A stretch of DNA of 64,000 bases. Origin: Halobaculum halobium. GTDB lineage: Archaea; Halobacteriota; Halobacteria; Halobacteriales; Haloferacaceae. A program made the position numbers and the translations under genes. Position 1 is the first letter of the stretch; the number at the start of each line of letters is the position of its first letter. Under the pieces are notes generated by a model. The model was not told where the DNA came from and did no database searches. It was given only the letters and a program-made list of their open reading frames with translations. Below, in pieces: positions 1-64,000 of the stretch. The stretch covers positions 1,426,001-1,490,000 of the forward strand of contig NZ_CP126158.1 of NCBI RefSeq assembly GCF_030127145.1, in the 5' to 3' direction.

Positions 1-555
1 CGCGGCGAACATCCGGCTGCGGGCGCCGCGGTCGGCGTTCGCCTGGCTCTCCTCGTCGGGTTCGACGAACGCGCCGATGGGGATGACCGTGAGGAGGACG
101 AGCCCGAGCGACTCGATGTCGATGTCCTCAACGCGACACAGCAGGCCGTGACCGCCCTCGTGGACGACCAGCGCGATCAGGAGCCCGAGGACGATCTCGG
201 GGGCGACCGCCGGGGGGAGAAAGTCGTTGAGGCCGGGGATGATGAGGAAGTTCGAGGGCTCGTTCGCCTGCGTCTGGACGGGGTTCTGGAGGGTCGCGAG
301 CGCCGACCACACGAGGAACGCGAACATCGCGACCATGACGACGACCGCGATGCCGACGCCGAGGTTGCTCCAGGCGCGCCAGAAGCGCCTGGGCCCCGAG
401 AGCCAGTTGAGGAACGCGCGACCGCGCTGGGTGTGGATCGTCGTCAGCGGCCCCTGGACGCGCACGGCGTCCGGGAGGTACCCGCGCGTGTACAGCGCCA
501 TGAGGACGACTGAGTACGCGAGGGCTCCCACGAGGACCCACAGGAGCGTGTTCAT
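1..555 (-). CDS. M50-family (site-2-protease-like) membrane metalloprotease, C-terminus cut by window edge
   Basis: Intramembrane zinc protease of the M50/site-2 protease class, probably cleaving membrane-bound regulators. The start codon ATG is at 555 and the frame stays open to base 1, giving 185 visible residues. A first membrane segment covers roughly residues 1-20 and a second about 65-90. A hydrophobic stretch near 130 carries the zinc motif HEGGHG (HExxH class), the signature of this family. The second zinc ligand motif (usually NxxPxxxxDG) would lie beyond the window. It is transcribed away from the neighbouring GNAT gene's 3' end. Family assignment comes from the motif in its membrane context; the substrate is unknown. 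Confidence 0.85.
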   Translation of the reverse strand, partial: MNTLLWVLVGALAYSVVLMALYTRGYLPDAVRVQGPLTTIHTQRGRAFLNWLSGPRRFWRAWSNLGVGIAVVVMVAMFAFLVWSALATLQNPVQTQANEPSNFLIIPGLNDFLPPAVAPEIVLGLLIALVVHEGGHGLLCRVEDIDIESLGLVLLTVIPIGAFVEPDEESQANADRGARSRMFAA

Positions 556-649
556 TACCGGGGACAAGTCTCCGGCGGCCAAAGGGGTTCGGGTCTCACC
601 GCGGCCCCGGCGGCGTATCCGTCGGGCGTGGGGCGGGCCCCGCGGGCGC

Positions 650-1168
650 TCACAACCGCCGCTCGAGCACGGGGGCGTCGAACGGTCGCGAGTCAAGTTC
701 CTGCAGACCGACCCGCTCGTACCCGCGGTCGGCGTACCACTCGAGAAGGAACGGGTGATCGGTGAACGAGCGGAGCCGGACGCGGTCGTGCCCGCGATCG
801 GCGACGACGCCCTCCGCGTGATCCAGAAGGCGTGCGCCCAGCCCTTCGCGCTGGTGGGCCGGACGGACCGCGAGGCGGCACACCTCCGGACAGGGCCACC
901 CGGGTCGCTCGCGGAGTTGGACCGCACCGACCGGGACGCCCGCGGGGGCCGCGGAACGAGCATCGGCGGCGGGAGCGTCGGCCGCGTCGACCACAACCCA
1001 GCACTCCCGGTCGGCGAGCCACGAGCGGACGTCGGTAGCGTCCGTCTCGGCGGCGCTCGACGGGAATCCTATCTCGGCGAGGGGGCCGTAGGCGGCGCGG
1101 TAGAGCGCGGCCAGCTCCGGGGGCGACGCCGACACGGCCGATGCCGACCGGATCACGTAGTCGGTCAC
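650..1168 (-). CDS. GNAT-family N-acetyltransferase
   Basis: About 172 residues. The GNAT acetyl-CoA-binding motif A is visible as VCRLAVRPAHQREGLGARLL, followed by the usual C-terminal element LEWYADRGYERVGL. The frame stays open upstream to 1336, but the GTG at 1168 (VTDYVIRSAS) is the best start because upstream residues look non-coding and would overlap the divergent gene's promoter. The acceptor substrate cannot be read from sequence. It is divergent from the heme-family gene that begins at 1321, with a 152-nt shared intergenic region. Confidence 0.8.
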   Translation of the reverse strand: MTDYVIRSASAVSASPPELAALYRAAYGPLAEIGFPSSAAETDATDVRSWLADRECWVVVDAADAPAADARSAAPAGVPVGAVQLRERPGWPCPEVCRLAVRPAHQREGLGARLLDHAEGVVADRGHDRVRLRSFTDHPFLLEWYADRGYERVGLQELDSRPFDAPVLERRL

Positions 1169-1320
1169 GTGTGCCGATCCCACGGAGTCGACTAAGAGAG
1201 GATCGGTCGCGGCGGTCGGCGCCGGTCGGTCGAGACAGCGTTCGGTCGCGGCGACGAGCGAACACCGCGTCGCCGCCGCGGTGACGCAAGCCACAAGCCC
1301 CTTCCACTCGAACTGCGCGC

Positions 1321-2865
1321 ATGGCGAAGCCCCCACGCACCGAAGAGGGTTGGTACGCGCTGCACGACTTCCGGACCGTCGACTGGGACGCGTGGCGCTC
1401 GGCGCCCGAGCGCGAGCGCGAGGCCGCCGTCGAGGAAGGCGTCTCGTACCTCGAGGAGCACGAGCGCGTCGTCGACGCCGAGGAGGGCGCCTCGGCCGTG
1501 TTCTCCGTGCTCGGGCACAAGGCCGACCTCATGATCGTCCACTTCCGGCCGACGCTGGACGCGCTATCGGCGGCCGAGCGTCGCTTCGAGTCGACGGCGC
1601 TCGCGGAGTTCACCGAGCAGTCGACCTCGTACGTGTCGGTGACGGAGGTCTCAGACTACGTCTCGGACAGCTACTTCGACGACGGCGAGGAGGAGACCGA
1701 CGAGGGCATCCGCCGGTACATCGAGGGGAAACTGAAGCCCGAGTTCCCCGACGACGAGTACGTCTCCTTCTACCCGATGAGCCGAAAGCGCGAGGCGGAG
1801 CAGAACTGGTACACGCTCGGGTACGACGAACGCGCCGACCTCCTGTCGGCCCACGGCGAGATCGGTCGCGAGTACGCCGGGAAGATCAAGCAGGTGATCG
1901 CCTCGTCGGTCGGGTTCGACGACTACGAGTGGGGCGTCACGCTGTTCGGCGGCGACCCCGCCGACATCAAAGACATCGTCTACGAGATGCGCTTCGACGA
2001 GGCGTCGGCGAAGTACGGCGAGTTCGGGCCGTTCTACGTGGGGCGGCGCTTCCCGCCGACGGACCTGGGTGCGTATCTCGACGGCGAGCAGGTTCCCGCG
2101 GGCGAACGCGACGGTGAGTCCGCTCACGGCGGCCCGCACGGCGAGTCGGACGCCCACGGCGAGCACGGCCACGATCACGGCGACGACGCCGGCGGTCACC
2201 ACGGCGGTCACGGCGAGTCCGGCGGCGACAGCCACCACAGCGGTGGCGACGGTGATCACGGCGACGACGGGAACGACGAGGAGGAGACCATCCGGTCCGA
2301 GTTGCAGGACCTGGACATCTACGCGGGCAAGCCCCACGGCGAAGACGTGTTCGCCACGGTGCTGTACTCGGAGGCCGACGCGGACGAGCTCTTCGGAGAA
2401 GTCGACGGTCTACGGAAGAACTTCGACCACTACGGCACGCACGTGAAGACGGCCGTCTACGAGGGGAACGAGGCCGACCGCGCGGCGGTCGTGAGCATCT
2501 GGGAGACCGCAAGCGCCGCCGAGACGGCCGCGGGCTTCCTCTCGGAGCTCCCGGGGATCGTCGAGCGTGCGGGCGAGGAGTCCGGCTTCGGGACGATGGG
2601 GATGTTCTACACCGTCAAGCCCGACTACCGCGAGGACTTCGTCGAGAAGTTCGACGTCGTCGGCGGCGTGCTCGACGACATGGACGGCCACCACGAGACG
2701 GACCTGATGGTGAACCGCGAGGACGAGAACGACATGTTCATCGCCAGCCAGTGGGCCTCCAAGGAGGACGCGATGGGCTTCTTCCGCTCGGACGACTTCC
2801 GCGACACGGTCTCGTGGGGCCGGGACGTGCTCGCGGATCGCCCGCGCCACGTATTCCTGGCGTGA
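1321..2865 (+). CDS. pitA: PitA-type two-domain protein: chlorite-dismutase-like domain, His-rich linker, antibiotic-monooxygenase-like domain
   Basis: 514 residues. The N-terminal half (about 1-245) resembles the chlorite dismutase/coproheme decarboxylase family (start EEGWYALHDFRTVDW; YPMSRKREAEQNWY near 155-170). A linker at about 265-320 is very rich in His, Gly and Asp. The C-terminal 190 residues form a dimeric alpha-beta barrel of the antibiotic biosynthesis monooxygenase type (DIYAGKPHGEDVFATVLY; MVNREDENDMFIASQW). This architecture matches haloarchaeal PitA. The family binds heme; a role as coproheme decarboxylase in late heme synthesis has been proposed for haloarchaea, and I infer it here only by family. 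The His-rich linker could bind metal or heme. It stands as a single gene. Confidence 0.85.
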   Translation: MAKPPRTEEGWYALHDFRTVDWDAWRSAPEREREAAVEEGVSYLEEHERVVDAEEGASAVFSVLGHKADLMIVHFRPTLDALSAAERRFESTALAEFTEQSTSYVSVTEVSDYVSDSYFDDGEEETDEGIRRYIEGKLKPEFPDDEYVSFYPMSRKREAEQNWYTLGYDERADLLSAHGEIGREYAGKIKQVIASSVGFDDYEWGVTLFGGDPADIKDIVYEMRFDEASAKYGEFGPFYVGRRFPPTDLGAYLDGEQVPAGERDGESAHGGPHGESDAHGEHGHDHGDDAGGHHGGHGESGGDSHHSGGDGDHGDDGNDEEETIRSELQDLDIYAGKPHGEDVFATVLYSEADADELFGEVDGLRKNFDHYGTHVKTAVYEGNEADRAAVVSIWETASAAETAAGFLSELPGIVERAGEESGFGTMGMFYTVKPDYREDFVEKFDVVGGVLDDMDGHHETDLMVNREDENDMFIASQWASKEDAMGFFRSDDFRDTVSWGRDVLADRPRHVFLA

Positions 2866-2954
2866 TACCGGGGGCGGCCCTCCCGGAGAACCACCAGACG
2901 ACGTAGCATCGGACGGCACCTCAAAATATCCGAGCTGATGCCTGCGGACCGGGG

Positions 2955-2961
2955 TTTATAT
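2955..2961 (+). promoter_or_regulatory. TATA-like box of the GAF histidine kinase gene
   Basis: TTTATAT lies 25-31 nt before the ATG at 2986, the spacing expected for a leaderless haloarchaeal transcript. It supports 2986 as the start rather than the upstream in-frame ATG at 2938. Confidence 0.6.
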
Positions 2962-2985
2962 CGACCCTGGCGAGACGGATCGGTA

Positions 2986-4671
2986 ATGACGGCCGACGAG
3001 GCCGCGGGCGACGACGATCGACTTCGGTCGCTGTACGCGGCGACGCGAGATCTCATGCGCGCGAAGAGCCGGCCGGCGCTGTGTCAGGCCGTAGTTGACG
3101 TGAGCGAGCGCGTCCTGGGCTACACGCTGACCGGCGTTCACCTCCGTGGCGACGACGGCCCGGGGCTGGTTCCCATGGCGTACCCCGACGCCGTCCGCGA
3201 GCGCTTCGAGAACGACCCGCCGACGTACGTCCCCGGCGACGAGGTGTACGGAGTGTACGAGCGGGACGATCCCCTCCGCCTCGGTGTCGAGGCGGACCGC
3301 CCGGCAGCGCCGCGTCGCGGGATCGTCGTTCCGATACCCGATCACGGCGTGTTGATCGCCGGACACGAGCGGCCGACCGACGCCCGCGACGTGTGTCTCG
3401 AACTGGTCGAGTTGCTCGGCGAGCACGCCGCGGTTGCGCTCGACGCCATCGAGCGCGAGGCGCGGCTGAACGGCCTCCACGAGACGGCCGGGGAGCTGAT
3501 GGAGGCTCGCGATAGCGCCGCCGTCGCCGCGTCGGCGACGAACACCGCCCACGAGGTGCTCGACCTGCGGTTGAATGCGGTGTATCTCGAATCGAGTGAC
3601 GGCCGCCGACTCGTCCCGGTGAGCGTGACCAGCGAGGCGCAAGCGCTGTTCGGAGAGGTGCCGGAGCTGTCAGCGGACTCGCTCGCGTGGCAGGTGTTCG
3701 AGTCGGGCGAACCCGCCCACCGGAACGACGGACGGGTGTCGCTCGGCGGCACGACACCCGAGCCGGCGATCCGAAGCGCGCTGGTGATGCCGCTGGGCGG
3801 TCACGGCGTCTTTCTCGCCGGGAGCACGCGCCCCGGTCGGTTCGACGAGCGCGACGTCGCGCTGGCGCGACTGTTCGCCGACACCGTCGAGGCCGCGCTC
3901 GACCGCGCCGAGCGAGAGGTGCTCGTCCGCCGGCGCGAGGGCGACCTCACCAGACAGAACGAGCGCCTCGACGAGTTCGCGAGCGTCGTCTCACACGATC
4001 TCCGCAACCCGCTCAACGTCGCCCAGGGCCGCCTCGAACTGCTCGACGACGAGTGCGACAGCCCGCACATCGGCCGGATCGAGACCGCACACGAACGGAT
4101 GGAGGACCTCATCGAGGACCTGCTGGCGCTCGCGCGCACCGGGCGGTCGGTGGGCGACACCGAGCCGGTGTCGCTGGAGCGGGCAGTCACCGACGTGTGG
4201 CACACGGTCGACGGCGGCGGGTCGTTGTCGGTCGGCGACCGCGTCGGCTACGTCGATGCCGACGCGTCCCGGCTACGGGAGCTGTTGGAGAATCTCGTCC
4301 GCAACGCCGTCGAACACGCCGGCGGCGACGTCGTCGTGACCGTCGGAAGCCTCGGCGGCGGCCGCGACGTGGATCAGCGCGACAGCGGCGGTCGCGAAAC
4401 CGCCGATCGCGGCTCCAACGGTCGCGGCTCCGGTGGGCGCGGCACTGGCCCCGACGGAGAGGGAAGCGGGTTCTACGTCGCCGACGACGGCCCGGGGATC
4501 CCCCCGGAGCGCCGCGACGCGGTGTTCGATCGCGGCCACACGACGGCCGACGACGGCACCGGCTTCGGTCTCGCCATCGTCGCGGAGATCGCGGGCGCCC
4601 ACGGCTGGTCCGTCCGGGTGACAGAAGCCGCCGACGGCGGCGCTCGGTTCGAGGTCGTCGTCGAGGAGTGA
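2986..4671 (+). CDS. Sensor histidine kinase with two GAF-like domains
   Basis: 561 residues, no membrane segment, so a cytoplasmic sensor. Two GAF-like domains occupy about 15-165 and 170-325. A HisKA domain follows, with the phospho-acceptor His near residue 336 in SVVSHDLRNPLN. The HATPase domain has its N box as LLENLVRNAVEHAGG, a G1 box as ADDGPGIP and a G2 region as GTGFGLAIV. Between the N and G1 boxes sits a low-complexity insert rich in Gly, Arg and Asp (about 455-495), unusual at this place. Start chosen from the TATA-like box 25 nt upstream. No receiver-domain partner is adjacent; the ligand is unknown. Confidence 0.85.
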   Translation: MTADEAAGDDDRLRSLYAATRDLMRAKSRPALCQAVVDVSERVLGYTLTGVHLRGDDGPGLVPMAYPDAVRERFENDPPTYVPGDEVYGVYERDDPLRLGVEADRPAAPRRGIVVPIPDHGVLIAGHERPTDARDVCLELVELLGEHAAVALDAIEREARLNGLHETAGELMEARDSAAVAASATNTAHEVLDLRLNAVYLESSDGRRLVPVSVTSEAQALFGEVPELSADSLAWQVFESGEPAHRNDGRVSLGGTTPEPAIRSALVMPLGGHGVFLAGSTRPGRFDERDVALARLFADTVEAALDRAEREVLVRRREGDLTRQNERLDEFASVVSHDLRNPLNVAQGRLELLDDECDSPHIGRIETAHERMEDLIEDLLALARTGRSVGDTEPVSLERAVTDVWHTVDGGGSLSVGDRVGYVDADASRLRELLENLVRNAVEHAGGDVVVTVGSLGGGRDVDQRDSGGRETADRGSNGRGSGGRGTGPDGEGSGFYVADDGPGIPPERRDAVFDRGHTTADDGTGFGLAIVAEIAGAHGWSVRVTEAADGGARFEVVVEE

Positions 4672-4754
4672 TGCGGAGTGAAAGTGAACGATACCGACAG
4701 GACAGCGCCGCAGTACGTGGGTTTCGAGGCGAAGTGAAGGGGTCGAACGGCGCG

Positions 4755-4949
4755 TCAGCGTCGCCGGAGGTAGCCCGCGAGGCCGAACAGGCCGCCGATC
4801 AGCGTGAACGCGGCCCAGCGGGGGCCCGACACGTCTCGGTCGACGGCGTCGCGGTAGACGAGCCACGCGAGCGCGACGTGGACGACGGCGGTGCCGCCGG
4901 CGAGCCGGGCGAGGCGGCGCGCGTACTGCCGGGTTCTGTCGTCGGTCAC
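4755..4949 (-). CDS. Small two-helix membrane protein
   Basis: 64 residues with a hydrophobic segment at about 17-32 (AGGTAVVHVALAWLVY) and a second at about 45-60 (AAFTLIGGLFGLAGYL), ending in basic residues. It starts 10 nt after the stop of the aldo/keto reductase on the same strand and is probably co-transcribed with it. I do not recognise a family; similar small membrane proteins are common in haloarchaea. Confidence 0.6.
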   Translation of the reverse strand: MTDDRTRQYARRLARLAGGTAVVHVALAWLVYRDAVDRDVSGPRWAAFTLIGGLFGLAGYLRRR

Positions 4950-4959
4950 GCTGCGGCCC

Positions 4960-6024
4960 TCAGTCGGCGGGCTCCGGCGGCAGCACGCCGGCGCCGCGGA
5001 GGTCGTCGCCGCCGACGGACGTGCGGAAGTCCTCGGGGTTCATGCCGTCGTCGCGGCCGATCCCGAAGTTCTCGGCGTACAGCGCGTCGACGCGCTCGCG
5101 CTCCTCGTCGCTGAGGCGGGGCGTGTCGGGCGCGGCGGCCCACTCGTCGATGTCGTCGATCGAGCGGAACGTGGGGATGACGCTCGCGACCTCCTCGTCG
5201 TCGAGGAGGTACTGGATCGATGCCTGCCCCATCGTCCGCTCGCCGTCACGTTCGAGGAATTCGATGGCCTCGACCTTCTCCCAGCCCGTCTCGAACCACG
5301 CGTCCGGGCGGTGCGCGCGGTGGTCGCCCTTGCCGAGCTCGGTGTCGGGCCTCACCTGCTTGTTGAGCAGGCCCGAGGAGTGCGGGACGCGGGCGATGAG
5401 GCTCGTGTCTGCGCCCTCCTCGCGGATCGTGTCGAGGAAGTGGCGCCCGGGCGTCTGCTCGAACAGGTTGTAGACGGTCTGGACCGCGTCGAAGTCGAGT
5501 TCGACCGCGCGGTCGCCCTCGGCGAGCCAGCCGATCGAGGGGCCGAGCGCCCAGCCGAGCGCGTCGTACAGTCCCTCCTCGCGCATGGCGTACAGCTCCT
5601 CCAGCACCTCGTCGGTCACCTCGTCGACGTTCGCGTTGTGCAAGAACAGCACGTCGAGGTACTCCATATCGAGGCGGTCGAGGCTCTGCTCGACCGCGTT
5701 CCGGAGGTACTCCGGCGAGAGGTCCTTCGGGATCTCACCGTGGCCGGCCTGTGCGTTGTTGTAGAAGTCGTAGCCGACCTTCGTGCCGACGGTCACCTCG
5801 TCGCGGTACTCGCCGAGCGCCTCCCCGATTAGTTCCTCGGAGCGCCCGTGGCCGTACACGTCGCCGGTGTCGAAGAACGTGACGCCCTCGTCAAGCGCGT
5901 GCTGGACCATGTCGACGGCGTCCTCGTCGGAGCGGTCGCCCCACCAGTCGGTGCCGACGACCCACGCACCGAAGGCCACCTCGCTCACTTCGACGCCCGA
6001 GTTGCCGAGTTCTCGGTACTGCAT
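4960..6024 (-). CDS. Aldo/keto reductase
   Basis: 354 residues; NAD(P)H-dependent oxidoreductase of the aldo/keto reductase superfamily. The start [20 protein letters not shown] is the canonical N-terminus, so ATG 6024 is chosen over the longer open frame. The catalytic Tyr is in [19 protein letters not shown], the Lys in VGTKVGYD, and the His in [13 protein letters not shown]. The carbonyl substrate is unknown. The C-terminal tail (about 320-354) is rich in Asp and Gly. It is followed by a small membrane protein gene in the same direction. Confidence 0.9.
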
Positions 6025-6132
6025 GTCCCGCGCTTGGCACCGCCGGCACTTATCCGGCCCGGTTGTCGTGTCAGCTGTCGGTGTCGCCCGCGACGCGAAC
6101 GCTTTTTCGCCGCCGAGTGAATCTACCGAGCC

Positions 6133-8438
6133 ATGCACACGGCCCCGGTTCACGTGGGGGTACTCGCGGCCGACGAGCGGAGCGCGGAGCGACGGACGGC
6201 GCACTCGGTCGCCGGGCGGGTCGCCGCGGCGGTCGAGTCGGTCTCGCTGTCCGCGGTCGCCGCCGGCGAGGTCGACCTCGACGCGTTCGACGCGCTGTGG
6301 TGGCACCGCGACGCCCCGTTCGACGACTGCGACGCCCCCGTCGCCGACGCGGGTCCCGCGGTCCGCGCGTACCTCGAGTCGGGGGCGGGCTCGTCCTCAG
6401 CGCGCGGGCGCTCCCCGCGGTGGCGGCGCTCGGTATCGACCGGATCGCGCCGGACGCGACCGGCGCGACCCACTCGGACGACGTCGCGGGTTACCGGGTC
6501 CGCGCGACCCACCGCGACCACCCGTTGTTCGAAGGGTTCGACGGTCCGGAGGCCGCCGGGCCGCCGCGGATCCCGCTGGTCGGACCGGGCGGGGAGGCGG
6601 CGTACGCCCGCTACGACGACCTGCTGCCCGCGACCGGCGACGTGCTCGCGTGCGCGACCCACGGTGGCCATGACATCTACCACGAGAAGTCCGTGATCGA
6701 GTGGCGCGTCGGCGACGGCGCCGTCCTCGGCCTCGGCGGGACCCTCCGGTTCGACGGCCCCGACGACGGCCGCGGCCACGAGCGCGAGCGCCTGCTTCGG
6801 AACGCGTTCGCGACGCTTGGGCGCGAGACCCTCCCGGCGTTCACCGGTCGCCCGTCGACGCCAGAGGGGTTCGCCGCCCTCCGCGAGCGCCTCGCCGACG
6901 ATCACCACCGGCCGGCGTACCACCTCTCGCCGCCGGCGAACTGGCTCAACGACCCGAACGGGCTGATCAAACACGGCGGCCGCTACCACGTCTTCTACCA
7001 GTACAACCCGGGCGGGCCATTCCACGACGCGATCCACTGGGGACACGCCGTCAGCGACGACCTCCTCCGCTGGGAGGACGAGTCCGTCGCGCTCGCGCCC
7101 GACCCTGACGGCCCCGACCGCGACGGCTGCTGGTCCGGCTGCACCGTCGTCGACACCGACGGCACGCCGACGCTGCTGTACACGGGCGGCCGCGGCCGCG
7201 ACCAGCTCCCCTGCCTGGCGACGACCGACGACCACGGCCTCCGGTCGTGGGAGAAACACGCCGGCAACCCCGTGATCGAGTCGGCGCCCGCGGGTTTGGA
7301 CGTGTACGAGACGGCCGACTGGGCCGCCGAGTTCCGCGACCACTGCGTCTGGCGCGAGAACGGCGTCTGGTACCACCTGATCGGGTCCGGCGTGGTCGGC
7401 GACGACGGCGACGACGCGCTCGACAACGCAGACGCGCTCGGCGGAGACGACGACCCCCGCGAGGGAGACGGCGCGGCGCTGCTGTACCGCGGCGAGAGCC
7501 TCGACGAGTGGGAGTACGTCGGCGTGTTCCACGCGGGCGAGGGCCCCCGCGGTGCGCCAGTCTGGGAGTGTCCCGAGGTGCTGACGTTCGAGGACGCCCG
7601 CCTGCTGCACGTCTCGGACGACGACCGCGTGGCGTACTACCTCGGCGAAACCGACCTCGGCGACCCCGCGGCGCCCGCCGGGAGCGACGCCGCCGCGCCC
7701 GACTTCGACGTGCGCGAGGCCGGGCTGCTCGACCACGGCGACTTCTACGCGCCGCAGTCGCTGTGGGACGAGGAACACGACCGCTATCTCACCTGGGGGT
7801 GGCTCCCCGAGACGCGCGACGCGAGCGCCCAGTGGGACGCCGGCTGGTCCGGCACGATGTCGCTCCCGCGGGTGATCGACACCGACGAGAGGGGTCGCCT
7901 GCGCCAACGACCCGCGTCGGAGCTGACCGCTCTCCGCGCGGATCACGTGCTGTCCGAGACGGTCGCGCTCGACTCGGAGGAGCGGCTGTTCGACGCCCGC
8001 GGCGGCGCCCTCGAACTCGACTGCACGCTCCGCCTCGGCGACGCCGACGCGGTCGGTCTCTCGGTGCTGGAGTCGCCCGCGGCGACCGAGCGGACCGTGA
8101 TCCGCTACGACGGCGAGACGGTGACCGTCGACCGCGGCGACGCCGGCGGCGGCGAGCGCGTGAACCGCGCGCCGCGCGGAATGCCCGTCGGCGACGTGGG
8201 GCCGGCGGGAGCGGGCGGCGGCGGTGGCGGCGCGGGCGACGCCGTGTCGCTGCGGGCGTTCGTCGACGGCTCGACGCTGGAACTGTTCGCGAACGAGCGC
8301 CGCTGCCTCACGACCCGGGTGTACCCGACCCGTGCGGACGCCGACCGCGTGTCGGCGTTCGCGGTCGGCGGCGACGCGGAGATCGCGGTCGACGCGTGGA
8401 CGATGGCAGGCACGTGGCCCACGTCGACCGGGCGGTAG
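6133..8438 (+). CDS. GH32 fructosidase with fused N-terminal glutamine-amidotransferase-like domain; frame broken by a probable 1-nt deletion near 6385
   Basis: Hydrolyses beta-fructosides (sucrose, levan or inulin oligomers). After restoring one G in the G5 run at 6381-6385 the protein is 768 residues. Residues 1-245 resemble a ThuA/DUF4960-like flavodoxin fold (YLES then [18 protein letters not shown]) ending with a [12 protein letters not shown] segment. The GH32 catalytic part begins at about 255: nucleophile Asp in NWLNDPNG (about 272), the transition-state motif as FRDHCVW (about 402, His replacing the usual Pro of RDP) and the acid/base Glu in WECPEVL (about 478). The C-terminal beta sandwich includes [15 protein letters not shown]. 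No signal peptide. Without the correction the frame shifts from codon phase 6133 to that of 6063. Converges on the GH68 gene 32 nt away. Confidence 0.85.
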
Positions 8439-8470
8439 ACGAGCGAGGGGCCGTCCCCACCGACCCGTGA

Positions 8471-9856
8471 TCAGCGCGAGGCGCCGTAGCCGCCGCCACC
8501 GGCGTCTTCGACGGGCGCGGGCAGGTCGGGGAGCGCTTCCCCGCGAATCGGGATGTGCCCGTGTGCGAGCGTCCCGAGCACGCGGGTTCGGTCGCCGTCG
8601 AGATCGATCCGGACCGTCGGGGAGAGCGTGCCGCCGAAGCGACGGAACTGATCTTCGGGCGGGAGTTCCGCGACCTGGTCCAGCGTGCGGCCCTCCAAGT
8701 CGTAGTAGTTGAAGAAGGAGGTGACGAGGAGCTCCTCGTCGTGCGGGAACGCGAGCCACGAGTACGTCTGGAAGGGCGCGTTCCCGGGGTTCGTGAGCAC
8801 GAGCCCGGTGTCGTTGAGCGGGCGGTACTCGCCGTGCAGCGAGTCGGCGACGAAGCCGTACAGCGCGTCGAACCCCTCGATACCGGGCGCGAACGTGTGC
8901 TCGTGGCTGGAGACGAACAGGTAGTAGCGGCCGTCGCGGACGACGACGTGCGGGCGCTCAAGTTCCTGATTCACGCACGTCGAGTGGAGCAGCGGGTCAC
9001 GGAGTTCCCACTCGGTCGGGTCGCCCGTGGGGGAGTCGGCGACCCCGACGGCGCCGTTGAACTCCTGCTGTGCCGGGTCGCCGTCGCAGGCGTCGCTCCC
9101 CTCGGGGACGGGGACGTTCGCCTCGAACAGCAGGTGGGTCTCGCCGGTCGCGGGGTCCTCGAAGAACCACGGGTCCCGGAAGGTGTAGATCATCCCGCGG
9201 GACTGTCCTTCGGTCTCGTAGCGGACCCCGTCGGGGCGGAGCAGCGACTCGTGCGTGAACGTACCCTCGACGCGGAGGCCGCCGCCGTCGGAGCCGCGTT
9301 GCACCTCGCCGTCGCCGGCAGCGTCCTCGACGGCGAGCGTGCCGCCGGTCGCGAGCGCGAGGTGCTGGGTGTAGCTCAGGTCCTCCTCGCCGGCCTCGCC
9401 GGCGGCGGTGTAGTAGCAGTACAGGTCGGACGGGCCCTCGCCGTCGGGGTCCCACAGCGCACAGCCGGCCCACTGACGCGAGCCGAGCGGCTCGCTCCCT
9501 TCGAAGACCGGGCCGGTTGATTCCCATGAGTTGCCGTCGGCAGAGTAGAAACAGCAGACCGTCGCCACGTCGTGGCGCTTGCCGGGCAGGAGGTCCCGTG
9601 GCGCAGTGAGCGCGAAGACGACGCGGTAGCCGCCGACCTCGGCGACGGAGCCGTCGCGCTCGCGCAACAGCCAGGTGTCCCACAGGTACACCTCGTCGCT
9701 GACGGGCTCTGCGGGCGGGTAGACCACCGGCTTCACCGCGTCGGCGTCGCGGGCGAGATCGCCCGCCTGCGCTCGGGTCCACGCCGGCGTCCGCGACCGA
9801 ATCGACTCCGCGTCGGTCTCTCCTCCGCCGTTCGCCGTGCCGTCGATATCGGTCAT
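8471..9856 (-). CDS. GH68 fructosyltransferase (levansucrase/inulosucrase family)
   Basis: 461 residues. Transfers the fructosyl unit of sucrose to water, sugar acceptors or a growing fructan. All three catalytic motifs are present in order: nucleophile Asp in VYLWDTWLL (about 58), stabiliser Asp in FRDPWFF (about 228), and acid/base Glu in NQELERPHVV (about 297). A Tat or Sec signal peptide is not visible at the N-terminus (MTDIDGTANGGG...), unusual because characterised levansucrases are exported. Converges with the GH32 gene, suggesting one locus making and breaking fructans. A biochemical assay is needed to separate levansucrase, inulosucrase and invertase activity. Confidence 0.9.
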   Translation of the reverse strand: MTDIDGTANGGGETDAESIRSRTPAWTRAQAGDLARDADAVKPVVYPPAEPVSDEVYLWDTWLLRERDGSVAEVGGYRVVFALTAPRDLLPGKRHDVATVCCFYSADGNSWESTGPVFEGSEPLGSRQWAGCALWDPDGEGPSDLYCYYTAAGEAGEEDLSYTQHLALATGGTLAVEDAAGDGEVQRGSDGGGLRVEGTFTHESLLRPDGVRYETEGQSRGMIYTFRDPWFFEDPATGETHLLFEANVPVPEGSDACDGDPAQQEFNGAVGVADSPTGDPTEWELRDPLLHSTCVNQELERPHVVVRDGRYYLFVSSHEHTFAPGIEGFDALYGFVADSLHGEYRPLNDTGLVLTNPGNAPFQTYSWLAFPHDEELLVTSFFNYYDLEGRTLDQVAELPPEDQFRRFGGTLSPTVRIDLDGDRTRVLGTLAHGHIPIRGEALPDLPAPVEDAGGGGYGASR

Positions 9857-9970
9857 TATCGGTCGCAGGGAAGGCGGGGCCTAACCGCTGTCGCTTCCGC
9901 GTGTGAAACGGGTTGGCGGCGACTTCGCATATCCGAACCCATTTGACTCGTGGCGGCGAATCGAGGTGGT

Positions 9971-10894
9971 ATGACCAAGCGCCACGTGTCCCTCCCGAAG
10001 GAGGCGGACGAGGGGGTCACGGCCTTCATCGAGCGGGTGGACGACCGACTCTCGTCGGCGGAGGACACCTGCGAGGTGGTCCGCGACACGCTCGTGGACC
10101 TGTTCGGCGACCGCGACGCCTACGAGCGGTGGCGGGACGGCGGCGACGTGACGCCCGCCGAGCGCGTCCGGCTCCAGGGGTACGACCCGTGCAACGCGAC
10201 GCTGGAGTCGGAGTACTACGCCGAGAAAGACGAGGAGCGCTACACCCGATCGAAACACCTCCAGTGGCTGTGGCGGCAGTTCGACGCGACGCCGATGGCC
10301 GACAACATCGCGTTCGCGCTGCGCTTCCGACAGATGCTCGCGAACCACCTGTTCGACGACGCCGGGGAGAACCTCCGGCTGTTCAAGGGGATCACCTTCA
10401 CCTACGGCCACAATATCGAGATCGGCGACAACACCGTCGTCCACGACGACGTGCACCTCGACGACCGCGGGAGGCTCACGATCGGCGACCGCGTCTCCGT
10501 CTCGGACTCGGCGCACCTCTACAGCCACGATCACGACGTCGTCGACCAGACGCACGTCGACAACTTCCACACCATCGTCGACGACGACGCGCGCGTCACC
10601 TACGACTCGATGGTTTCCGCGGGCTGCCGCGTCGGCAAGAACGCCGTCGTCGGGGCGAAAGCCACCGTCCAGGGCGACGTGCCCGACCACCACATCGCGG
10701 TCGGCTCGCCCGCCCGAAGCATCCGCGTGAAGCCCGGCTGGGAGTCCGTCGCCGACCCCGTCGAAGAGAAGCTGACGAACCGGGCCGACGAGCGCCGGGT
10801 CGAGTACGACCTCCCCGAGGGCCTCGACGATTTCGACGAGTTCCAGCGCGACCTCACGCCGCCGGACGACGTGGATGCGCCCGATCCGGCGTAG
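9971..10894 (+). CDS. Left-handed beta-helix (hexapeptide) acyltransferase
   Basis: 307 residues. The first 100 residues are acidic and helical. Then a maltose-acetyltransferase-like N-cap (FRQMLANHLFDDAGENLRL) leads into hexapeptide repeats (GHNIEIGDNTVVHDDVHL, GRLTIGDRVSVSD, VGKNAVVGAKATVQGDV) and the terminal GSPARSIRVK, typical of O-acetyltransferases. Start ATG 9971 chosen; an in-frame ATG at 9950 lies within the likely promoter. It is divergent from the GH68 gene (114 nt apart). Acetylation of a sugar or polysaccharide is plausible but inferred. Confidence 0.85.
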   Translation: MTKRHVSLPKEADEGVTAFIERVDDRLSSAEDTCEVVRDTLVDLFGDRDAYERWRDGGDVTPAERVRLQGYDPCNATLESEYYAEKDEERYTRSKHLQWLWRQFDATPMADNIAFALRFRQMLANHLFDDAGENLRLFKGITFTYGHNIEIGDNTVVHDDVHLDDRGRLTIGDRVSVSDSAHLYSHDHDVVDQTHVDNFHTIVDDDARVTYDSMVSAGCRVGKNAVVGAKATVQGDVPDHHIAVGSPARSIRVKPGWESVADPVEEKLTNRADERRVEYDLPEGLDDFDEFQRDLTPPDDVDAPDPA

Positions 10895-10962
10895 CCGGCG
10901 CTCGCTTCGGTCTCACGCATTCTCCTCCACCCCGTACAGCCCTCTCCAGTTCGGGGCGACGA

Positions 10963-11588
10963 TCACGCCCGAGGGTCCCGGTCCGGACCGGGGTAGTTCC
11001 CATCGCCGACCTCCGGATACAGCTTCTCGGCGTCGAACAGCGTCGCGAACGCCCGCGGCTCGCGAACGCTCACCGGGAAGCGGTCGTTGAGCCCCGCGCC
11101 CGCGCCGGGTGCGGTGAGCCGCTCGTCGAACGACAGCACGTGCATCGCGCCGCCGCGGAACGCCGACGCCAGCGCCGGGTGATCGCCGGGTGGCTGGACG
11201 ATCGGTTCGCGCCACTCGTCGACCCGCTCGCGCCAGTCTGTCGCGATCTCGGGGCAGCGAGATCGGCGATCACCGCCTCCGCATCGTCGAGAAGCGCGTC
11301 GCTGGCGACGAGCGTCGTCCACGAGTGGCGCCGGAGGCCGTCGAGCGCCTCGCGGGCGTCGCCGCCGACCAGCAGATCCGCCGCCAACGCGTCCGCGTCG
11401 GCGACGACGCGCGTCGGCGAGGGATCGTCGCTCGGCGGGTCGAGCGAGCGATCGTCGGCAACACGGTCGCCGGCACACTCGTCGCCGGCGGTCTCGCGAT
11501 CACGCCGCTCCGCGAGCGCCGACCGGATCGCCGCCTCGTCGACGCCGAACGCCTCCGCCCGCTCGAACAGCGCGGCCCACGTCTCCAT
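10963..11588 (-). CDS. Conserved haloarchaeal protein, PIN-like; frame broken by a probable 1-nt deletion near 11251
   Basis: About 208 residues once one G is restored in the G4 run at 11251-11254 (minus strand C4). The N-terminal part METWAALFERAEAFGVDEAA starts at ATG 11588. A segment VVADADALAADLLVGGDARE followed by LVASDALLDDAEAVIADLA looks like the start of a PIN-type nuclease fold with acidic residues, but this is inference. The second part (EIATDWRERVDEWREPIVQ, HPALASAFRGGAMHVLSFDE, FATLFDAEKLYPEVGDGNY) continues in the shifted frame. It starts 44 nt after the MOT1 permease stop on the same strand, so it may be the last gene of the tungstate/molybdate transcript. Confidence 0.6.
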
Positions 11589-11632
11589 ACCGGATCCGGC
11601 GCGCCGCGGGACAAAAAGCCGAGGCGTTTCCC

Positions 11633-12733
11633 TCAGGTCGTCGATATCCGCCGCCGCGCCGCGTCGGCGACGAGGCCGACGAGGAACGCCGCGCCGACGT
11701 TCCACAGAAGGCCGACGCACCCGACGAGCGCGACCAGCGCGAGCGCTCGCCGGCCGTCCGCGTCGACCGCGCGCCGGCCGAGGTGGACGGCGACGACGAG
11801 GAGGAGCGCGCCGAGGACGGCCATCGGGAACGCGGCGACGACGCCCGCGAACGGGACGGCCGCGAGGTACAGTCCCCCGAGCACGAGGTTCGCACCGCCG
11901 GTGCGGGCGCCGAAGGCGTGCTTGCCGGCGAGGCCGCCCGACCCGTGACACATCGGGACCCCCCCTAGCGGGACCGCAGACAGGCACATCGCGCCCATAC
12001 TCGCCGAGAGCCTGTCGGCCGACACGTCCGCGTCGAAGAGGTCCGACAGGAGGAGGCTCGTCGCGACGGCGGCGTTGCCGACGGTCATCGCGAGCTGGCC
12101 CGTCGTCGCCGACAGCGCGTTCGTCGTGACCGCGGGCGCGCCGGCCGGAAAGAGCGCGAGCGCGGGGAACTCGGCGGCGGGAACCCCGGCGTCGGCGACG
12201 GCGAAGACGAGGCCGACGCCGAGCACCGCGAGGGCGGCGCCCCGGCGGTACCCCGCCATCGCGACCGCGACGGCGACGCCGGCGGCCGCGAGCGCGAGCG
12301 TCGGGTTCGCCAGTCCCAGATCGACCCCCGAGCGGACGAGCACCAGCGCGACCGCCAGTTGGATGCCGCGGATCACCGGCTCGCTCACGTGCCGGCGGAG
12401 CCGCCCGATGGCCCCCGTCGCCGCCGCGAGGAGGAGGACGCCCCCCGCCAGCAGGCCCGCGGCGACGTACTCGCCGGCGGTGACCGTGCCCGCCAGCGCC
12501 AGTCCCGCCAGCGCCTTCATGGGCTCTACCGAGAGGGGGAGGCCGTACACGAGCCCCCACACGATCTGAAAGGCGCCGAAGAACAGCAGCGCGTGCGCTA
12601 ACGACACCGGCGTGAGCGCTGCGAGGCCGACGACGATCGGAAGGACCGTAACCGAATCCCCCAACGCGCCGGTCCACTCGCCGGCGTCGAACCGGATCCC
12701 GTAATCGGCCGCTAATCGCTCCGAGATCGCCAC
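11633..12733 (-). CDS. MOT1-type sulfate/molybdate transporter
   Basis: 366 residues with about ten hydrophobic helices. Family-typical segments are FDAGEWTGALGDSVTVLPIV near the N-terminus and ATTGQLAMTVGNAAVATSLL and PLGGVPMCHGSGGLAGKHAF in the second half, which match plant and archaeal MOT1-like molybdate transporters. GTG at 12733 is chosen because the protein begins with the conserved family N-terminus; the frame is open further upstream into tupC. It lies 98 nt downstream of tupC, so tungstate and molybdate uptake are grouped. Confidence 0.85.
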   Translation of the reverse strand: MAISERLAADYGIRFDAGEWTGALGDSVTVLPIVVGLAALTPVSLAHALLFFGAFQIVWGLVYGLPLSVEPMKALAGLALAGTVTAGEYVAAGLLAGGVLLLAAATGAIGRLRRHVSEPVIRGIQLAVALVLVRSGVDLGLANPTLALAAAGVAVAVAMAGYRRGAALAVLGVGLVFAVADAGVPAAEFPALALFPAGAPAVTTNALSATTGQLAMTVGNAAVATSLLLSDLFDADVSADRLSASMGAMCLSAVPLGGVPMCHGSGGLAGKHAFGARTGGANLVLGGLYLAAVPFAGVVAAFPMAVLGALLLVVAVHLGRRAVDADGRRALALVALVGCVGLLWNVGAAFLVGLVADAARRRISTT

Positions 12734-12831
12734 GTTCGAGTGTTGCTGGCGGCGTACTTGAGGCTGTCCGGAAACCGGATCGACCAACGCCGAACGTGTT
12801 CGATAATCGGATATCGTTACGACGGTCGGTG

Positions 12832-13596
12832 TCAGTACACCAGTTCCCCGGAGATGAACTTCCGGGTGCGCTCGTCGGTCGGGTCCTCGAAGATCGTCTC
12901 GGTCGGTCCGATCTCGGAGAATCCGTCCCCGAGCAGGACTCCGACGCGGTCGGCGACCCGTTCGGCTTGGTGCATGTCGTGGGTCGCGACGACGACGCCG
13001 ATGCCGCGGTCGCGGGCCTCGGCGATCGCCTCCTCGATCAGGCCGGTGTTGCGCGGGTCGAGGTCGGAGGTGGGTTCGTCGAGCAGCAGGTACGTCGGGT
13101 CGTACGCGAGCGCTCGCGCGAACGACACCCGCTGGGCCTCGCCGCCGGACAGGGACTCCGCCTCCTGACCGAGTTTGTCGTCGAGTCCGACCACGTCGAG
13201 CGCCTCCTCGACAGCCGCGGGCGTGCCGTTCGATCCGAGGACCGCCCGGAGCCCGTCGCGGAGTCGGTCGTCCCAGCCCCGGCGGACCCGCAGCCCGTAC
13301 TCGACGTTTCGGGCGACCGAGGCGTCGAACAGGCTCGCCTCCTGAAACACCATCCCGACGCGCCGGCGCAGCGCCAGTCGCCGTTCCTCGTCGGCATCCC
13401 ACACCGCGTCGCCGTCGAGTTCGACGGTCCCGGCGTCCGGTTCGAGGGACAGCGCGAGCATCCGCAGCAGCGTCGTCTTCCCGACGCCCGACGGCCCGAT
13501 GATCGCGACAACCTCCCCGGGATCGACCGACAGCGAGGCGTCGTCGACGACGGCCTCGTCGCCGTACGCCTTCGAGACGTTCGAGAGCCGGATCAC
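12832..13596 (-). CDS. tupC: Tungstate ABC transporter ATP-binding protein
   Basis: 254 residues. ATPase of a Tup/Wtp-type oxyanion importer. Walker A is GPSGVGKTT, the ABC signature [15 protein letters not shown], Walker [12 protein letters not shown], and the switch His lies in [12 protein letters not shown]. There is no C-terminal TOBE domain, consistent with Tup-type rather than ModC-type ATPases. Its ATG overlaps the stop of tupB by 4 nt (13593-13596), indicating translational coupling. Confidence 0.88.
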
Positions 13597-14318
13597 CGTC
13601 CGCCCACCTCGTCGGAACCGAGGCGGACGACGATCGCGTTGATCAGCAACACGAGCGCCACCAGCACCGCCCCCAGCACCATCGCGGTCTCGTACCGTCC
13701 TTGCCGAGCCTCGAGTTGGATTGCGGTGGTCAGCGTCCGAGTCTTCGAGACCCCGTCGGCGCTCGTGATATTCCCGCCAACGATGAGGACTGAGCCGACC
13801 TCGCTGATTGCGCGGCCGAAGCCGGCGAGTATCGCCGTCGCGATCCCGTATCGCGCCTCCTTGATCACAACAAGCGCCACGTCGATCCGGGTGCCTCCGA
13901 GAACGTGCGCGGCGTCGCGGACGTTCCCACTCACGCCCGTGAGCGCCGCGAGACTGATCGCCGTGATGGGTGGTGTCGCCAAGACGAACTGCGACATGAT
14001 CATCGCCTCCTTGGTGAAGATGAGATCGAGCGCCCCGAGCGGCCCCTGGTTGGAGACAGCGAACAACACGAGGAGCCCGACAACCACGCTGGGGAAGCCC
14101 ATCCCCGTGTTGATGACCGACTTCACGAACTGTTTGCCCGGGAAGTCGGTGAACCCCATCACGAGCGCGACGGGGATGCTGAACAGCGTGCTCAGCGTCA
14201 CCGCGATGAGACTCACGTACAGCGAGACGTAGATGACGCTCGAAACGTATCCCTGCTCGAACGGGAGCCCGGCGACCGCCGGAGCGAGCTGTGCGACCGC
14301 GTCGAGGGGCATGCTCAC
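13593..14318 (-). CDS. tupB: Tungstate ABC transporter permease
   Basis: 241 residues from GTG 14318 or 239 from ATG 14312; the GTG overlaps the tupA stop (GTGA), so coupling to tupA is likely. Five to six membrane helices are visible. The cytoplasmic EAA-type loop is seen as [20 protein letters not shown]. The set of three genes and the substrate-binding protein identify the complex as a TupABC-like tungstate (possibly molybdate) importer in the cell membrane. Confidence 0.88.
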
Positions 14319-15277
14319 CCGTCGGTCGAGTTGCTACTCCAGCCTTCCGGAACGTACTGCTGGAAGTTGGGATCCTCGGAGACCGCCTCGGGGAAGAACA
14401 GCTGCTCCCCGTTGACCTGATAGTTCGAGATGGCGTCCTGCGTCCCGGGGCTGGTTATCCAGCCGATGTACGCCATCGAAAGATCGTAGTTGGCGTTGTC
14501 GTGCACCCCGGGGTTGACCGCCATGATCCCGTACGGGTTCGCGAGGATCTCCGGCCCGTCCCCGATGGGCCCCTGCACCAGGATGACGAGGTCGATCTCC
14601 GACCGCTGGGAGATGAACGTCCCGCGGTCCGAGAGCGTGTACGCGTCCTGCTGGTTGGCGACGTTCAGCGCCTCGCCCATTCCGGTGCCGGTCTCCTGGT
14701 ACCAGTCGCCGCCCGGCTCGGTCCCGGCGGCCTCCCAGAGGTTGAGTTCCTTCGTGTGCGTTCCGGAGTTGTCGCCGCGGGAGACGAACGTCGCCTCCGC
14801 CTCGGCGATGGCGGTCAGCGCCTCCGTCGCGGAGTCCATGCCCTGGATCCCGGCCGGGTCGCTCTCCGGCCCGACGATCACGAAGTCGTTGAACATGAGA
14901 TCGCGGCGATTGACCCCGTACCCGTTGCGCATGAACTCGTCCTCGAGCCCGCGGGCGTGGACCATCACCACGTCCGAGTCCCCGTTGCGCGCCGATTCGA
15001 GGGCCGCGCCCGTCCCCTGGGCCACCGCGTCGACGGTCACGCCGTACATGTCCTCGAAGTCCGGGTGGATCTCGTCGAGCAGGCCCGTGTCGTACGTGCT
15101 CGTCGTCGTCGTGAGCGTCAGCGTCTCCCCGGAGACGCCCGCTTGATTCCCCTGTTCTTGTCCACCGCTGATACCCGCACAGCCAGCGAGCGCGCCCGTG
15201 ACGCCCGTTGCGGCCGCCGCCAGGAACCCTCGTCTGCTCGCGGTTCCGTCCCGTCCGCCGTTCCGTTGTTCCGGCAT
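14315..15277 (-). CDS. tupA: Tungstate-binding lipoprotein of the TupABC importer
   Basis: 320 residues. The N-terminus has a Tat signal ([13 protein letters not shown]) followed by a lipobox LAGCAG, so the protein is exported folded and lipid-anchored outside the membrane. The mature part starts with [20 protein letters not shown], the TupA hallmark, in which the TTTS segment binds the oxyanion. [17 protein letters not shown] and [10 protein letters not shown] are also family-typical. ATG 15277 is preceded by a TATA-like box at about -27. Confidence 0.9.
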
Positions 15278-15300
15278 AGAAACAACGATCCGGCACGGAC

Positions 15301-15309
15301 ACATATAGC
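15301..15309 (-). promoter_or_regulatory. TATA-like box of tupABC
   Basis: On the minus strand AGCTATATGT ends about 24 nt before the tupA ATG (15277), correct spacing for a leaderless mRNA. The 165-nt divergent region up to the ModE-like regulator start at 15443 would hold its operator; I could not identify a convincing palindrome there. Confidence 0.5.
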
Positions 15310-15442
15310 TGTGGGAACCAGTTACGCCAGCCCGTGAATCCCGCCACATCGGAACCGATCGCGGTTTCGAGGTCCGGGACGGTATCCGCCATGGCGTCGG
15401 CGCGCGCAACGGTTTTCCGGCCGGTCACCGAAACGGACGGCG

Positions 15443-16267
15443 ATGGGATCGAACGAGGCGCCAGCGCCCGGCGGCGGCGAGGGGACCGCGGGGTTCGAGG
15501 CGAGTCTCACCGCCGGCGAGGTGACGTTCGACGGTCGCGACGCCGCGCTGTTGCGCGCCATCGCGGCCGCGGGGTCAGTCAGCGGCGCCGCCAGCGACCT
15601 CGGACGGTCGCGGGCGCGGGCGCTCTCGCGCTTAGAGACATTAGAAGCGGTCTTCGGCGACCTCGTCGCCCGGAGGCGAGGCGGCGCCGACGGCGGCGGG
15701 AGTCGGTTGACCGAGAACGCCACGTCGCTGTTGGCGCGGTTCGAGCGGCTGACGGCCGCGCTGGCGGGGACCGCCGGCGCGGCCGAGTCGGTGTTCGAGG
15801 GCGCCGTCGCGGACAGAGACGGCGAGCTCGCGGTCGTCGAGACCGACGCCGGGACCCTCCGGGCGCTCGCCGTCGGCGACCCGGACCCGACGCCCGACGA
15901 CGCCGTGCAGGTGAGCGTCCGCGCCGACGCCGTGACGCTGCACGACCCCGGCGAAACGCCGTCGCCGGACGCGACGAGCGCGCGAAACCGGTTCGCCGGC
16001 GTCGCGAGCGCGGTCCGTCGCGGCGACGCGGTCGTGGACGTGCAGGTTGATGTGGGGGCCGACGGCCCGCTCGCGGCGCTTGTGACGGTCGACAGCGCGG
16101 ATCGGCTCGGGCTCCGCCAGGGGAGCGACGTCGTCGCGTCGTTCAAGGCGACGGCGACGCGCGCGACCGCGGCGAGGGCGACCGACTCGGCGGAATCGGG
16201 GGAATCGGCGGAACCGGGCGACTCGGCCGAAGGCACGGCCGAGCGCCTCTCAGACCCCGGCGAGTAG
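15443..16267 (+). CDS. ModE-type molybdate/tungstate regulator: winged HTH plus TOBE domain
   Basis: 274 residues. Residues about 20-100 form a LysR/ModE-like winged helix (DAALLRAIAAAGSVSGAASD, LGRSRARALSRLETLEAVFG, RLTENATSLLARFERL). Residues about 165-245 are a molybdate-binding TOBE/Mop domain (ARNRFAGVASAVRRGDAVVD, LVTVDSADRLGLRQGSDVVA, FKAT). A Ser/Glu/Asp/Ala-rich tail follows. It probably senses the oxyanion and represses or activates the divergent tupABC operon. The final 18 nt overlap the convergent DapA-family gene. Confidence 0.88.
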   Translation: MGSNEAPAPGGGEGTAGFEASLTAGEVTFDGRDAALLRAIAAAGSVSGAASDLGRSRARALSRLETLEAVFGDLVARRRGGADGGGSRLTENATSLLARFERLTAALAGTAGAAESVFEGAVADRDGELAVVETDAGTLRALAVGDPDPTPDDAVQVSVRADAVTLHDPGETPSPDATSARNRFAGVASAVRRGDAVVDVQVDVGADGPLAALVTVDSADRLGLRQGSDVVASFKATATRATAARATDSAESGESAEPGDSAEGTAERLSDPGE

Positions 16268-17131
16268 GTCGTCCAGGTCGCCGAGCAGTTCGTCGAGCGC
16301 GGCTCGGGCGTCCGCTTCCGGAGCGCGGTGGGGTGAGCGGGCGTGTCCGGCGGGCGCGCCGCGCTGGCGCATCGCGTACTTCAGGCCGGGGATGCCGTAC
16401 TCGGCGGTGATCGCGTGGTTGAGGTCGACGCAGGCGGCGGTGAGTTCGCGGGCGCGCTCGCGGTCGCCGGCCTCGCTGGCCTCGTAGATGGCCGCGGTCG
16501 CCTCCGGCGCGATGTTCGCGAGGGCGAGCACCCCGCCCGTCCCGCCGGCCGCGAGCGCCTGCCCGAGCACGCCGCCCGAGCCCACCATGAGGTCGAAGTC
16601 GGCGGTGGCCGTGCGCTCGCGGATCCGCTGGAACGCCGCGATGTCGCCCGAGGAGTCTTTCATGCCCGCGACGTTCGGATGAGCGGCGAGCCGACCGACC
16701 GTCTCCGGGTCGAGGCTCGCGTCGGTGAACACGGGCACCGAGTAGAGGTACACCGGGACCGGCGACTCGTCGGCGACCTCCCGGTAGTACGTCTCCAGGG
16801 TGGCCTGATCGTGGTCGTAGTAGAACGGCGTGACCACCAGCGCCGCGTCGGCTCCCGCGTCGGCGGCGGCCGCGGTCGCCTCCAGCGTCTCCCGTTTTCC
16901 GGGGCTGCCCGTGCCTGCGAGCACCGGCACCGAGGCGGCGTCGGCGACGACCTCGATCACGCGGGCGCGTTCCTCGGCGGCCATGAGTTCGGCCTCGCTG
17001 TTCGAGCCACAGGGGACGAGGAAGTCGATCCCGCGGGCTTCGACCCAGTCGACGAGGTCGCGAAGTGCGTCCACGTCGAGGGCTCCGTCGGCGTCGAACG
17101 GCGTGACGAGCGGCGGTCCGGTTCCGTGCAT
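16250..17131 (-). CDS. DapA-family class I aldolase (dihydrodipicolinate synthase / KDG aldolase group)
   Basis: 293 residues. Schiff-base Lys in NVAGMKDSSGD (about 160), the conserved Tyr in VYLYSVPVFTD (family YNxP seen as YSVP), and the substrate-binding start LVPCGSNSEAELMAAEERA (family GTTGE seen as GSNSE). The altered GSNSE and YSVP suggest an aldolase for a 2-keto-3-deoxy sugar acid or related pyruvate aldol rather than true DapA, but this is inference. ATG 17131 is the family start. The 3' end overlaps the convergent ModE-type regulator. Confidence 0.8.
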   Translation of the reverse strand: MHGTGPPLVTPFDADGALDVDALRDLVDWVEARGIDFLVPCGSNSEAELMAAEERARVIEVVADAASVPVLAGTGSPGKRETLEATAAAADAGADAALVVTPFYYDHDQATLETYYREVADESPVPVYLYSVPVFTDASLDPETVGRLAAHPNVAGMKDSSGDIAAFQRIRERTATADFDLMVGSGGVLGQALAAGGTGGVLALANIAPEATAAIYEASEAGDRERARELTAACVDLNHAITAEYGIPGLKYAMRQRGAPAGHARSPHRAPEADARAALDELLGDLDDLLAGV

Positions 17132-17434
17132 GGCGGACGCGTCGAGCGGCCGACCAAAGAGCGTTCCCGTCGACCGATGTAGTGGACGTACCGAGTGGGA
17201 GAAACCGGGTCGTACGGGCGTCTGACGGACGGACGCTGTCTGACGTGGCTTTATTTCGGGGGAGCCAGATCCGCCGGACGGGCGCACGAAGAGAGACCGA
17301 ACGTCGGCCGCCGCCCGCGGGGAGTTCGCGGCGGCGAGACCGGTTCGAGCGCCTCACACGCACGATCCGCGTCGCAGGCGCGCGGACCCCCGACGAAGCC
17401 TGTCAGGGCTTCGCCCTGCCTCTTTCCCCACCGC
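17132..17434. other. 303-nt intergenic region without a gene
   Basis: It lies between the start of the DapA-family gene and the stop of the TrkA-type gene, both on the minus strand. I see no credible coding frame. The one structured element is an inverted repeat at 17394-17400 and 17407-17413 (CGAAGCC / GGCTTCG, 6-nt loop), 22-41 nt downstream of the TrkA stop. It has no T-run after it on the minus strand, so it is at best a weak 3'-end hairpin. Confidence 0.5.
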
Positions 17435-18091
17435 TCAGTTACCGAGCAGCGCCGTCCGAACGTCCGCGACGCGATCGACCTCCGCGATCACGGCGAGCCG
17501 ATCGCCGGCCTCGACGATAGTGCCGGGCAGGGGGATCGTCAGCGATTCTTTGGCGCGGCCGTGGGCGTACACGCGGCCGCCGTCCACGGCGAGGTCGTTG
17601 ACGCGTCCACCGATCACGGGCGAGTCGTCGTCGACCGCGATCGTCACGAGTTGGAGCTGCTCGGTGAGGTCGCTGATGGCGTTGAAGTTGCCGCCGAGCA
17701 TGGCGGTTTTCGCGCCCGCGGCCCCGAGGCGTTCCGGGTAGATGATCTCGTCGACGGTCCGTTCGAACTCGTCGTAGATCTCCTCGTGGAAGTCCTCGGA
17801 GACGCGCATGACGGTCCGGCAGTCGCCCAGCTCCGTCGCCTCCATACAGATCTCGAAGTTCAGCTTCGGGTCCCCCGTGATCGCGCCCACGGCGTCCGCG
17901 TCGGCGACGCCCGCCTCGGTCAGCACCGTCGGGTTCGAGCCGTCACCCTCGACGACCCGGAGACCCCGGTCGCGGGCGCGTTCGACTTTCGTGTGGTCGT
18001 TGTCGACGACGGTCACGTCGTGACCCTCCTCGTCTAGCACCCGGGCGGTTCGAGCGCCGACCCGACCGTACCCCACGATGACGATGTTCAT
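17435..18091 (-). CDS. TrkA-type RCK protein (NAD-binding potassium channel/transporter regulator)
   Basis: 218 residues. A Rossmann RCK_N domain starts at residue 1 (MNIVIVGYGRVGARTARVL, GxGxxG) with the acidic ribose binder in VTVVDNDHTKVE. A TrkA_C/RCK_C domain occupies about 140-216 (LVTIAVDDDSPVIGGRVNDL ... LPGTIVEAGDRLAVIAEV). It gates a K+ or other cation transporter in trans, which is not encoded nearby. A perfect palindrome sits 4 nt upstream of its ATG. Confidence 0.88.
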   Translation of the reverse strand: MNIVIVGYGRVGARTARVLDEEGHDVTVVDNDHTKVERARDRGLRVVEGDGSNPTVLTEAGVADADAVGAITGDPKLNFEICMEATELGDCRTVMRVSEDFHEEIYDEFERTVDEIIYPERLGAAGAKTAMLGGNFNAISDLTEQLQLVTIAVDDDSPVIGGRVNDLAVDGGRVYAHGRAKESLTIPLPGTIVEAGDRLAVIAEVDRVADVRTALLGN

Positions 18092-18094
18092 GCA

Positions 18095-18116
18095 GTGGTA
18101 TGCTACGTCATACCAC
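18095..18116 (-). promoter_or_regulatory. Palindromic operator candidate before the TrkA-type gene
   Basis: Perfect 8-bp inverted repeat GTGGTATG - CTACGT - CATACCAC, ending 4 nt before the ATG at 18091. In a leaderless promoter this places a dimeric regulator directly over the transcription start. The binding protein is not known. Confidence 0.55.
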
Positions 18117-18303
18117 AAAGCGCTGTCGCCGACCCGCGTTCCAACGTGTCCCCCGACGGAGGTCTGCCCCACGGCGAGTTCTGGTCGCCCCCGAGTGCTG
18201 GCGCCGACTGAGTTCCGCCCCCGGTCGAGCGATTCCGTCGTGAGAAGTGAGTGCTAGCACGACCCACGACCGGCTTTTCTGGCCTCGTCGCCTCCGAACG
18301 GGT

Positions 18304-18912
18304 ATGATGGCGACGACCCACGTTCTCGCGGGCGTGGCCGTCGGGCTCGGGACGCTCGCGCTCGTCCCGGAGGCCGGTCCGGTCGTTCTGGCGGGGGCGC
18401 TTGGCGGGCTAGCGCCCGATCTCGACCTGCTCGGTGCCCACCGGAAGGACCTCCACTTCCCCGCCTACGGGAGCGTCGCGGCCGCGGTCGCGGTCGCGGC
18501 GGCCGCGGTCGCCCCGTCGCCGGCGACGCTGTCGCTGGCCGTCTTCCTCGTTGCGGCGGCGCTGCACGCCGTCTCCGACGTCTTCGGCGGCGACCTCACC
18601 CTCCGTCCATGGGAAGCCACCGGCGACCGAGCCGTGTACGAACACCTCCGCGGCCGGTGGCACCGGCCGCGCCGATGGGTACGGTACGACGGGTCCCCCG
18701 AGGACTTCCTGCTGGGGAGTGCGCTCGCGCTCCCCGCGCTGGCGGCGCTCGATGGGCCGGCTCGGGCGGCGATCGTCGCCCTCGTCGTCGTTTCCGCGCT
18801 GTACGCGCTCGGCCGTCGGACGTTGGTCGATGCCGGCGAGCGCGTCGTCGCGGTGACGCCCGAGTCCGTGCTCGCGGCCGTTCCCGAGACGCTGATCGAG
18901 GACCTGCGGTAG
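18304..18912 (+). CDS. Membrane-bound metal-dependent hydrolase (YdjM/DUF457-like)
   Basis: 202 residues with four hydrophobic helices. The N-terminal MMATTHVLAGVAVGLGTL and the motif GGLAPDLDLLGAHRKDLHF (Asp and His ligands) match the YdjM/LexA-binding inner-membrane hydrolase family; a second conserved piece is ALHAVSDVFGGDLTLRPWE. ATG 18304 is chosen over a longer open frame. Reaction unknown. Confidence 0.75.
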   Translation: MMATTHVLAGVAVGLGTLALVPEAGPVVLAGALGGLAPDLDLLGAHRKDLHFPAYGSVAAAVAVAAAAVAPSPATLSLAVFLVAAALHAVSDVFGGDLTLRPWEATGDRAVYEHLRGRWHRPRRWVRYDGSPEDFLLGSALALPALAALDGPARAAIVALVVVSALYALGRRTLVDAGERVVAVTPESVLAAVPETLIEDLR

Positions 18913-18950
18913 GCCGACGGCTTTTGTCCGCGCGCCGCCGAGGGGCCGAC

Positions 18951-19427
18951 ATGGAGAAAGTGTCCCTCGCCGACGGGTTCGACTCCTTCGAGGAGCCGTG
19001 GTCGCCGCGACTCGCCGCCGAGTTGAACGGCCAGGCCCTGAAGCTCGCCCGCCTCGACGGTGAGTTCGTCTGGCACAGCCACCCCGACGCCGACGAACTG
19101 TTCTGGGTGATCGAGGGCGGCCCGCTGGACATCGAGTTCCGCGACGAGCCGACGGCGACGCTGGAGCCGGGGGAACTGCTCGTCGTTCCCGCTGGTGTCG
19201 AGCACCGACCCGTGGCACGCGCGGCGGCGAAGGTCGCGCTCGTCGAGCCGTCGGGCACCGAGAACACCGGCGATGCGGGCGACACCGGCGACGGGCGAAC
19301 CAACGCCGTGACCGAACTGGCGACCGGCGTGACCCGCGGCCGCGTCGGCGGCGGCTCGGGCGACGTTGAGGGGGCAGAAGCCGACGGGGAGCGCGTGGAC
19401 ACCGGGGACATCGGCCGTAGCCGGTGA
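18951..19427 (+). CDS. Cupin-domain protein
   Basis: 158 residues. A single cupin barrel at about 15-100 has motif 1 as EFVWHSHPDADELFWVIEGG and motif 2 as LEPGELLVVPAGVEHRPVA, giving a metal site of two His, one Glu and one His. The last 55 residues are Gly/Asp/Thr-rich and probably disordered. Start ATG 18951; 38 nt after the upstream membrane hydrolase. Substrate unknown. Confidence 0.8.
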   Translation: MEKVSLADGFDSFEEPWSPRLAAELNGQALKLARLDGEFVWHSHPDADELFWVIEGGPLDIEFRDEPTATLEPGELLVVPAGVEHRPVARAAAKVALVEPSGTENTGDAGDTGDGRTNAVTELATGVTRGRVGGGSGDVEGAEADGERVDTGDIGRSR

Positions 19428-19474
19428 CATCGATGTCCGCGAGCGGCTAAGTGGCCGGGTGCCGTACCTCGGGT

Positions 19475-20122
19475 ATGGAGACAGACGACTCCGACGTGCC
19501 GCCGGCGGACCGTTCAGACATCCCCGTGACTGCCGAGAAGCCCGACAGCGCGATCTCGGTGACGGGAACCGACCACATCACCCTCATCGGGAGCAACGAG
19601 GAGGAGACGGTGCGGTTCTACCGCGACGTGCTCGGGATGCCGCTGGTGATGCGCCAGCCGAACCTCGACGCGCCGCAGGTGACGCACCTGTTCTTCGACA
19701 GCGGCGACGGTCGCATCATCACGTTCTTCGTCGAGGAGGACCGCGAGAACGCCCCCGGCCAGCGCCCCGGCGTCGGCGCCGTCCACCATCTCGCCTTTTC
19801 GATCGAGGCCGAGGAGCTGCCCGAGATCAAGGAGGCGCTCTCGGAACACGGCCATCGATTCAGCGAGTTCGACCGCGGCGCGTTCCACTCGCTGTACACC
19901 CGCGACCACAACGGGCTCACCATCGAACTCGTCGTCGACAAGTACGAACTGCCCGACGACCGCCGCGGCGAGGTGATGGCGCTCGCGCAGTCGAAGCGCG
20001 TCGCCGCCGGCGACGACTACGTCGACGACGAGCACATGGAAGCCGCCGTCGACGAACTGGGCATCGACGTGGTGAAAAACGAGGTCCCCGACGCCGCGAC
20101 AGGTACCGGATTCCAGGAGTAG
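19475..20122 (+). CDS. VOC-superfamily (glyoxalase/ring-cleavage dioxygenase-like) protein
   Basis: 215 residues. One VOC module at about 30-150: TGTDHITLIGSNEEETVRFY with the first metal His, GAVHHLAFSIEA with the second, and HNGLTIELVVDKYEL with the Glu. This H-H-E arrangement implies a functional metal site. The C-terminal 60 residues are helical and acidic. Haloarchaeal paralogues are often named glyoxalase or bleomycin-resistance proteins; the substrate is unknown. Confidence 0.8.
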   Translation: METDDSDVPPADRSDIPVTAEKPDSAISVTGTDHITLIGSNEEETVRFYRDVLGMPLVMRQPNLDAPQVTHLFFDSGDGRIITFFVEEDRENAPGQRPGVGAVHHLAFSIEAEELPEIKEALSEHGHRFSEFDRGAFHSLYTRDHNGLTIELVVDKYELPDDRRGEVMALAQSKRVAAGDDYVDDEHMEAAVDELGIDVVKNEVPDAATGTGFQE

Positions 20123-20232
20123 CGACCTCAGACGGCCCCGGCCGGGCGCCGTCGTTCGGTTTTTATATACTGTGGTTATCGGGGGCGATTCTATACGCGA
20201 GTATCTCGACTCAATTCAGTGTCACATTAGAC

Positions 20233-20246
20233 AGAATATTTATGTT
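20233..20246 (+). promoter_or_regulatory. AT-rich promoter segment before the UbiA gene
   Basis: An AT-rich stretch (AGAATATTTATG) stands out in otherwise GC-rich DNA about 65-78 nt before ATG 20311. A second TATA-like tract lies at 20160-20169. The ATG inside this segment at 20242-20244 is in frame and would add 23 residues; 20311 is preferred because the added part is basic and looks non-coding. Confidence 0.4.
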
Positions 20247-20310
20247 ATCGGTGGGGTGGTACCGGCAGGGTGCGCCGGCGGAGCGCCGTCGGCCGGTCCA
20301 CCGAAGACAC

Positions 20311-21246
20311 ATGTCGCACGAATCTAACTACACGTCGGACGGGCGCGAGGCGACCGGGCGGGCGGGTCGGATCGTCGAGTTGTTGACCAGGTACGGCGAG
20401 CGCACCGGGAACGCGCTCGTGTACAGTTCCGCGTATCTCGCGGTGATCGCGATGGCCGAGGTGGCGATCGCGATGGTGTTGCTGTCGCTGCCGCCGAACC
20501 CGGCGCCGGTGGTGGTCGGGCTGGTGACGTTCGCGGTGTACACGAACGACCGGGTGGCCGACGTGGATACGGACGCCGTCTCCGACCCCGATCGCGCGGC
20601 GTTCGTCCGGCGCCACCGCAACACGCTGTACCTGTTGGCGTCTGCCTCGTACGGGCTCGCGGTGGCGATCTCCGTGCTCGGCGGCCCGGTCGCGCTCGCC
20701 GTGACGCTGATCCCCGGCGTGTTCTGGGTGGCGTACGCCGCCGACTGGGTTCCGGGCGTCGCCCCGAAGCTCCGCCGGCTGAAGGAGGTGCTCGTCGTCA
20801 ACTCGCTCGTCGTCGCGCTCGCGTGGGCGACGACGCTGACCGCGCTGCCCGTGGCGTTCACCGACGCGGCGGTCACCCCGGCGACGGCGGTCGTGTTCGC
20901 GTACTTCCTGCTCCGGTCGTTCGTCGACACCGAGATCCCGAACGTCGGCGACGTCGAGGCCGACCGCGCGATCGACGTGTCGACGCTTCCGGTCGTGTTC
21001 GGCGTGGCGACGACGCGTCGAATCCTCTACGGCGTCGATCTCCTCACGGCCGGCATCGTCGCCGCGGCGGCGCTGGCGGGCGTCATCGGATCGGGATTCG
21101 TGCTCGCGCTCGGCGTCGGGTTGGCGTACTCGCTGGTCGTCACGGCGCTGCTCGGCCGGGCCGACAACGACACGCTCGCGCTGGCGGCGGAGTTTGGCTA
21201 TCTCGTCGTCGCGACGGCGCTGATCGGTCCGATCCTGCTCGTGTGA
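20311..21246 (+). CDS. UbiA-family prenyltransferase
   Basis: 311 residues with eight to nine membrane helices. The two Asp-rich diphosphate/Mg sites are seen as VYTNDRVADVDTD (about 75-87) and as TEIPNVGDVEADRA (about 207-220). It transfers a prenyl group to an aromatic or polyprenyl acceptor in the membrane. Carotenoid, quinone and lipid enzymes all belong to this family; no biosynthesis neighbours discriminate between them here. Confidence 0.8.
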   Translation: MSHESNYTSDGREATGRAGRIVELLTRYGERTGNALVYSSAYLAVIAMAEVAIAMVLLSLPPNPAPVVVGLVTFAVYTNDRVADVDTDAVSDPDRAAFVRRHRNTLYLLASASYGLAVAISVLGGPVALAVTLIPGVFWVAYAADWVPGVAPKLRRLKEVLVVNSLVVALAWATTLTALPVAFTDAAVTPATAVVFAYFLLRSFVDTEIPNVGDVEADRAIDVSTLPVVFGVATTRRILYGVDLLTAGIVAAAALAGVIGSGFVLALGVGLAYSLVVTALLGRADNDTLALAAEFGYLVVATALIGPILLV

Positions 21247-21306
21247 GCGAGCCGTCGACCGATCTGCCATATCATCGCGCGGCGCGCGACGGCGGAATTT
21301 ATTACG

Positions 21307-23082
21307 GTGCTCCTCACAGCAGGAGGATACGTGCTCCCGTCCGGAACGCTGACGGCGGTGATGCTGGTCACCGTCGTCGTGGGGACGACGGCCGCACTCC
21401 TTGCGTGGCGCGAGCGACAGGAACCCGGCGCGGTTCCGTTGACGGCCATGCTGGCCGGCCAGGTGTGGTGGTCGGTGTTCTTCGTCTTCGAATTCCGGGC
21501 CGGGACCTTCGCGGGGAAGGTGTTCTACTCCGACATTCAGTGGCTCGGCGTCGTTGTGATCCCGGTCGCGTGGCTCCTGTTCGCGTTGGAGTACACGGGG
21601 CGCGACCACTACGTTCGGCCGCGGTACGTCGCGCTTCTGTCGGTCGTTCCGGTCGTCACGGTCGTGCTCGCGGCGACGAACGCGTCTCACGACCTGCTGT
21701 ACCTGGACACGGAGCTCGTCACCGAGGCCGGACGGCAGGTGCTCGACCGGACCGGCGGCCCCTGGTACTGGGTGATCACGGGCTACACCTACCTGCTCGG
21801 ACTGCTCGGGTCGATTCCGCTGTTGGGACTGGTCCGCAGCGACGCGCTCCCGTTTCGCGGCCAGAGCCTCGGGCTGCTCGTCGGAACGCTCGCGCCGTGG
21901 GCGAGCAACGTGTTGTTCCTGGCCGGCGCGGTCCCGGTTCCGAGCCTCGACCCGACGCCGGTGTTCTTCGCGGTATCGGGCGTCGCGTACCTCGGCGCCA
22001 TCACCCGCTTTCGACTGCTCGGGACGAGCCCGTCGGCGAACCACCGCGCGCGACGGTTGGTGTTCGAACGCATGCGCGAGGGCGCCGTCGTCGTCGACCG
22101 GCACGACTACGTCGTCGATCTGAACGAGCAGGCGGCGGAGATCCTCGACGTCGATCCCCGCGAGGTGCTGGGGAGCCCGGCCGCCGAAGTGATCCCGCGC
22201 TACGAACAGTTACCCGAGGAAGGGCGCGCCTCCCGGCATCTCACGCTCGGCGAAGGGCTCCAGAGCCGCCAGTACGACGCGACGGTGACCGCCGTCGCCG
22301 ACTTCCACGACCGCTCGCTGGGCGGAGTCGTCTCCTTTCACGACGTGAGCGATCACCTCCGGCGACAGCAACGCCTCGAGGTGCTCAACCGCGTGCTCCG
22401 TCACAACATCCGCACGGAGACGAACCTCATCTACGGCAACGCGGACCTCATGGACGCCGAGGGCGCTCACGTGGACGCGGTCAAGGAGGGCGCGATGCGG
22501 ATCGAGGCGATCAGCGACAAGGCGCGCGACGTCATCGACATCTTCGAACGAGGCCGCCAACCCGGCCAGTCACTGATGCTGACGACGGTGGTCGAGGAGT
22601 GCATCGAGGAGATCAGCGACGAGTACCCGACGGTCACGGTCGACCTCGAATTCGGGTCCGGCGGCGACTTCGCGGACGGTCCGGACGCTGTCGACGCCGC
22701 GGACACCGCCGACGGCGCGTCCACAGATGACCCCGACGACGCGGCGGTCTCTCCGGTGGTCACGTCCGTGCTGAAGAACGTCGTCGAGAACGCCGCCGAG
22801 CACAACACTGCCGCAGACCCGTGGGTGCGCGTGCGGGCGACCTGTACCGAGGGGGTAGTCGAGATCCGCGTCGCCGACAACGGCCCCGGGATCAGCGACC
22901 ACGAACGGACCGCCCTCGACCGCGGGAACGAGACGCCGCTGGATCACGGCAGCGGGCTCGGGCTGTGGCTCATCGCGTGGGGAACCGAGCTTGCCGACGG
23001 CGACCTGACGATCGACGACCGCGACGGCGGCGGCACCGTGGTAACGGTGCGCGTTCCGCGGATCGCGGCCGGGTCGCTGTGA
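21307..23082 (+). CDS. 7TM-receptor histidine kinase with PAS domain
   Basis: 591 residues. The N-terminal about 235 residues hold seven hydrophobic helices with the 7TM-histidine-kinase signature (AGKVFYSDIQWLGVVVIPVA, LFALEYTGRD). A PAS domain at about 250-355 follows, then the phospho-acceptor His near residue 366 in VLRHNIRTETNLIYGNADLM, and a HATPase domain (N box LKNVVENAAEHN; G boxes VADNGPGISDHE and GSGLGLWLI). The RHNIR H-box is the haloarchaeal type. GTG 21307 follows an AT-rich stretch 61 nt after the UbiA stop. Its signal is unknown; the prenyltransferase neighbour may be coincidental. Confidence 0.9.
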   Translation: MLLTAGGYVLPSGTLTAVMLVTVVVGTTAALLAWRERQEPGAVPLTAMLAGQVWWSVFFVFEFRAGTFAGKVFYSDIQWLGVVVIPVAWLLFALEYTGRDHYVRPRYVALLSVVPVVTVVLAATNASHDLLYLDTELVTEAGRQVLDRTGGPWYWVITGYTYLLGLLGSIPLLGLVRSDALPFRGQSLGLLVGTLAPWASNVLFLAGAVPVPSLDPTPVFFAVSGVAYLGAITRFRLLGTSPSANHRARRLVFERMREGAVVVDRHDYVVDLNEQAAEILDVDPREVLGSPAAEVIPRYEQLPEEGRASRHLTLGEGLQSRQYDATVTAVADFHDRSLGGVVSFHDVSDHLRRQQRLEVLNRVLRHNIRTETNLIYGNADLMDAEGAHVDAVKEGAMRIEAISDKARDVIDIFERGRQPGQSLMLTTVVEECIEEISDEYPTVTVDLEFGSGGDFADGPDAVDAADTADGASTDDPDDAAVSPVVTSVLKNVVENAAEHNTAADPWVRVRATCTEGVVEIRVADNGPGISDHERTALDRGNETPLDHGSGLGLWLIAWGTELADGDLTIDDRDGGGTVVTVRVPRIAAGSL

Positions 23083-23115
23083 GGAAGCGACCGCTTGCGA
23101 CGTGAGAACGGGAGA

Positions 23116-23187
23116 AGCCTAGGGCGGGATTTGAACCCGCGCTCTCGTCCTTACCAAGGACGCGCTTTACCGCTAAGCTACCCAGGC
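23116..23187 (-). tRNA. tRNA-Thr (anticodon GGT)
   Basis: Read on the minus strand. Acceptor stem GCCTGGG/CCTAGGC with one G-U pair, D-arm TAGCTTAGCGGTAAAGC, anticodon stem CGTCC/GGACG with loop TTGGTAA (anticodon GGT), T-arm GCGCGGGTTCAAATCCCGC. The unpaired discriminator base is T, known for archaeal threonine tRNAs. No CCA is encoded. No intron is visible. Confidence 0.97.
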
Positions 23188-23297
23188 GCGAGTAGGGATA
23201 GCCGGGAGTCGTCTTTAGGCGTTACGATTGGGCGGCGTCAGAGACACGCAGTATCACAGGACGGCACCCGGAGCGTCGTAGCGTCGCGGCTCCTCGA

Positions 23298-23963
23298 TCA
23301 GGTGTCGACCGACGACGCGACGCGATCCTCGTCGGCGAGCGCGGCGATGCGGTCGCCGGTGGACTCCGGAAGCGATCCGATGGCCGGCATGCGGTCGTCG
23401 TCGCCGGCGGCGAGTTCGGCGGCGTACGACAGCAGGTCGTCCGGGGCGGATGCGCCGACAGCGGCGGTACCGGCGACGACCGCGAGTTCGAACACGTCGG
23501 CCTCCAGGTTGCGGTCCAGCGCCGCCGCCTCCTCGGCGTCGACGCCGCGGCGCCGCGTCTGGTCGCGGCCGAACGCTCGGACCGTCTCGACCGCCTTCCC
23601 CGCGGCGGCCGTACGAGCGAGGAGATAGAAGCCGCGCGAGACGGACACGTCTGCCGCCAGCACGTCGAGATCGGCGTCGATGTCGCCGACTGCGTCGAGA
23701 TCGGCGGCCGCCCACGGCTCAGACTGGGAGAGCGATCTCGTGAGCCGCAGCCCCTCGTAAATGAGTTGGACGCCGGCGGCGTGGTCCTCGATGTCCGTCA
23801 GGTCCACGTCGGGGTCGAGTGCACGAGCCGACAACAGCGTGAGCGCTCCGGGCGTCATCTCGGCGTCGTCGAAGCGGTCGGTCAGCGCGTTCCGGAGCGC
23901 CGCCGGCTCGACGTCGCCGACCGACCGCTCCGCCGCGGCCCGGGTCCGCGCGGCGTCGTCCAT
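23298..23963 (-). CDS. Conserved haloarchaeal helical protein of unknown function
   Basis: 221 residues, acidic and almost wholly alpha-helical. Recognisable conserved pieces are AEMTPGALTLLSARALDPD, AAGVQLIYEGLRLTRSL and DVSVSRGFYLLARTAA. The layout (short helices with acidic positions in similar places) recalls polyprenyl-synthetase-like folds, but the DDxxD motifs are absent, so I infer no enzymatic role. Located beside tRNA-Thr, transcribed away from the divergent enoyl-CoA hydratase gene. Confidence 0.65.
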   Translation of the reverse strand: MDDAARTRAAAERSVGDVEPAALRNALTDRFDDAEMTPGALTLLSARALDPDVDLTDIEDHAAGVQLIYEGLRLTRSLSQSEPWAAADLDAVGDIDADLDVLAADVSVSRGFYLLARTAAAGKAVETVRAFGRDQTRRRGVDAEEAAALDRNLEADVFELAVVAGTAAVGASAPDDLLSYAAELAAGDDDRMPAIGSLPESTGDRIAALADEDRVASSVDT

Positions 23964-24022
23964 CGCTCATTAGTAGACCGGGCACACGCAAAGACCTTTG
24001 GAAACGGGGGCTATCCCGTCCC

Positions 24023-24703
24023 GTGATTCGCAGCGAACGGGCCGCCGACGGGGAGTACCGGACCGTGACGATCGACCGCCCCGAGGCCCGAAACGCCCTC
24101 ACCCCGGACGCGCTCGACGCGCTGGAACGGGCCGTCGTCGACGCCGACGAGCCGGTGGTGCTGCTGCGGGGCGCCGGCTCGGCTTTCTGTGCCGGCGCCG
24201 ACCTCGAGGTGGTCGAGTCGCTGGACGACCCCGCCGCGTTCGCGGGCCACGGCCAGCGCGTCGCCGACGCGATCGAGTCGGCAGACTCGGTCGTGATCGC
24301 CGGGGTCGACGGGGCGGCCCGCGGCGGCGGCGTGGAGCTGGCGCTCGCGTGCGACCTCCGGGTGGCGACGGCCGAGGCGACGTTCGCCGAGACCGGCGCC
24401 TCCTTCGGGCTGTTCGGCGCGTGGGGCGGGACCGCCCGGCTCCCGCGGGTGGTCGGCGAGGGCGTCGCGCTCGACATCGCCTGCTCGGCGCGGGTCGTCG
24501 ACGCCGAGGAGGCACAGCGGGTCGGCCTCGTCTCCCGCGTCGTCTCAGATCCGGTGACCGTCGCCCGGGAGGTCGCCGCAAATGACCCCGAGGCGCTCGC
24601 GGCCGTGAAGCGGCTCGTTCGCGCCGGCGCCCGCGGCGCCGAGACGGCGACCGACGAACGCGAGGCGTTCGCACGGCTCCACCGGGAGCGCTTCGGAGAG
24701 TGA
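24023..24703 (+). CDS. Enoyl-CoA hydratase/isomerase family protein
   Basis: 226 residues. Crotonase fold: start VTIDRPEARNALTPDALDAL, oxyanion-hole segment GSAFCAGADLEVVE (Ala in place of the common Gly-Gly next to Asp) and AARGGGVELALACDLRVA, then FAETGASFGLFG. The catalytic Glu pair expected in a true hydratase is partly changed (second position is in GASFGLFGAWGG), so isomerase or another crotonase activity is possible. GTG 24023 is used as the start. It is divergent from the preceding gene with 59 nt between. Confidence 0.8.
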   Translation: MIRSERAADGEYRTVTIDRPEARNALTPDALDALERAVVDADEPVVLLRGAGSAFCAGADLEVVESLDDPAAFAGHGQRVADAIESADSVVIAGVDGAARGGGVELALACDLRVATAEATFAETGASFGLFGAWGGTARLPRVVGEGVALDIACSARVVDAEEAQRVGLVSRVVSDPVTVAREVAANDPEALAAVKRLVRAGARGAETATDEREAFARLHRERFGE

Positions 24704-24815
24704 CGCGCGAGAAGAGCCGACCGGAGACCCGCGATGTGCGGTTTGAGGGACGACGCGGCGGAAAGCCCGTGTGGCGACCGCAACAGTTGAATCCGCCCGG
24801 CCGTGTATCTCGGGT

Positions 24816-25397
24816 ATGACCGATGGACACGGCCTCTCGGATCACTCCTCGCTCTCCAGGCGACGGGCGCTCGGCGTCGTCGGCGCCGGCGCGGTCGCCG
24901 CGCTCGGCGGCTGCCTCGGCGGCGGTGGCGGCAACACCTCGCTCCCCGAGCGGGGGAACGACGAGCTGCTCGCGGACGTGGAGACGTTCCCGAACCAGGG
25001 GAACCAGCACGTCGAGCGCGGCACCGAGGTCGACTACAACACCCGTCCCCCGACGTCCGGTCCCCACTACAGCGGCGTCGTCGGGGCGGGATTCTACGAG
25101 GAGCCCCAGCCGATGGGCGACGTGGTCCACACGCTCGAACACGGTGCGATCGTCGCGTACTACGCGCCGGACGCGCTGACCGACGAGGCGCAGTCGAACC
25201 TCCAGGCGTGGGCGAACGACCACACCGGCACGTGGCAGAGCTTCCTCGCGATGCCGTACCCGTACGACGAGCCCGAGACGCCGTACGCGCTCACGGCGTG
25301 GCGCCACCTCCTCCGGATGGACGAGTACGACGCCGACGCGGTCGAGGCGTTCGCCGCCGAGTACATCGGTCGCGGGCCCGAGAACTCGGTTCGGTAG
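24816..25397 (+). CDS. DUF3105 lipoprotein with Tat signal
   Basis: 193 residues. A Tat signal SLSRRRALGVVGAGAVAALG is followed by the lipobox LGGCLGG. The DUF3105 domain has the motif NTRPPTSGPHYSG, then HTLEHGAIVAYYAPD, with conserved His residues likely to bind metal. It would sit on the outer face of the membrane. ATG 24816 is chosen because it precedes the Tat signal directly. Function of DUF3105 is unknown. Confidence 0.85.
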   Translation: MTDGHGLSDHSSLSRRRALGVVGAGAVAALGGCLGGGGGNTSLPERGNDELLADVETFPNQGNQHVERGTEVDYNTRPPTSGPHYSGVVGAGFYEEPQPMGDVVHTLEHGAIVAYYAPDALTDEAQSNLQAWANDHTGTWQSFLAMPYPYDEPETPYALTAWRHLLRMDEYDADAVEAFAAEYIGRGPENSVR

Positions 25398-25425
25398 GAG
25401 CCCGAGACCGAAGGCGAGCGACCGG

Positions 25426-26259
25426 CTACACCGACAGTTCGTCGGGCGCGGGCGGCATCGCGCGCTTGTGCGTCGACGACTCGTACAGTTCCTGGACGCG
25501 GCTGACCTGTGCTGCAGTCACATCGAGCGCCCGGACCGTCGCAGCCGTCGACAGCGGGCCGTCGATATGGAGCGCGAGCACGGCGTCGAGGGTGTCGTAG
25601 TCGAGCCCCAATTCCTCCTCGTCCGTCTGGCCGGTCCACATCTCCGCCGAGGGAGTCTTCATGACCAAGTCGTGCGGAACGCCCGCGTGGGCGGCGAGCT
25701 GGCGGACCTGCTGTTTGTAGAGGCTCCCGAGCGGGTTGCAGTCGACCGCGCCGTCGCCGTACTTCGTGTAGTAGCCCGTCAACGCCTCGCTGCGGTTGCC
25801 CGTCCCGAGGACGAGACGGCCATCGGCGTTCGCGGCGAAGTAGTTGCACACCGCGCGGACGCGCACGCGAACGTTGCTCTCGGCCATCCGATCGGCGGCG
25901 GCGGCGGGGAGCGCGTCATAGAACGCCTCGGCGATGGGCTCGATCTCGATCACGTCGTACTCGATACCGAGGTCCTCGGCGACGCGCTCGGCGTCGCTCA
26001 TGTTCTCCTCGGTGTTGACCGACCCGGGCATCACGAGCCCGCGGAGGTTGTCGGCGCCGATGGCGTCGACCGCGAGGTACGCGACCGTCGTGGAGTCGAT
26101 CCCGCCGGACAGCCCCATCACCGCCCCGTCGGCGCCCGCGGCGTCGACCTGCTCGGCGATGAAGTCGGTGACGTGACCGTGCACTCGGTCGAGCTCAGCG
26201 TCGGCAAAGCGCAGGTCCAGCGGCGTCGATTCCTCGTCCAACAGGACGGATTGACTCAT
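25426..26259 (-). CDS. nadE: NAD+ synthetase (ammonia-dependent)
   Basis: 277 residues. Adenylates nicotinate adenine dinucleotide and amidates it with ammonia, the last step of NAD+ synthesis. The PP-loop is GAVMGLSGGIDSTTVAYLA (about 45-63). LVLGTGNRSEALTGYYTKYG and GDGAVDCNPLGSLYKQQVRQ are family-specific, as is the lid TPSAEMWTGQTDEEELG. There is no glutaminase domain. Its stop lies 28 nt from the convergent DUF3105 gene. Confidence 0.95.
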   Translation of the reverse strand: MSQSVLLDEESTPLDLRFADAELDRVHGHVTDFIAEQVDAAGADGAVMGLSGGIDSTTVAYLAVDAIGADNLRGLVMPGSVNTEENMSDAERVAEDLGIEYDVIEIEPIAEAFYDALPAAAADRMAESNVRVRVRAVCNYFAANADGRLVLGTGNRSEALTGYYTKYGDGAVDCNPLGSLYKQQVRQLAAHAGVPHDLVMKTPSAEMWTGQTDEEELGLDYDTLDAVLALHIDGPLSTAATVRALDVTAAQVSRVQELYESSTHKRAMPPAPDELSV

Positions 26260-26423
26260 CGTGAGTCCGTACGTCGTCGGCGAACTAATAGGTCCCCTCG
26301 CGACGGCGACACGTGGACGCGCGTCCAGTTCCGCAGCGACGCCGGCGACCGATTAGTTGAAGTGTTGCGGTTCGGAACGTAGTCATACACGCACGCGCCG
26401 CGTCGCCGGTGGGATCGGCGAAC

Positions 26424-26457
26424 GAGCGCCGTTGGCGAGCGATTCCGAAGGAATCGC
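26424..26457 (+). repeat. tRNA-Gly 5'-end duplicate followed by a perfect hairpin
   Basis: GAGCGCCGTTGG at 26424-26435 is identical to 26544-26555, which covers the first bases of tRNA-Gly and two bases before it. Directly after it, GCGATTCC-GAA-GGAATCGC (26439-26457) forms an 8-bp stem with a 3-nt loop. No gene is present between the nadE start (26259) and the tRNA. Confidence 0.6.
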
Positions 26458-26545
26458 GAACCTCGGGGCGCGAGCGAGCGAAGCGCGCCGTTGCGTTACA
26501 GAGCGAAGCGACGTACCGCTCGGGGCGTACGCACGCAGTAGGTGA

Positions 26546-26616
26546 GCGCCGTTGGTCCAGTGGTAGGACATTAGCTTCCCAAGCTAATAGCCCGGGTTCA
26601 ATTCCCGGACGGCGCA
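26546..26616 (+). tRNA. tRNA-Gly (anticodon CCC)
   Basis: Acceptor stem GCGCCGT/ACGGCGC with discriminator A at 26616. D-arm TGGTCCAGTGGTAGGACA, anticodon stem TTAGC/GCTAA with loop TTCCCAA (anticodon CCC), T-arm CCCGGGTTCAATTCCCGG. No CCA and no intron. Fragments of this gene recur on both sides (26424-26435 and 26700-26726). Confidence 0.97.
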
Positions 26617-26726
26617 TGTCTCGAACGCCGATGAGAGGCGTCGCCGACGGGAATTGAAGTAGCCGAGTCGCGCGCAGCGAGGCGAGCACGTCTGGGCGTG
26701 GTTCAATTCCCGGACGGCGCATGTCT
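26595..26726 (+). repeat. Duplicated 3' end of tRNA-Gly flanking an inverted copy
   Basis: Two identical 27-nt copies of the T-loop to acceptor end plus five bases lie at 26595-26621 and 26700-26726. Between them, 26642-26658 is an inverted near-copy of the same tail (it contains GGGAATTGAA, the complement of TTCAATTCCC). This resembles an attachment-site scar with its intervening element almost wholly lost. Confidence 0.75.
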
Positions 26727-26775
26727 GGCGACGCTAACCGAAACAGCCACGGCGCCGCCGACCGCGACACGCGAT

Positions 26776-27144
26776 ATGCGAACCGTCTTCCACGTCTCGA
26801 CGGTCGGCCAGCTCTCGTACGTCGACGCGAAAGTCACCAATCTCTTCGGCGACGATGCAGTCCCAGTCGACGCCGTCGCCGTCGTCGTCGACACCCCCGC
26901 GGTCATCGACGCGGCGGCGGAGGGCGACGGTCGCGAGCGCGTCGAGGCCGTCCTTGCCGCCGGCGGCGGTGGCGACGACACCGACGGCGCCGGGACGCAG
27001 ACGGCAGTTCGCGTTTGCTCGAACGCGCTCCGCGGAGCGACGGCGACGCTGGACGAGCTGCCCGCTGGCGTCGAGGCGGCGTCTTCCGGCGTCGGCGAAC
27101 TCACGCGACTGCAGGGCGACGGCTGGGCGTACATCCGCCCGTAA
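26776..27144 (+). CDS. DsrE/DsrF-like protein
   Basis: 122 residues. The start MRTVFHVSTVGQLSYVDAKV, the central AVPVDAVAVVVDTPAVIDAA and the C-terminal VCSNALRGATATLDELPAGV match haloarchaeal DsrE-like proteins, small Rossmann-like folds linked to sulfur transfer. A single Cys in AVRVCSNAL is in the place of the conserved cysteine of the family. ATG 26776 is chosen; the frame is open further upstream only through the tRNA tail repeat. Confidence 0.75.
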   Translation: MRTVFHVSTVGQLSYVDAKVTNLFGDDAVPVDAVAVVVDTPAVIDAAAEGDGRERVEAVLAAGGGGDDTDGAGTQTAVRVCSNALRGATATLDELPAGVEAASSGVGELTRLQGDGWAYIRP

Positions 27145-27201
27145 GCGCTCCCGCGTTCACCGGCACGAACATATATCATCCCGACGGGACGACAGCGACG
27201 T

Positions 27202-27462
27202 ATGCCTCACAAGACTGGCGCCTCCCACGCGATCGCCGCGCTGGCGGCGATGGTGTCCGCCTCGTATCTCAAGGACGTGCTGAAACACCTCGTGAGCGCG
27301 CGCGACCTCGTCGCGTACGCCAACGTGGCGGGCGTACACCTCGCCGATCGGATCGGCGCGGCGAGTGTGATGGACACGGTGGCCGGCGGGGCCGCCGCGG
27401 TGCTCCTCGTCTTCCTCACGTTCGTGTGGGGCTGGGCGTACCACCACAGCGTCATCGGCTGA
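27202..27462 (+). CDS. Small two-helix membrane protein
   Basis: 86 residues. Hydrophobic segments near 8-25 (SHAIAALAAMVSASYLKDVL) and 58-80 (TVAGGAAAVLLVFLTFVWGW). A TATA-like ATATAT lies at 27171-27176, about 26 nt upstream, supporting ATG 27202 as the start. No family recognised. Confidence 0.65.
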   Translation: MPHKTGASHAIAALAAMVSASYLKDVLKHLVSARDLVAYANVAGVHLADRIGAASVMDTVAGGAAAVLLVFLTFVWGWAYHHSVIG

Positions 27463-28209
27463 TCACACCAGCCAGTCGGCCGGGTCGGCGTCGATCCGCT
27501 CGCGCAGCGTCGCGGTCGCGTCGGCGTCGTACCGAAGGACGCGCCGCCACCACGGCCCCTTGCCGGAGTCCGCCGAGAGGTCCGTCACGAGGTGGTTCGC
27601 GTCGGTTCCGCCCGCGGGCGTCGACAGCGGGACCGCGCGGTCGAACAGCCGCGAGCCGTCGGAGTCGCCGCGGACGAGCACGGCGGCGTCGAACGATTCG
27701 CGGCGGACGTGCGCGTTCGAGGCGAACCGCTCGCGGGTCGTCGGGTCGGCCTCCCGGAACTCGTCGCCGGTGAGCACCTCGCCCACGCGGAACTCGCCGA
27801 CGAGGAAACAGCCCCACTCAGGGGGGAGCCACTCGACGCGGTCGCCCGCGGGACCCGACGCAGCGCGATCGCCATCGTCGGCGACCGTCAGTGTCGCGTA
27901 GAACAGTAGCGAGTCCCCGGGGTCGAGCGCTGAGAGCGGGCGGGCCTTCACGCCGTGCGGGTCGCCGTAGGTGTACGACTCGCTCCCGTAAACGCCCGCG
28001 AACTCCGGGTCGAGGTGAACCGGCAGACCTGCGGCGGCGTCCGGAACGAACGTCGTCAGATCCAGATCGGCGTACGTCGGGACTCCCTCGGCGGCCGACT
28101 CGCGTTCGGGGATCGGGACGTAGACGAACGACCCGTCGGGGAACACCGGCCCGCGGCGACCCGGGAGGTTCGTGTTGGCGGCGACGTTGATGGCGACCGC
28201 GCGGGGCAT
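27463..28209 (-). CDS. Nmad3-like putative nucleotide-modification domain protein
   Basis: 248 residues. The start AVAINVAANTNLPGRRGPVF followed by PDGSFVYVPIPERE is the signature of the Nmad3 family (nucleotide modification associated domain 3), predicted by comparative genomics to act near modified-nucleotide systems. TYGDPHGVKARPLSALDPGD and PPEWGCFLVGEFRVGEVL are further conserved pieces. No modification genes are adjacent in this window, so the role is inferred from family only. It ends directly next to the stop of the convergent small membrane protein gene. Confidence 0.7.
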   Translation of the reverse strand: MPRAVAINVAANTNLPGRRGPVFPDGSFVYVPIPERESAAEGVPTYADLDLTTFVPDAAAGLPVHLDPEFAGVYGSESYTYGDPHGVKARPLSALDPGDSLLFYATLTVADDGDRAASGPAGDRVEWLPPEWGCFLVGEFRVGEVLTGDEFREADPTTRERFASNAHVRRESFDAAVLVRGDSDGSRLFDRAVPLSTPAGGTDANHLVTDLSADSGKGPWWRRVLRYDADATATLRERIDADPADWLV

Positions 28210-28431
28210 GCGATCGCGTTGCGCCGGCGACGGCTTAGCGTCGGCGACCGCGACGAGCGTCGGCGGCGGTTCGCCTCGCTCGGTTTCGTTCGGTGGTCTG
28301 CCCCGCTATCGCTCGGCAAACCACGCCGAGATCCTCGCGTTGCTCGGGTCTTGTCTACGTTCGGGGACGATCGTTCCTGAGACCACCTGAAGACTGCACT
28401 CGCTGCGCTCGTTTGTCTTCCGTAGTTCGTC
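28210..28431. other. 222-nt intergenic region with an inverted repeat
   Basis: Lies between the start of the Nmad3-like gene and the stop of rdgB. No credible gene. GGTGGTCT (28292-28299) and AGACCACC (28380-28387) form an 8-bp inverted repeat about 80 nt apart. TCGCTGCGCTCG-like words common in haloarchaeal intergenic DNA are present. Confidence 0.4.
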
Positions 28432-29064
28432 TCACTGCCGTTCGACGAACCACTCCCCGAACTTCTCCAGCGCCCGCCCACGGTGGGAGATCGCGTTCTT
28501 CTCGGCGGCGTCCATCTCGGCGAGCGTCGCGCCGTCGTACTCGAAGATCGGGTCGTATCCGAAGCCGCCGTCGCCGCGTGCCTCGACGATCTCGCCGCGG
28601 ACGACTCCCTCGAACAGCTTCACGGGGAGCGGTTCTGTCTCCTGGTCGTCGCGCTCGGCGCCGGTGGCGGCCGCGGTCACGCGGTCGTCGCGGTCGACGG
28701 GATCGGGAGTGGCCGCAAACGGTTCTCCGTCGCAGTACGCGAGCACGCACCGGAATTCGGCGCGGCGGTCGTCGAGTTCGGCGTCGACGAGTCGGCGGAC
28801 AGCCTCGACGCCGAGGGTGTCCTCGGCGTACGCGGAGTACGGGCCGGGGAAGCCGTCGAACCCGCGGACGAACAGGCCGGCGTCGTCGACGAGCACGGGT
28901 TCCTCGGCGTGGCGGTACGCTTCGCGGGCGCCTCGGGCGGCGATGGGGGCGAGGTCGGCCGCCTGGATCTCGGTGTAGTCGAAGTCGAGCTGGGAGACGG
29001 CGTCGCCGAGGTACTCGCGGGCCTCGCGGACCTTCCCGGGGTTCGTCGTGACGTAGCGGAGCAT
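28432..29064 (-). CDS. rdgB: XTP/dITP diphosphatase (Ham1/RdgB family)
   Basis: 210 residues. Hydrolyses non-canonical purine triphosphates (ITP, dITP, XTP) to monophosphates to keep them out of nucleic acids. N-terminal TTNPGKVREAREYLG, substrate motif VLVDDAGLFVRGFDGFPGPY, and C-terminal GDGGFGYDPIFEYDGATLAE and EKNAISHRGRAL are all diagnostic. ATG 29064 is the family start; the open frame continues upstream but is spurious. Confidence 0.93.
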   Translation of the reverse strand: MLRYVTTNPGKVREAREYLGDAVSQLDFDYTEIQAADLAPIAARGAREAYRHAEEPVLVDDAGLFVRGFDGFPGPYSAYAEDTLGVEAVRRLVDAELDDRRAEFRCVLAYCDGEPFAATPDPVDRDDRVTAAATGAERDDQETEPLPVKLFEGVVRGEIVEARGDGGFGYDPIFEYDGATLAEMDAAEKNAISHRGRALEKFGEWFVERQ

Positions 29065-29214
29065 ACCCGCGCTCGGGTCGGCCGCGGCAAAGCCGCGTCG
29101 ATGTCGCGGGGCGGTCCCGTGCGTCGACGCGCCAGGGTCGTGCGGCGTCACAGATGACGGCAGGGACAGCCACCCCCGAGACCCTTTTGACGCGGCGGGG
29201 CCGAACGGTGGACG

Positions 29215-29925
29215 ATGAGCCACGAGCGGCCCGGCGACGGCCGCGACGACGAGGATCGCGCCCGGGACCGCGATCGGCGACTCGGCGCCGGGCGCGCCGA
29301 CCGCGAGGCGGAGGTCGGCGAACCCGTCGTTCGCGGCGACCCGGCGGTCACCGGCGAGCGCGCCGAGCGAGCCGCGCGGTTCGACCCCGACGACCCCGAC
29401 AGTCTCGAATCCGCAGCCGACACCGTCCACCGATTCGCCAGCGAGGCCGTCGCCGGCGACGACAACGTGGTGATGCTGCGCGGGGCGGCCGCCTGCGCCG
29501 CGCTCGTACGCGGGCACGGGTCGTACAAGGCCGCCGCCGAGACCGCCGGCGACGGCGTCCAGGTGTCGTTCATCCGCAAGTGGGCGCGCGTCCACGACCT
29601 CCCCGAGTCGATCCGTCGCCACGTCGCCCGCGGCCACATCGCGCCGACGGCGGCGAAGCACATCGCCCGCGTCGCCGGCGACGCGCGCTTCGATCTGGCG
29701 TGGGCGGTGCTCGACGCGGACCTCACCGTCCGCGAGGTGCGCCGTGCCGCGAGCGCGATCAACGACGGCGCCTCGCCCGAGGCGGCGCTCCGGGCCGAGG
29801 GCGTCTCCCCGGGGCGACTCGGCGTCGAGCTTCCCCTCGGCGTCTACCGGCGGCTGCGCGACCGCGCGTCGCTGGAGAACCGCGACCCGGGCGACGTGAT
29901 CGCGGACGCGCTCGAAGAATACTGA
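29215..29925 (+). CDS. ParB-like HTH protein with a C-terminal ribbon-helix-helix-like tail
   Basis: 236 residues. The first 70 residues are highly charged. At about 95-185 it resembles the ParB/KorB helix-turn-helix (GSYKAAAETAGDGVQVSFIR, KWARVHDLPESIRRHVARGH, IAPTAAKHIARVAG). The last 35 residues (VELPLGVYRRLRDRASLENR ... DVIADALEEY) look like a ribbon-helix-helix DNA-binding unit. No ParB N-terminal CTPase motif (GxxRxxA) is visible, so it is probably a transcription factor rather than a partition protein. The family is conserved in haloarchaea without known function. Confidence 0.7.
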   Translation: MSHERPGDGRDDEDRARDRDRRLGAGRADREAEVGEPVVRGDPAVTGERAERAARFDPDDPDSLESAADTVHRFASEAVAGDDNVVMLRGAAACAALVRGHGSYKAAAETAGDGVQVSFIRKWARVHDLPESIRRHVARGHIAPTAAKHIARVAGDARFDLAWAVLDADLTVREVRRAASAINDGASPEAALRAEGVSPGRLGVELPLGVYRRLRDRASLENRDPGDVIADALEEY

Positions 29926-29935
29926 GGGGAGCGAG

Positions 29936-31240
29936 TCACGTCGCGGTCGCGTCGCTCTCGCTCCCGTCCCCCTCGTCGCCGCCGAGGAATCGCACGGCGG
30001 CATCCCGTATCACGTCGCGTGCAGTCGCTACCTCCGCCCACCGGATCGTCTCGTCGGGGAAGTGCGCCTGTTCGATGCTTCCGGGGCCGAACACGACCGT
30101 CGGGATACCGGCCGCGACGTAGTGGCGGTTGTCGGCCCCGTACGTCGCGCCCGTTGGCTCGGTATCGGACAGCCCCGCGTCGATCATCGCCCCCTGCAAC
30201 GCCCGAACGACGGGTTCGTCCGGAGCGATCTCGGCGGGCTCGAACATGATCGAGAAGCGGTCGAATTCGGGTGGGTGCTCGCGCAGCCAGTCGTCGTCCG
30301 CGACGACCTCGGCGAGTCGGTCGTCGAATTCCGCCTCCACCTCGTCGACCGTCTCCCCGGGTGCGACCCCGATCCGCCATTCCGCGGTCAGCGTCCCCGG
30401 CACCGTCGAGGCCCACGATCCGGCCTCGACGCGACCGCAGACGACGGGCCACGGCACGTCGAACGCCTCGTACAGCGGATGCGTGACGCGCTCGCATCGC
30501 TCGGCCTCCACCTCGGTGAACGCCCCCCTGATCGCTTCGAACAGCGGGAGCGTGTCGACGCCGTGCCACCGCGTCGCCGCGTGGGCGCTCCGGCCCGCGA
30601 TCCGGAGTCGCTTCATCACGGTCCCCTCCGTCGCGGTGACGGGGCGAAGCTCCGTCGGCTCGGCGACGAGGGCGGCGTCGCGGTCGAACGGGTACGGCGA
30701 GTCGAGCGCCGCCGCGGCCGCGCCGATCCCGCCCTCCTCCTCGCCGGCGACCGCCTCGACGACGATCCGGCCGTCGAGGTCGCGTTCGCCGGCTTCGACT
30801 GACTCCCTGAGGTCGAGGGCCGCGTGAACGCAGGCGCCGACGGCGGCCTTCATGTCGGCGGCCCCGCGACAGGTGAGCGTCTCGGCGCCGTCGTCTGCCT
30901 CGCTCCAAACGGGGTCGAAGGGATCGCTCGTCCAGAGGTCGTCGTCAGCGGGAACCACGTCGAGGTGGCCGTTGAGGACCATAGTTCTCCCGGCGTCGGG
31001 GTCGCCGAACTCCAGCACGCCCGCGACGCTCGGACGCCCCGCGGCGTCGATGTCGGCGCGGTCGTCGGGGAACGACGGATGGGCGGCGAGTCGTTCGGGG
31101 TCGGCCTCCCACGTGTACGTCTCGAACCCGGCGTCCGCGAGGCGGTCGCGGAGCCACTCGGCGGCGGGTGCCTCGTCGCCGTCGGTCGTCTCGAACGCGC
31201 ACAGCCGGGCCGTGAGGTCCCGTAGGTCGGGGACGGTCAT
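29936..31240 (-). CDS. M20-family metallopeptidase/deacylase (ArgE/DapE group)
   Basis: 434 residues. Zinc ligands are seen in VLNGHLDVVPAD (His, Asp), CRGAADMKAAVGA (bridging Asp) and VAGEEEGGIGAAA (catalytic Glu and ligand Glu), the lid domain lies at about 185-300, and the C-terminal His ligand is in GPGSIEQAHFPDETI. It probably hydrolyses an N-acyl amino acid such as N-acetylornithine or succinyl-diaminopimelate; the substrate is not resolved. ATG 31240 begins the family-typical MTVPDLRDLTARLCAFETT. Its end is 10 nt from the convergent ParB-like gene. Confidence 0.88.
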   Translation of the reverse strand: MTVPDLRDLTARLCAFETTDGDEAPAAEWLRDRLADAGFETYTWEADPERLAAHPSFPDDRADIDAAGRPSVAGVLEFGDPDAGRTMVLNGHLDVVPADDDLWTSDPFDPVWSEADDGAETLTCRGAADMKAAVGACVHAALDLRESVEAGERDLDGRIVVEAVAGEEEGGIGAAAAALDSPYPFDRDAALVAEPTELRPVTATEGTVMKRLRIAGRSAHAATRWHGVDTLPLFEAIRGAFTEVEAERCERVTHPLYEAFDVPWPVVCGRVEAGSWASTVPGTLTAEWRIGVAPGETVDEVEAEFDDRLAEVVADDDWLREHPPEFDRFSIMFEPAEIAPDEPVVRALQGAMIDAGLSDTEPTGATYGADNRHYVAAGIPTVVFGPGSIEQAHFPDETIRWAEVATARDVIRDAAVRFLGGDEGDGSESDATAT

Positions 31241-31365
31241 GGGTGATCGTCGGCAGGGAGGGGTAAGGCCGTGTGGGTGGCGGCGTGGACGCCGCGGGAA
31301 CCGCAGTCGGGTCGGTCGCCGTCGTTCGTAAACGCTTATGCGCGCACGTCGGTAAGGTCGGGCGA

Positions 31366-31439
31366 GGGCTGGTAGCTCAGTTAGGGAGAGCGTCCGGCTT
31401 TTAACCGGACGGTCGGGGGTTCGAATCCCTCCCAGCCCG
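31366..31439 (+). tRNA. tRNA-Lys (anticodon TTT)
   Basis: Acceptor stem GGGCTGG/CCAGCCC with discriminator G at 31439. D-arm TAGCTCAGTTAGGGAGAGC, anticodon stem TCCGG/CCGGA with loop CTTTTAA (anticodon TTT), T-arm CGGGGGTTCGAATCCCTC. No CCA or intron. A TATA-like TTATG lies about 29 nt upstream. A T-arm duplicate follows at 31543. Confidence 0.97.
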
Positions 31440-31557
31440 TTTCTGTCCACCGCGACGAGCGAAGCGAGGAGCCGCGCGACGCAAATAGCGTCCGAGAGAT
31501 TCGAACGACGGCACGAGTGAGCAAGGCGAACGAAATGCAGGAGGTTCGAATCCCTCC
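31418..31557 (+). repeat. Duplicated T-arm of tRNA-Lys with an inverted copy between
   Basis: GGTTCGAATCCCTCC occurs at 31418-31432 inside the tRNA and again at 31543-31557. Between them ATTCGAAC (31499-31506) is an inverted T-loop. The plan is the same as at tRNA-Gly. The stretch 31440-31702 (263 nt) otherwise holds no gene. Confidence 0.6.
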
Positions 31558-31669
31558 GGTTCGCTTCTCCCGTGAACACCAGTGTTTCCGGTCGACGTCG
31601 TCCGATCATCGAAGCCACAGCCGATTGGATAAGCTAACGGGGATCCCTGCTGAACTCCGTACTCAAGAG

Positions 31670-31678
31670 TTATATATC
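31670..31678 (+). promoter_or_regulatory. TATA-like box of the zinc-ribbon/SHOCT gene
   Basis: TTATATATC ends 25 nt before the ATG at 31703, in an unusually AT-rich leader (31660-31702). Spacing fits a leaderless transcript. Confidence 0.6.
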
Positions 31679-31702
31679 GCAAATAGCCTGAAATAAAATA
31701 GT

Positions 31703-32311
31703 ATGCATTCCTGTCCGAGCTGTGGTGCCGGCGTGGAACCGTCGCACTCGTTCTGTGAGAAGTGCGGGGCGGAGATCGGATCGGCAGACACCGAGACCGC
31801 ACCGAACACGGAGTCATTCGATCAATACGCCGAACACTTCGGACCCGAAGAGACTCCCCAGTACATTCTGAAAGGAGCGACGTTGAAAACCGAGGGCAAT
31901 ATCGACTCGGCGAAATCGTCGCTGAGTGGAGGCGGCGGTGTCAAGACGATCGTCACGGACGAACGCGTGTTCATCCACGTCGAAAAGCGAATAACGGGGG
32001 ATGACATGCGAACCCTTCCGTACGAGTCGATCAACGCGGTGAACCTCGACACGGGGATCATCAATAATTTTCTGTCGCTTCAGACCGGTGGCGGCACGTA
32101 CAAGGTGCAGGTGCTGGACAAGGAGGAGGCAAAAAACGCGATAGAGTACATCAGGACCCGCAAGCGTGAGCTGGCCCAAGGCGGGGGCGGTTCGACGAGC
32201 GATCCGGATCCGACGGAGCAGCTGAAGAACATCAAGGAGCTCCACGACCAGGGCGTACTCTCCGACGAGGAGTTCGAGACAAAAAAGCGAGAGTTGTTGG
32301 ATAAGATCTGA
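31703..32311 (+). CDS. Zinc-ribbon protein with PH-like domain and SHOCT tail
   Basis: 202 residues. An N-terminal zinc ribbon has CPSCGAG and CEKCGAE (four Cys). Residues about 45-150 form a bacterial PH-like domain (VKTIVTDERVFIHVEK, RTLPYESINAVNLDTG). The C-terminal 30 residues are a SHOCT motif (EQLKNIKELHDQGVLSDEEF). Zinc-ribbon/PH/SHOCT proteins are found near membranes and in mobile regions; function unknown. Codon use (AAA, ATA, AAT) and the AT-rich promoter differ from its neighbours, suggesting recent transfer; it lies next to a tRNA with a duplicated arm. Confidence 0.8.
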   Translation: MHSCPSCGAGVEPSHSFCEKCGAEIGSADTETAPNTESFDQYAEHFGPEETPQYILKGATLKTEGNIDSAKSSLSGGGGVKTIVTDERVFIHVEKRITGDDMRTLPYESINAVNLDTGIINNFLSLQTGGGTYKVQVLDKEEAKNAIEYIRTRKRELAQGGGGSTSDPDPTEQLKNIKELHDQGVLSDEEFETKKRELLDKI

Positions 32312-32410
32312 CCGATCGGGAGCCAGTTCCGGCGGCGTGTCCGGCCGAAGAACGCGGAGTCTGGCGTTCGATGTCGCGTCGCAATTTCGAGAGCGATCCG
32401 GAGAGACTCG

Positions 32411-32869
32411 TTACCCCTCCCCGTGGTACGTGCCGTCGTAGTGGCCCTCGTGGTCGGCGGTCGCGAGGACGAACTGCGCCACGCGGGCGCCGGGTTCGAT
32501 CTCGATCCGGTGGCCGACCTGAAGCAACCCCTCGCCCCGGCCCTCGTAGCCGGCGTCCCACACCGCGGTGTTCAGCATGCAGGAATTGCGCAGCAGCGTC
32601 GAGCGCGGGTAGACGAAGCCGACGTGGTCGTCGGGGACCCGCAGGCGCTCGCCGTACTGCAGAACGTACGCGCCGGGATCGAGGCGATAGAGACCGCTTT
32701 CGGGGTCAATTTCGGTCCGGTCCCCGACGTGCTTCCCGTCGCGAGTGATCCGGCCCGGCTCGGCCTGTTCGGACAGCGCGGCGACGGTCAAATCGACGCC
32801 ATTCGGTTGGATCTGGTCGTCGTCGACGGGGTCAACGTGGTCAGCGACTGTCGGTCCCGATTCGAACAT
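32411..32869 (-). CDS. dUTPase / dCTP deaminase family protein
   Basis: 152 residues. Trimeric dUTPase-fold enzyme that lowers dUTP or makes dUMP. Motifs: DDDQIQPNGVDLTV, the substrate loop VYPRSTLLRNSCMLNTAVWD, and the catalytic-region GYEGRGEGLLQVGHRIEIEP, then RVAQFVLATAD. It is shorter than E. coli Dcd (about 190). Annotators use both deaminase and nucleotidohydrolase names for this haloarchaeal group; sequence alone does not decide. ATG 32869 (MFESGPTVADHV) is chosen. It is divergent from the aconitase gene. Confidence 0.8.
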   Translation of the reverse strand: MFESGPTVADHVDPVDDDQIQPNGVDLTVAALSEQAEPGRITRDGKHVGDRTEIDPESGLYRLDPGAYVLQYGERLRVPDDHVGFVYPRSTLLRNSCMLNTAVWDAGYEGRGEGLLQVGHRIEIEPGARVAQFVLATADHEGHYDGTYHGEG

Positions 32870-33066
32870 ACCCGAGGGAGAGACAGGCCGACCGAAAAGC
32901 CCGCCGGTCGGCAACCGACTCCCGAAGATGCGGATGCGTTTGTGCACAAATGGTTTCGCAGAAAGATCATTCGAGCATATTGGGAGGCAACACTCGCGTC
33001 GACTGTGCAAAAATTACCGGACAGAGCGACGGTCTATCACGAACGTCAGGGTGGAAACTCGCCGGA

Positions 33067-33073
33067 TTTATAT
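33067..33073 (+). promoter_or_regulatory. TATA-like box of the aconitase gene
   Basis: TTTATAT ends 26 nt before the ATG at 33100, as expected for a strong leaderless promoter. It lies in the 230-nt divergent region shared with the dUTPase-family gene, which is AT-richer than its surroundings. Confidence 0.6.
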
Positions 33074-33099
33074 CCGCCGAGCGAGGATATGCGGACGAT

Positions 33100-35085
33100 A
33101 TGGGACAGACGATTACGGAGCAGATTCTCGACGATCACCTCGTCGAGGGCGAGTTGACCCCCGGCGAGGAGATCGGGATCGATATCGATCAGGTCCTCAC
33201 GCAGGACACGACAGGGACGATGGTCTGGCTGCAGTTCGAGGCGCTGGACCTCGACGAAGTCCAGACCGAACTGGCCGCGCAGTACTGCGACCACCAGACG
33301 TACCAGTTCGACTTCAAGAACACCGACGACCACCGCTTCCTCCGCTCTGCGGCGGGCACCTTCGGCGCGTACTTCTCCCGGCCCGGCAACGGCATCTGCC
33401 ACCAGGTCCACAAGGAGAACTTCGCGGCGCCCGGCAAGACGCTGCTCGGTTCGGACTCGCACACGCCGACCCCCGGCGGCCTCGGCCAGCTGGCGATCGG
33501 CGCGGGCGGCCTCGACATCGCCGTCGCGATGGGCGGCGGCGCCTACTACGTCGAGATGCCCGAGATCGTGAACGTCGAGCTGACCGGTGAGCTCCCCGAG
33601 TGGGCCACCGCGAAGGACGTCGCGCTCCACCTGCTGGGCGAGCTGACCGTCAAGGGCGGCGTCGGCAAGGTGCTCGAGTACACCGGCCCCGGCGTCGAGA
33701 CGCTCACCATCCCCGAGCGAACGACCATCACGAACCTCGGCACCGAGCTGGGCGCCACGTCCTCGATCTTCGGCACCGACGAGAAGACGAAGGACTGGCT
33801 GGCGCGCCAGGACCGCGAGGAGGAGCACGTCGAGCTGTCGCCCGACGAGGACGCCGAGTACGCCGAGACCATCGAGGTCGACCTCTCCTCGCTGGAGCCG
33901 CTCATCGCGACGCCGTCGATGCCCGACAACGTCGTTCCCGTCCGCGAGGTCGCGGGCGAGGACGTCGAGCAGGTCATCATCGGCTCCTGTACGAACGGCG
34001 CCTACGAGGACATCCTCCCCGGCGCGAAGATGCTGGAGGGCCGCGAGGTCGCCAAGAAGACCGAGATGATCGTCGCGCCCGGCTCCAAGCAGGCGTCCGA
34101 GATGCTCGCCCGCGAGGGCTGGACCGCGGAGATGATGGCGGCCGGCGTCAACTTCTCCGAGGCGACGTGTGGTGCCTGTATCGGCATCGGCCACGTGCCC
34201 GCCTCCGACTCCGTCTCGCTGCGCACGTTCAACCGCAACTTCGAGGGCCGCTCGGGCATCGAGGACGACTCGGTGTACCTCTGCTCGCCCGAGGTCGCGA
34301 CCGCCGCGGCCATCACCGGCAAGATCGTCGACCCACGCGATCTGGCCGACGAGCTCGGCGACCTCGAGGCGCCCGGTCTCGAGATGGGGACGAAGTACGG
34401 CCCCGGCATGGGCGAGTCCGACCCGGACATCATCAGCCCCGACGAGGCCGTCGACGACGGGCTCATCAAGGGTCCGAACATCGGCGACGTCCCCCTGAAG
34501 GACGAGCTCGCATCCGACATCGAGGGCGAGGCGCTCCTGAAGATGGAGGACAACATCACGACCGACCACATCATCCCGGCGACGGCGGACATCCTCAAGT
34601 TCCGCTCGAACATCGAGAAGCTCTCGGAGTTCACGCTGTCGCGCGTCGACGACACGTTCGCACAGCGCGCGCTGGACGCCGACGGCGGCTTCCTCGTGGC
34701 CGGCGAGAACTACGGCCAGGGTTCCTCGCGTGAGCACGCGGCCCTGTGTCCGATGTTCCTCGGCGTCGAGGGCGTTCTCGCACAGAGCTTCGCCCGCATT
34801 CACAAGGCGAACCTGTTCAACTTCGGTCTCGTGCCCCTCACCATCGACGAGGAGACGTACGAGAACATCGACCAGGGCGACGACGTGGAGATCGTCGACG
34901 ACGTGGGCGAGGGCGTCCGCAACGGCGCCACCGAGTTCACGATCCGCGTGAACGACGACTGGGAGGCCACGGCGCACCTCGACGCCTCCGAGCGCGAGCG
35001 GGAGATCCTCGCGGCCGGCGGCAAGCTCTCGTGGACGAAGCAGCAGCACCAGTCCGGCAGCGGCGCGGCGCCCGCCGACGACTAA
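33100..35085 (+). CDS. acn: Aconitate hydratase (aconitase)
   Basis: 661 residues. Interconverts citrate and isocitrate in the TCA cycle. Substrate and cluster motifs: LLGSDSHTPTPGGLGQLAIG, the first cluster Cys in IIGSCTNGAYEDI, and the CxxC pair in ATCGACIGIGHVPAS. The swivel domain has NYGQGSSREHAALCPMFLGV with the catalytic Ser/Arg. The length fits the haloarchaeal aconitases (about 655), shorter than bacterial AcnA. ATG 33100 is supported by the TATA-like box; the frame is open further upstream. Confidence 0.95.
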   Translation: MGQTITEQILDDHLVEGELTPGEEIGIDIDQVLTQDTTGTMVWLQFEALDLDEVQTELAAQYCDHQTYQFDFKNTDDHRFLRSAAGTFGAYFSRPGNGICHQVHKENFAAPGKTLLGSDSHTPTPGGLGQLAIGAGGLDIAVAMGGGAYYVEMPEIVNVELTGELPEWATAKDVALHLLGELTVKGGVGKVLEYTGPGVETLTIPERTTITNLGTELGATSSIFGTDEKTKDWLARQDREEEHVELSPDEDAEYAETIEVDLSSLEPLIATPSMPDNVVPVREVAGEDVEQVIIGSCTNGAYEDILPGAKMLEGREVAKKTEMIVAPGSKQASEMLAREGWTAEMMAAGVNFSEATCGACIGIGHVPASDSVSLRTFNRNFEGRSGIEDDSVYLCSPEVATAAAITGKIVDPRDLADELGDLEAPGLEMGTKYGPGMGESDPDIISPDEAVDDGLIKGPNIGDVPLKDELASDIEGEALLKMEDNITTDHIIPATADILKFRSNIEKLSEFTLSRVDDTFAQRALDADGGFLVAGENYGQGSSREHAALCPMFLGVEGVLAQSFARIHKANLFNFGLVPLTIDEETYENIDQGDDVEIVDDVGEGVRNGATEFTIRVNDDWEATAHLDASEREREILAAGGKLSWTKQQHQSGSGAAPADD

Positions 35086-35547
35086 CGCGAGACGGCGACG
35101 CAGTCTCGGACGGACAGCGGCGAGGTGTCCGCGGCCGACCTGAGAGCGACCGGGTGACCCGAGCCGCCCACGAACGGACCCGCTTTTTATTCAGCTCGTC
35201 ACACCGCGGAGCTGCTGATTCGGACCCAGCATCGCGAAGCGGTTCCGGTACTGCTGTCACGAAGCGGTACCAGTACTGCCATCAGCCGCTGTTGACCTGC
35301 ACGCTAACCGAACCCCTCCTGCTTCCGGTGGTGTCACACGCCCGCTCGCTCGGCCTTCGGAGGACCCGCTTCGTTCGACGTCCGCGCGCTCGTTCGCTTC
35401 GCTCACGAGAACTGCGGCTTCGCACGCGGTGCAGCACGATTTCGCCACCGAGCGAGCGCGCATCCGTCCGCCACCGACTGACCATCCATTCGTCCGCCGA
35501 TCAGCGCCGCCAGTTCACTTATCACCGCGAACTCCCAGGGCCTAGCT
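35086..35547. other. 462-nt intergenic region without a confident gene
   Basis: Lies between acn and rimI. I found no reading frame with haloarchaeal character (no acidic bias, no clear start and promoter). It contains the tandem repeat reported separately, plus several CGCTCGxTTCGCT-type words typical of haloarchaeal spacers. Confidence 0.5.
35235..35284 (+). repeat. 25-nt imperfect tandem repeat
   Basis: Two adjacent 25-nt units (35235-35259 and 35260-35284) share CGAAGCGGT-CC-GTACTGC--TCA with four mismatches. The second unit contains the palindromes GGTACC and AGTACT. No gene spans it; it could be a binding site or replication slippage. Confidence 0.6.
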
Positions 35548-36120
35548 GTGACCACCTCGCGCGGCGCCGCCGCTGGCGACGACGCGGACGGGAGGGCGCA
35601 GCTCCGACCCGCTGACCGGGCGGATCTCCTCGGCGTCTTCCGCATCGAGAAAGCCGTGTTCGCCCAGCCGTGGCCGTATGCGGCGTTCGAAGGGCTGCTC
35701 GATGCGCCCGGGTTCCTCGTCGCCGAGGACGAGGCGGACCGCGACCGTTCCCCGACGGCCGCGAGCGAGGGCTCTATCGACGCCGGCAACGTGCTCGGCT
35801 ACGTCGTCGGCGACCTCACCCCGAACCACGGGCGGGACATCGGCCACATCAAAGACCTCGCCGTTCACCCCGGCGAACAGGGGCGAGGGCTCGGCCGGCG
35901 GCTGCTTCGGGCGTCGCTGTCGGCGCTGGCTGCGGCGGGTGCCAGCGTGGTGAAGCTGGAGGTGCGCGAGGGCAACCACCGCGCCCAGTCGCTGTACGCC
36001 GACGAGGGGTTCGAGCCCGCCAGGCGGATTCCGCGCTACTACGGCGACGGCGAAGCGGCGTTCGTGATGCGGTTGGACGTGGGCGAGTGGGTCCGCGGGC
36101 GCAACGCCGACGGGTCGTAG
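35548..36120 (+). CDS. rimI: RimI-like ribosomal-protein/N-terminal alanine N-acetyltransferase
   Basis: 190 residues. GNAT motif A as HIKDLAVHPGEQGRGLGRRL, motif B as VVKLEVREGNHRAQSLYADE, ending GFEPARRIPRYYGDGEAAFV, the RimI/Naa10 pattern. It acetylates protein N-termini with acetyl-CoA in the cytoplasm. The first 20 residues are acidic and haloarchaea-specific. GTG 35548 is the only fitting start. The window's usual partners (tsaB, tsaD) are absent. Confidence 0.82.
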   Translation: MTTSRGAAAGDDADGRAQLRPADRADLLGVFRIEKAVFAQPWPYAAFEGLLDAPGFLVAEDEADRDRSPTAASEGSIDAGNVLGYVVGDLTPNHGRDIGHIKDLAVHPGEQGRGLGRRLLRASLSALAAAGASVVKLEVREGNHRAQSLYADEGFEPARRIPRYYGDGEAAFVMRLDVGEWVRGRNADGS

Positions 36121-36222
36121 CCGGACGCCGGCGCCTCGGCGCGCCGGCAGACAAGGCGGCAACCACGACCGTCGCGGCCCGGGACGGCAGCCGTTTTCAC
36201 GCTCGACGCCCCCACGTGGAGT

Positions 36223-36636
36223 ATGGGATACGCCTGTCCGGTGTGTGAAACGCCCCAGCGCGACGGCGAGCACCTCGCGAACCACCTCGCGTTCACCGCG
36301 ATGCTCCACGGCGACGAGCACGAGGACTGGCTCGACGCGCACGTCGACGGCTGGGGCGACCGCACGCCCGCGGACCTGGCGTCGACCGTGACCGAGCACG
36401 CGACCGAGACCGAGTACGACGAGGTGTTCGAGGACACCGCGGCCGGCGCAGGGGACCACGGGCACGCACACGGCGACCCCGCACAGCCGGAGGTAACCGA
36501 CGATCCGACGGGCGGCGCCGCGGACGCGGTCGTCGACGACGCGGTCGAGTCCGTCCTGGAGGAGGCACAGGAACTGACCGAGGAGATGTACGGGCTGGAC
36601 GACGAGACCGCCGGCGACGACGACGCCGGGGAGTAG
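36223..36636 (+). CDS. Small zinc-finger haloarchaeal protein (DUF5810-like)
   Basis: 137 residues. The N-terminal MGYACPVCETPQRDGEHLAN has a Cys pair and downstream His residues (HLAFTAMLH), likely a C2H2 zinc site. A second part is acidic, with a coiled-coil-like helix near the C-terminus (VESVLEEAQELTEEMYGL). Only haloarchaea carry this family. It precedes the DUF5809-like gene by 57 nt, a pairing I recall as common. Confidence 0.7.
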   Translation: MGYACPVCETPQRDGEHLANHLAFTAMLHGDEHEDWLDAHVDGWGDRTPADLASTVTEHATETEYDEVFEDTAAGAGDHGHAHGDPAQPEVTDDPTGGAADAVVDDAVESVLEEAQELTEEMYGLDDETAGDDDAGE

Positions 36637-36693
36637 CCGTCTCGAGAGCCCGAAAGGGAACGACTCTTTGATGCGACGCCCGCAACCGGCGGT

Positions 36694-37170
36694 ATGGACA
36701 CCGAAGGGACCCTCGCCCCGGCGACGCCCGCCGACGCGCGCGAGGAGTACGACACGCTCGTTCCCGCCGCGAAGGTCGCCGTCCGCGAGGCGACGAAGGC
36801 GATGGAATTCGACCGCGAGGAGTACGCCGACCGCGTCACCGGCGAGGTGATCGAGACGGTCCGCGACGCGCTGTTCGCCTCGCTGTTGCGCGTCCACGTC
36901 GGCACGCGCGAGGAGTACGAGGCGTGGCTCGACGGCCACCCCGAATACGAGCCCGACGAGGCCGGAAGCGACAACGTCGACAACGTCGCCTGGCATCCCG
37001 TCGAGTTCGCGCCCGACGGCGACGGCCCCAAGCCCGTCGTCGCGGCGACGTGGCAGGCCGAGCGCGAGGCCGCGCTCGGGACGCTCCGCCGGCGCGCGTT
37101 CGGCCGGGCGTACCGTCCGATCGTCGACGACGACGCGAGCGACGAGGCCGACGCGGAACCGGAGCCGTAA
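36694..37170 (+). CDS. Conserved haloarchaeal protein (DUF5809-like)
   Basis: 158 residues, helical: AREEYDTLVPAAKVAVREAT, VIETVRDALFASLLRVHVGT, then VAWHPVEFAPDGDGPKPVVA and RRRAFGRAYRP. No catalytic motif. Same strand as the DUF5810-like gene and probably co-transcribed with it and the genes downstream. Function unknown. Confidence 0.7.
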   Translation: MDTEGTLAPATPADAREEYDTLVPAAKVAVREATKAMEFDREEYADRVTGEVIETVRDALFASLLRVHVGTREEYEAWLDGHPEYEPDEAGSDNVDNVAWHPVEFAPDGDGPKPVVAATWQAEREAALGTLRRRAFGRAYRPIVDDDASDEADAEPEP

Positions 37171-37201
37171 CGGGTTTTCGCCGTCGGCCCCTACCGCGTC
37201 C

Positions 37202-37603
37202 ATGCGACCGGTCACGCGGACGTTCCTCGCGGCGATTCTCGTCGTGCTCGTCGCCCTCCTCGCGCTCGGGGCGCTCCCGTCGTATCTCGGGTCGGGCGAC
37301 CCGTACTACCTGGAGGCGACCCCGACGGCCGAGAGCGAGGGCCCCGCCTACGAGCTGAACGCGACTGACGGCGGCGTCGCAGAGCAGCGGTTCCAGTACT
37401 TCTTCTCCGCGACCGAGGCGGACGACGGTCGCTCTGAGCCCTACCGACGCGGGGCGTTCGGGCTGAAGGAGGACTTTGCGCACTCGCCGTTCGACGAGCT
37501 GGCGACGTTCCGGGAGTTTGCACCCCGAGACGCTGTCGACGGTGACGCGGTCTTCGTCCGGTACAACGATACCCGTTACCGCGTAACCGTCGTTCAACCG
37601 TGA
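37202..37603 (+). CDS. Single-pass membrane or exported haloarchaeal protein
   Basis: 133 residues. An N-terminal hydrophobic segment (TFLAAILVVLVALLALGALP, about 7-26) acts as signal anchor. The outer part contains the conserved RFQYFFSATEADDGRSEPYR and REFAPRDAVDGDAVFVRYND. The last 4 nt overlap the GTG of the NUDIX gene (37600-37603), indicating coupling. Function unknown. Confidence 0.7.
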   Translation: MRPVTRTFLAAILVVLVALLALGALPSYLGSGDPYYLEATPTAESEGPAYELNATDGGVAEQRFQYFFSATEADDGRSEPYRRGAFGLKEDFAHSPFDELATFREFAPRDAVDGDAVFVRYNDTRYRVTVVQP

Positions 37604-38274
37604 GCGACGACACCCGCGACCATCCCCACGACGGCGAGAACGACGCGAACCGCGCGGCCGACGCGGCCGATGCGACCGACGCGACCGACGAGTGGACGAG
37701 CGACGAACCCGCCTTCGGCGACGGCCGCCGCCACGACTGGCCGGGCGAGCCCGACTGGCCTGTGCTGGAGACGGTCGTCGAGTACGAGACGGGGTGGCAG
37801 ACCGCCGGCTACGACCTCGTGGAACACCCCGACGGCTCGACGAAGAAGTACTACTGGTCGGAGTTGGCGACGGCGGTCGTCGTCGTCGCCCGCGCCGGCG
37901 ACGACCTCCTCGTGGTCGAGCAGTACCGGCCGACCGTCCGCAACACGCAACTGGAACTCCCCGCGGGAATCGTCGAGGCGGGCGAGTCGTACACCGAAGC
38001 CGGCCGGCGGGAGCTACGCGAGGAGACCGGCTTCGCGGCCGACTCCCTCTCGCTGCTGGGAGAGGTACAGTGCACGACCGGGCTGTTGCGCCACACCCGC
38101 GGGTTCGTCTTCGCGGAGGGACTGGAGCCAGTCGGCCAGGAGTTGGACGACAACGAGTACCTCGTCCCGCGGACCGTCCCCGTCGAGGAGGTAGTCGACG
38201 TGGTCCGCTCTCCTCCGACGAACGACGCGACCCTGGAGGGGATCCTGCTCGCCCGCGAGGAGGGGCTGCTGTAA
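37600..38274 (+). CDS. NUDIX hydrolase (ADP-ribose pyrophosphatase-like)
   Basis: 224 residues. The Nudix box reads GIVEAGESYTEAGRRELREE followed by TG, matching GX5EX7REUXEEXGU. The upstream QYRPTVRNTQLELPAGIVEA is typical of ADP-sugar pyrophosphatases. The first 50 residues are an Ala/Asp/Thr-rich haloarchaeal extension. Its GTG start overlaps the stop of the preceding gene. Confidence 0.85.
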   Translation: MSDDTRDHPHDGENDANRAADAADATDATDEWTSDEPAFGDGRRHDWPGEPDWPVLETVVEYETGWQTAGYDLVEHPDGSTKKYYWSELATAVVVVARAGDDLLVVEQYRPTVRNTQLELPAGIVEAGESYTEAGRRELREETGFAADSLSLLGEVQCTTGLLRHTRGFVFAEGLEPVGQELDDNEYLVPRTVPVEEVVDVVRSPPTNDATLEGILLAREEGLL

Positions 38275-38356
38275 CCGGAGCGCCCCCGATCGGTGGTCGC
38301 GTGCGGGAGTCGCCGACGGCGGAGCGCTTTTCACCGGGCGACGGCACCCCACGAGC

Positions 38357-38730
38357 ATGGACGGCGAAATCACCCCCGAAGAGGTCGAGCGGCTCCTCGC
38401 CGAAGGCGCGGACGTCCGCGTCGTCGACATCCGCTCGCCGGGGGCGTACGCGCGCGGCCACATCCCCGGCTCCGAGAACATCCCGTTCAACCAACTCCCG
38501 ACCCGGGTGGCGTCGCTGTCCGGGAGCGAACGCATCGTGACCGTGTGCCCGCACGGAGAATCGAGCGTCCAAGCGGCGCGACTCATCGCCTCCTTCGAGG
38601 GGACGACCGACGCGGTCGTCGAGAGCATGAAAAATGGGCTGACCGCCTGGGAGGGCGAACTCGAGGCCGGTGCCGCCGACGGCTCGGGCGATGCGGCCAC
38701 GGCCGACGACGGCCCCCAGTCACCCTTTGA
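38357..38730 (+). CDS. Rhodanese-like sulfurtransferase; stop lost by a probable 1-nt deletion near 38724
   Basis: One rhodanese domain of about 115 residues: start TPEEVERLLAEGADVRVVDI, GAYARGHIPGSENIPFNQL, active-site loop TVCPHGESSVQAARLI with Cys as the sulfur carrier, and the end GLTAWEGELE. As sequenced the frame runs on to 38920 through the antisense of the next gene. One extra C in the C3 run at 38723-38725 makes it stop at the TGA ending at 38730. The same base also gives the convergent metallopeptidase its stop. Confidence 0.8.
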
Positions 38731-40920
38731 GCGCGGGCCCGCCAGGGCCGCGAGCGATCCCGCGATCGCCAGCGCCGCCGCGGCCGCGCCGACGCCGAAC
38801 CCGGGAGTGGAGACGCCGCTGTCGCCGGGACCGTCGGTCGCTCCGCCGTCAGGATCGGTCGCGGCGGCGGCCGACTCGACGGTCAGCGACGCGCTCGCGT
38901 CGCCGACGGAGACGGTGTAGGTGCCCGGCTCGCCGATGCGGATCGGCACCCGGAGCGTCGCGGCGGCGTCGGGCGCGACCCTGGCCCGTTCGGTCGCGAC
39001 CGTTCGGCCGTCCACGCGGACGGCGAGGTCGCCGTCGGCGGGGACCCTTCCGTCAGCGACGACCGCAGCGGTCACCAGCACCGCGTCGCCCGCCGCGACC
39101 GTCGTCCGGTTCAGCGACACGCCCGCGACCGTCGGCGTCGGCGGCTCCTCGACGAACGCCTCGTAGGTGTGTCCGCGGACCGTCAGCGCGTACGTTCCCG
39201 ATTCGTTCGGCGTCCACGACAGCGGGACAGTCGCGTTCTCGCCCGCCGCGAGCGTCCCGTTCGCGACGGCGACCGTGCGGTCGTTGGCCGCGAGCGCGAC
39301 CCGGTAGCTCCCGTCGGCACCGCCGTCGTTCGAGAGCGAGACGGGGACCGTCAGCGTCTCGCCGAGGGCGATCCGGACGGGCGAATCGAGGCTCCCGTTT
39401 CGATACGGTCCGCCGACCGTGAGCCGCGCCGGCGCGTCGACGAGGATCCGCGCGACCGGGGTACCGAACGCCGCCTCGTGGTCCGCCGCCGACCACATCG
39501 CCGGTGCGGCGTCCGTCCGGACGACTCGCGCGGTCTCGTCGGCGACCGACTCGTCGCCGGCGTCGGCGACGATCGCGAGGAACCGATCGCCGGACACGGG
39601 ATCGGATTCGGCGTTCAGCCGCGCGAACACCGTCTCGAACGTCGCGGCGCCGTCGCTCGCCAGCCGGATCCGGCGGTCGGTGTCGCCTGCGACGAGCGCC
39701 CCCTTGCGGTACGGCGTGGCCGTCGTCCACGTGTTCGGGTCCGCGAGCACGTCGTCGCCGTAGGGCGCCGCCGCGCCGCGTTCGAGGTGGTCGGCGAACG
39801 CCGGGAAGTCGATCAGCCCCTGCTGCAGCGCGAGCCGGGCCGCGTAGTAGTCGGCCGACCCCTCGATCAGCCAGCGCGTCTCCGCGGTCGGCTCGAACGA
39901 CTGGCGCGTGTGGACGTACTCGTGGAGCCACGCGCTTCGCGCGTCTGCGAGCGGCTCGTCCGCGCGTACCCACGCGTCCGCGTCGCCCGTCTGCAGCCCG
40001 GCGACCGCCCAGTCGACGCCGGTCGGCGCGGCGACGACGAACACCGACTCGTCGCGGTCGCCGACGCGGAGCGAGTCGGACGCCGACGACAGTGAGTCGA
40101 GCAGCCGCTCGGGCGACGCCGCCATCGAATCGGCCGACTCCGCGGGGACGACGAGCCGGAACGTCTGGCCGTTGGCGGTTCGCTCGCGGACCGCGTGCTC
40201 GCCGAGGAACGCGACGCGCTCGCCGACGGCGCCCGGTCCCCCGGTGGTCGCCTCACGCGAGAGCCCCACGGTCTCGCCGCGATAGCGCCACGACACGCCC
40301 GTCCCGGGCACCGCCACGAGCGCCCACGGGCCGGGGTCGGCGAAGAGGTAGCCGCGGTCGGCGGCGGCGGGAGCGGTCGCCCCGCCGACGTTCGCGTCGA
40401 GTCGACGATGGCCGAGCCGTGCAGACGTCGTCGTCCGGTTGGCCGGGAGCCGATAGCGGATCGTCGGCGCGGTCGTCTCGCCGTCCCACTCGTAGGTGTC
40501 GCCGCCGGCGGCCGCGAAGCCGTCGGTCGTCACCGCCTCTGCCTCGGACGCGATCGTCGCCTCGACTGCGGTGACGCGGTCGGGGAGGCCGAACCGGAGC
40601 GTGACCGCGACTGACCCCGGCCTGTCGGGGGTGAGCGCGAGCGTCGTCGTGAGGTGGATGTCGTCGCCGGCGGTCGTCGCGGCGGCCGTCGAGGCGGCGG
40701 ACGCTCCTGCCGCCGTGGTGCCTCCGGTCGCTGCCCCCGGAGCGTCGCTTGTCGAGAAGTCGGGCGTGGCGTTCCTAGCAACCGTGGCGTCCGCGTCGAC
40801 CGCGTCACCAGTGTCAAGCAACTGTTCGGTCGACGACGACGGCGCGGCCGCGACCGCGGGCGCGGCGAGCGCCGAGAGCAGACAGACGACGACGAGCGCG
40901 GTGAGGCCTCGCTGCTGCAT
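38720..40920 (-). CDS. Exported HExxH metallopeptidase-like protein with PGF-CTERM-like anchor; stop lost by the same 1-nt deletion
   Basis: About 733 residues after the correction. Signal peptide at 1-25 (LTALVVVCLLSALAAPAVAA). A beta-rich domain at about 60-190 is followed by a gluzincin-like peptidase domain with HEYVHTRQ near 332 and the third ligand Glu 16 residues after the second His in WLIEGSADYYA. Two beta-sandwich modules (about 505-590 and 600-690) follow. The C-terminus has a Gly/Asp linker, STPGFGVGAAAAALAIAG and a basic end, the PGF-CTERM pattern for archaeosortase processing. As sequenced the frame runs without stop to 38014. The substrate is unknown. Confidence 0.8.
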
Positions 40921-41074
40921 CGACCGGCGATAAGCCGACCCCGGCTAAAGGCGTTGGCGTCGCGTCAGGCGACGGACCGCAACCGAAGTCGACCGCGGCA
41001 CCGCCGCTGGCGATGTAGAAAACGAGAAACCGAAACGCGACTGCTCGAGTGCGGCTGTCAGGTCGGTCCGATGG

Positions 41075-41461
<387 letters not shown>

Positions 41462-43790
41462 TCAGGTCGGCTTGCCGGCGCCGCCAAGCCGGCGAAGGAC
41501 GGGGGCGTGCTGGCGGATCAGGTCGTCGACCGCCTCGACGGCACGCCGCGCCTCCGCCTCGTCGACGCCGCCGCCGTAGCGGGCGCGCTCGTGCGCCTCT
41601 GCGACGGCGTGGGCGCGCTCCCCGAACCGATCGCGAGAGAGCGCCTCGACGTACTGGCGCGGTGTCTCGCCCGGCCGGCGCGACCGGTAGACGATCGACG
41701 CGAGGTACTCCAGTCGCCGGAACGCCCGCTCGGCGTCCGTGTCCGGATCGGCGCTCGACTGGTGGAGCAGCCAGACCGCCCGCCGGATCCGCCGCGTCAG
41801 CCCGAAGCGGCGCGCGCCGGCGACGATGCCGACCGCGGCCGCGGCGCCGACGGCGACGTCCTCGCGGGTTGGGGTCCACCCTCGTCGCCGTCGCCGCCCG
41901 CACCGGATCCGCCGCCACCGGCAGGAGTCGCGTCTCCGGTGAGTCCCCCGGCGGCGGTGGCGATCGTCACGTTACCGAACTCGTCTGCGCCGGGGTTGAC
42001 CGCGCCGATATCGGGCGTCGACTCGCCGGGAGTCGACCCGGTGTCGGGCGTCGAGGTCGGCGTCTCGTAGCTCCCGTTCTCCGACCCGGCCGCGTCGACG
42101 TTGTCGGCGCCTTCCTCGCGGGCGGTCTCGACGCTGGCCTGTTCGGTGTCCTCACGCGGCCCCGACGGCGTCGGATCGAACTGGACCCAGCCGCGGTCGG
42201 GGAAGTACACCTCGACCCACGCGTGGGAGTCGAGGCCGCGGACGACCCACTCGTCCTCGCTCACGCGCTGCCCGGGCGTGTACCCGACGACGAACCGAGC
42301 GGGAACGCCCTGGGTGCGCAGCATGGTGACCATCGTCGTCGCGTAGTAGACGCAGTAGCCCGCGTCCATCTCGAACAGGAAGCTGTCGGCGGTGTTCCCC
42401 TGCGGGGCGGGCACGTCCAGCGAGTACTCCTTCGTCCGTTCGAGGTGGCGCTCGACGGCGACCGCGGCGTCGTAGGGGTTCGACGCGTCCGCCTGTTCGA
42501 GCACTGTCGCGGTGCGCTCGCCCACCCGGTCGGGTGTGCTCTCGGGGAGCTGGGTGTACCGCGAGCTGATCGTCGAGGGGTAGTCAGTCCCCGCGCGGCG
42601 AAGCTCCCCGCTCGTCGCGGTCGGTCGCTGGCTGACGACCGTGTACGTGTCATTCTCAAGCAGCGTCGTCCCCGGCTTGAGCCCCTCGTGGTCGGTCACC
42701 TGTGCGGTGTCCGCCGTGCGACCGCGCAGTTCGACCGGCTTCCACGCCGACGGCAGCGCGTCGAGTTGCCCGCGGGCGGTCACCTGCTGGACCAGTCGAT
42801 CGCTCTCGCCGGGCGGCCCGCCCAGCGATCCGGACGCGTACGGGGTCGTGTCGCCGGTCCTGACCCATCTTCCGCCGGTGTAGCGATCGTAGGATCCGAC
42901 GCGCCAGTACGCGGGCTCCTCGGCCTCGACCGTGAATCTGACCTCGGGCGACAGACGGATACTCCCGAGTACGCCGACGGAGTCGGTGTTCGCGACCAGG
43001 CTCGACTCGATAGTCGGTGAGTTGCTCCCGGGGACGACCGGATTCGCCGCGCTCCCGGGAACGACAGTGACGAGCGAGGTGACGACGACCATCGCCGCGA
43101 CCACGACCGCGAGCGTGTCCCACTGCGCCAGCACGCCCGTCCGGCCGGCGGCCGACAGTTCCGAGAGGCCGACCGCGAGCGTGAGTCCGACGGCGGCGGC
43201 GAGGGCGACGCCGACGCCCGCGTCACTGGTGAGGACGAAGAAGCCGGTCGTGGCCGCGCCGACCGTCGCCGCCGCGGCGTAGCGGCGGCGGACGAGGAGA
43301 TACGTCGCCAGGAACGTCGGCACCGGGACCAAGAATAGCGCCCACGCGCCGGCGTTGAGCAGCCGCAGCACCGACAGCCCCGTGACCAGCGCGAGCACGT
43401 CGCCGGCGACGCGACCGATGGTGAATAGCGCGCGCGCGGACGGCGGCACCGACAGGAAGTAGCCGATCAGCGCGAGCGCGAAGCCGGCGACCGTGAGGCC
43501 GACGGCGGTCCGCTCGCGGAGGAAGCCGCCGAGCCACGCCGCCGTCGCCGCGACGACCGCCACCTCCATGAGGAGGAACGTCGCGCCGCCGACGACGTCG
43601 ACGACGTGATAGAACACCGCGAGGAACGACGCGACGGCGAGGCCGACGCCCAGCGCCGCGGGGGCTCGAACTGCCGAGGCGGCCGAGAAGCGCTCGGTTC
43701 CGTCCCGTCGGTCGCCCTGCTGCCCGCCGCTGTCGCCGCCTGATCGACCCGATCCGAGCCCGCCGAACCGGTCGCCGACGGGGTGCTCAC
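41462..43790 (-). CDS. Transglutaminase-like membrane protein (DUF3488-TgpA/DUF4129); frame broken near 41871 and probably near 43700
   Basis: About 776 residues after correction. N-terminal five to six membrane helices are the DUF3488 region. The transglutaminase core follows: Cys in MDAGYCVYYATTMVTMLR, His in RGLDSHAWVEVYFPDRGWVQ, Asp in FDPTPSG. After the linker the frame changes at G4 (41871-41874): restoring one base reads TREDVAVGAAAAVGIVAGAR, then RRLEYLASIVYRSRRPGETP and RYGGGVDEAEARRAVEAVDD, the DUF4129 C-terminus. The start is probably GTG 43790 (MSTPSATGSAGSD), whose frame joins the rest only after another missing base at about 43685-43715; GTG 43617 is the alternative. Last gene of a moxR-DUF58 operon. 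Confidence 0.8.
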
Positions 43791-43794
43791 GCGA

Positions 43795-44976
43795 TCACCT
43801 CCCCGTCGCGAGCGCGGTCGCGACGGTCGCCGTCGCGGTCGGCCGGGCCGTCAGAGCGGGGGCCGGTCGAGAGACGCCGTACGTCGCCGGCCGGCTCGAC
43901 CGGAAGTCGGCGAACTCGTGGTCCTCGCCGGCGACGGAGACGCGCACGCCGTCGGCCTCACCGTAGACGGTGACGTCGGCGTCGCCGTCGGCGACGCGAC
44001 CGGGACCGAGGACCGCGAGCCGTTCGAGCAGGCGGACCTGGCTGCCGCGCTCGCCCGTCACGGTGAGCGTCCCGTCGGGCAGGCGCACGTCGACCGGAAC
44101 CCCGTCCTCGACGAGTGCGAGCGCGAGGCTCGCGGTCGCCTCGGCCATGCCGTCGGCGGCGCCGGGGGCCGCAGCGGCGCCGGCGGCGACCGAGACCGCC
44201 TCCGTCTCCGCCTCCGCGGAGAACTCCTTCACGATGAGCTCGTCGCGCTTGGCGGTCGACTTCCAGTGCACGTCGCGCAGCGAGTCGCCGCGGTCGTACT
44301 CGCGGAGCCGGTCGAACTCCCGGCGCTCCTCGTGGATGCCCGTCTCGTGGAGCGCGCGGAGGTCGCGGCGCGCCCAGCCGGCGATGGCGTGGACCGCCGG
44401 GTAGACGAGGAGCTCGCTCGTCTCCGTCGTCGACAGGTCCGTCTCCGCGAGCCCGAGCGCGTCGCGGGCGGTCACGGCCGCCGGGCCGAGACGGTGGCGC
44501 CCGCGTGACTCGTAGGCGACCTCGTACTCGACGGGTACGGCGCCGACGACTGTCTCGACGACGGCGCGGGTGCCGTCGTGGCTCGCGGGGTCGGCGGCGT
44601 TGCTTGTGGGGGCTGCGGCGTTGCGCGCGCGGTCGCCGTCGTCGCTCCCGCGGACGATTTCGAGCCCGTCGCCGACGCGCTCGCGGACGACGCCGGCGAA
44701 CGGACGGTCCATGCGCTCGTCGGCGCTCGGTCGGGGACCGTCGCGGTCGCCGAAGTACAGCCGGACGGGGTACTGCCGGCCCACGTGGTCATCCGGCGGC
44801 ACCTCGCGCGCGACCGCCGGCGGCTCGACCCACCGGAGCTGGAGGTACGCGGCGCTCAGCGCCACGACCGCGGGCACGACGACCGCGTTGAGCGATCGGG
44901 GGCCGAACGCGAGCCCGGAGGCGACGGCGAGGGCGGTGACCGCGACGACAGCCTTCCCGCGTCGGGTGAGTCGCAC
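43795..44976 (-). CDS. DUF58 protein
   Basis: 393 residues. Two membrane segments lie near the N-terminus (AVVAVTALAVASGLAF; LNAVVVPAVVALSAAYLQL). The DUF58 hallmark is REFDRLREYDRGDSLRDVHW followed by KSTAKRDELIVKEF, at about 218-252. Often described as von Willebrand-like partners of MoxR. Here it sits between moxR (2 nt upstream) and the transglutaminase gene (its GTG start is 4 nt past the DUF58 stop), so the three are one operon. Confidence 0.9.
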   Translation of the reverse strand: MRLTRRGKAVVAVTALAVASGLAFGPRSLNAVVVPAVVALSAAYLQLRWVEPPAVAREVPPDDHVGRQYPVRLYFGDRDGPRPSADERMDRPFAGVVRERVGDGLEIVRGSDDGDRARNAAAPTSNAADPASHDGTRAVVETVVGAVPVEYEVAYESRGRHRLGPAAVTARDALGLAETDLSTTETSELLVYPAVHAIAGWARRDLRALHETGIHEERREFDRLREYDRGDSLRDVHWKSTAKRDELIVKEFSAEAETEAVSVAAGAAAAPGAADGMAEATASLALALVEDGVPVDVRLPDGTLTVTGERGSQVRLLERLAVLGPGRVADGDADVTVYGEADGVRVSVAGEDHEFADFRSSRPATYGVSRPAPALTARPTATATVATALATGR

Positions 44977-44978
44977 GG

Positions 44979-45983
44979 CTACTCGACGGCCACCGACGAG
45001 AGGGCGTCCTCGACCACGTCGAGGCCGGACTCGCTGCCGGTCCGGGGACGGACGCGGTGGGCGAACACCGAGGACGCCTCCGTCTGTACGTCGTCCGGGA
45101 CGACGTAGTCGCGGCCGTCGATGACGGCGCGGGCCTGCGCCGCCCGGACGAGGGCGATACTGCCGCGGGGACTCACGCCGAGTTGGGCGTGTTCGCGGGT
45201 GTACGCCGCCAGATCGGTGACGTACTCGCGCACCGGCTCGGAGACGCCGACCTCGCCGACGGTGGCGCGGGCGCGGCGCAGCTCCTCGGTTGTCGCGACC
45301 GGCTCCAGCGACTCGATCGGGTGCTCGCCGGCCGTGCGGTCCAGCATCTCGGTCTCGTCGGCCCGGTTCGGATAGCCGAGCCGGAGCTTCTTCATGAACC
45401 GGTCGATCTCCGCCAGCGGGAGTTCGTAAGTGCGGCCGGGCTCCACGTCGTTTTGCGTCGCGATGACCGTGAACGGGTCCGGCAGTTCACGGGTGACGCC
45501 GTCGACGGTGACCTGCTGTTCTTCCATCGCCTCCAGCAGGGCCGACTGCGTCTTCGGCGGCGCGCGGTTGATCTCGTCGCCGAGGACGATGTTGGCGAAC
45601 ACGGGACCGGGCCGGAACTCGAACTCCCCGGTCTTCTGGTTGTACACGTTGATGCCGGTCACGTCCGACGGGAGGAGGTCGGGCGTGAACTGGACGCGCT
45701 TGAACTCGCAGTCCACCGAGGTCGCAAGCGAGCGCGCGAGCATCGTCTTTCCGACGCCCGGAACGTCCTCCAAGAGGAGGTGTCCCCTGCCGAGCACGGT
45801 CACGAGGATGTGCTCCACCGCGGCGTCGTTGCCCACGATGACCCGGGAGACGTTGTCGGCGACGCGGTCGACGAGGTCGGCGGCCTCCGACACCGGGAGC
45901 GGCGGCCGGTCAGTAGACTCGTCGCCGTCGGCCGATCCGTCGCGGTCGGCGTCGACGTCGGGCTCCGCCTCGGCGTCACTCAC
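44979..45983 (-). CDS. MoxR-type AAA+ ATPase
   Basis: 334 residues. Walker A LLEDVPGVGKTMLARSLA, Walker B NIVLGDEINRAPPKTQSALL, sensor 1 region PFTVIATQNDVE, sensor 2 region SPRGSIALVRAAQARAVI. MoxR ATPases act as chaperones that activate a DUF58/VWA partner. GTG 45983 is chosen; the first 40 residues are a very acidic tail. First gene of the operon with the DUF58 and transglutaminase genes. Confidence 0.92.
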   Translation of the reverse strand: MSDAEAEPDVDADRDGSADGDESTDRPPLPVSEAADLVDRVADNVSRVIVGNDAAVEHILVTVLGRGHLLLEDVPGVGKTMLARSLATSVDCEFKRVQFTPDLLPSDVTGINVYNQKTGEFEFRPGPVFANIVLGDEINRAPPKTQSALLEAMEEQQVTVDGVTRELPDPFTVIATQNDVEPGRTYELPLAEIDRFMKKLRLGYPNRADETEMLDRTAGEHPIESLEPVATTEELRRARATVGEVGVSEPVREYVTDLAAYTREHAQLGVSPRGSIALVRAAQARAVIDGRDYVVPDDVQTEASSVFAHRVRPRTGSESGLDVVEDALSSVAVE

Positions 45984-46090
45984 GCGGCGCACACCCCGGA
46001 GAGAGAATCCACCCGGAAGCGGGTAGTCTGGGTGCCGTTCACAGCCCACGTCAGGGCCCGGACGGACCTAACTCTGCCGCATGCGGACGT

Positions 46091-46237
46091 ATGGCACGCC
46101 GAGCCGTCGCCGCGTCGCTGTGTACGGCGCTGTTCGGCGACGTGCTCGGACGCGACCCGGCCGCGTACGACCTGGACGGCCGGGTCGCCCGCGTTCGCGA
46201 CGACGACGGCGACGACGTCGACGGTATCGGGATCTGA
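46091..46237 (+). CDS. Possible 48-residue acidic protein
   Basis: MARRAVAASLCTALFGDVLG then DPAAYDLDGRVARVRDDDGD, ending DGIGI. The acidic tail is haloarchaeal in style, and the ATG at 46091 follows a divergent promoter region. The frame differs from mutS, which starts 81 nt downstream. Too short to prove by sequence alone. Confidence 0.35.
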   Translation: MARRAVAASLCTALFGDVLGRDPAAYDLDGRVARVRDDDGDDVDGIGI

Positions 46238-46317
46238 GCGGTCGGCGGACCGCCCGGACCGCACGCGTCGGTGCGAAACCCTTTCGCCGCTCGCCCGCCC
46301 GTCTCGGGAGTAAGAAG

Positions 46318-49071
46318 ATGGTCACGGGAGCGCCGGCGACGATGCTCGACCGCCGCGAGGAGCTGACGCCGATGCTCGCGCAGTACGTCGACGTGGCCCG
46401 CCAGTACGACGACGCGATCGTGCTCTTTCGCGTCGGCGACTTCTACAAGGCGTTCTGCGAGGCCGCCGAGGAGGTGGCGCGCGTCTGCGAGCTCACGCGG
46501 ATCGAGCGCGAGGACTCCACCGGCACCTACACCGCCTGCGGCATCCCCGTCGACAACGCCCCGAAGTACCTGAAGCGCCTACTCGACGCCGAGTACCGCG
46601 TCGCCGTCGCCGACCAGGTCGAGGACCCCGAGGCGGCGTCCGGCCTGGTCGACCGCGCGGTCACCCAGGTGCTCACCCCGGGGACCGTCGTCGAGGAGGA
46701 ACTGCTCGCGGCGGGGTCGAACACCTACGTCGCCTGCGTGGCGAGCGACGCCGGGGGGACCGAGGCCTCGACCCGAACGGGGAGCGGAGCGACCCGTGAG
46801 GACGACACGGACCCCACCTACGGCGTCGCGCACGTCGACGTGTCGACCGGCGAGTGCGCCGTCACGGCCGGCGACCCCGCCGCCGTCGACGAGGAACTCT
46901 CGCGGATCGGCCCCGCCGAACTGCTCTGCGGCCCCGGAGTCGATCGCGCCGTCGTCGCCGGCGCCGACTGCATGGTCACCGAGCGCGACGCCGACGAGTT
47001 CGCGCCCGAGGCCGCCCGCGCGGTGCTCGACCGCTACGGCGACTCCGAGCGCTTCGACGCCGCCGAGCGTGTGGCCGCCGGCGCGCTGCTGTCGTACGCC
47101 GAGTACACGCAAGGCGACGACGGCCCCCTGGCGTACGTCCGGCGCGTCCGGCGATACGACCCCCGGCGCTCGCTGCGCCTCGACGCGACCGCGCTGCGCG
47201 GGCTGGAGCTGTTCGAGAACCACGTCGGCTCCGGCCGGACGCTGTTCGACACGATCGACGAGACGCGCTCGGCGCTCGGGCGGCGCCGGCTGCGCGCGTG
47301 GCTTCGGCGACCGCTCGTCGACGCCGACGCGATCCGCGCCCGCCACGACGCGGTCGCGGCGTTCGCCGAGCGGACGCTCGTCCGCGAGGACGTGCGCGAG
47401 GCGCTCTCGGCGGCGTACGACCTCGAACGGCTCGCCGGCCGGATCGCTCGGGGGCGCGCGAACGCGCGCGATCTCCGGTCGCTCCACGACACGCTCGTGG
47501 CGGTTCCGGAGATCCGAGAGGCGATTTCGGGCGTAGGAGCCCTCGCGGGCGTTCGCGGGGAGCTGGACGCCCTCGACGATCTCCGCGGGCTCATCGACGA
47601 CGCGGTCGTCGAGGAGCCACCCCAGGAGATCACCGAAGGCGGCGTGATCCGCGCCGGCTACGACGACGAACTCGACGAGATCCGGACGACCGCCCGCGAG
47701 GGGCGCGAGTGGATCGCAGATCTGCAGGCGAGCGAACGCGAGCGCACCGACATCGACACCCTGGAGGTGGGGTACACCCAGGTCCACGGCTACTACATCG
47801 AGGTGACGAACGGGCAACTCGAGAAGGTGCCAGACGACTACACCCGTCGCCAGACGCTGAAGAACTCCGAGCGCTTCTACACGCCCGAGCTGAAGCGTCG
47901 CGAGGATGAGATCCTCGGCGCCGAGGAGCGCGCTGACGCCCTGGAGTACGAGCTGTTCTGCGATCTCCGCGACCGGGTCGCCGACGAGTCCGACCGGATC
48001 GGCGCGCTCGCGGACGCGCTCGCCCGCGTCGACGCGCTCGCCGCGCTGGCGACCGTCGCCGTCGATCGCGACTACGTCCGACCCGAGCTGGTGGACGACG
48101 CGGAGACTACGGAGGGTGACGCCGGTGCCGGCGACCGCGTCGGCGACGAGGTCGGCCTCGGCCTGAAGCGCTCCCGCCACCCCGTCGTCGAGGAGACCGC
48201 CAACGAGTTCGTCCCGAACGACGCCGCCTTCCCGCGCGGGACGGTCGCGCTGATCACCGGCCCGAACATGAGCGGGAAGTCGACGTACATGCGCCAGGTT
48301 GCGCTCGCGGTCGTCCTCGCGCAGGCCGGCTCGTTCGTGCCCGCCGAGTCGGCCCGCATTCCCGTCGTCGACCGGGTGTTCACCCGCGTGGGCGCCAGCG
48401 ACGACATCGCCGGCGGCGAATCGACGTTCATGCGCGAGATGCGCGAGCTGACCGACGTGCTCCACGACGCGACCGGCGACTCGCTGGTCCTGCTCGATGA
48501 GGTCGGGCGCGGCACGTCGACGACGGACGGCCGGGCCATCGCCCGCGCGGCCGTCGAGTTCCTCCACGACGAAACCGGCGCGACAACGCTGTTCGCGACC
48601 CACTACCACGAACTCACGGATCTCGCGAGCGAGTGCGAGCGCGTGGTGAACCGCCACTTCGCGGCGACCGAGCGCGACGGCGAGGTGACGTTCCTCCACC
48701 GGATCCGCGAGGGCGCCGCCTCCTCGTCGTACGGCGTCGAAGTCGCGGAGCTGGCGGGCGTCCCCGAGTCGGTCGTCGCCCGGGCGCACGGTCTCGTCGC
48801 CGCCGACCGCGACGGAGCCGGTGAGTCCCCGCCGACTCCCGCCGGTGACGACGCCCAACGGACGCTCGACGAGGTGGCGACGAACGGGCGCGATCCAGAC
48901 GGCGAGGGGGACGCCGAACTGCCCGGCGTCCGCGGGGACGCGGTCGCCGACCTCCTCGCGGCCCTCCGGGACCTCCAGCTTGCGGAGACGACGCCGCTTG
49001 AGGCGCTGAATCACCTCCACGACCTCCAGCGTCGAGCGGAGGACGCCGCCGACGCGGGTGAGCGACCGTGA
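46318..49071 (+). CDS. mutS: DNA mismatch repair protein MutS
   Basis: 917 residues. Recognises mismatches and, with MutL, starts repair. Domain I starts MLAQYVDVARQYDDAIVLFR, with the mismatch motif F-x-E seen as GDFYKAFCE, i.e. Lys in place of Glu. The lever/clamp and the ATPase follow: Walker A ITGPNMSGKSTYMRQ, then DDIAGGESTFMREM, Walker B LVLLDEVGRGTSTTDG, and the HYHEL motif (FATHYHELTDL). ATG 46318 is chosen; ATG 46342 is an alternative. TGA overlaps the mutL GTG by 4 nt, so the two are coupled. Confidence 0.93.
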   Translation: MVTGAPATMLDRREELTPMLAQYVDVARQYDDAIVLFRVGDFYKAFCEAAEEVARVCELTRIEREDSTGTYTACGIPVDNAPKYLKRLLDAEYRVAVADQVEDPEAASGLVDRAVTQVLTPGTVVEEELLAAGSNTYVACVASDAGGTEASTRTGSGATREDDTDPTYGVAHVDVSTGECAVTAGDPAAVDEELSRIGPAELLCGPGVDRAVVAGADCMVTERDADEFAPEAARAVLDRYGDSERFDAAERVAAGALLSYAEYTQGDDGPLAYVRRVRRYDPRRSLRLDATALRGLELFENHVGSGRTLFDTIDETRSALGRRRLRAWLRRPLVDADAIRARHDAVAAFAERTLVREDVREALSAAYDLERLAGRIARGRANARDLRSLHDTLVAVPEIREAISGVGALAGVRGELDALDDLRGLIDDAVVEEPPQEITEGGVIRAGYDDELDEIRTTAREGREWIADLQASERERTDIDTLEVGYTQVHGYYIEVTNGQLEKVPDDYTRRQTLKNSERFYTPELKRREDEILGAEERADALEYELFCDLRDRVADESDRIGALADALARVDALAALATVAVDRDYVRPELVDDAETTEGDAGAGDRVGDEVGLGLKRSRHPVVEETANEFVPNDAAFPRGTVALITGPNMSGKSTYMRQVALAVVLAQAGSFVPAESARIPVVDRVFTRVGASDDIAGGESTFMREMRELTDVLHDATGDSLVLLDEVGRGTSTTDGRAIARAAVEFLHDETGATTLFATHYHELTDLASECERVVNRHFAATERDGEVTFLHRIREGAASSSYGVEVAELAGVPESVVARAHGLVAADRDGAGESPPTPAGDDAQRTLDEVATNGRDPDGEGDAELPGVRGDAVADLLAALRDLQLAETTPLEALNHLHDLQRRAEDAADAGERP

Positions 49072-50785
49072 GCGGCGGGTCGTCCGGCGGCGAGATCAGG
49101 GCGCTCGACGAGGCGACCGTCGAGCGCATCGCCGCCGGCGAGGTGATCACCCGGCCAGCCCGCGTCGTCGCCGAGCTGGTGGAGAATGCCCTCGACGCCG
49201 GCGCCGACCGGATCGACGTGGCCGTCGACGGCGACGGCACCGACCGGATCCGCATCGCCGACGACGGGCGCGGGATGGCGCGCGCGGACGCCGTCCGCGC
49301 GGTCGAGCCGCACACGACCAGCAAGATCCGCGCCGCCGACGACCTCCGGGAGGCGACGACGATGGGCTTTCGCGGCGAGGCGCTCCACGCCGTCGCCGAC
49401 GCGGGCGACCTCGAACTCGTGACCAGCGACGGCTCCGCCGTCGGGACGCGCGTGACGGTGGCCGACGGTGAGACGACCGTCGAGGACGCCGGGCGAGCGC
49501 GCGGCACCACCGTCGTGGTGACCGATCTGTTCGGGGACCGACCCGCGCGCGGCGAGTCGCTCGCCTCGCCCGCGCGTGAGTTCGGCCGGATCTCCGAGCT
49601 GGTCACCGCCTACGCGCTGGCCCGGCCCGAGGTGGCGTTCTCGCTCGCGCACGACGGCCGCGAGACCGCGTCGACGCCCGGCACCGGCGACCGGGACGCG
49701 CTCGTCGCGCTGTACGGCCGTGAGACGGGCGGCGAGTCGACGGCGTTCACCCACCGCGTCGGCGTCGACCTCGCCGAGCGGGCGGCCGACCTCGCGGTCG
49801 AGGGTCGGCTCTGTTACCCCTCGACGACGCGCTCGACGCGCGACCACGTCCACGTCGCCGTGAACGGGCGGCCCGTGGACAACGAGCCCCTCCGTGCGGC
49901 AGTCGCGCGGGGGTACGGGAGCCTGCTCCCGAGCGGTCGCGAGCCCGTCGCCGCGGTCCGGATCGAGTTGCCCCCGTGGGCGGTCGACGCGAACGTCCAC
50001 CCGGCGAAGGCGCGGGTCGCGGTCCGCGGCGGCGACGCCGTCGCCGACGCGGTCGAGGCCGGCGTCAGAGAGGCGCTGACGACCGCCGACCTCCGCAGGT
50101 CGGGCGAGGTCGCGATGGACCTCGACTCGTCGCTGTCGGCCGTCGAGGGGGCCGACTCCGACTTCGCCGACGCGACGGTGCTCGGCGTGTTCCGCGACCT
50201 GTACGTCGTCTGCGAGTCGGGCGAGGACCTGCTCGTCGTGGACCAGCACGCCGCCCACGAGCGCGTGAACTTCGAGCGCCTGCGCAGTGCGCTCGCCGAG
50301 GAGGCAGTGCCGTCGGCCGAACTTGACCCCGCCGAGACCGTCACGCTCGACCCGCCGACCGCCGCCGCCGTCGAGGCCCACCGCGAGTCGCTGGCGGCGC
50401 TGGGCTTCTCGGTCGACCCGTTCGGCGGGACGACCTACCGCGTGACCGCGGTCCCGGCGCCGCTCGGGCGCGTCGCCGACGCGGGCGCGCTCCGTGGCGT
50501 CGCCGCCGACATCCGCGAGGCCGGCGGACGCGGGGGACACGGAGGAGGCAGGGGGCGGGACGGAGACGCGATCGCGGCGACCGTTCGCGAGGACCTGCTC
50601 GCGGACCTGGCGTGTCACCCGTCGCTGAAGGCGGGCGACGCGCTCGACCGGGGACGGCCGCGCGACTGGTCGAACGGCTCGGCGAGTGCGAACAGCCGTA
50701 CGCCTGCCCACACGGTCGACCGACGGTGCTGTCCATCGCAGACGAGACGCTGGCCGCCGGGTTCGAGCGCCACGGCTCGCGGTGA
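49068..50785 (+). CDS. mutL: DNA mismatch repair protein MutL; frame broken by a probable 1-nt deletion near 50651
   Basis: About 572 residues after correction. GHKL ATPase N-terminus: ELVENALDAGADRIDV (N box), IADDGRGMAR, HTTSKIRAADDL, GFRGEALHAVADAGDL. The dimerisation domain follows. Near 50650-50653 one G is missing; restoring it turns the C-terminus into LVERLGECEQPYACPHGRPT then VLSIADETLAAGFERHGSR with TGA at 50783-50785. As sequenced it continues to 50894 in a wrong frame. The QPYACPHGRP (zinc/endonuclease-site) element is the family signature. GTG 49068 overlaps mutS. Confidence 0.9.
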
Positions 50786-50863
50786 CGCCGAGGCTGGCGG
50801 CCGCCCGCGGGTGGCTCCGCGGCGGCGACCCTCTGGGCGGGAGTCGGCTCGTGCCTCCTCGGC

Positions 50864-51139
50864 CTACCACTCCTTGCACTCGCCGCAGACGTAGTCGCCC
50901 TCTTGACGCCAGCGACGGGTCACGGACGCGTCGCAGGTCGCGCACGGCGCGCCGTCGGGCGAGACGTTGTAGGTCGGCTCCGCCGGATCGACGGCGTCGG
51001 CGTCGACTGCGCCGGAGGGGGCCTCGGTGGCGTCGACATCGGGGTCGTCGCCGTCGGCGGTACCGTCGGGGGCGTCTCCCCCCTCGCCCCCGCCGCCGTC
51101 GGCAGCGGCGAACTCCTCCAGCGTTCGATCTTCGGACAC
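50864..51139 (-). CDS. Small zinc-ribbon protein
   Basis: 91 residues. Starts with VSEDRTLEEFAAADGGG (GTG 51139), then an Ala/Asp/Thr-rich middle, ending in a zinc ribbon with CATCDASVTRRW and YVCGECKEW. The family is haloarchaeal-only. The frame is open upstream, but that part lacks haloarchaeal character. It ends at the 3' side of mutL, convergent with it. Confidence 0.7.
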   Translation of the reverse strand: MSEDRTLEEFAAADGGGGEGGDAPDGTADGDDPDVDATEAPSGAVDADAVDPAEPTYNVSPDGAPCATCDASVTRRWRQEGDYVCGECKEW

Positions 51140-51272
51140 GGTCGACTGAACCGCCGCGGCGACCATAACTCCGGCGCGAGCAGACGGCGACGCCGTCGCC
51201 GGGCTCCGGTTCGCGTCGGGGGCGTCCGCCGACACATCAACGCTCAAGTCCCCGCGGGGCCGAGCCTCGGGT

Positions 51273-51518
51273 ATGGTAACCGTCATCGACTTCCTCACGC
51301 GGCTCCTCACGAGCGTCGTCGACCTGATCGTCATCTTCGTGACGGACGTCGCGCTGCGCGACCCGCTGTCGTTCGTCTCGTTCCTGTTCGGCGCCGCGTT
51401 CGTCGGCGGCGCGTCGCTGGCGCTGGGCTACCTCGCGCTCGGCGCGCTCGGCTACGAGTTCGGCATCGGCAACCTCGCGGCGCAGAGCCAACGAGAGCGC
51501 GTCCGCGGCCAGCGCTGA
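51273..51518 (+). CDS. Small membrane protein
   Basis: 81 residues with a hydrophobic N-terminal half (LLTSVVDLIVIFVTDVA) and a second helix (FLFGAAFVGGASLALGYLAL), ending in a charged QRERVRGQR. ATG 51273 is 133 nt from the divergent zinc-ribbon gene. No family recognised. Confidence 0.65.
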   Translation: MVTVIDFLTRLLTSVVDLIVIFVTDVALRDPLSFVSFLFGAAFVGGASLALGYLALGALGYEFGIGNLAAQSQRERVRGQR

Positions 51519-51549
51519 ACCGACCGACCCGACCGAACTTCTCCGCCGT

Positions 51550-52566
51550 CTACTCCGTCGCGCGAGCCGCGGCCTCGGCCGCCAGTTCGATCGCGTCGTC
51601 GAGATCCGGCCCCAGCGGCGAACCGACGACCAGCGAGTCGGCGTGGTCCAGCACCGCGGTCATTCGCTCGGCGACGGCGTCGGCGTCGCCCGCCATGCAG
51701 AACGCATCGACCATCTCGGGGGTGACGAGGTCGAACGCCTCGGAGAACTCACCGGCGGAGATGCGGTCACCGATGTCGCCTGCGAGACCGGCGTCGATCC
51801 CGTGTCGCTTCAGCACGGGCGGGGCGGCGCCGGCGGCGATGAACGCCACCGGCGGACGGGCGGCGTCCCGTGCCGCCTCGGCGTCTTCGGCGACGCTGAC
51901 GGCGGCGTAGGCCGCGAGATCGAACTCCCCACGCGAGTCCGGCCGGTCGGCCTCACCCTGCGCGACCTGCTCGCGCGCCCACGCGAGGTCGTCGGGGTGC
52001 GAGCCGTTGAACAGCAGGCCGTCGGCGTGCTTGCCCGCCATCCGGCACATGTGCGGCCCCTCGCCGCCGACGTACACCGGGATGTCGGCGCCCTGCGGCG
52101 GCTCGTAGTTCAGGCCCGCGTCGGCGGCGTCGAAGGTGGAGGCGCCTTCGACGCGCTCGCCCGCCCACAGCTTCTGTGCTGTCTTGAACGCCTCCAGTAC
52201 GGGACGGAGCCCGCGCTCGTCAGCGAAACCCAGATTCCGGAGGGTGGAGGGGTCGCCCGGGCCAATACCGAAGACCGCGCGGCCGCCGCTGGCCTCGTCG
52301 AGCGTCGCCACCTTCGAGGCGAGCGTCGCCGGGTGGAACTCCAGCGGGTTCACGACGCCCGGGCCGAGGCGGGCGGTGTCGGTCGCCGTCGCCAACTGCG
52401 AGAGCACGGAGAACGCGTCGCGGTTGTTGTAGTGGTGAGAGACGAACAGCGAGTCGAAGCCGGCGTCCTCCGCGAGCGTTCCCAGTTCGACCATCCGGTC
52501 GACCGGGTGTTCGGGCGCGAGTTCGATGCCGAGCATGGGCGCGGCGGCGTCGGTCGAGTTATCCAT
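51550..52566 (-). CDS. F420-dependent luciferase-like oxidoreductase (Mer-like)
   Basis: 338 residues. TIM-barrel luciferase-like monooxygenase superfamily, F420 branch. LGIELAPEHPVDRMVELGTL, DSLFVSHHYNNRDAFSVLSQ, ASGGRAVFGIGPGDPSTLRN and DIPVYVGGEGPHMCRMAG are typical of methylenetetrahydromethanopterin reductases. Haloarchaea mostly use folate rather than methanopterin, so a Mer-like reduction of methylene-folate is likely but not proven. ATG 52566 overlaps the stop of cofE (52559) by 8 nt, so it is translated with the F420 enzyme. Confidence 0.82.
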   Translation of the reverse strand: MDNSTDAAAPMLGIELAPEHPVDRMVELGTLAEDAGFDSLFVSHHYNNRDAFSVLSQLATATDTARLGPGVVNPLEFHPATLASKVATLDEASGGRAVFGIGPGDPSTLRNLGFADERGLRPVLEAFKTAQKLWAGERVEGASTFDAADAGLNYEPPQGADIPVYVGGEGPHMCRMAGKHADGLLFNGSHPDDLAWAREQVAQGEADRPDSRGEFDLAAYAAVSVAEDAEAARDAARPPVAFIAAGAAPPVLKRHGIDAGLAGDIGDRISAGEFSEAFDLVTPEMVDAFCMAGDADAVAERMTAVLDHADSLVVGSPLGPDLDDAIELAAEAAARATE

Positions 52567-53314
52567 CGAACTCCCACCCCCGAACGGCCTGTCGGACGAG
52601 GTCACCGTCCACGTCCCGGAAGTGGGCGTCGGACGCCGCGTGGTCGCCCCACTCGAAGTCGCGGACGACGACCACCGGAGTACCGTCGTCGCCCTCGCCG
52701 GCGACGAGGTTGGCGGCGGCGGCGAGTTCGTCGGCGACGTTCTCGACGGTCACCCCGAGTTCGCGACCGTCGCGGTCCGATTCCCCGCGCCAGTCGCGGG
52801 CGGGCGGCATCCCGGCCCAGCCGATCGCGACGCCACGCTGCCCGTGGCGGAACGGCCGCCCGCAGGTGTCGGTGACAAGCACGCGGTCGACGGGCAGTCC
52901 CTCGCGGATCCGCTCGGCGGACTCTGAGGGGCGCTTCGGAAGGAGGAGGAGGTCGCTCCCCGCGACGTTCGAGCGGTCGATGCCGGCGTTGACGCCGACG
53001 TGACCGAACCGCGACTCGGTGAGGAGGAACGGCGCGTCCATGATCACCTCGGTCGACTCCTCCAACACGGCCTGCGCGAACCGCGGATCCTTCTCGTCGC
53101 CGGAGATCTCCGCGAGGTCGGCGGCGATCTCCCGGGCCCGCGGGCCGGCGGGGAAGTTGTCCAGATCGAACGCTCTACCCTCGGCCTTCGAGACGACCGT
53201 CGAGGCGACACACACCACGTCGTCGGGTCGGAGGTCGACCCGGTCGCGGACGAGCGCCGCGAGGTCGTCCCCCTCCCGTATCTCGGGGAGGTCGGGGACG
53301 GCGAATAGCTCCAT
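52559..53314 (-). CDS. cofE: Coenzyme F420-0:L-glutamate ligase
   Basis: 251 residues. Adds glutamates to F420-0 with GTP, giving F420-2. Conserved pieces are RPDDVVCVASTVVSKAEGRA, LTESRFGHVGVNAGIDRSNV, VTDTCGRPFRHGQRGVAIGW and AAAANLVAGEGDDGTPVVVV. ATG 53314 (MELFAVPDLPEIREGD) is the family N-terminus. It overlaps the Mer-like gene by 8 nt, so the cofactor enzyme and a cofactor user are coupled. Confidence 0.93.
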   Translation of the reverse strand: MELFAVPDLPEIREGDDLAALVRDRVDLRPDDVVCVASTVVSKAEGRAFDLDNFPAGPRAREIAADLAEISGDEKDPRFAQAVLEESTEVIMDAPFLLTESRFGHVGVNAGIDRSNVAGSDLLLLPKRPSESAERIREGLPVDRVLVTDTCGRPFRHGQRGVAIGWAGMPPARDWRGESDRDGRELGVTVENVADELAAAANLVAGEGDDGTPVVVVRDFEWGDHAASDAHFRDVDGDLVRQAVRGWEFDG

Positions 53315-53449
53315 ACCCGCTCTGCGGTCGTCGCGCGCAAAAGCGCGCCGGTGGTGGTACACGTGTCCGGTGTTCGGATCGGCTGGGCGGTCTCCACGGC
53401 GTCGCCGGTACGGCGGTACGCCGAAGTCGCCCGCCGCCGAACGGCCGGC

Positions 53450-54769
53450 ATGGCACACGTCGTCACCGCCTTCCTCCGCAACCGCGGCGAGGTGCTGCTC
53501 GTGCGCCGGGGCGACGCCGTCGGCACCTACTCGGGGCGCTGGGGTGGCGTCTCGGGGTACGTCGAGGGCGACCCCGACGACCCCGTCGAGGACGCCCTCC
53601 GGGAGGTGCGCGAGGAGACAGGGATCCGGGAGGGCGGCCTGACGCTCGTTCGCCGCGGCGAGCCGGTCGCCGTCGACGACGCCGAGGGGCCGTTCACCGT
53701 CCACCCGTTCCTGTTCGACTGCGACACGCGGGCGGTGGAGCCGAACGAGGAGCTTGCGGCATGGGAGTGGGTCCAGCCACCCGCGATGCTTGACCGGGAG
53801 ACGGTGCCGCGGCTGTGGGACGCCTACCGTGCCGTCGGCCCGACCGCCGAGACGGTCGCGGCCGACCGAACACACGGCTCCGCGTCCGTGTCGCTGCGCG
53901 CGCTGGAGGCGCTGCGCGACGAGGCGGCCGACACGGCGCTCGCGGGCGAACGGGGGACCGCCGACAGCGACGGCTGGGAGCGCGTCGCCGACACGGCCCG
54001 GTCTCTCCGGGACGGCCGACCGGGGATGACCGCGCTCGCGACGCGAGTGAACCGCGTGCTGCACGAGGCGGCGCGGACGCCGGCATCGGTCCGGGACCGC
54101 ACGATCCGGGCAGTCGACGCGGCCGCGGACGCCGACGACCGCGCGGCGCGAGAGGCGGCCGCGTTGCTGGCCGACTGCGGGGACGACGGCGAGTCGCCGG
54201 CGGTGCTTACGCTGTCGCGCTCGGGCACCGTCGCCGCGGCGCTGGAACCCCTCGACGGCCCGGTGTTCGTCGCCGAATCGGAGCCGGGCGGCGAGGGACG
54301 GGACGTGGCCGCGTCGCTGGCGGCGGACGGCGACGAGGATCGTGCAGTCACCCTGCTCCCCGACTCGGCGGTCGCGTCGCTGCTCGCCGACGGCCGCGTC
54401 GACGCCGCGCTCGTCGGCACGGACGCGGTGTTCTCGGACGGCGGCGTCGCAAACAAGGTCGGCACCCGCGGGCTGGCACTGGCGGCCGTCCGCGAGGGCG
54501 TGCCGGTATACGCGGCGACCGCACGCGACAAGGTGGTTCCCACCGGGTCGGAGTTTCACCCGGAAGCGGCCCCGTTCGAAGCAGCGGATGGCGTGACGAC
54601 GTATGCGCCGCTGTTCGACCGGACGCCGGCCGACTGCGTGACCGTCGTGACCGAGGACGGCCCGCTCGATGCCGAGACGGTGCGTGCGGTGGCCGAGGAG
54701 CACCGCGCGCTGGCGGCGTGGGACCGCGACGACGATCGCGCCGCCGCCGGCGACGATGGGAAGGAGTGA
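53450..54769 (+). CDS. NUDIX domain fused to an eIF2B/ribose-1,5-bisphosphate isomerase-like domain
   Basis: 439 residues. N-terminal NUDIX domain at about 1-130 (VTAFLRNRGEVLLVRRGDAV, box GYVEGDPDDPVEDALREVRE then ETG). From about 145 an eIF2B-alpha/MtnA/R15P-isomerase-like domain begins (SVSLRALEALRDEAADTALA), with the catalytic-site segment VDAALVGTDAVFSDGGVANK and KVGTRGLALAA, then VPVYAATARDKVVPTGSEFH. The isomerase-like half suggests a role in nucleoside/pentose catabolism, as in the archaeal AMP pathway, and the NUDIX half may act on an upstream nucleotide; that is inference. It is divergent from cofE. Confidence 0.82.
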   Translation: MAHVVTAFLRNRGEVLLVRRGDAVGTYSGRWGGVSGYVEGDPDDPVEDALREVREETGIREGGLTLVRRGEPVAVDDAEGPFTVHPFLFDCDTRAVEPNEELAAWEWVQPPAMLDRETVPRLWDAYRAVGPTAETVAADRTHGSASVSLRALEALRDEAADTALAGERGTADSDGWERVADTARSLRDGRPGMTALATRVNRVLHEAARTPASVRDRTIRAVDAAADADDRAAREAAALLADCGDDGESPAVLTLSRSGTVAAALEPLDGPVFVAESEPGGEGRDVAASLAADGDEDRAVTLLPDSAVASLLADGRVDAALVGTDAVFSDGGVANKVGTRGLALAAVREGVPVYAATARDKVVPTGSEFHPEAAPFEAADGVTTYAPLFDRTPADCVTVVTEDGPLDAETVRAVAEEHRALAAWDRDDDRAAAGDDGKE

Positions 54770-54981
54770 TACGCCCCGACCGGATACGTCGGGGCGGGCG
54801 GCCGTGACGAGGGTTACCCCCACCGAGCCCCGTGTGACGAGGGATTTACCCGAGCCGCCCGATACCGACTCCCGAGCCGCGGCTGTGTGGCGTACACGTG
54901 AGGGCTCGTTAGGCGTTACATCGCGAGTGATTGCCCCCGTCATCCTACAAGAACGTTCGCCGCGAGTGTCGCGTCCGCGGT

Positions 54982-56220
54982 CTACTCGGTCGAGTCGTTC
55001 TCGGCGGCCTTTTCGCGCGCTCCGAGGTGGCTCCGCAGTGTGTCCACGTCCTTATTGCCCGCACCGGTGTTGAGCAGGACGACCGTGTCGTCGGCGCCGA
55101 GGTCGCCGCGCTCGGCGAGTTCGAACGCCCCCGACACCGCGGCGGCACACGTCGCCCCGACCTCGATTCCCTCGGCCTGTGCGACCTCGATCGCCGCGTC
55201 GAGGATCGCCTCGTCGCTCGTGGCGACGGCGCCGCCCTCGGACTCCTCGATGGCGTCGAGGATCCACGGCGACGCCCCCGGGTCCGGGACGGCGATGCCG
55301 TTGCAGGCCGTGGTGATGTCCGTCCACGCCTCGTGCGCCTCAGCGCCGTCCTCGAAGGCGCGGACGACCGGCGCACAGCCCTCGGCCTGCGCAGCGTACA
55401 TCCCCGGGAGGTCGTCGGTCTCGGTGAAACCGAGTTCTCGGAGTTCGAGCGCCGCCTTGTGCATCCCGATCAGCCCGACGCCGCCGCCGGTCGGGTAGAC
55501 GACGGCGTCCGGTACCTGCCAGTCGAGCTGTTCGATCGTCTCGTAGGCCATCGTCTTCTTCACGTCGTGGCGGTACGGCGTCACGAACGTCTTCGTGGAG
55601 TACCAGCCCGCCTCGTCGCCCTCGTTGCCCGGCTCCATCGCGTCGGCGTACTCGGCGCCGGCGTCGGTGATCTCACCCTCGGCGATGCGGAGGTCGCCGC
55701 CGTGGACCTCCGTCATCGCCTTCTGGGTGAAGCCGGCGCGGTCGGGGAGGAACACGTGCGAATCAAGCCCCGCGCGGGCGGCGTAGGCGCTGGCGGCCTG
55801 TCCCGCGTTGCCGGCGCTGTTGAGCGCGATCGACTCGGCGCCGTGTTCGACGGCGGCGGTGACCGCCCCCGTCTGGCCGCGGTCCTTGAACGTCCCCGTC
55901 GGGTTGCGGCCCTCGTCTTTGATGTAGACGGCGCCGACGCCCATCCGCTCGGCGAGGCTCGGACACTCGACCAGCGGCGTCGCCCCCTCGCCCATGGAGA
56001 CGGCCGTCTCGCGAGGGAACGGGAGCAGTTCCTCGTAGCGCCACAGGGAGTCGAACGGGCGCGATTCCAAGTCCTCGCGCGTTAGGTCGACGCGGTCGAG
56101 GTCGTACTCTGGGTCGGTGATGCCGCCGCAGTCGGGGCACCGGTGTGTGACCTCGCTCGGGTCGTGGCGCTCGTCGCAGTCGATACACCGCAGGGCGACG
56201 AAGGCGTCAGTGGTTCGCAC
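54982..56220 (-). CDS. thrC: Threonine synthase
   Basis: 412 residues. PLP enzyme converting O-phosphohomoserine to threonine. An N-terminal zinc-ribbon-like segment has CIDCDE and CPDCGG. PLP Lys in NPTGTFKDRGQTGAV, SAGNAGQAASAYAARAGLD for the phosphate loop, and VVYPTGGGVGLIGMHKAALE. ATG 56220 is chosen. No thr operon partners (hom, thrB) nearby. Confidence 0.92.
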   Translation of the reverse strand: MRTTDAFVALRCIDCDERHDPSEVTHRCPDCGGITDPEYDLDRVDLTREDLESRPFDSLWRYEELLPFPRETAVSMGEGATPLVECPSLAERMGVGAVYIKDEGRNPTGTFKDRGQTGAVTAAVEHGAESIALNSAGNAGQAASAYAARAGLDSHVFLPDRAGFTQKAMTEVHGGDLRIAEGEITDAGAEYADAMEPGNEGDEAGWYSTKTFVTPYRHDVKKTMAYETIEQLDWQVPDAVVYPTGGGVGLIGMHKAALELRELGFTETDDLPGMYAAQAEGCAPVVRAFEDGAEAHEAWTDITTACNGIAVPDPGASPWILDAIEESEGGAVATSDEAILDAAIEVAQAEGIEVGATCAAAVSGAFELAERGDLGADDTVVLLNTGAGNKDVDTLRSHLGAREKAAENDSTE

Positions 56221-56313
56221 ACCGGTCGCCTCGGCGCGACGGGACTAACCGCTTGTGCATCCGGCGGTCCGCGCGACGGAGGTGAGACCGCAGTCGAGTC
56301 GCTGGGACCGCGC

Positions 56314-57081
56314 TTACGCCACGCGCGTCACGATCCCGCGGACCTCCTCGCGGTACGCGTCGGGCGTGAGGCCCAGGTCCACGTCGACCGTGACGGTGAT
56401 CGCCTCCGAGAGCTCCTGGTCGACGGTCCGGACGACGTTCTCCGCGGGGTACGCGCCCCCGGCGATCAGCAGCCCGCCGTCGTGGACCCACGAGGCGAGC
56501 AGCCCCTCGACGGCGACGCTGCCGCCCTCGATGGCGACGGTCTCGCCGCGCACGTCGAACGAGAGCGAATCGAACGCGAACGCGGCGCTGTACTCGGTGA
56601 GCGAAGCGTCCTCGCCCGTCGCGACGGTGAGCGTCCCCGCGTCGCTGGCAGCGATGTCGGTGAGTCCGGCCGACGACAGTTGCGACTCGAACTGGCCCCG
56701 TGCCACGTCGCCCGCGCGGGCGGCGAGTTCCTCCTGGGCCGACTCTAGCGGGATGTCCGCAAGGTTCGGCGAGAAGGCGATCCTGCTGGCGAAGACGTTC
56801 GACAGCGGCGCGTCGAGCGCGCCCATCGTCTTGTCCGACACCTCGGCGCGCAGCGCCGCGTCGTCGTACACGCGGGTGACCGCCGTCGCGGTCACATCGA
56901 CGCCGGCGACCGTCCGCGAGAGCACCTCCTCGGTGTCGGCCCGCGTTCGCTCCCATCCCCCCTCGTCGAGCCGCTCCTCCGGCAGCGACGGCGCCCGGAC
57001 GCTCCCCGACGCGGTTCCGCAGCCCGCCAGCCCGCCGACCCCGGCGGCGACGGCGCCGGCGAGGAATCGTCGTCTGTCCAT
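56314..57081 (-). CDS. Tat-exported lipoprotein of unknown function (DUF6517-like)
   Basis: 255 residues. Signal MDRRRFLAGAVAAGVGGLAG then CG, a Tat motif with lipobox. The mature part has a conserved AVTRVYDDAALRAEVSDKTM and VYDDAALR followed by FASRIAFSPNLADIPLESAQ. I infer the DUF6517-type family by memory of its conserved start. Anchored outside the membrane; role unknown. The frame is open upstream but ATG 57081 precedes the signal directly. Confidence 0.75.
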   Translation of the reverse strand: MDRRRFLAGAVAAGVGGLAGCGTASGSVRAPSLPEERLDEGGWERTRADTEEVLSRTVAGVDVTATAVTRVYDDAALRAEVSDKTMGALDAPLSNVFASRIAFSPNLADIPLESAQEELAARAGDVARGQFESQLSSAGLTDIAASDAGTLTVATGEDASLTEYSAAFAFDSLSFDVRGETVAIEGGSVAVEGLLASWVHDGGLLIAGGAYPAENVVRTVDQELSEAITVTVDVDLGLTPDAYREEVRGIVTRVA

Positions 57082-57231
57082 GATCGGCGCAGCGCCCGTG
57101 CGACACAAAAGGCCGTCGTCGCGCGTATCAGGCCCGATACCCGAAGATCTGTCGGCAGAAATACAGCCGAGCGCGTCGGTCGGCGACACGCCCGTGCGAG
57201 CGCTTTTGTCCGTCCGGTCCCCCGCCCCGGT

Positions 57232-58197
57232 ATGGAGTTCGGCTTCGAGCTGGCGCTTTGTGCCCACCTCGAACGCGGGACCGACTGGGTGCTCGCGCGC
57301 CAGCTCGGCGGCGCCGTCGCCGCCCCAGGAAGCCGCGTCGTCGACGTGGTCGGGCTCGTCCCCGGCCCGGAATTCGACGAACGCGCCCGAATCACCGACC
57401 GAACGATCCCGCCGAAAGCGGTGGAATCGACGGCGAGCGTCGGCGAGGCGGTGCCGGTCGCGGAGGCCGTCGACGCCCATCCCGACCGCGCGCGCGGCAT
57501 CGTCGACGACGCCGTCGACTGCGGCTTCTTCACCGAGGAGCGCCGCGGCGGGACGCGCTCCGTCCGCAAGGCGACGCGCTACCCCGACAACTGGGTGGAC
57601 GAACTCGTCGCCATCGAGAACAAGCCCGACCTCGGGCGGCCCGGCGACCTCCGGCGACAGCTTCGGGTCGACGCGAGCCTCGCGCTGTTCGACCGCGTCG
57701 TGCTCGCCACCGAGAGCCACGTCACCGGCGCGCATCTGAACCGGATCCCCGAAGCGGTCGGCGTCTGGCGGTTCCGTCCCGGTTCGGGCGAGCGCGAGGT
57801 GATCCGCGAGGCAACGCCGCTCGACGCCGACGGCCCGGGCGTGGAGTTGCTCGCCGAACATCCCGGCCGCGCGGACGTAGCGCTCGTGAGCGCCGCCGAG
57901 AAGGCCCGCAAGCGCCGGCGAATCGCCGAGCGGGCCTACGGGAAGGGCTGGCGGACGTACGAGTTTCCGACCTGCGGCAACTGCGAGGCGACCGCCGACG
58001 GGCAGCCCCACTGCGATCACTTCGGCCGCGTCGTCGACCCCGCGAGCGACTGCGGGGAGTCGTGCCGCGGGTGGACGGCCGGCGAGGCGGCCGCCGACGG
58101 CGACGACTTCGCGGCGCTGCGCGACGAGCGGACGCCGTGGGAGCGCGACCCGCCGGGAGTGGCCCGGCGACAGACCGGATTAGACCGGTTCGGCTGA
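57232..58197 (+). CDS. Conserved haloarchaeal protein (DUF5787-like), PD-(D/E)XK-nuclease-like with C-terminal Cys cluster
   Basis: 321 residues. N-terminal MEFGFELALCAHLERGTDWV; helical DNA-binding-like middle. ELVAIENKPDLGRPGDLRRQ (about 122-141) followed by LALFDRVVLATESHV has the acidic-Lys pattern E-N-K and a spaced Asp typical of PD-(D/E)XK folds, but this is inference. C-terminal cysteines/His: FPTCGNCEATADGQPHCDHF and DPASDCGESCRGW, possibly a metal or Fe-S site. Nuclease activity has not been shown. Divergent from the Tat lipoprotein gene. Confidence 0.72.
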   Translation: MEFGFELALCAHLERGTDWVLARQLGGAVAAPGSRVVDVVGLVPGPEFDERARITDRTIPPKAVESTASVGEAVPVAEAVDAHPDRARGIVDDAVDCGFFTEERRGGTRSVRKATRYPDNWVDELVAIENKPDLGRPGDLRRQLRVDASLALFDRVVLATESHVTGAHLNRIPEAVGVWRFRPGSGEREVIREATPLDADGPGVELLAEHPGRADVALVSAAEKARKRRRIAERAYGKGWRTYEFPTCGNCEATADGQPHCDHFGRVVDPASDCGESCRGWTAGEAAADGDDFAALRDERTPWERDPPGVARRQTGLDRFG

Positions 58198-58260
58198 CGG
58201 GAGGGTGAGGGGCCATCCGCCGCGGACGTTCGGCCCCCTCGGGACCACCCGCAGACGCTC

Positions 58261-59100
58261 TTAGTGAATGTCCGCGCGCTCGAACCGCCACAGGCCGAGC
58301 GCGAGCGGGACCACCGCCCACGCCGCCAGCACGACGAAGCCCATCCAATCGGCGAGGTACCACGCGCTCCCCTCCGGATAGAAGGTGATAGCCTCGTACT
58401 CCGGAACGACCGCTCGAACGGCGTGCATGAACGCCGTCGAAGGGTTGAGCAGCCCGATGAAGTTGAACCAGTCAGGGAGTCCGGCCTCGGGGATCTCGTT
58501 GCCGTAGATCGCCAACTGCAGCGCGAGCAACAGCACGTCCCACCCGAGAATAAACAGGGCGTACAGCCCGCCCGCGCCCGACAGCGCCCGGAGCCGGGAG
58601 TCCATCGCCGCCGAGAATCCCGTCGCGAGCGCGACGTACACCGCGCCGTAGCCGATCGTGAGGACCGTGTACAGCGCGAACACCCGAACGTCGAACGACT
58701 CGTACGTCGCCAGCGCGATGGCGCCCGCGACCGCGTAACTGACGAGGATCGCGACGGCGATCACGGCGGTCCGCCCGACGAACTTGCCGAGGACGGCGTG
58801 GCGCCTGGCGTTCGGCAGGCCGATGAGGAGGCGGAGGCTGCCGTCCTCGCGCTCGCCCGCGAGGGTGTCGTACGCGATGAGGAGTCCGATAAGCGGGACC
58901 ATGAAGACGGTCGGCTGGCGCATGCTGTTCAACAGCGCCAGCGTGCTCGTGTTCGCCGCGCTCGCACCGTACAGATCGGGGACCCACTGGATCGCGGCGA
59001 GGAACGCGGCGAACGCGACGAAGAGGAGGGTCGTCGACGCCAGCGTGAACGACCGGATCGAGTCGTGGAAGTCCTTGTGAACGACCGCGTGGAGGGACAT
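58261..59100 (-). CDS. ABC-2-type transporter permease (NosY/CcmB-like)
   Basis: 279 residues with six membrane helices. Start VVHKDFHDSIRSFTLASTTL and LIAYDTLAGEREDGSLRLLI match the ABC-2 permease family; the GEREDGSL motif is diagnostic. No ATPase gene is adjacent in the window on either side, so its partner is elsewhere. ATG 59100. The substrate is unknown. Confidence 0.82.
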   Translation of the reverse strand: MSLHAVVHKDFHDSIRSFTLASTTLLFVAFAAFLAAIQWVPDLYGASAANTSTLALLNSMRQPTVFMVPLIGLLIAYDTLAGEREDGSLRLLIGLPNARRHAVLGKFVGRTAVIAVAILVSYAVAGAIALATYESFDVRVFALYTVLTIGYGAVYVALATGFSAAMDSRLRALSGAGGLYALFILGWDVLLLALQLAIYGNEIPEAGLPDWFNFIGLLNPSTAFMHAVRAVVPEYEAITFYPEGSAWYLADWMGFVVLAAWAVVPLALGLWRFERADIH

Positions 59101-59166
59101 GTCGCCCCGATAGACGCGCGGAAGTGTTGTAATACTGGTGTGATGACGACCCGCCCGTGCGGGAAG

Positions 59167-60645
59167 TCAGTCGCGCCGCGTCGCAAGCGCGGTCGCGAGC
59201 GCGCCGGCCGCGACGAGGCCCGCGAGCGCCGCGGGCACGCCGAACCCGGGCGTCTCGACGACTGACTCGTCGGGAACGGTGGTCCACTCCCGGTCGGTCC
59301 CCTCGTCCGCGTCGCCGCCGTTGTCCGCGCCCGAACCATCGCCGCCGTCACCGGGCGTCGCGCCTGTCTCGGCCAGGTCGCCGCCCGTCCCCCACAGCTC
59401 GTCGTCGGGGACGAGGCGACTCCCCTCGTAGCCGGTGAGGTAGTCGTAGCACGCCTCGATCTCCGGGGTCTCGAAGATCGTTCCGCCGGTCAGTTCCCGG
59501 TCGCCCTCGGCGCCGACCTGCCGCATCGTCGGCCCGTCGGAGCCGCGGTCGGTGCCGACGCGCTCGGCGTCGTACGGCTGCCACGGGGTGTACACCTCCC
59601 AGACGACCTCGCCCCGCGGGGTGACCTCCAGCACGCGGTGGCCGCGCCGGTCGCTCACGAGCGTGTTGCCGTTGGGGAGGCGGTCGGCGTCGCGCGGCTC
59701 GTGGAGACCGCCGCCAGAGAGCGACCACGTGCGCTCCCACTCGCCGCCCTCGGTCCGGCTGTACTCGACGACGCGGTCGTTCTCGGAGTCGGCGACGATG
59801 ACGGTCGTCCGGCCGTCTTCGCCCTCGATGAAGTCGGGGTTGTGCTGCTCGTTCAGGATGTCGTAGTTGTCGTCCTCCCCGAGCGTCCACTTCACCTCCT
59901 TCGTGTCGCGGTCGATGGCGATCACCTGATCGAAGTTGCGCACGGAGACGAGCAGCGTGTCGTCGCCGATGGGGTCCACGTCGTTGACGTGGGTCCAGTC
60001 ATCGCCGTATGGGCCGCCGCCCTCGCGCGGGAACTGGTCGGTGTGCTCGTCGAAGCGCCACTGCCAGCCGATCTCGCCGGAGCCGTCGAAGATCACCACG
60101 CGGTTGCGCTCGTCACCCTTGTCGACGGTGACGAACTCGCCGCCGCCGAGGTAGTCCACGTCGTGGGCGTCTTTGACGTTCTCAAGGTCGATCGTCGAGG
60201 TGGTCTCGCCGGTCGCCGGGTCGATCCGCTCGATCACCGTGTGGCGGTTCTGCGTCGTCGCCATCAGCAGCTCGCCGTTCGGGAGAGGGTCCACGTCGTA
60301 GGACCACCAGCGGCCGTCGGCGGTGTCGTTGTGGACGCCGACGACCGAACCGTCCGGGGCGAAGCCGACCAAGAGCGCGGCGGTCTTGTCGCCGGCGCGC
60401 GCGCCCTGGATCGACACGAGCGTCGTCGTCTCCGGCCCCCGCTGCTCGTCGACGGTGCCCACGCAGGGGTTGAGGCCGTCCGATTGCGCGGTCGGAGCGC
60501 CGGATCCGCCGACCGCGTGCGCGCCGCCGGTCGTCGCCGCCCCGACCGCGGGAGCGACGCCGGCGACGACGAGACACGCGACGGCGACGAGCGCGAGCGC
60601 GGTCGAGCGATCGGGGACGCCGGCGGCCCGATCGCGTCCGCTCAT
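59167..60645 (-). CDS. Exported arylsulfotransferase-like (ASST) beta-propeller protein with PGF-CTERM-like anchor
   Basis: 492 residues. N-terminal signal near 15-35 (ALALVAVACLVVAGVAPAVG). Six-bladed propeller repeats (VIERIDPATGETTSTIDLEN, DDTLLVSVRNFDQVIAIDRD, GHRVLEVTPRGEVVWEVYTP) match the arylsulfotransferase/ASST family. The C-terminus is TPGFGVPAALAGLVAAGALA followed by basic residues, a PGF-CTERM-like signal. Overlaps the PQQ dehydrogenase gene by 4 nt. Its sulfotransfer activity is only inferred; many such propellers are uncharacterised. Confidence 0.8.
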   Translation of the reverse strand: MSGRDRAAGVPDRSTALALVAVACLVVAGVAPAVGAATTGGAHAVGGSGAPTAQSDGLNPCVGTVDEQRGPETTTLVSIQGARAGDKTAALLVGFAPDGSVVGVHNDTADGRWWSYDVDPLPNGELLMATTQNRHTVIERIDPATGETTSTIDLENVKDAHDVDYLGGGEFVTVDKGDERNRVVIFDGSGEIGWQWRFDEHTDQFPREGGGPYGDDWTHVNDVDPIGDDTLLVSVRNFDQVIAIDRDTKEVKWTLGEDDNYDILNEQHNPDFIEGEDGRTTVIVADSENDRVVEYSRTEGGEWERTWSLSGGGLHEPRDADRLPNGNTLVSDRRGHRVLEVTPRGEVVWEVYTPWQPYDAERVGTDRGSDGPTMRQVGAEGDRELTGGTIFETPEIEACYDYLTGYEGSRLVPDDELWGTGGDLAETGATPGDGGDGSGADNGGDADEGTDREWTTVPDESVVETPGFGVPAALAGLVAAGALATALATRRD

Positions 60646-62012
60646 TCGCTCGCCTCCAGTTTCACGAGCACGTCGTGGTTCTCCTTCGGGAACTGCTCGC
60701 TGGAGCGGCCGTCGCGGTTCGAGGTGATCGCGTACAGCTCGCCGTCGGTGCCCTGCTCGACGTGGCGGATCCGGCCGAGCACGTCCGTCAACATCGGGTG
60801 GGCGGTGGCAGTGTAGGCGTCGTCGAGCCAGTCGGCGTCGAACCGGCGACCTCGGTCGCCAAGCGGCGGTAGCTCCGTCTCGGGCGGCGACAGCGTGACC
60901 ACGATCAGCTGCTGGCTGCCCAGCCCGCCGACGATCAGGCGGTTGCGCCACGAGGGGACGGCGTCGCCGGTGTAGAACAGCGCGCCGGTCGGCGCCCACG
61001 TGCTCCCGCCGGTGTTGGCGAGCGGGCGCCGCACGTCGCTGTCCTCGGGCAGACCGCGGTACTCCTCGGCCCTCCGGGCGTCCGGCCAGCCGTAGAAGCC
61101 GCCCGGGACCAGCCGGTTGACCTCGTCGCGACCGGCGGGGCCGTGCTCGGTCGCGACGGGCGTGCCGTCGGGGAGCCAGACGAGCCCCTGCGGGTTGCGG
61201 TGGCCGTAGGAGAACACCCGCGGGTCGCCGCCGTCGATGTCGGGGTTGTCTGGCGCGGGCTCCCCGTTGACGGTGACGCGCAGCACCGACCCCGGAAGCG
61301 CCCCGGGGTCGGCCGCCAGCGCCTCCTCGCCGGCGTCGCCGGTGGTGATCCACAGGTACCCGCGGGGGCCGAAGGCGATCCGGCCGCCGTTGTGGAAGTT
61401 GTTGGCGGCCATGTCGCCGACGACGACGCGCTCGGTCGCCGCGGGGTCGTCGGCCGAGAGGTCGAACCGCGAGACGCGGTTGATCCGTTCGTCGTCGCCG
61501 ACACTCGCGGTGTAGTAGACGTAGAGCACCTCCACGTCCGGGTAGTCCGGATGGACCGCGACGCCGAGGGTGCCGCCCTCGCCGCCCTCGACCCACCACT
61601 GCTGTTCTTGCGGCTCGGCGGCGATCGAGCCGGCGTCGATCGCGTCGGCGGGTGAAAATACCGTGTCGAGGTCGCCGCCGGCGACGCGGCTGACGCGGCC
61701 GACGCGCTCGGTGACGAACACGTCGCCGTTGCCGGCGACCGAGATGTCCCACGGCACCTCCAGGTTCTCGACCAAGACGGTTCGCTCCGGGTCGCTCGCG
61801 GGCGCGTCGGTCGGTGCACTCCACTCCTCGGGCGTGAACGACGCGTCGGGCTCGGGGACGGGCGTCGGCTCCGGCGTCGGCGTTCCGCTCGTCGTTCCGG
61901 CGGTCGGGTCGCCGTCGGTGGGCTCGTCGGAGGGTGACGAGCCGCTACAGCCGGCCAGCAGCGCCGCACCGGCGACCGCGAGCGTCCGGCGGCGGGACCA
62001 ATCGTTCGACAT
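60642..62012 (-). CDS. PQQ-dependent sugar dehydrogenase-like Tat lipoprotein (glucose/sorbosone dehydrogenase family)
   Basis: 456 residues. Tat signal DWSRRRTLAVAGAALLAG followed by CSGS gives a lipobox. Six-bladed propeller with NLEVPWDISVAGNGDVFVTE, VAVHPDYPDVEVLYVYYTAS, FHNGGRIAFGPRGYLWITTG, the PQQ/substrate motif YGHRNPQGLVWLPDGT, and GGFYGWPDA. Uses a PQQ-like cofactor to oxidise sugars outside the cell. No PQQ synthesis genes in the window. First gene of a pair with the ASST-like gene (ATGA overlap). Confidence 0.85.
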   Translation of the reverse strand: MSNDWSRRRTLAVAGAALLAGCSGSSPSDEPTDGDPTAGTTSGTPTPEPTPVPEPDASFTPEEWSAPTDAPASDPERTVLVENLEVPWDISVAGNGDVFVTERVGRVSRVAGGDLDTVFSPADAIDAGSIAAEPQEQQWWVEGGEGGTLGVAVHPDYPDVEVLYVYYTASVGDDERINRVSRFDLSADDPAATERVVVGDMAANNFHNGGRIAFGPRGYLWITTGDAGEEALAADPGALPGSVLRVTVNGEPAPDNPDIDGGDPRVFSYGHRNPQGLVWLPDGTPVATEHGPAGRDEVNRLVPGGFYGWPDARRAEEYRGLPEDSDVRRPLANTGGSTWAPTGALFYTGDAVPSWRNRLIVGGLGSQQLIVVTLSPPETELPPLGDRGRRFDADWLDDAYTATAHPMLTDVLGRIRHVEQGTDGELYAITSNRDGRSSEQFPKENHDVLVKLEASE

Positions 62013-62130
62013 AGATGTCAGGAACGAACACGGCCGCAAGTGTCTTCGGGTATTTCCTCGCCCCCGGACCCGGTAGCGCCGCCGAAGCCGACCGCGAACG
62101 CGGCCGACCGGCACCCGGGGTCGCTCCGAC

Positions 62131-63420
62131 TCACCCACGGAGCGACTCGACCGGGGGCTCCCACGCCGCGCGGTAGGCGGGATACAGCCCGCCGACGAGT
62201 GCGACCGTCGCGCCGAAGGCGAACGCTCCCAGCGCCACGAACGCGTTCGTGGGCACGAGCACCGCCTCCAGCGGGAGCTCCGTGTTGAGCGCGACGAGGA
62301 CGACGCCGACCGTGCCGAGCAGCACGCCGACCGCGCCGCCGCCGACGCCGAGCAGCGTCGCCTCCACGAGCAGCGTCCGCAACACCTGATCGCGGTGGAT
62401 CCCGACCGCGCGCAGGACGCCGATCTCCCCGCGTCGCTCGGAGACGGTCATCAGCATCACGTTGAAGATGGACACGCCGGCGACGACGAGCGAGACGCCA
62501 GCGACCGCGAGGAGGAAGCCGTTGAGCAGCGCGAAGAACTCCGTGATCTGATCGAGCACGCTCGTCAGCGAGAACACCGAGACCCGCCGTTCGCGGACGT
62601 TGAGGCGCTCGCGGACCCCGCGGGCGACGGCGTCGGCGTCACCCCCTGAATCGGCCTGCACGACGACCTGCGAGAAGCCGTCGGTGGCGAACTCGCCGGG
62701 CGGGAGAACGACCGCCGAGTCGGCCCGCAGCGGCGTGATGCTCGACTGCGGCGGGAGGACCGCGACGACCCGGTAGGTGTTCGACTCGATTGTGACCTGC
62801 GACCCGACGCGGAGGTCGAGCGCCCCCGCCACGTCGGCGCCGACGAGCGCACCCTGCCGGTGGTAGTCGGGGACGCCGGGCGCGTCGCCGAACAACGGCC
62901 GCGGGTTCGTCGTCCCGTACACCTGTGCGACCGTCTGGCCCCCGCCGCCGCTGACGGTTCCCCCGGTCGACTTCAGGGGGATCACCGTCCCGCGGCCGGC
63001 GGCGGCGCGCTCGACGGCCGCGAGGTCGCGGCTGTTGAGCGCCTCCTCGCCAGACTCGGCGGCCGGGCTGACGATCACCTGGTTCCCGAGCCCGCCGAGT
63101 TCGTCGGTCGCGGCCGTCTGGAGGGCGGTGCCGAGCATCCCAAGCGCGACGACCGCGAACACGCCGATGACGATGCCCAGCGCGGCCAGCCCCGCCCGGA
63201 GGCGCTGGCGCGAGAGGTTGCGAAGCGCGAGCGAGACCGCCGGGAAGCGGCGGCCCAGCGCGGTGACGGCGCGTCGCGTCCGGTCGACGACCGGCGCCGG
63301 CGCCGCCGAGACCGCGGCGGCGACGACCGTCGCGAGCGCGCGAGCGACCCGGCGGCGACCTCCCGCCGCACGCCGGCGAACTCCCCGAACCCCTCGCCGG
63401 AGCCGGGACCTGTCAGGCAT
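62131..63420 (-). CDS. MacB/FtsX-family ABC transporter permease
   Basis: 429 residues. The N-terminus (about 1-60) is Arg-rich. LALRNLSRQRLRAGLAALGI starts helix 1; a large extracellular MacB-type domain at about 95-290 follows (NQVIVSPAAES, VYGTTNPRPLFGD); then three more helices (FFALLNGFLLAVAGVSLVVA onward) with ISNVMLM-type NVMLMTVSERRGEIGVLRAV. Overlaps the ATPase gene by 8 nt (63413-63420). Exported molecule unknown. Confidence 0.88.
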   Translation of the reverse strand: MPDRSRLRRGVRGVRRRAAGGRRRVARALATVVAAAVSAAPAPVVDRTRRAVTALGRRFPAVSLALRNLSRQRLRAGLAALGIVIGVFAVVALGMLGTALQTAATDELGGLGNQVIVSPAAESGEEALNSRDLAAVERAAAGRGTVIPLKSTGGTVSGGGGQTVAQVYGTTNPRPLFGDAPGVPDYHRQGALVGADVAGALDLRVGSQVTIESNTYRVVAVLPPQSSITPLRADSAVVLPPGEFATDGFSQVVVQADSGGDADAVARGVRERLNVRERRVSVFSLTSVLDQITEFFALLNGFLLAVAGVSLVVAGVSIFNVMLMTVSERRGEIGVLRAVGIHRDQVLRTLLVEATLLGVGGGAVGVLLGTVGVVLVALNTELPLEAVLVPTNAFVALGAFAFGATVALVGGLYPAYRAAWEPPVESLRG

Positions 63421-64000
63421 CGCGGAGCACCCCGTCGACGAGTTCGACGGTCCGGTCGGCGTAGTCGGTCACGAGATCGTCGTGGGTGACGGCGACGACG
63501 CCGACGCCGCCGGCGGCGATCTCGCGGACCTCCTCGAGCACCGAGACGCCGGTGTCGCGGTCGAGATTGCCGGTCGGCTCGTCCGCGAGCAGCACGTCGG
63601 GCTCGTTGATCAGCGAGCGCGCGATGGCGACGCGCTGCTTCTGCCCGCCGGACAGTTCGTCCGGGGTGTGATCGAGCCGGTCGCCGAGGCCGACGCGTTC
63701 GAGCAGGTCGACCGCGCGGTCGGTCGCGTCCTCGGGGAGAAACGCCGTCGGGAGGCGCACGTTCTCGACGGCCGACAGCGTCGGGATGAGGTGGAAATCC
63801 TGAAACACGAACCCGATCGTCTCGCGGCGCACGTCGGTGCGTTCGCGCTCGGTTCGGCCGGCGACGGGCGCGCCGTGGAGTTCGACGCGGCCTTCGGTCG
63901 GGTCGTCGAGCAGGCCCAAGAGGTTCAGCATCGTCGACTTCCCCGACCCGGAGGGACCGACGACGGCGACGACCTCGCCGGCGTCGACTGCGAAGTCCAC
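63413..64000 (-). CDS. MacB-type ABC transporter ATP-binding protein, N-terminus cut by window edge
   Basis: 195 visible residues, frame open to base 64000. Walker [18 protein letters not shown]-loop [17 protein letters not shown], signature [15 protein letters not shown], Walker [13 protein letters not shown], switch VVAVTHD. The [10 protein letters not shown] motif and [11 protein letters not shown] are typical of LolD/MacB-type exporters. About 25-35 N-terminal residues are outside the window. It overlaps and precedes the permease gene. Confidence 0.9.

Follow-up and report, generated by a model that had tools for sequence, protein, structure and literature searches.

A single base probably missing from the record makes convergent rhodanese and HExxH-protein genes of a Halobaculum genome run through each other

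Introduction

Residual errors in long-read assemblies are mostly homopolymer insertions and deletions that shift reading frames (PMC8011154), and deletions occur most often after runs of 4-5 bases (PMC12007338). PGF-CTERM proteins, which are sorted by archaeosortase A, end in a PGF motif, a hydrophobic span, basic residues and the stop. We analysed a locus with a similar end in a 64,000-nucleotide stretch of Halobaculum halobium (assembly GCF_030127145.1, contig NZ_CP126158.1), hereafter the window; a literature search found no paper describing this genome. Here, a rhodanese gene and the gene of an HExxH protein on the opposite strand converge and read far into each other. An earlier note on this DNA had attributed this to one missing base in a CCC triplet. 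Comparison with 10 other Halobaculum genomes (G001 to G010) showed that a base is indeed absent relative to these relatives and that both open reading frames (ORFs) are over-long. Judged from the sequence, the locus is most likely an ordinary convergent pair, in which a single-domain rhodanese gene faces that of a secreted HExxH protein with a PGF-CTERM-like tail, and the double over-run most likely an artefact, not a real feature.

Results

Two convergent ORFs cross each other

As read from the window, the rhodanese ORF on the plus strand begins with ATG at 38357 and stays open until 38920 (187 aa), and the opposite ORF on the minus strand begins with ATG at 40920 and stays open down to 38014 (968 aa). 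The stretch 38357-38920 is therefore open in both, as the earlier note had described. The rhodanese ORF carries a rhodanese-like domain (PF00581, E = 9e-16, 58.6 bits against a cut-off of 22.2). Adding one base between 38722 and 38728 creates a TGA on the minus strand (lowest base 38720) together with a TGA on the plus strand (ending at 38730). The coordinates of the two genes, their extensions and the related breaks described below are collected in Table 1.

Table 1 Features of the convergent locus and of similar breaks in the same genome
Feature	Position	Strand	Remarks
Single-domain rhodanese gene	38357..38730	+	PF00581; expected end DDGPQSPF-stop, TGA 38728-38730 with one base allowed for
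Presumed spurious tail on the rhodanese ORF, lying on the antisense strand of the peptidase C-terminus	38731..38920	+	Absent from relatives
Missing-base site	38723..38728	.	Relatives CCCTT(C)TGA, window CCCTTTGA; DNA alignment with G005, G009 and G006
Gene of the secreted HExxH peptidase-like protein (CARDB domain, PGF-CTERM-like tail)	38720..40920	-	Expected stop TGA (TCA on the plus strand) 38720-38722
Presumed spurious tail on the peptidase ORF, lying on the antisense strand of the rhodanese and of the gene preceding it	38014..38719	-	Absent from relatives
GH32 family gene (6121-8435), run of G	break 6381..6390 (~6384)	+	Deletion only in this genome
DUF7384 gene (10966-11627)	break 11247..11259 (~11253)	-	The halves hit neighbouring segments of PF24109
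Transglutaminase/TgpA_N gene (41465-43704)	break 41875..41885 (~41880)	-	GGGG to GGG; core cut from DUF4129 C-terminal domain
mutL (49068-50782)	break 50651..50654 (~50652)	+	One base lost before conserved CPHGRP (ACPHGRPT) tail, which continues intact in the next frame
Conserved gene outside the window, run of G	L087:2415-2427		One-base deletion only in this genome

The earlier note regarded two stops arising from the same base as strong evidence in itself, which overstates their weight. DNA as GC-rich as this (70%) often has long antiparallel ORFs. The window contains 273 pairs of overlapping antiparallel open stretches with 180 codons or more in each. For 13 of these pairs (4.8%), a single inserted base leaves an overlap of no more than 12 bp and so closes them as tightly as the pair studied here. 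We therefore rejected the double stop as sufficient proof; it is suggestive, not decisive, and the relatives decide.

The relatives share the expected gene ends

The rhodanese is present in all 10 genus mates (the named loci being those of H. gomorrense, H. litoreum and H. saliterrae), where it has 121-125 aa and invariably ends in QSPF-stop. Beyond the genus, the relatives read to the end stop almost always in PF, mostly as SPF or APF, and none of the rhodanese homologues read carries the window's extension. In six of the genus mates (G002, G003, G005, G006, G008 and G009) the two stops share a 12-bp overlap, TCA CCN TTC TGA, in which the peptidase TGA is the TCA of a rhodanese serine codon and the peptidase ends in RSEG or RSER. 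In G001, G004, G007 and G010 the two ends lie slightly apart, without overlapping. The comparison of homologous C-termini proposed in the earlier note thus confirmed its view that a base is missing, here relative to the ancestral gene pair; homologues keeping both long overlapping ORFs, which it had named as the refuting case, were sought and not found, and neither extension occurred in any relative genome examined.

The missing base is best placed after CCCTT

The window reads TCACCCTT-TGA and, in DNA alignment with G005, G006 and G009, shows a single gap at CCCTT-TGA. Among the loci compared, CAGTCACCCTTTGAGCGC was seen in the window's own genome only. Any base in CCCTTT that preserves both stops serves both frames. 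Either TTC TGA (a C lost after TT) or TTT TGA (TTTT reduced to TTT) gives the rhodanese end SPF; TTC TGA is the version of the close relatives and also gives the peptidase end RSEG, as in G002, G005, G006 and G009. Since relatives end in PF and never in SPL, the base, C or T, is best placed after CCCTT and not in CCC.

Two details of the earlier note are modified by this placement. One base does close both ORFs, with stops at 38720 and 38730, but the fourth C that it proposed was rejected, yielding SPL where relatives have PF. Similarly, the peptidase stop does fall right after the PGF-CTERM-like tail, although the proposed end RSKG is not supported, the relatives' ends being RSEG or RSER. A minus-one instead of a plus-one change was also considered; its tightest closure is 48 bp, away from both conserved ends.

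The opposite gene encodes a putative zinc peptidase with a PGF-CTERM-like tail

The HExxH protein contains a CARDB domain (E = 9e-7), and HEYVH together with WxxEGxAxYY is kept in 9 genus mates, i.e. those whose extracted protein spans the region. An HExxH motif with a conserved downstream glutamate (HEYVH..WxxEG) is the pattern of gluzincin-like zinc metallopeptidases, which suggests a zinc-peptidase-like protein and a corresponding activity. Searches against Pfam and NCBIfam gave no peptidase family, and the PDB gave no matching sequence. The protein, with HEYVH...WLIEGxADYY, CARDB and a PGF-CTERM-like tail, is conserved across Halobaculum and could possibly represent an undescribed gluzincin-like family.

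With the base allowed for, the tail has the PGF-CTERM layout (STPGFGVGAAAAALAIAGSLAALAGPRS followed by E or K and then G), which is the same in relatives. The window tail scored below the cut-offs of both PGF-CTERM models (PF18204, 10.9 bits against 18.8; TIGR04126, 8.4 against 24.5); the G003 orthologue likewise stayed under the TIGR04126 cut-off with 22.0 bits. An archaeosortase A homologue is encoded in the genome (TIGR04125, 331 bits, above cut-off). A further ~235 residues beyond a sorting tail would be abnormal.

Five similar deletions occur in the same genome

We then compared 224 kb of this genome (the window and its flanks) with the corresponding regions of G005, G006 and G009. A first frameshift screen was noisy, with stop-to-stop ORFs extending into intergenic DNA; it was superseded by a screen that demanded coding composition on both sides of a break, after which the DNA alignments were read. 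Six single-base coding deletions were private to this genome (6384, 11253, 38727, 41880, 50652 and L087:2415). No split coding gene was confirmed in the matching stretches of the three relatives, where the inspected candidate breaks were intergenic. All six events are deletions, each explainable as the contraction of a short run of identical bases; at 38727 and 50652 the loss of a non-run base (C and A, respectively) fits equally well. The frames downstream of the breaks are undecayed, as seen in the MutL tail, the DUF4129 half and the DUF7384 halves. A MutS-family gene, matching at ~48250, adjoins mutL and is intact.

Long runs are not systematically truncated in this genome, as runs of five G or C number 333 against 344-402 in the relatives (slightly rarer), and run contractions at exact-context sites showed no clear excess (3 shorter, 2 longer). 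Because long runs are barely depleted and contractions not clearly in excess, the error load would be modest to moderate; six events in 224 kb would correspond to some tens per megabase. Although the assembly is contiguous (3 contigs), its completeness is only 95.2%, whereas most of the contiguous genus mates reach 97-99%.

Separately, at 24006-24010, in a conserved stretch, this genome has a run of five G where three relatives have six. An enoyl-CoA hydratase gene begins at this run or just downstream of it.

Discussion

These comparisons make it most probable that the over-run stems from a residual error of sequencing or assembly, which dropped a base from the short runs CCC TTT, and that the cell has an ordinary overlapping pair; the loss would lie in the record and not in the cell. 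The organism would then carry a rhodanese gene and a gene for a secreted, anchored, PGF-CTERM-like HExxH protein, convergent and with a 3' overlap of 12 bp (TCA CCC TTC TGA). A base dropped between the two stop codons would shift both frames off both stops and, with both stops left behind, each gene would read on through the antisense strand of the other. The orthologues have the base, the QSPF stop being found in 10/10 and the DNA having been aligned with three; equally, the assembly has several such indels, six against none confirmed in the comparable genomes.

Could the deletion instead be a recent, real mutation private to this strain, which lengthened the rhodanese by a 63-residue tail and left ~235 residues behind the sorting tail of the peptidase? 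Slippage at the run CCCTTT is plausible, haloarchaeal spontaneous indels are biased towards deletions (PMC9997560) and a rhodanese could remain functional with an extended C-terminus. Losing the peptidase's anchoring end should nevertheless cost the cell, and the finding of five like deletions in the same 224 kb but no confirmed one in three relatives suggests that the cause lies in the assembly, which leaves a private mutation unlikely. Far less credible still is that the sequence is correct and the long overlapping ORFs genuine and functional, through antisense coding or programmed frameshifting. More than 500 bp are open in both frames, though long antiparallel ORF pairs as such abound in the window. 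We rejected real overlapping coding, as neither extension is kept by any homologue read: six relatives end within the common 12 bp and the others nearby, and each extension is merely the antisense of a conserved gene.

As mutL is among the broken genes, the trace of a mutator would resemble that of an error process, and the frameshifts might all be real. The strain would then be a natural mismatch-repair mutator in which mutL was broken before CPHGRP, taking away a strongly conserved tail, and run contractions followed later. Loss of MutL is expected to leave single-base run contractions, one of which would have made the two convergent gene ends run together. According to work cited in PMC9997560, Haloferax volcanii mutates at a higher rate once mutS/mutL are deleted, whereas Halobacterium salinarum lacking mutL or mutS was no mutator (PMC2816208). 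Together with the Halobacterium salinarum result, three observations make a mutator very improbable, and a mutator origin of the joined gene ends equally so: the six coding events are all deletions, whereas a mutator should yield insertions too; the MutS-family gene is intact; and the same error process accounts equally well for the mutL lesion. The undecayed mutL tail also argues against it, as do the run lengths at exact-context sites, where changes were not clearly in excess.

A deletion in the record thus remains our preferred reading, and it has a practical consequence. Automatic gene calling would yield two over-long proteins at this locus, one with ~235 artificial residues following its sorting tail. 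Changes of this kind also break the mutL, transglutaminase/DUF4129, GH32 and DUF7384 genes in this assembly; with like breaks in these four further genes of the window, apparent pseudogenes and fusions here should not be taken as biology from the assembled sequence alone.

The locus resembles known systems in three respects. By its deletion pattern it recalls the residual indels known from microbial genomes assembled from long reads (Homopolish, PMC8011154; Kastor, PMC12007338), with single-base deletions explainable as run contractions and frameshifts in conserved genes that are visible against relatives. It differs in that one event falls between overlapping convergent stops and breaks two gene ends. 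With the PGF-CTERM/archaeosortase A system (TIGR04126/PF18204, TIGR04125) the window protein shares TPGFG, a hydrophobic stretch and a basic end, and its genome has the archaeosortase A homologue, although the tail scores under the curated cut-offs. The locus also resembles the Halobaculum convergent pair with its 12-bp 3' overlap: genes, order, orientation and stops are the same in 6/10 genus mates, the ends being separated in the other four, and the window lacks one base.
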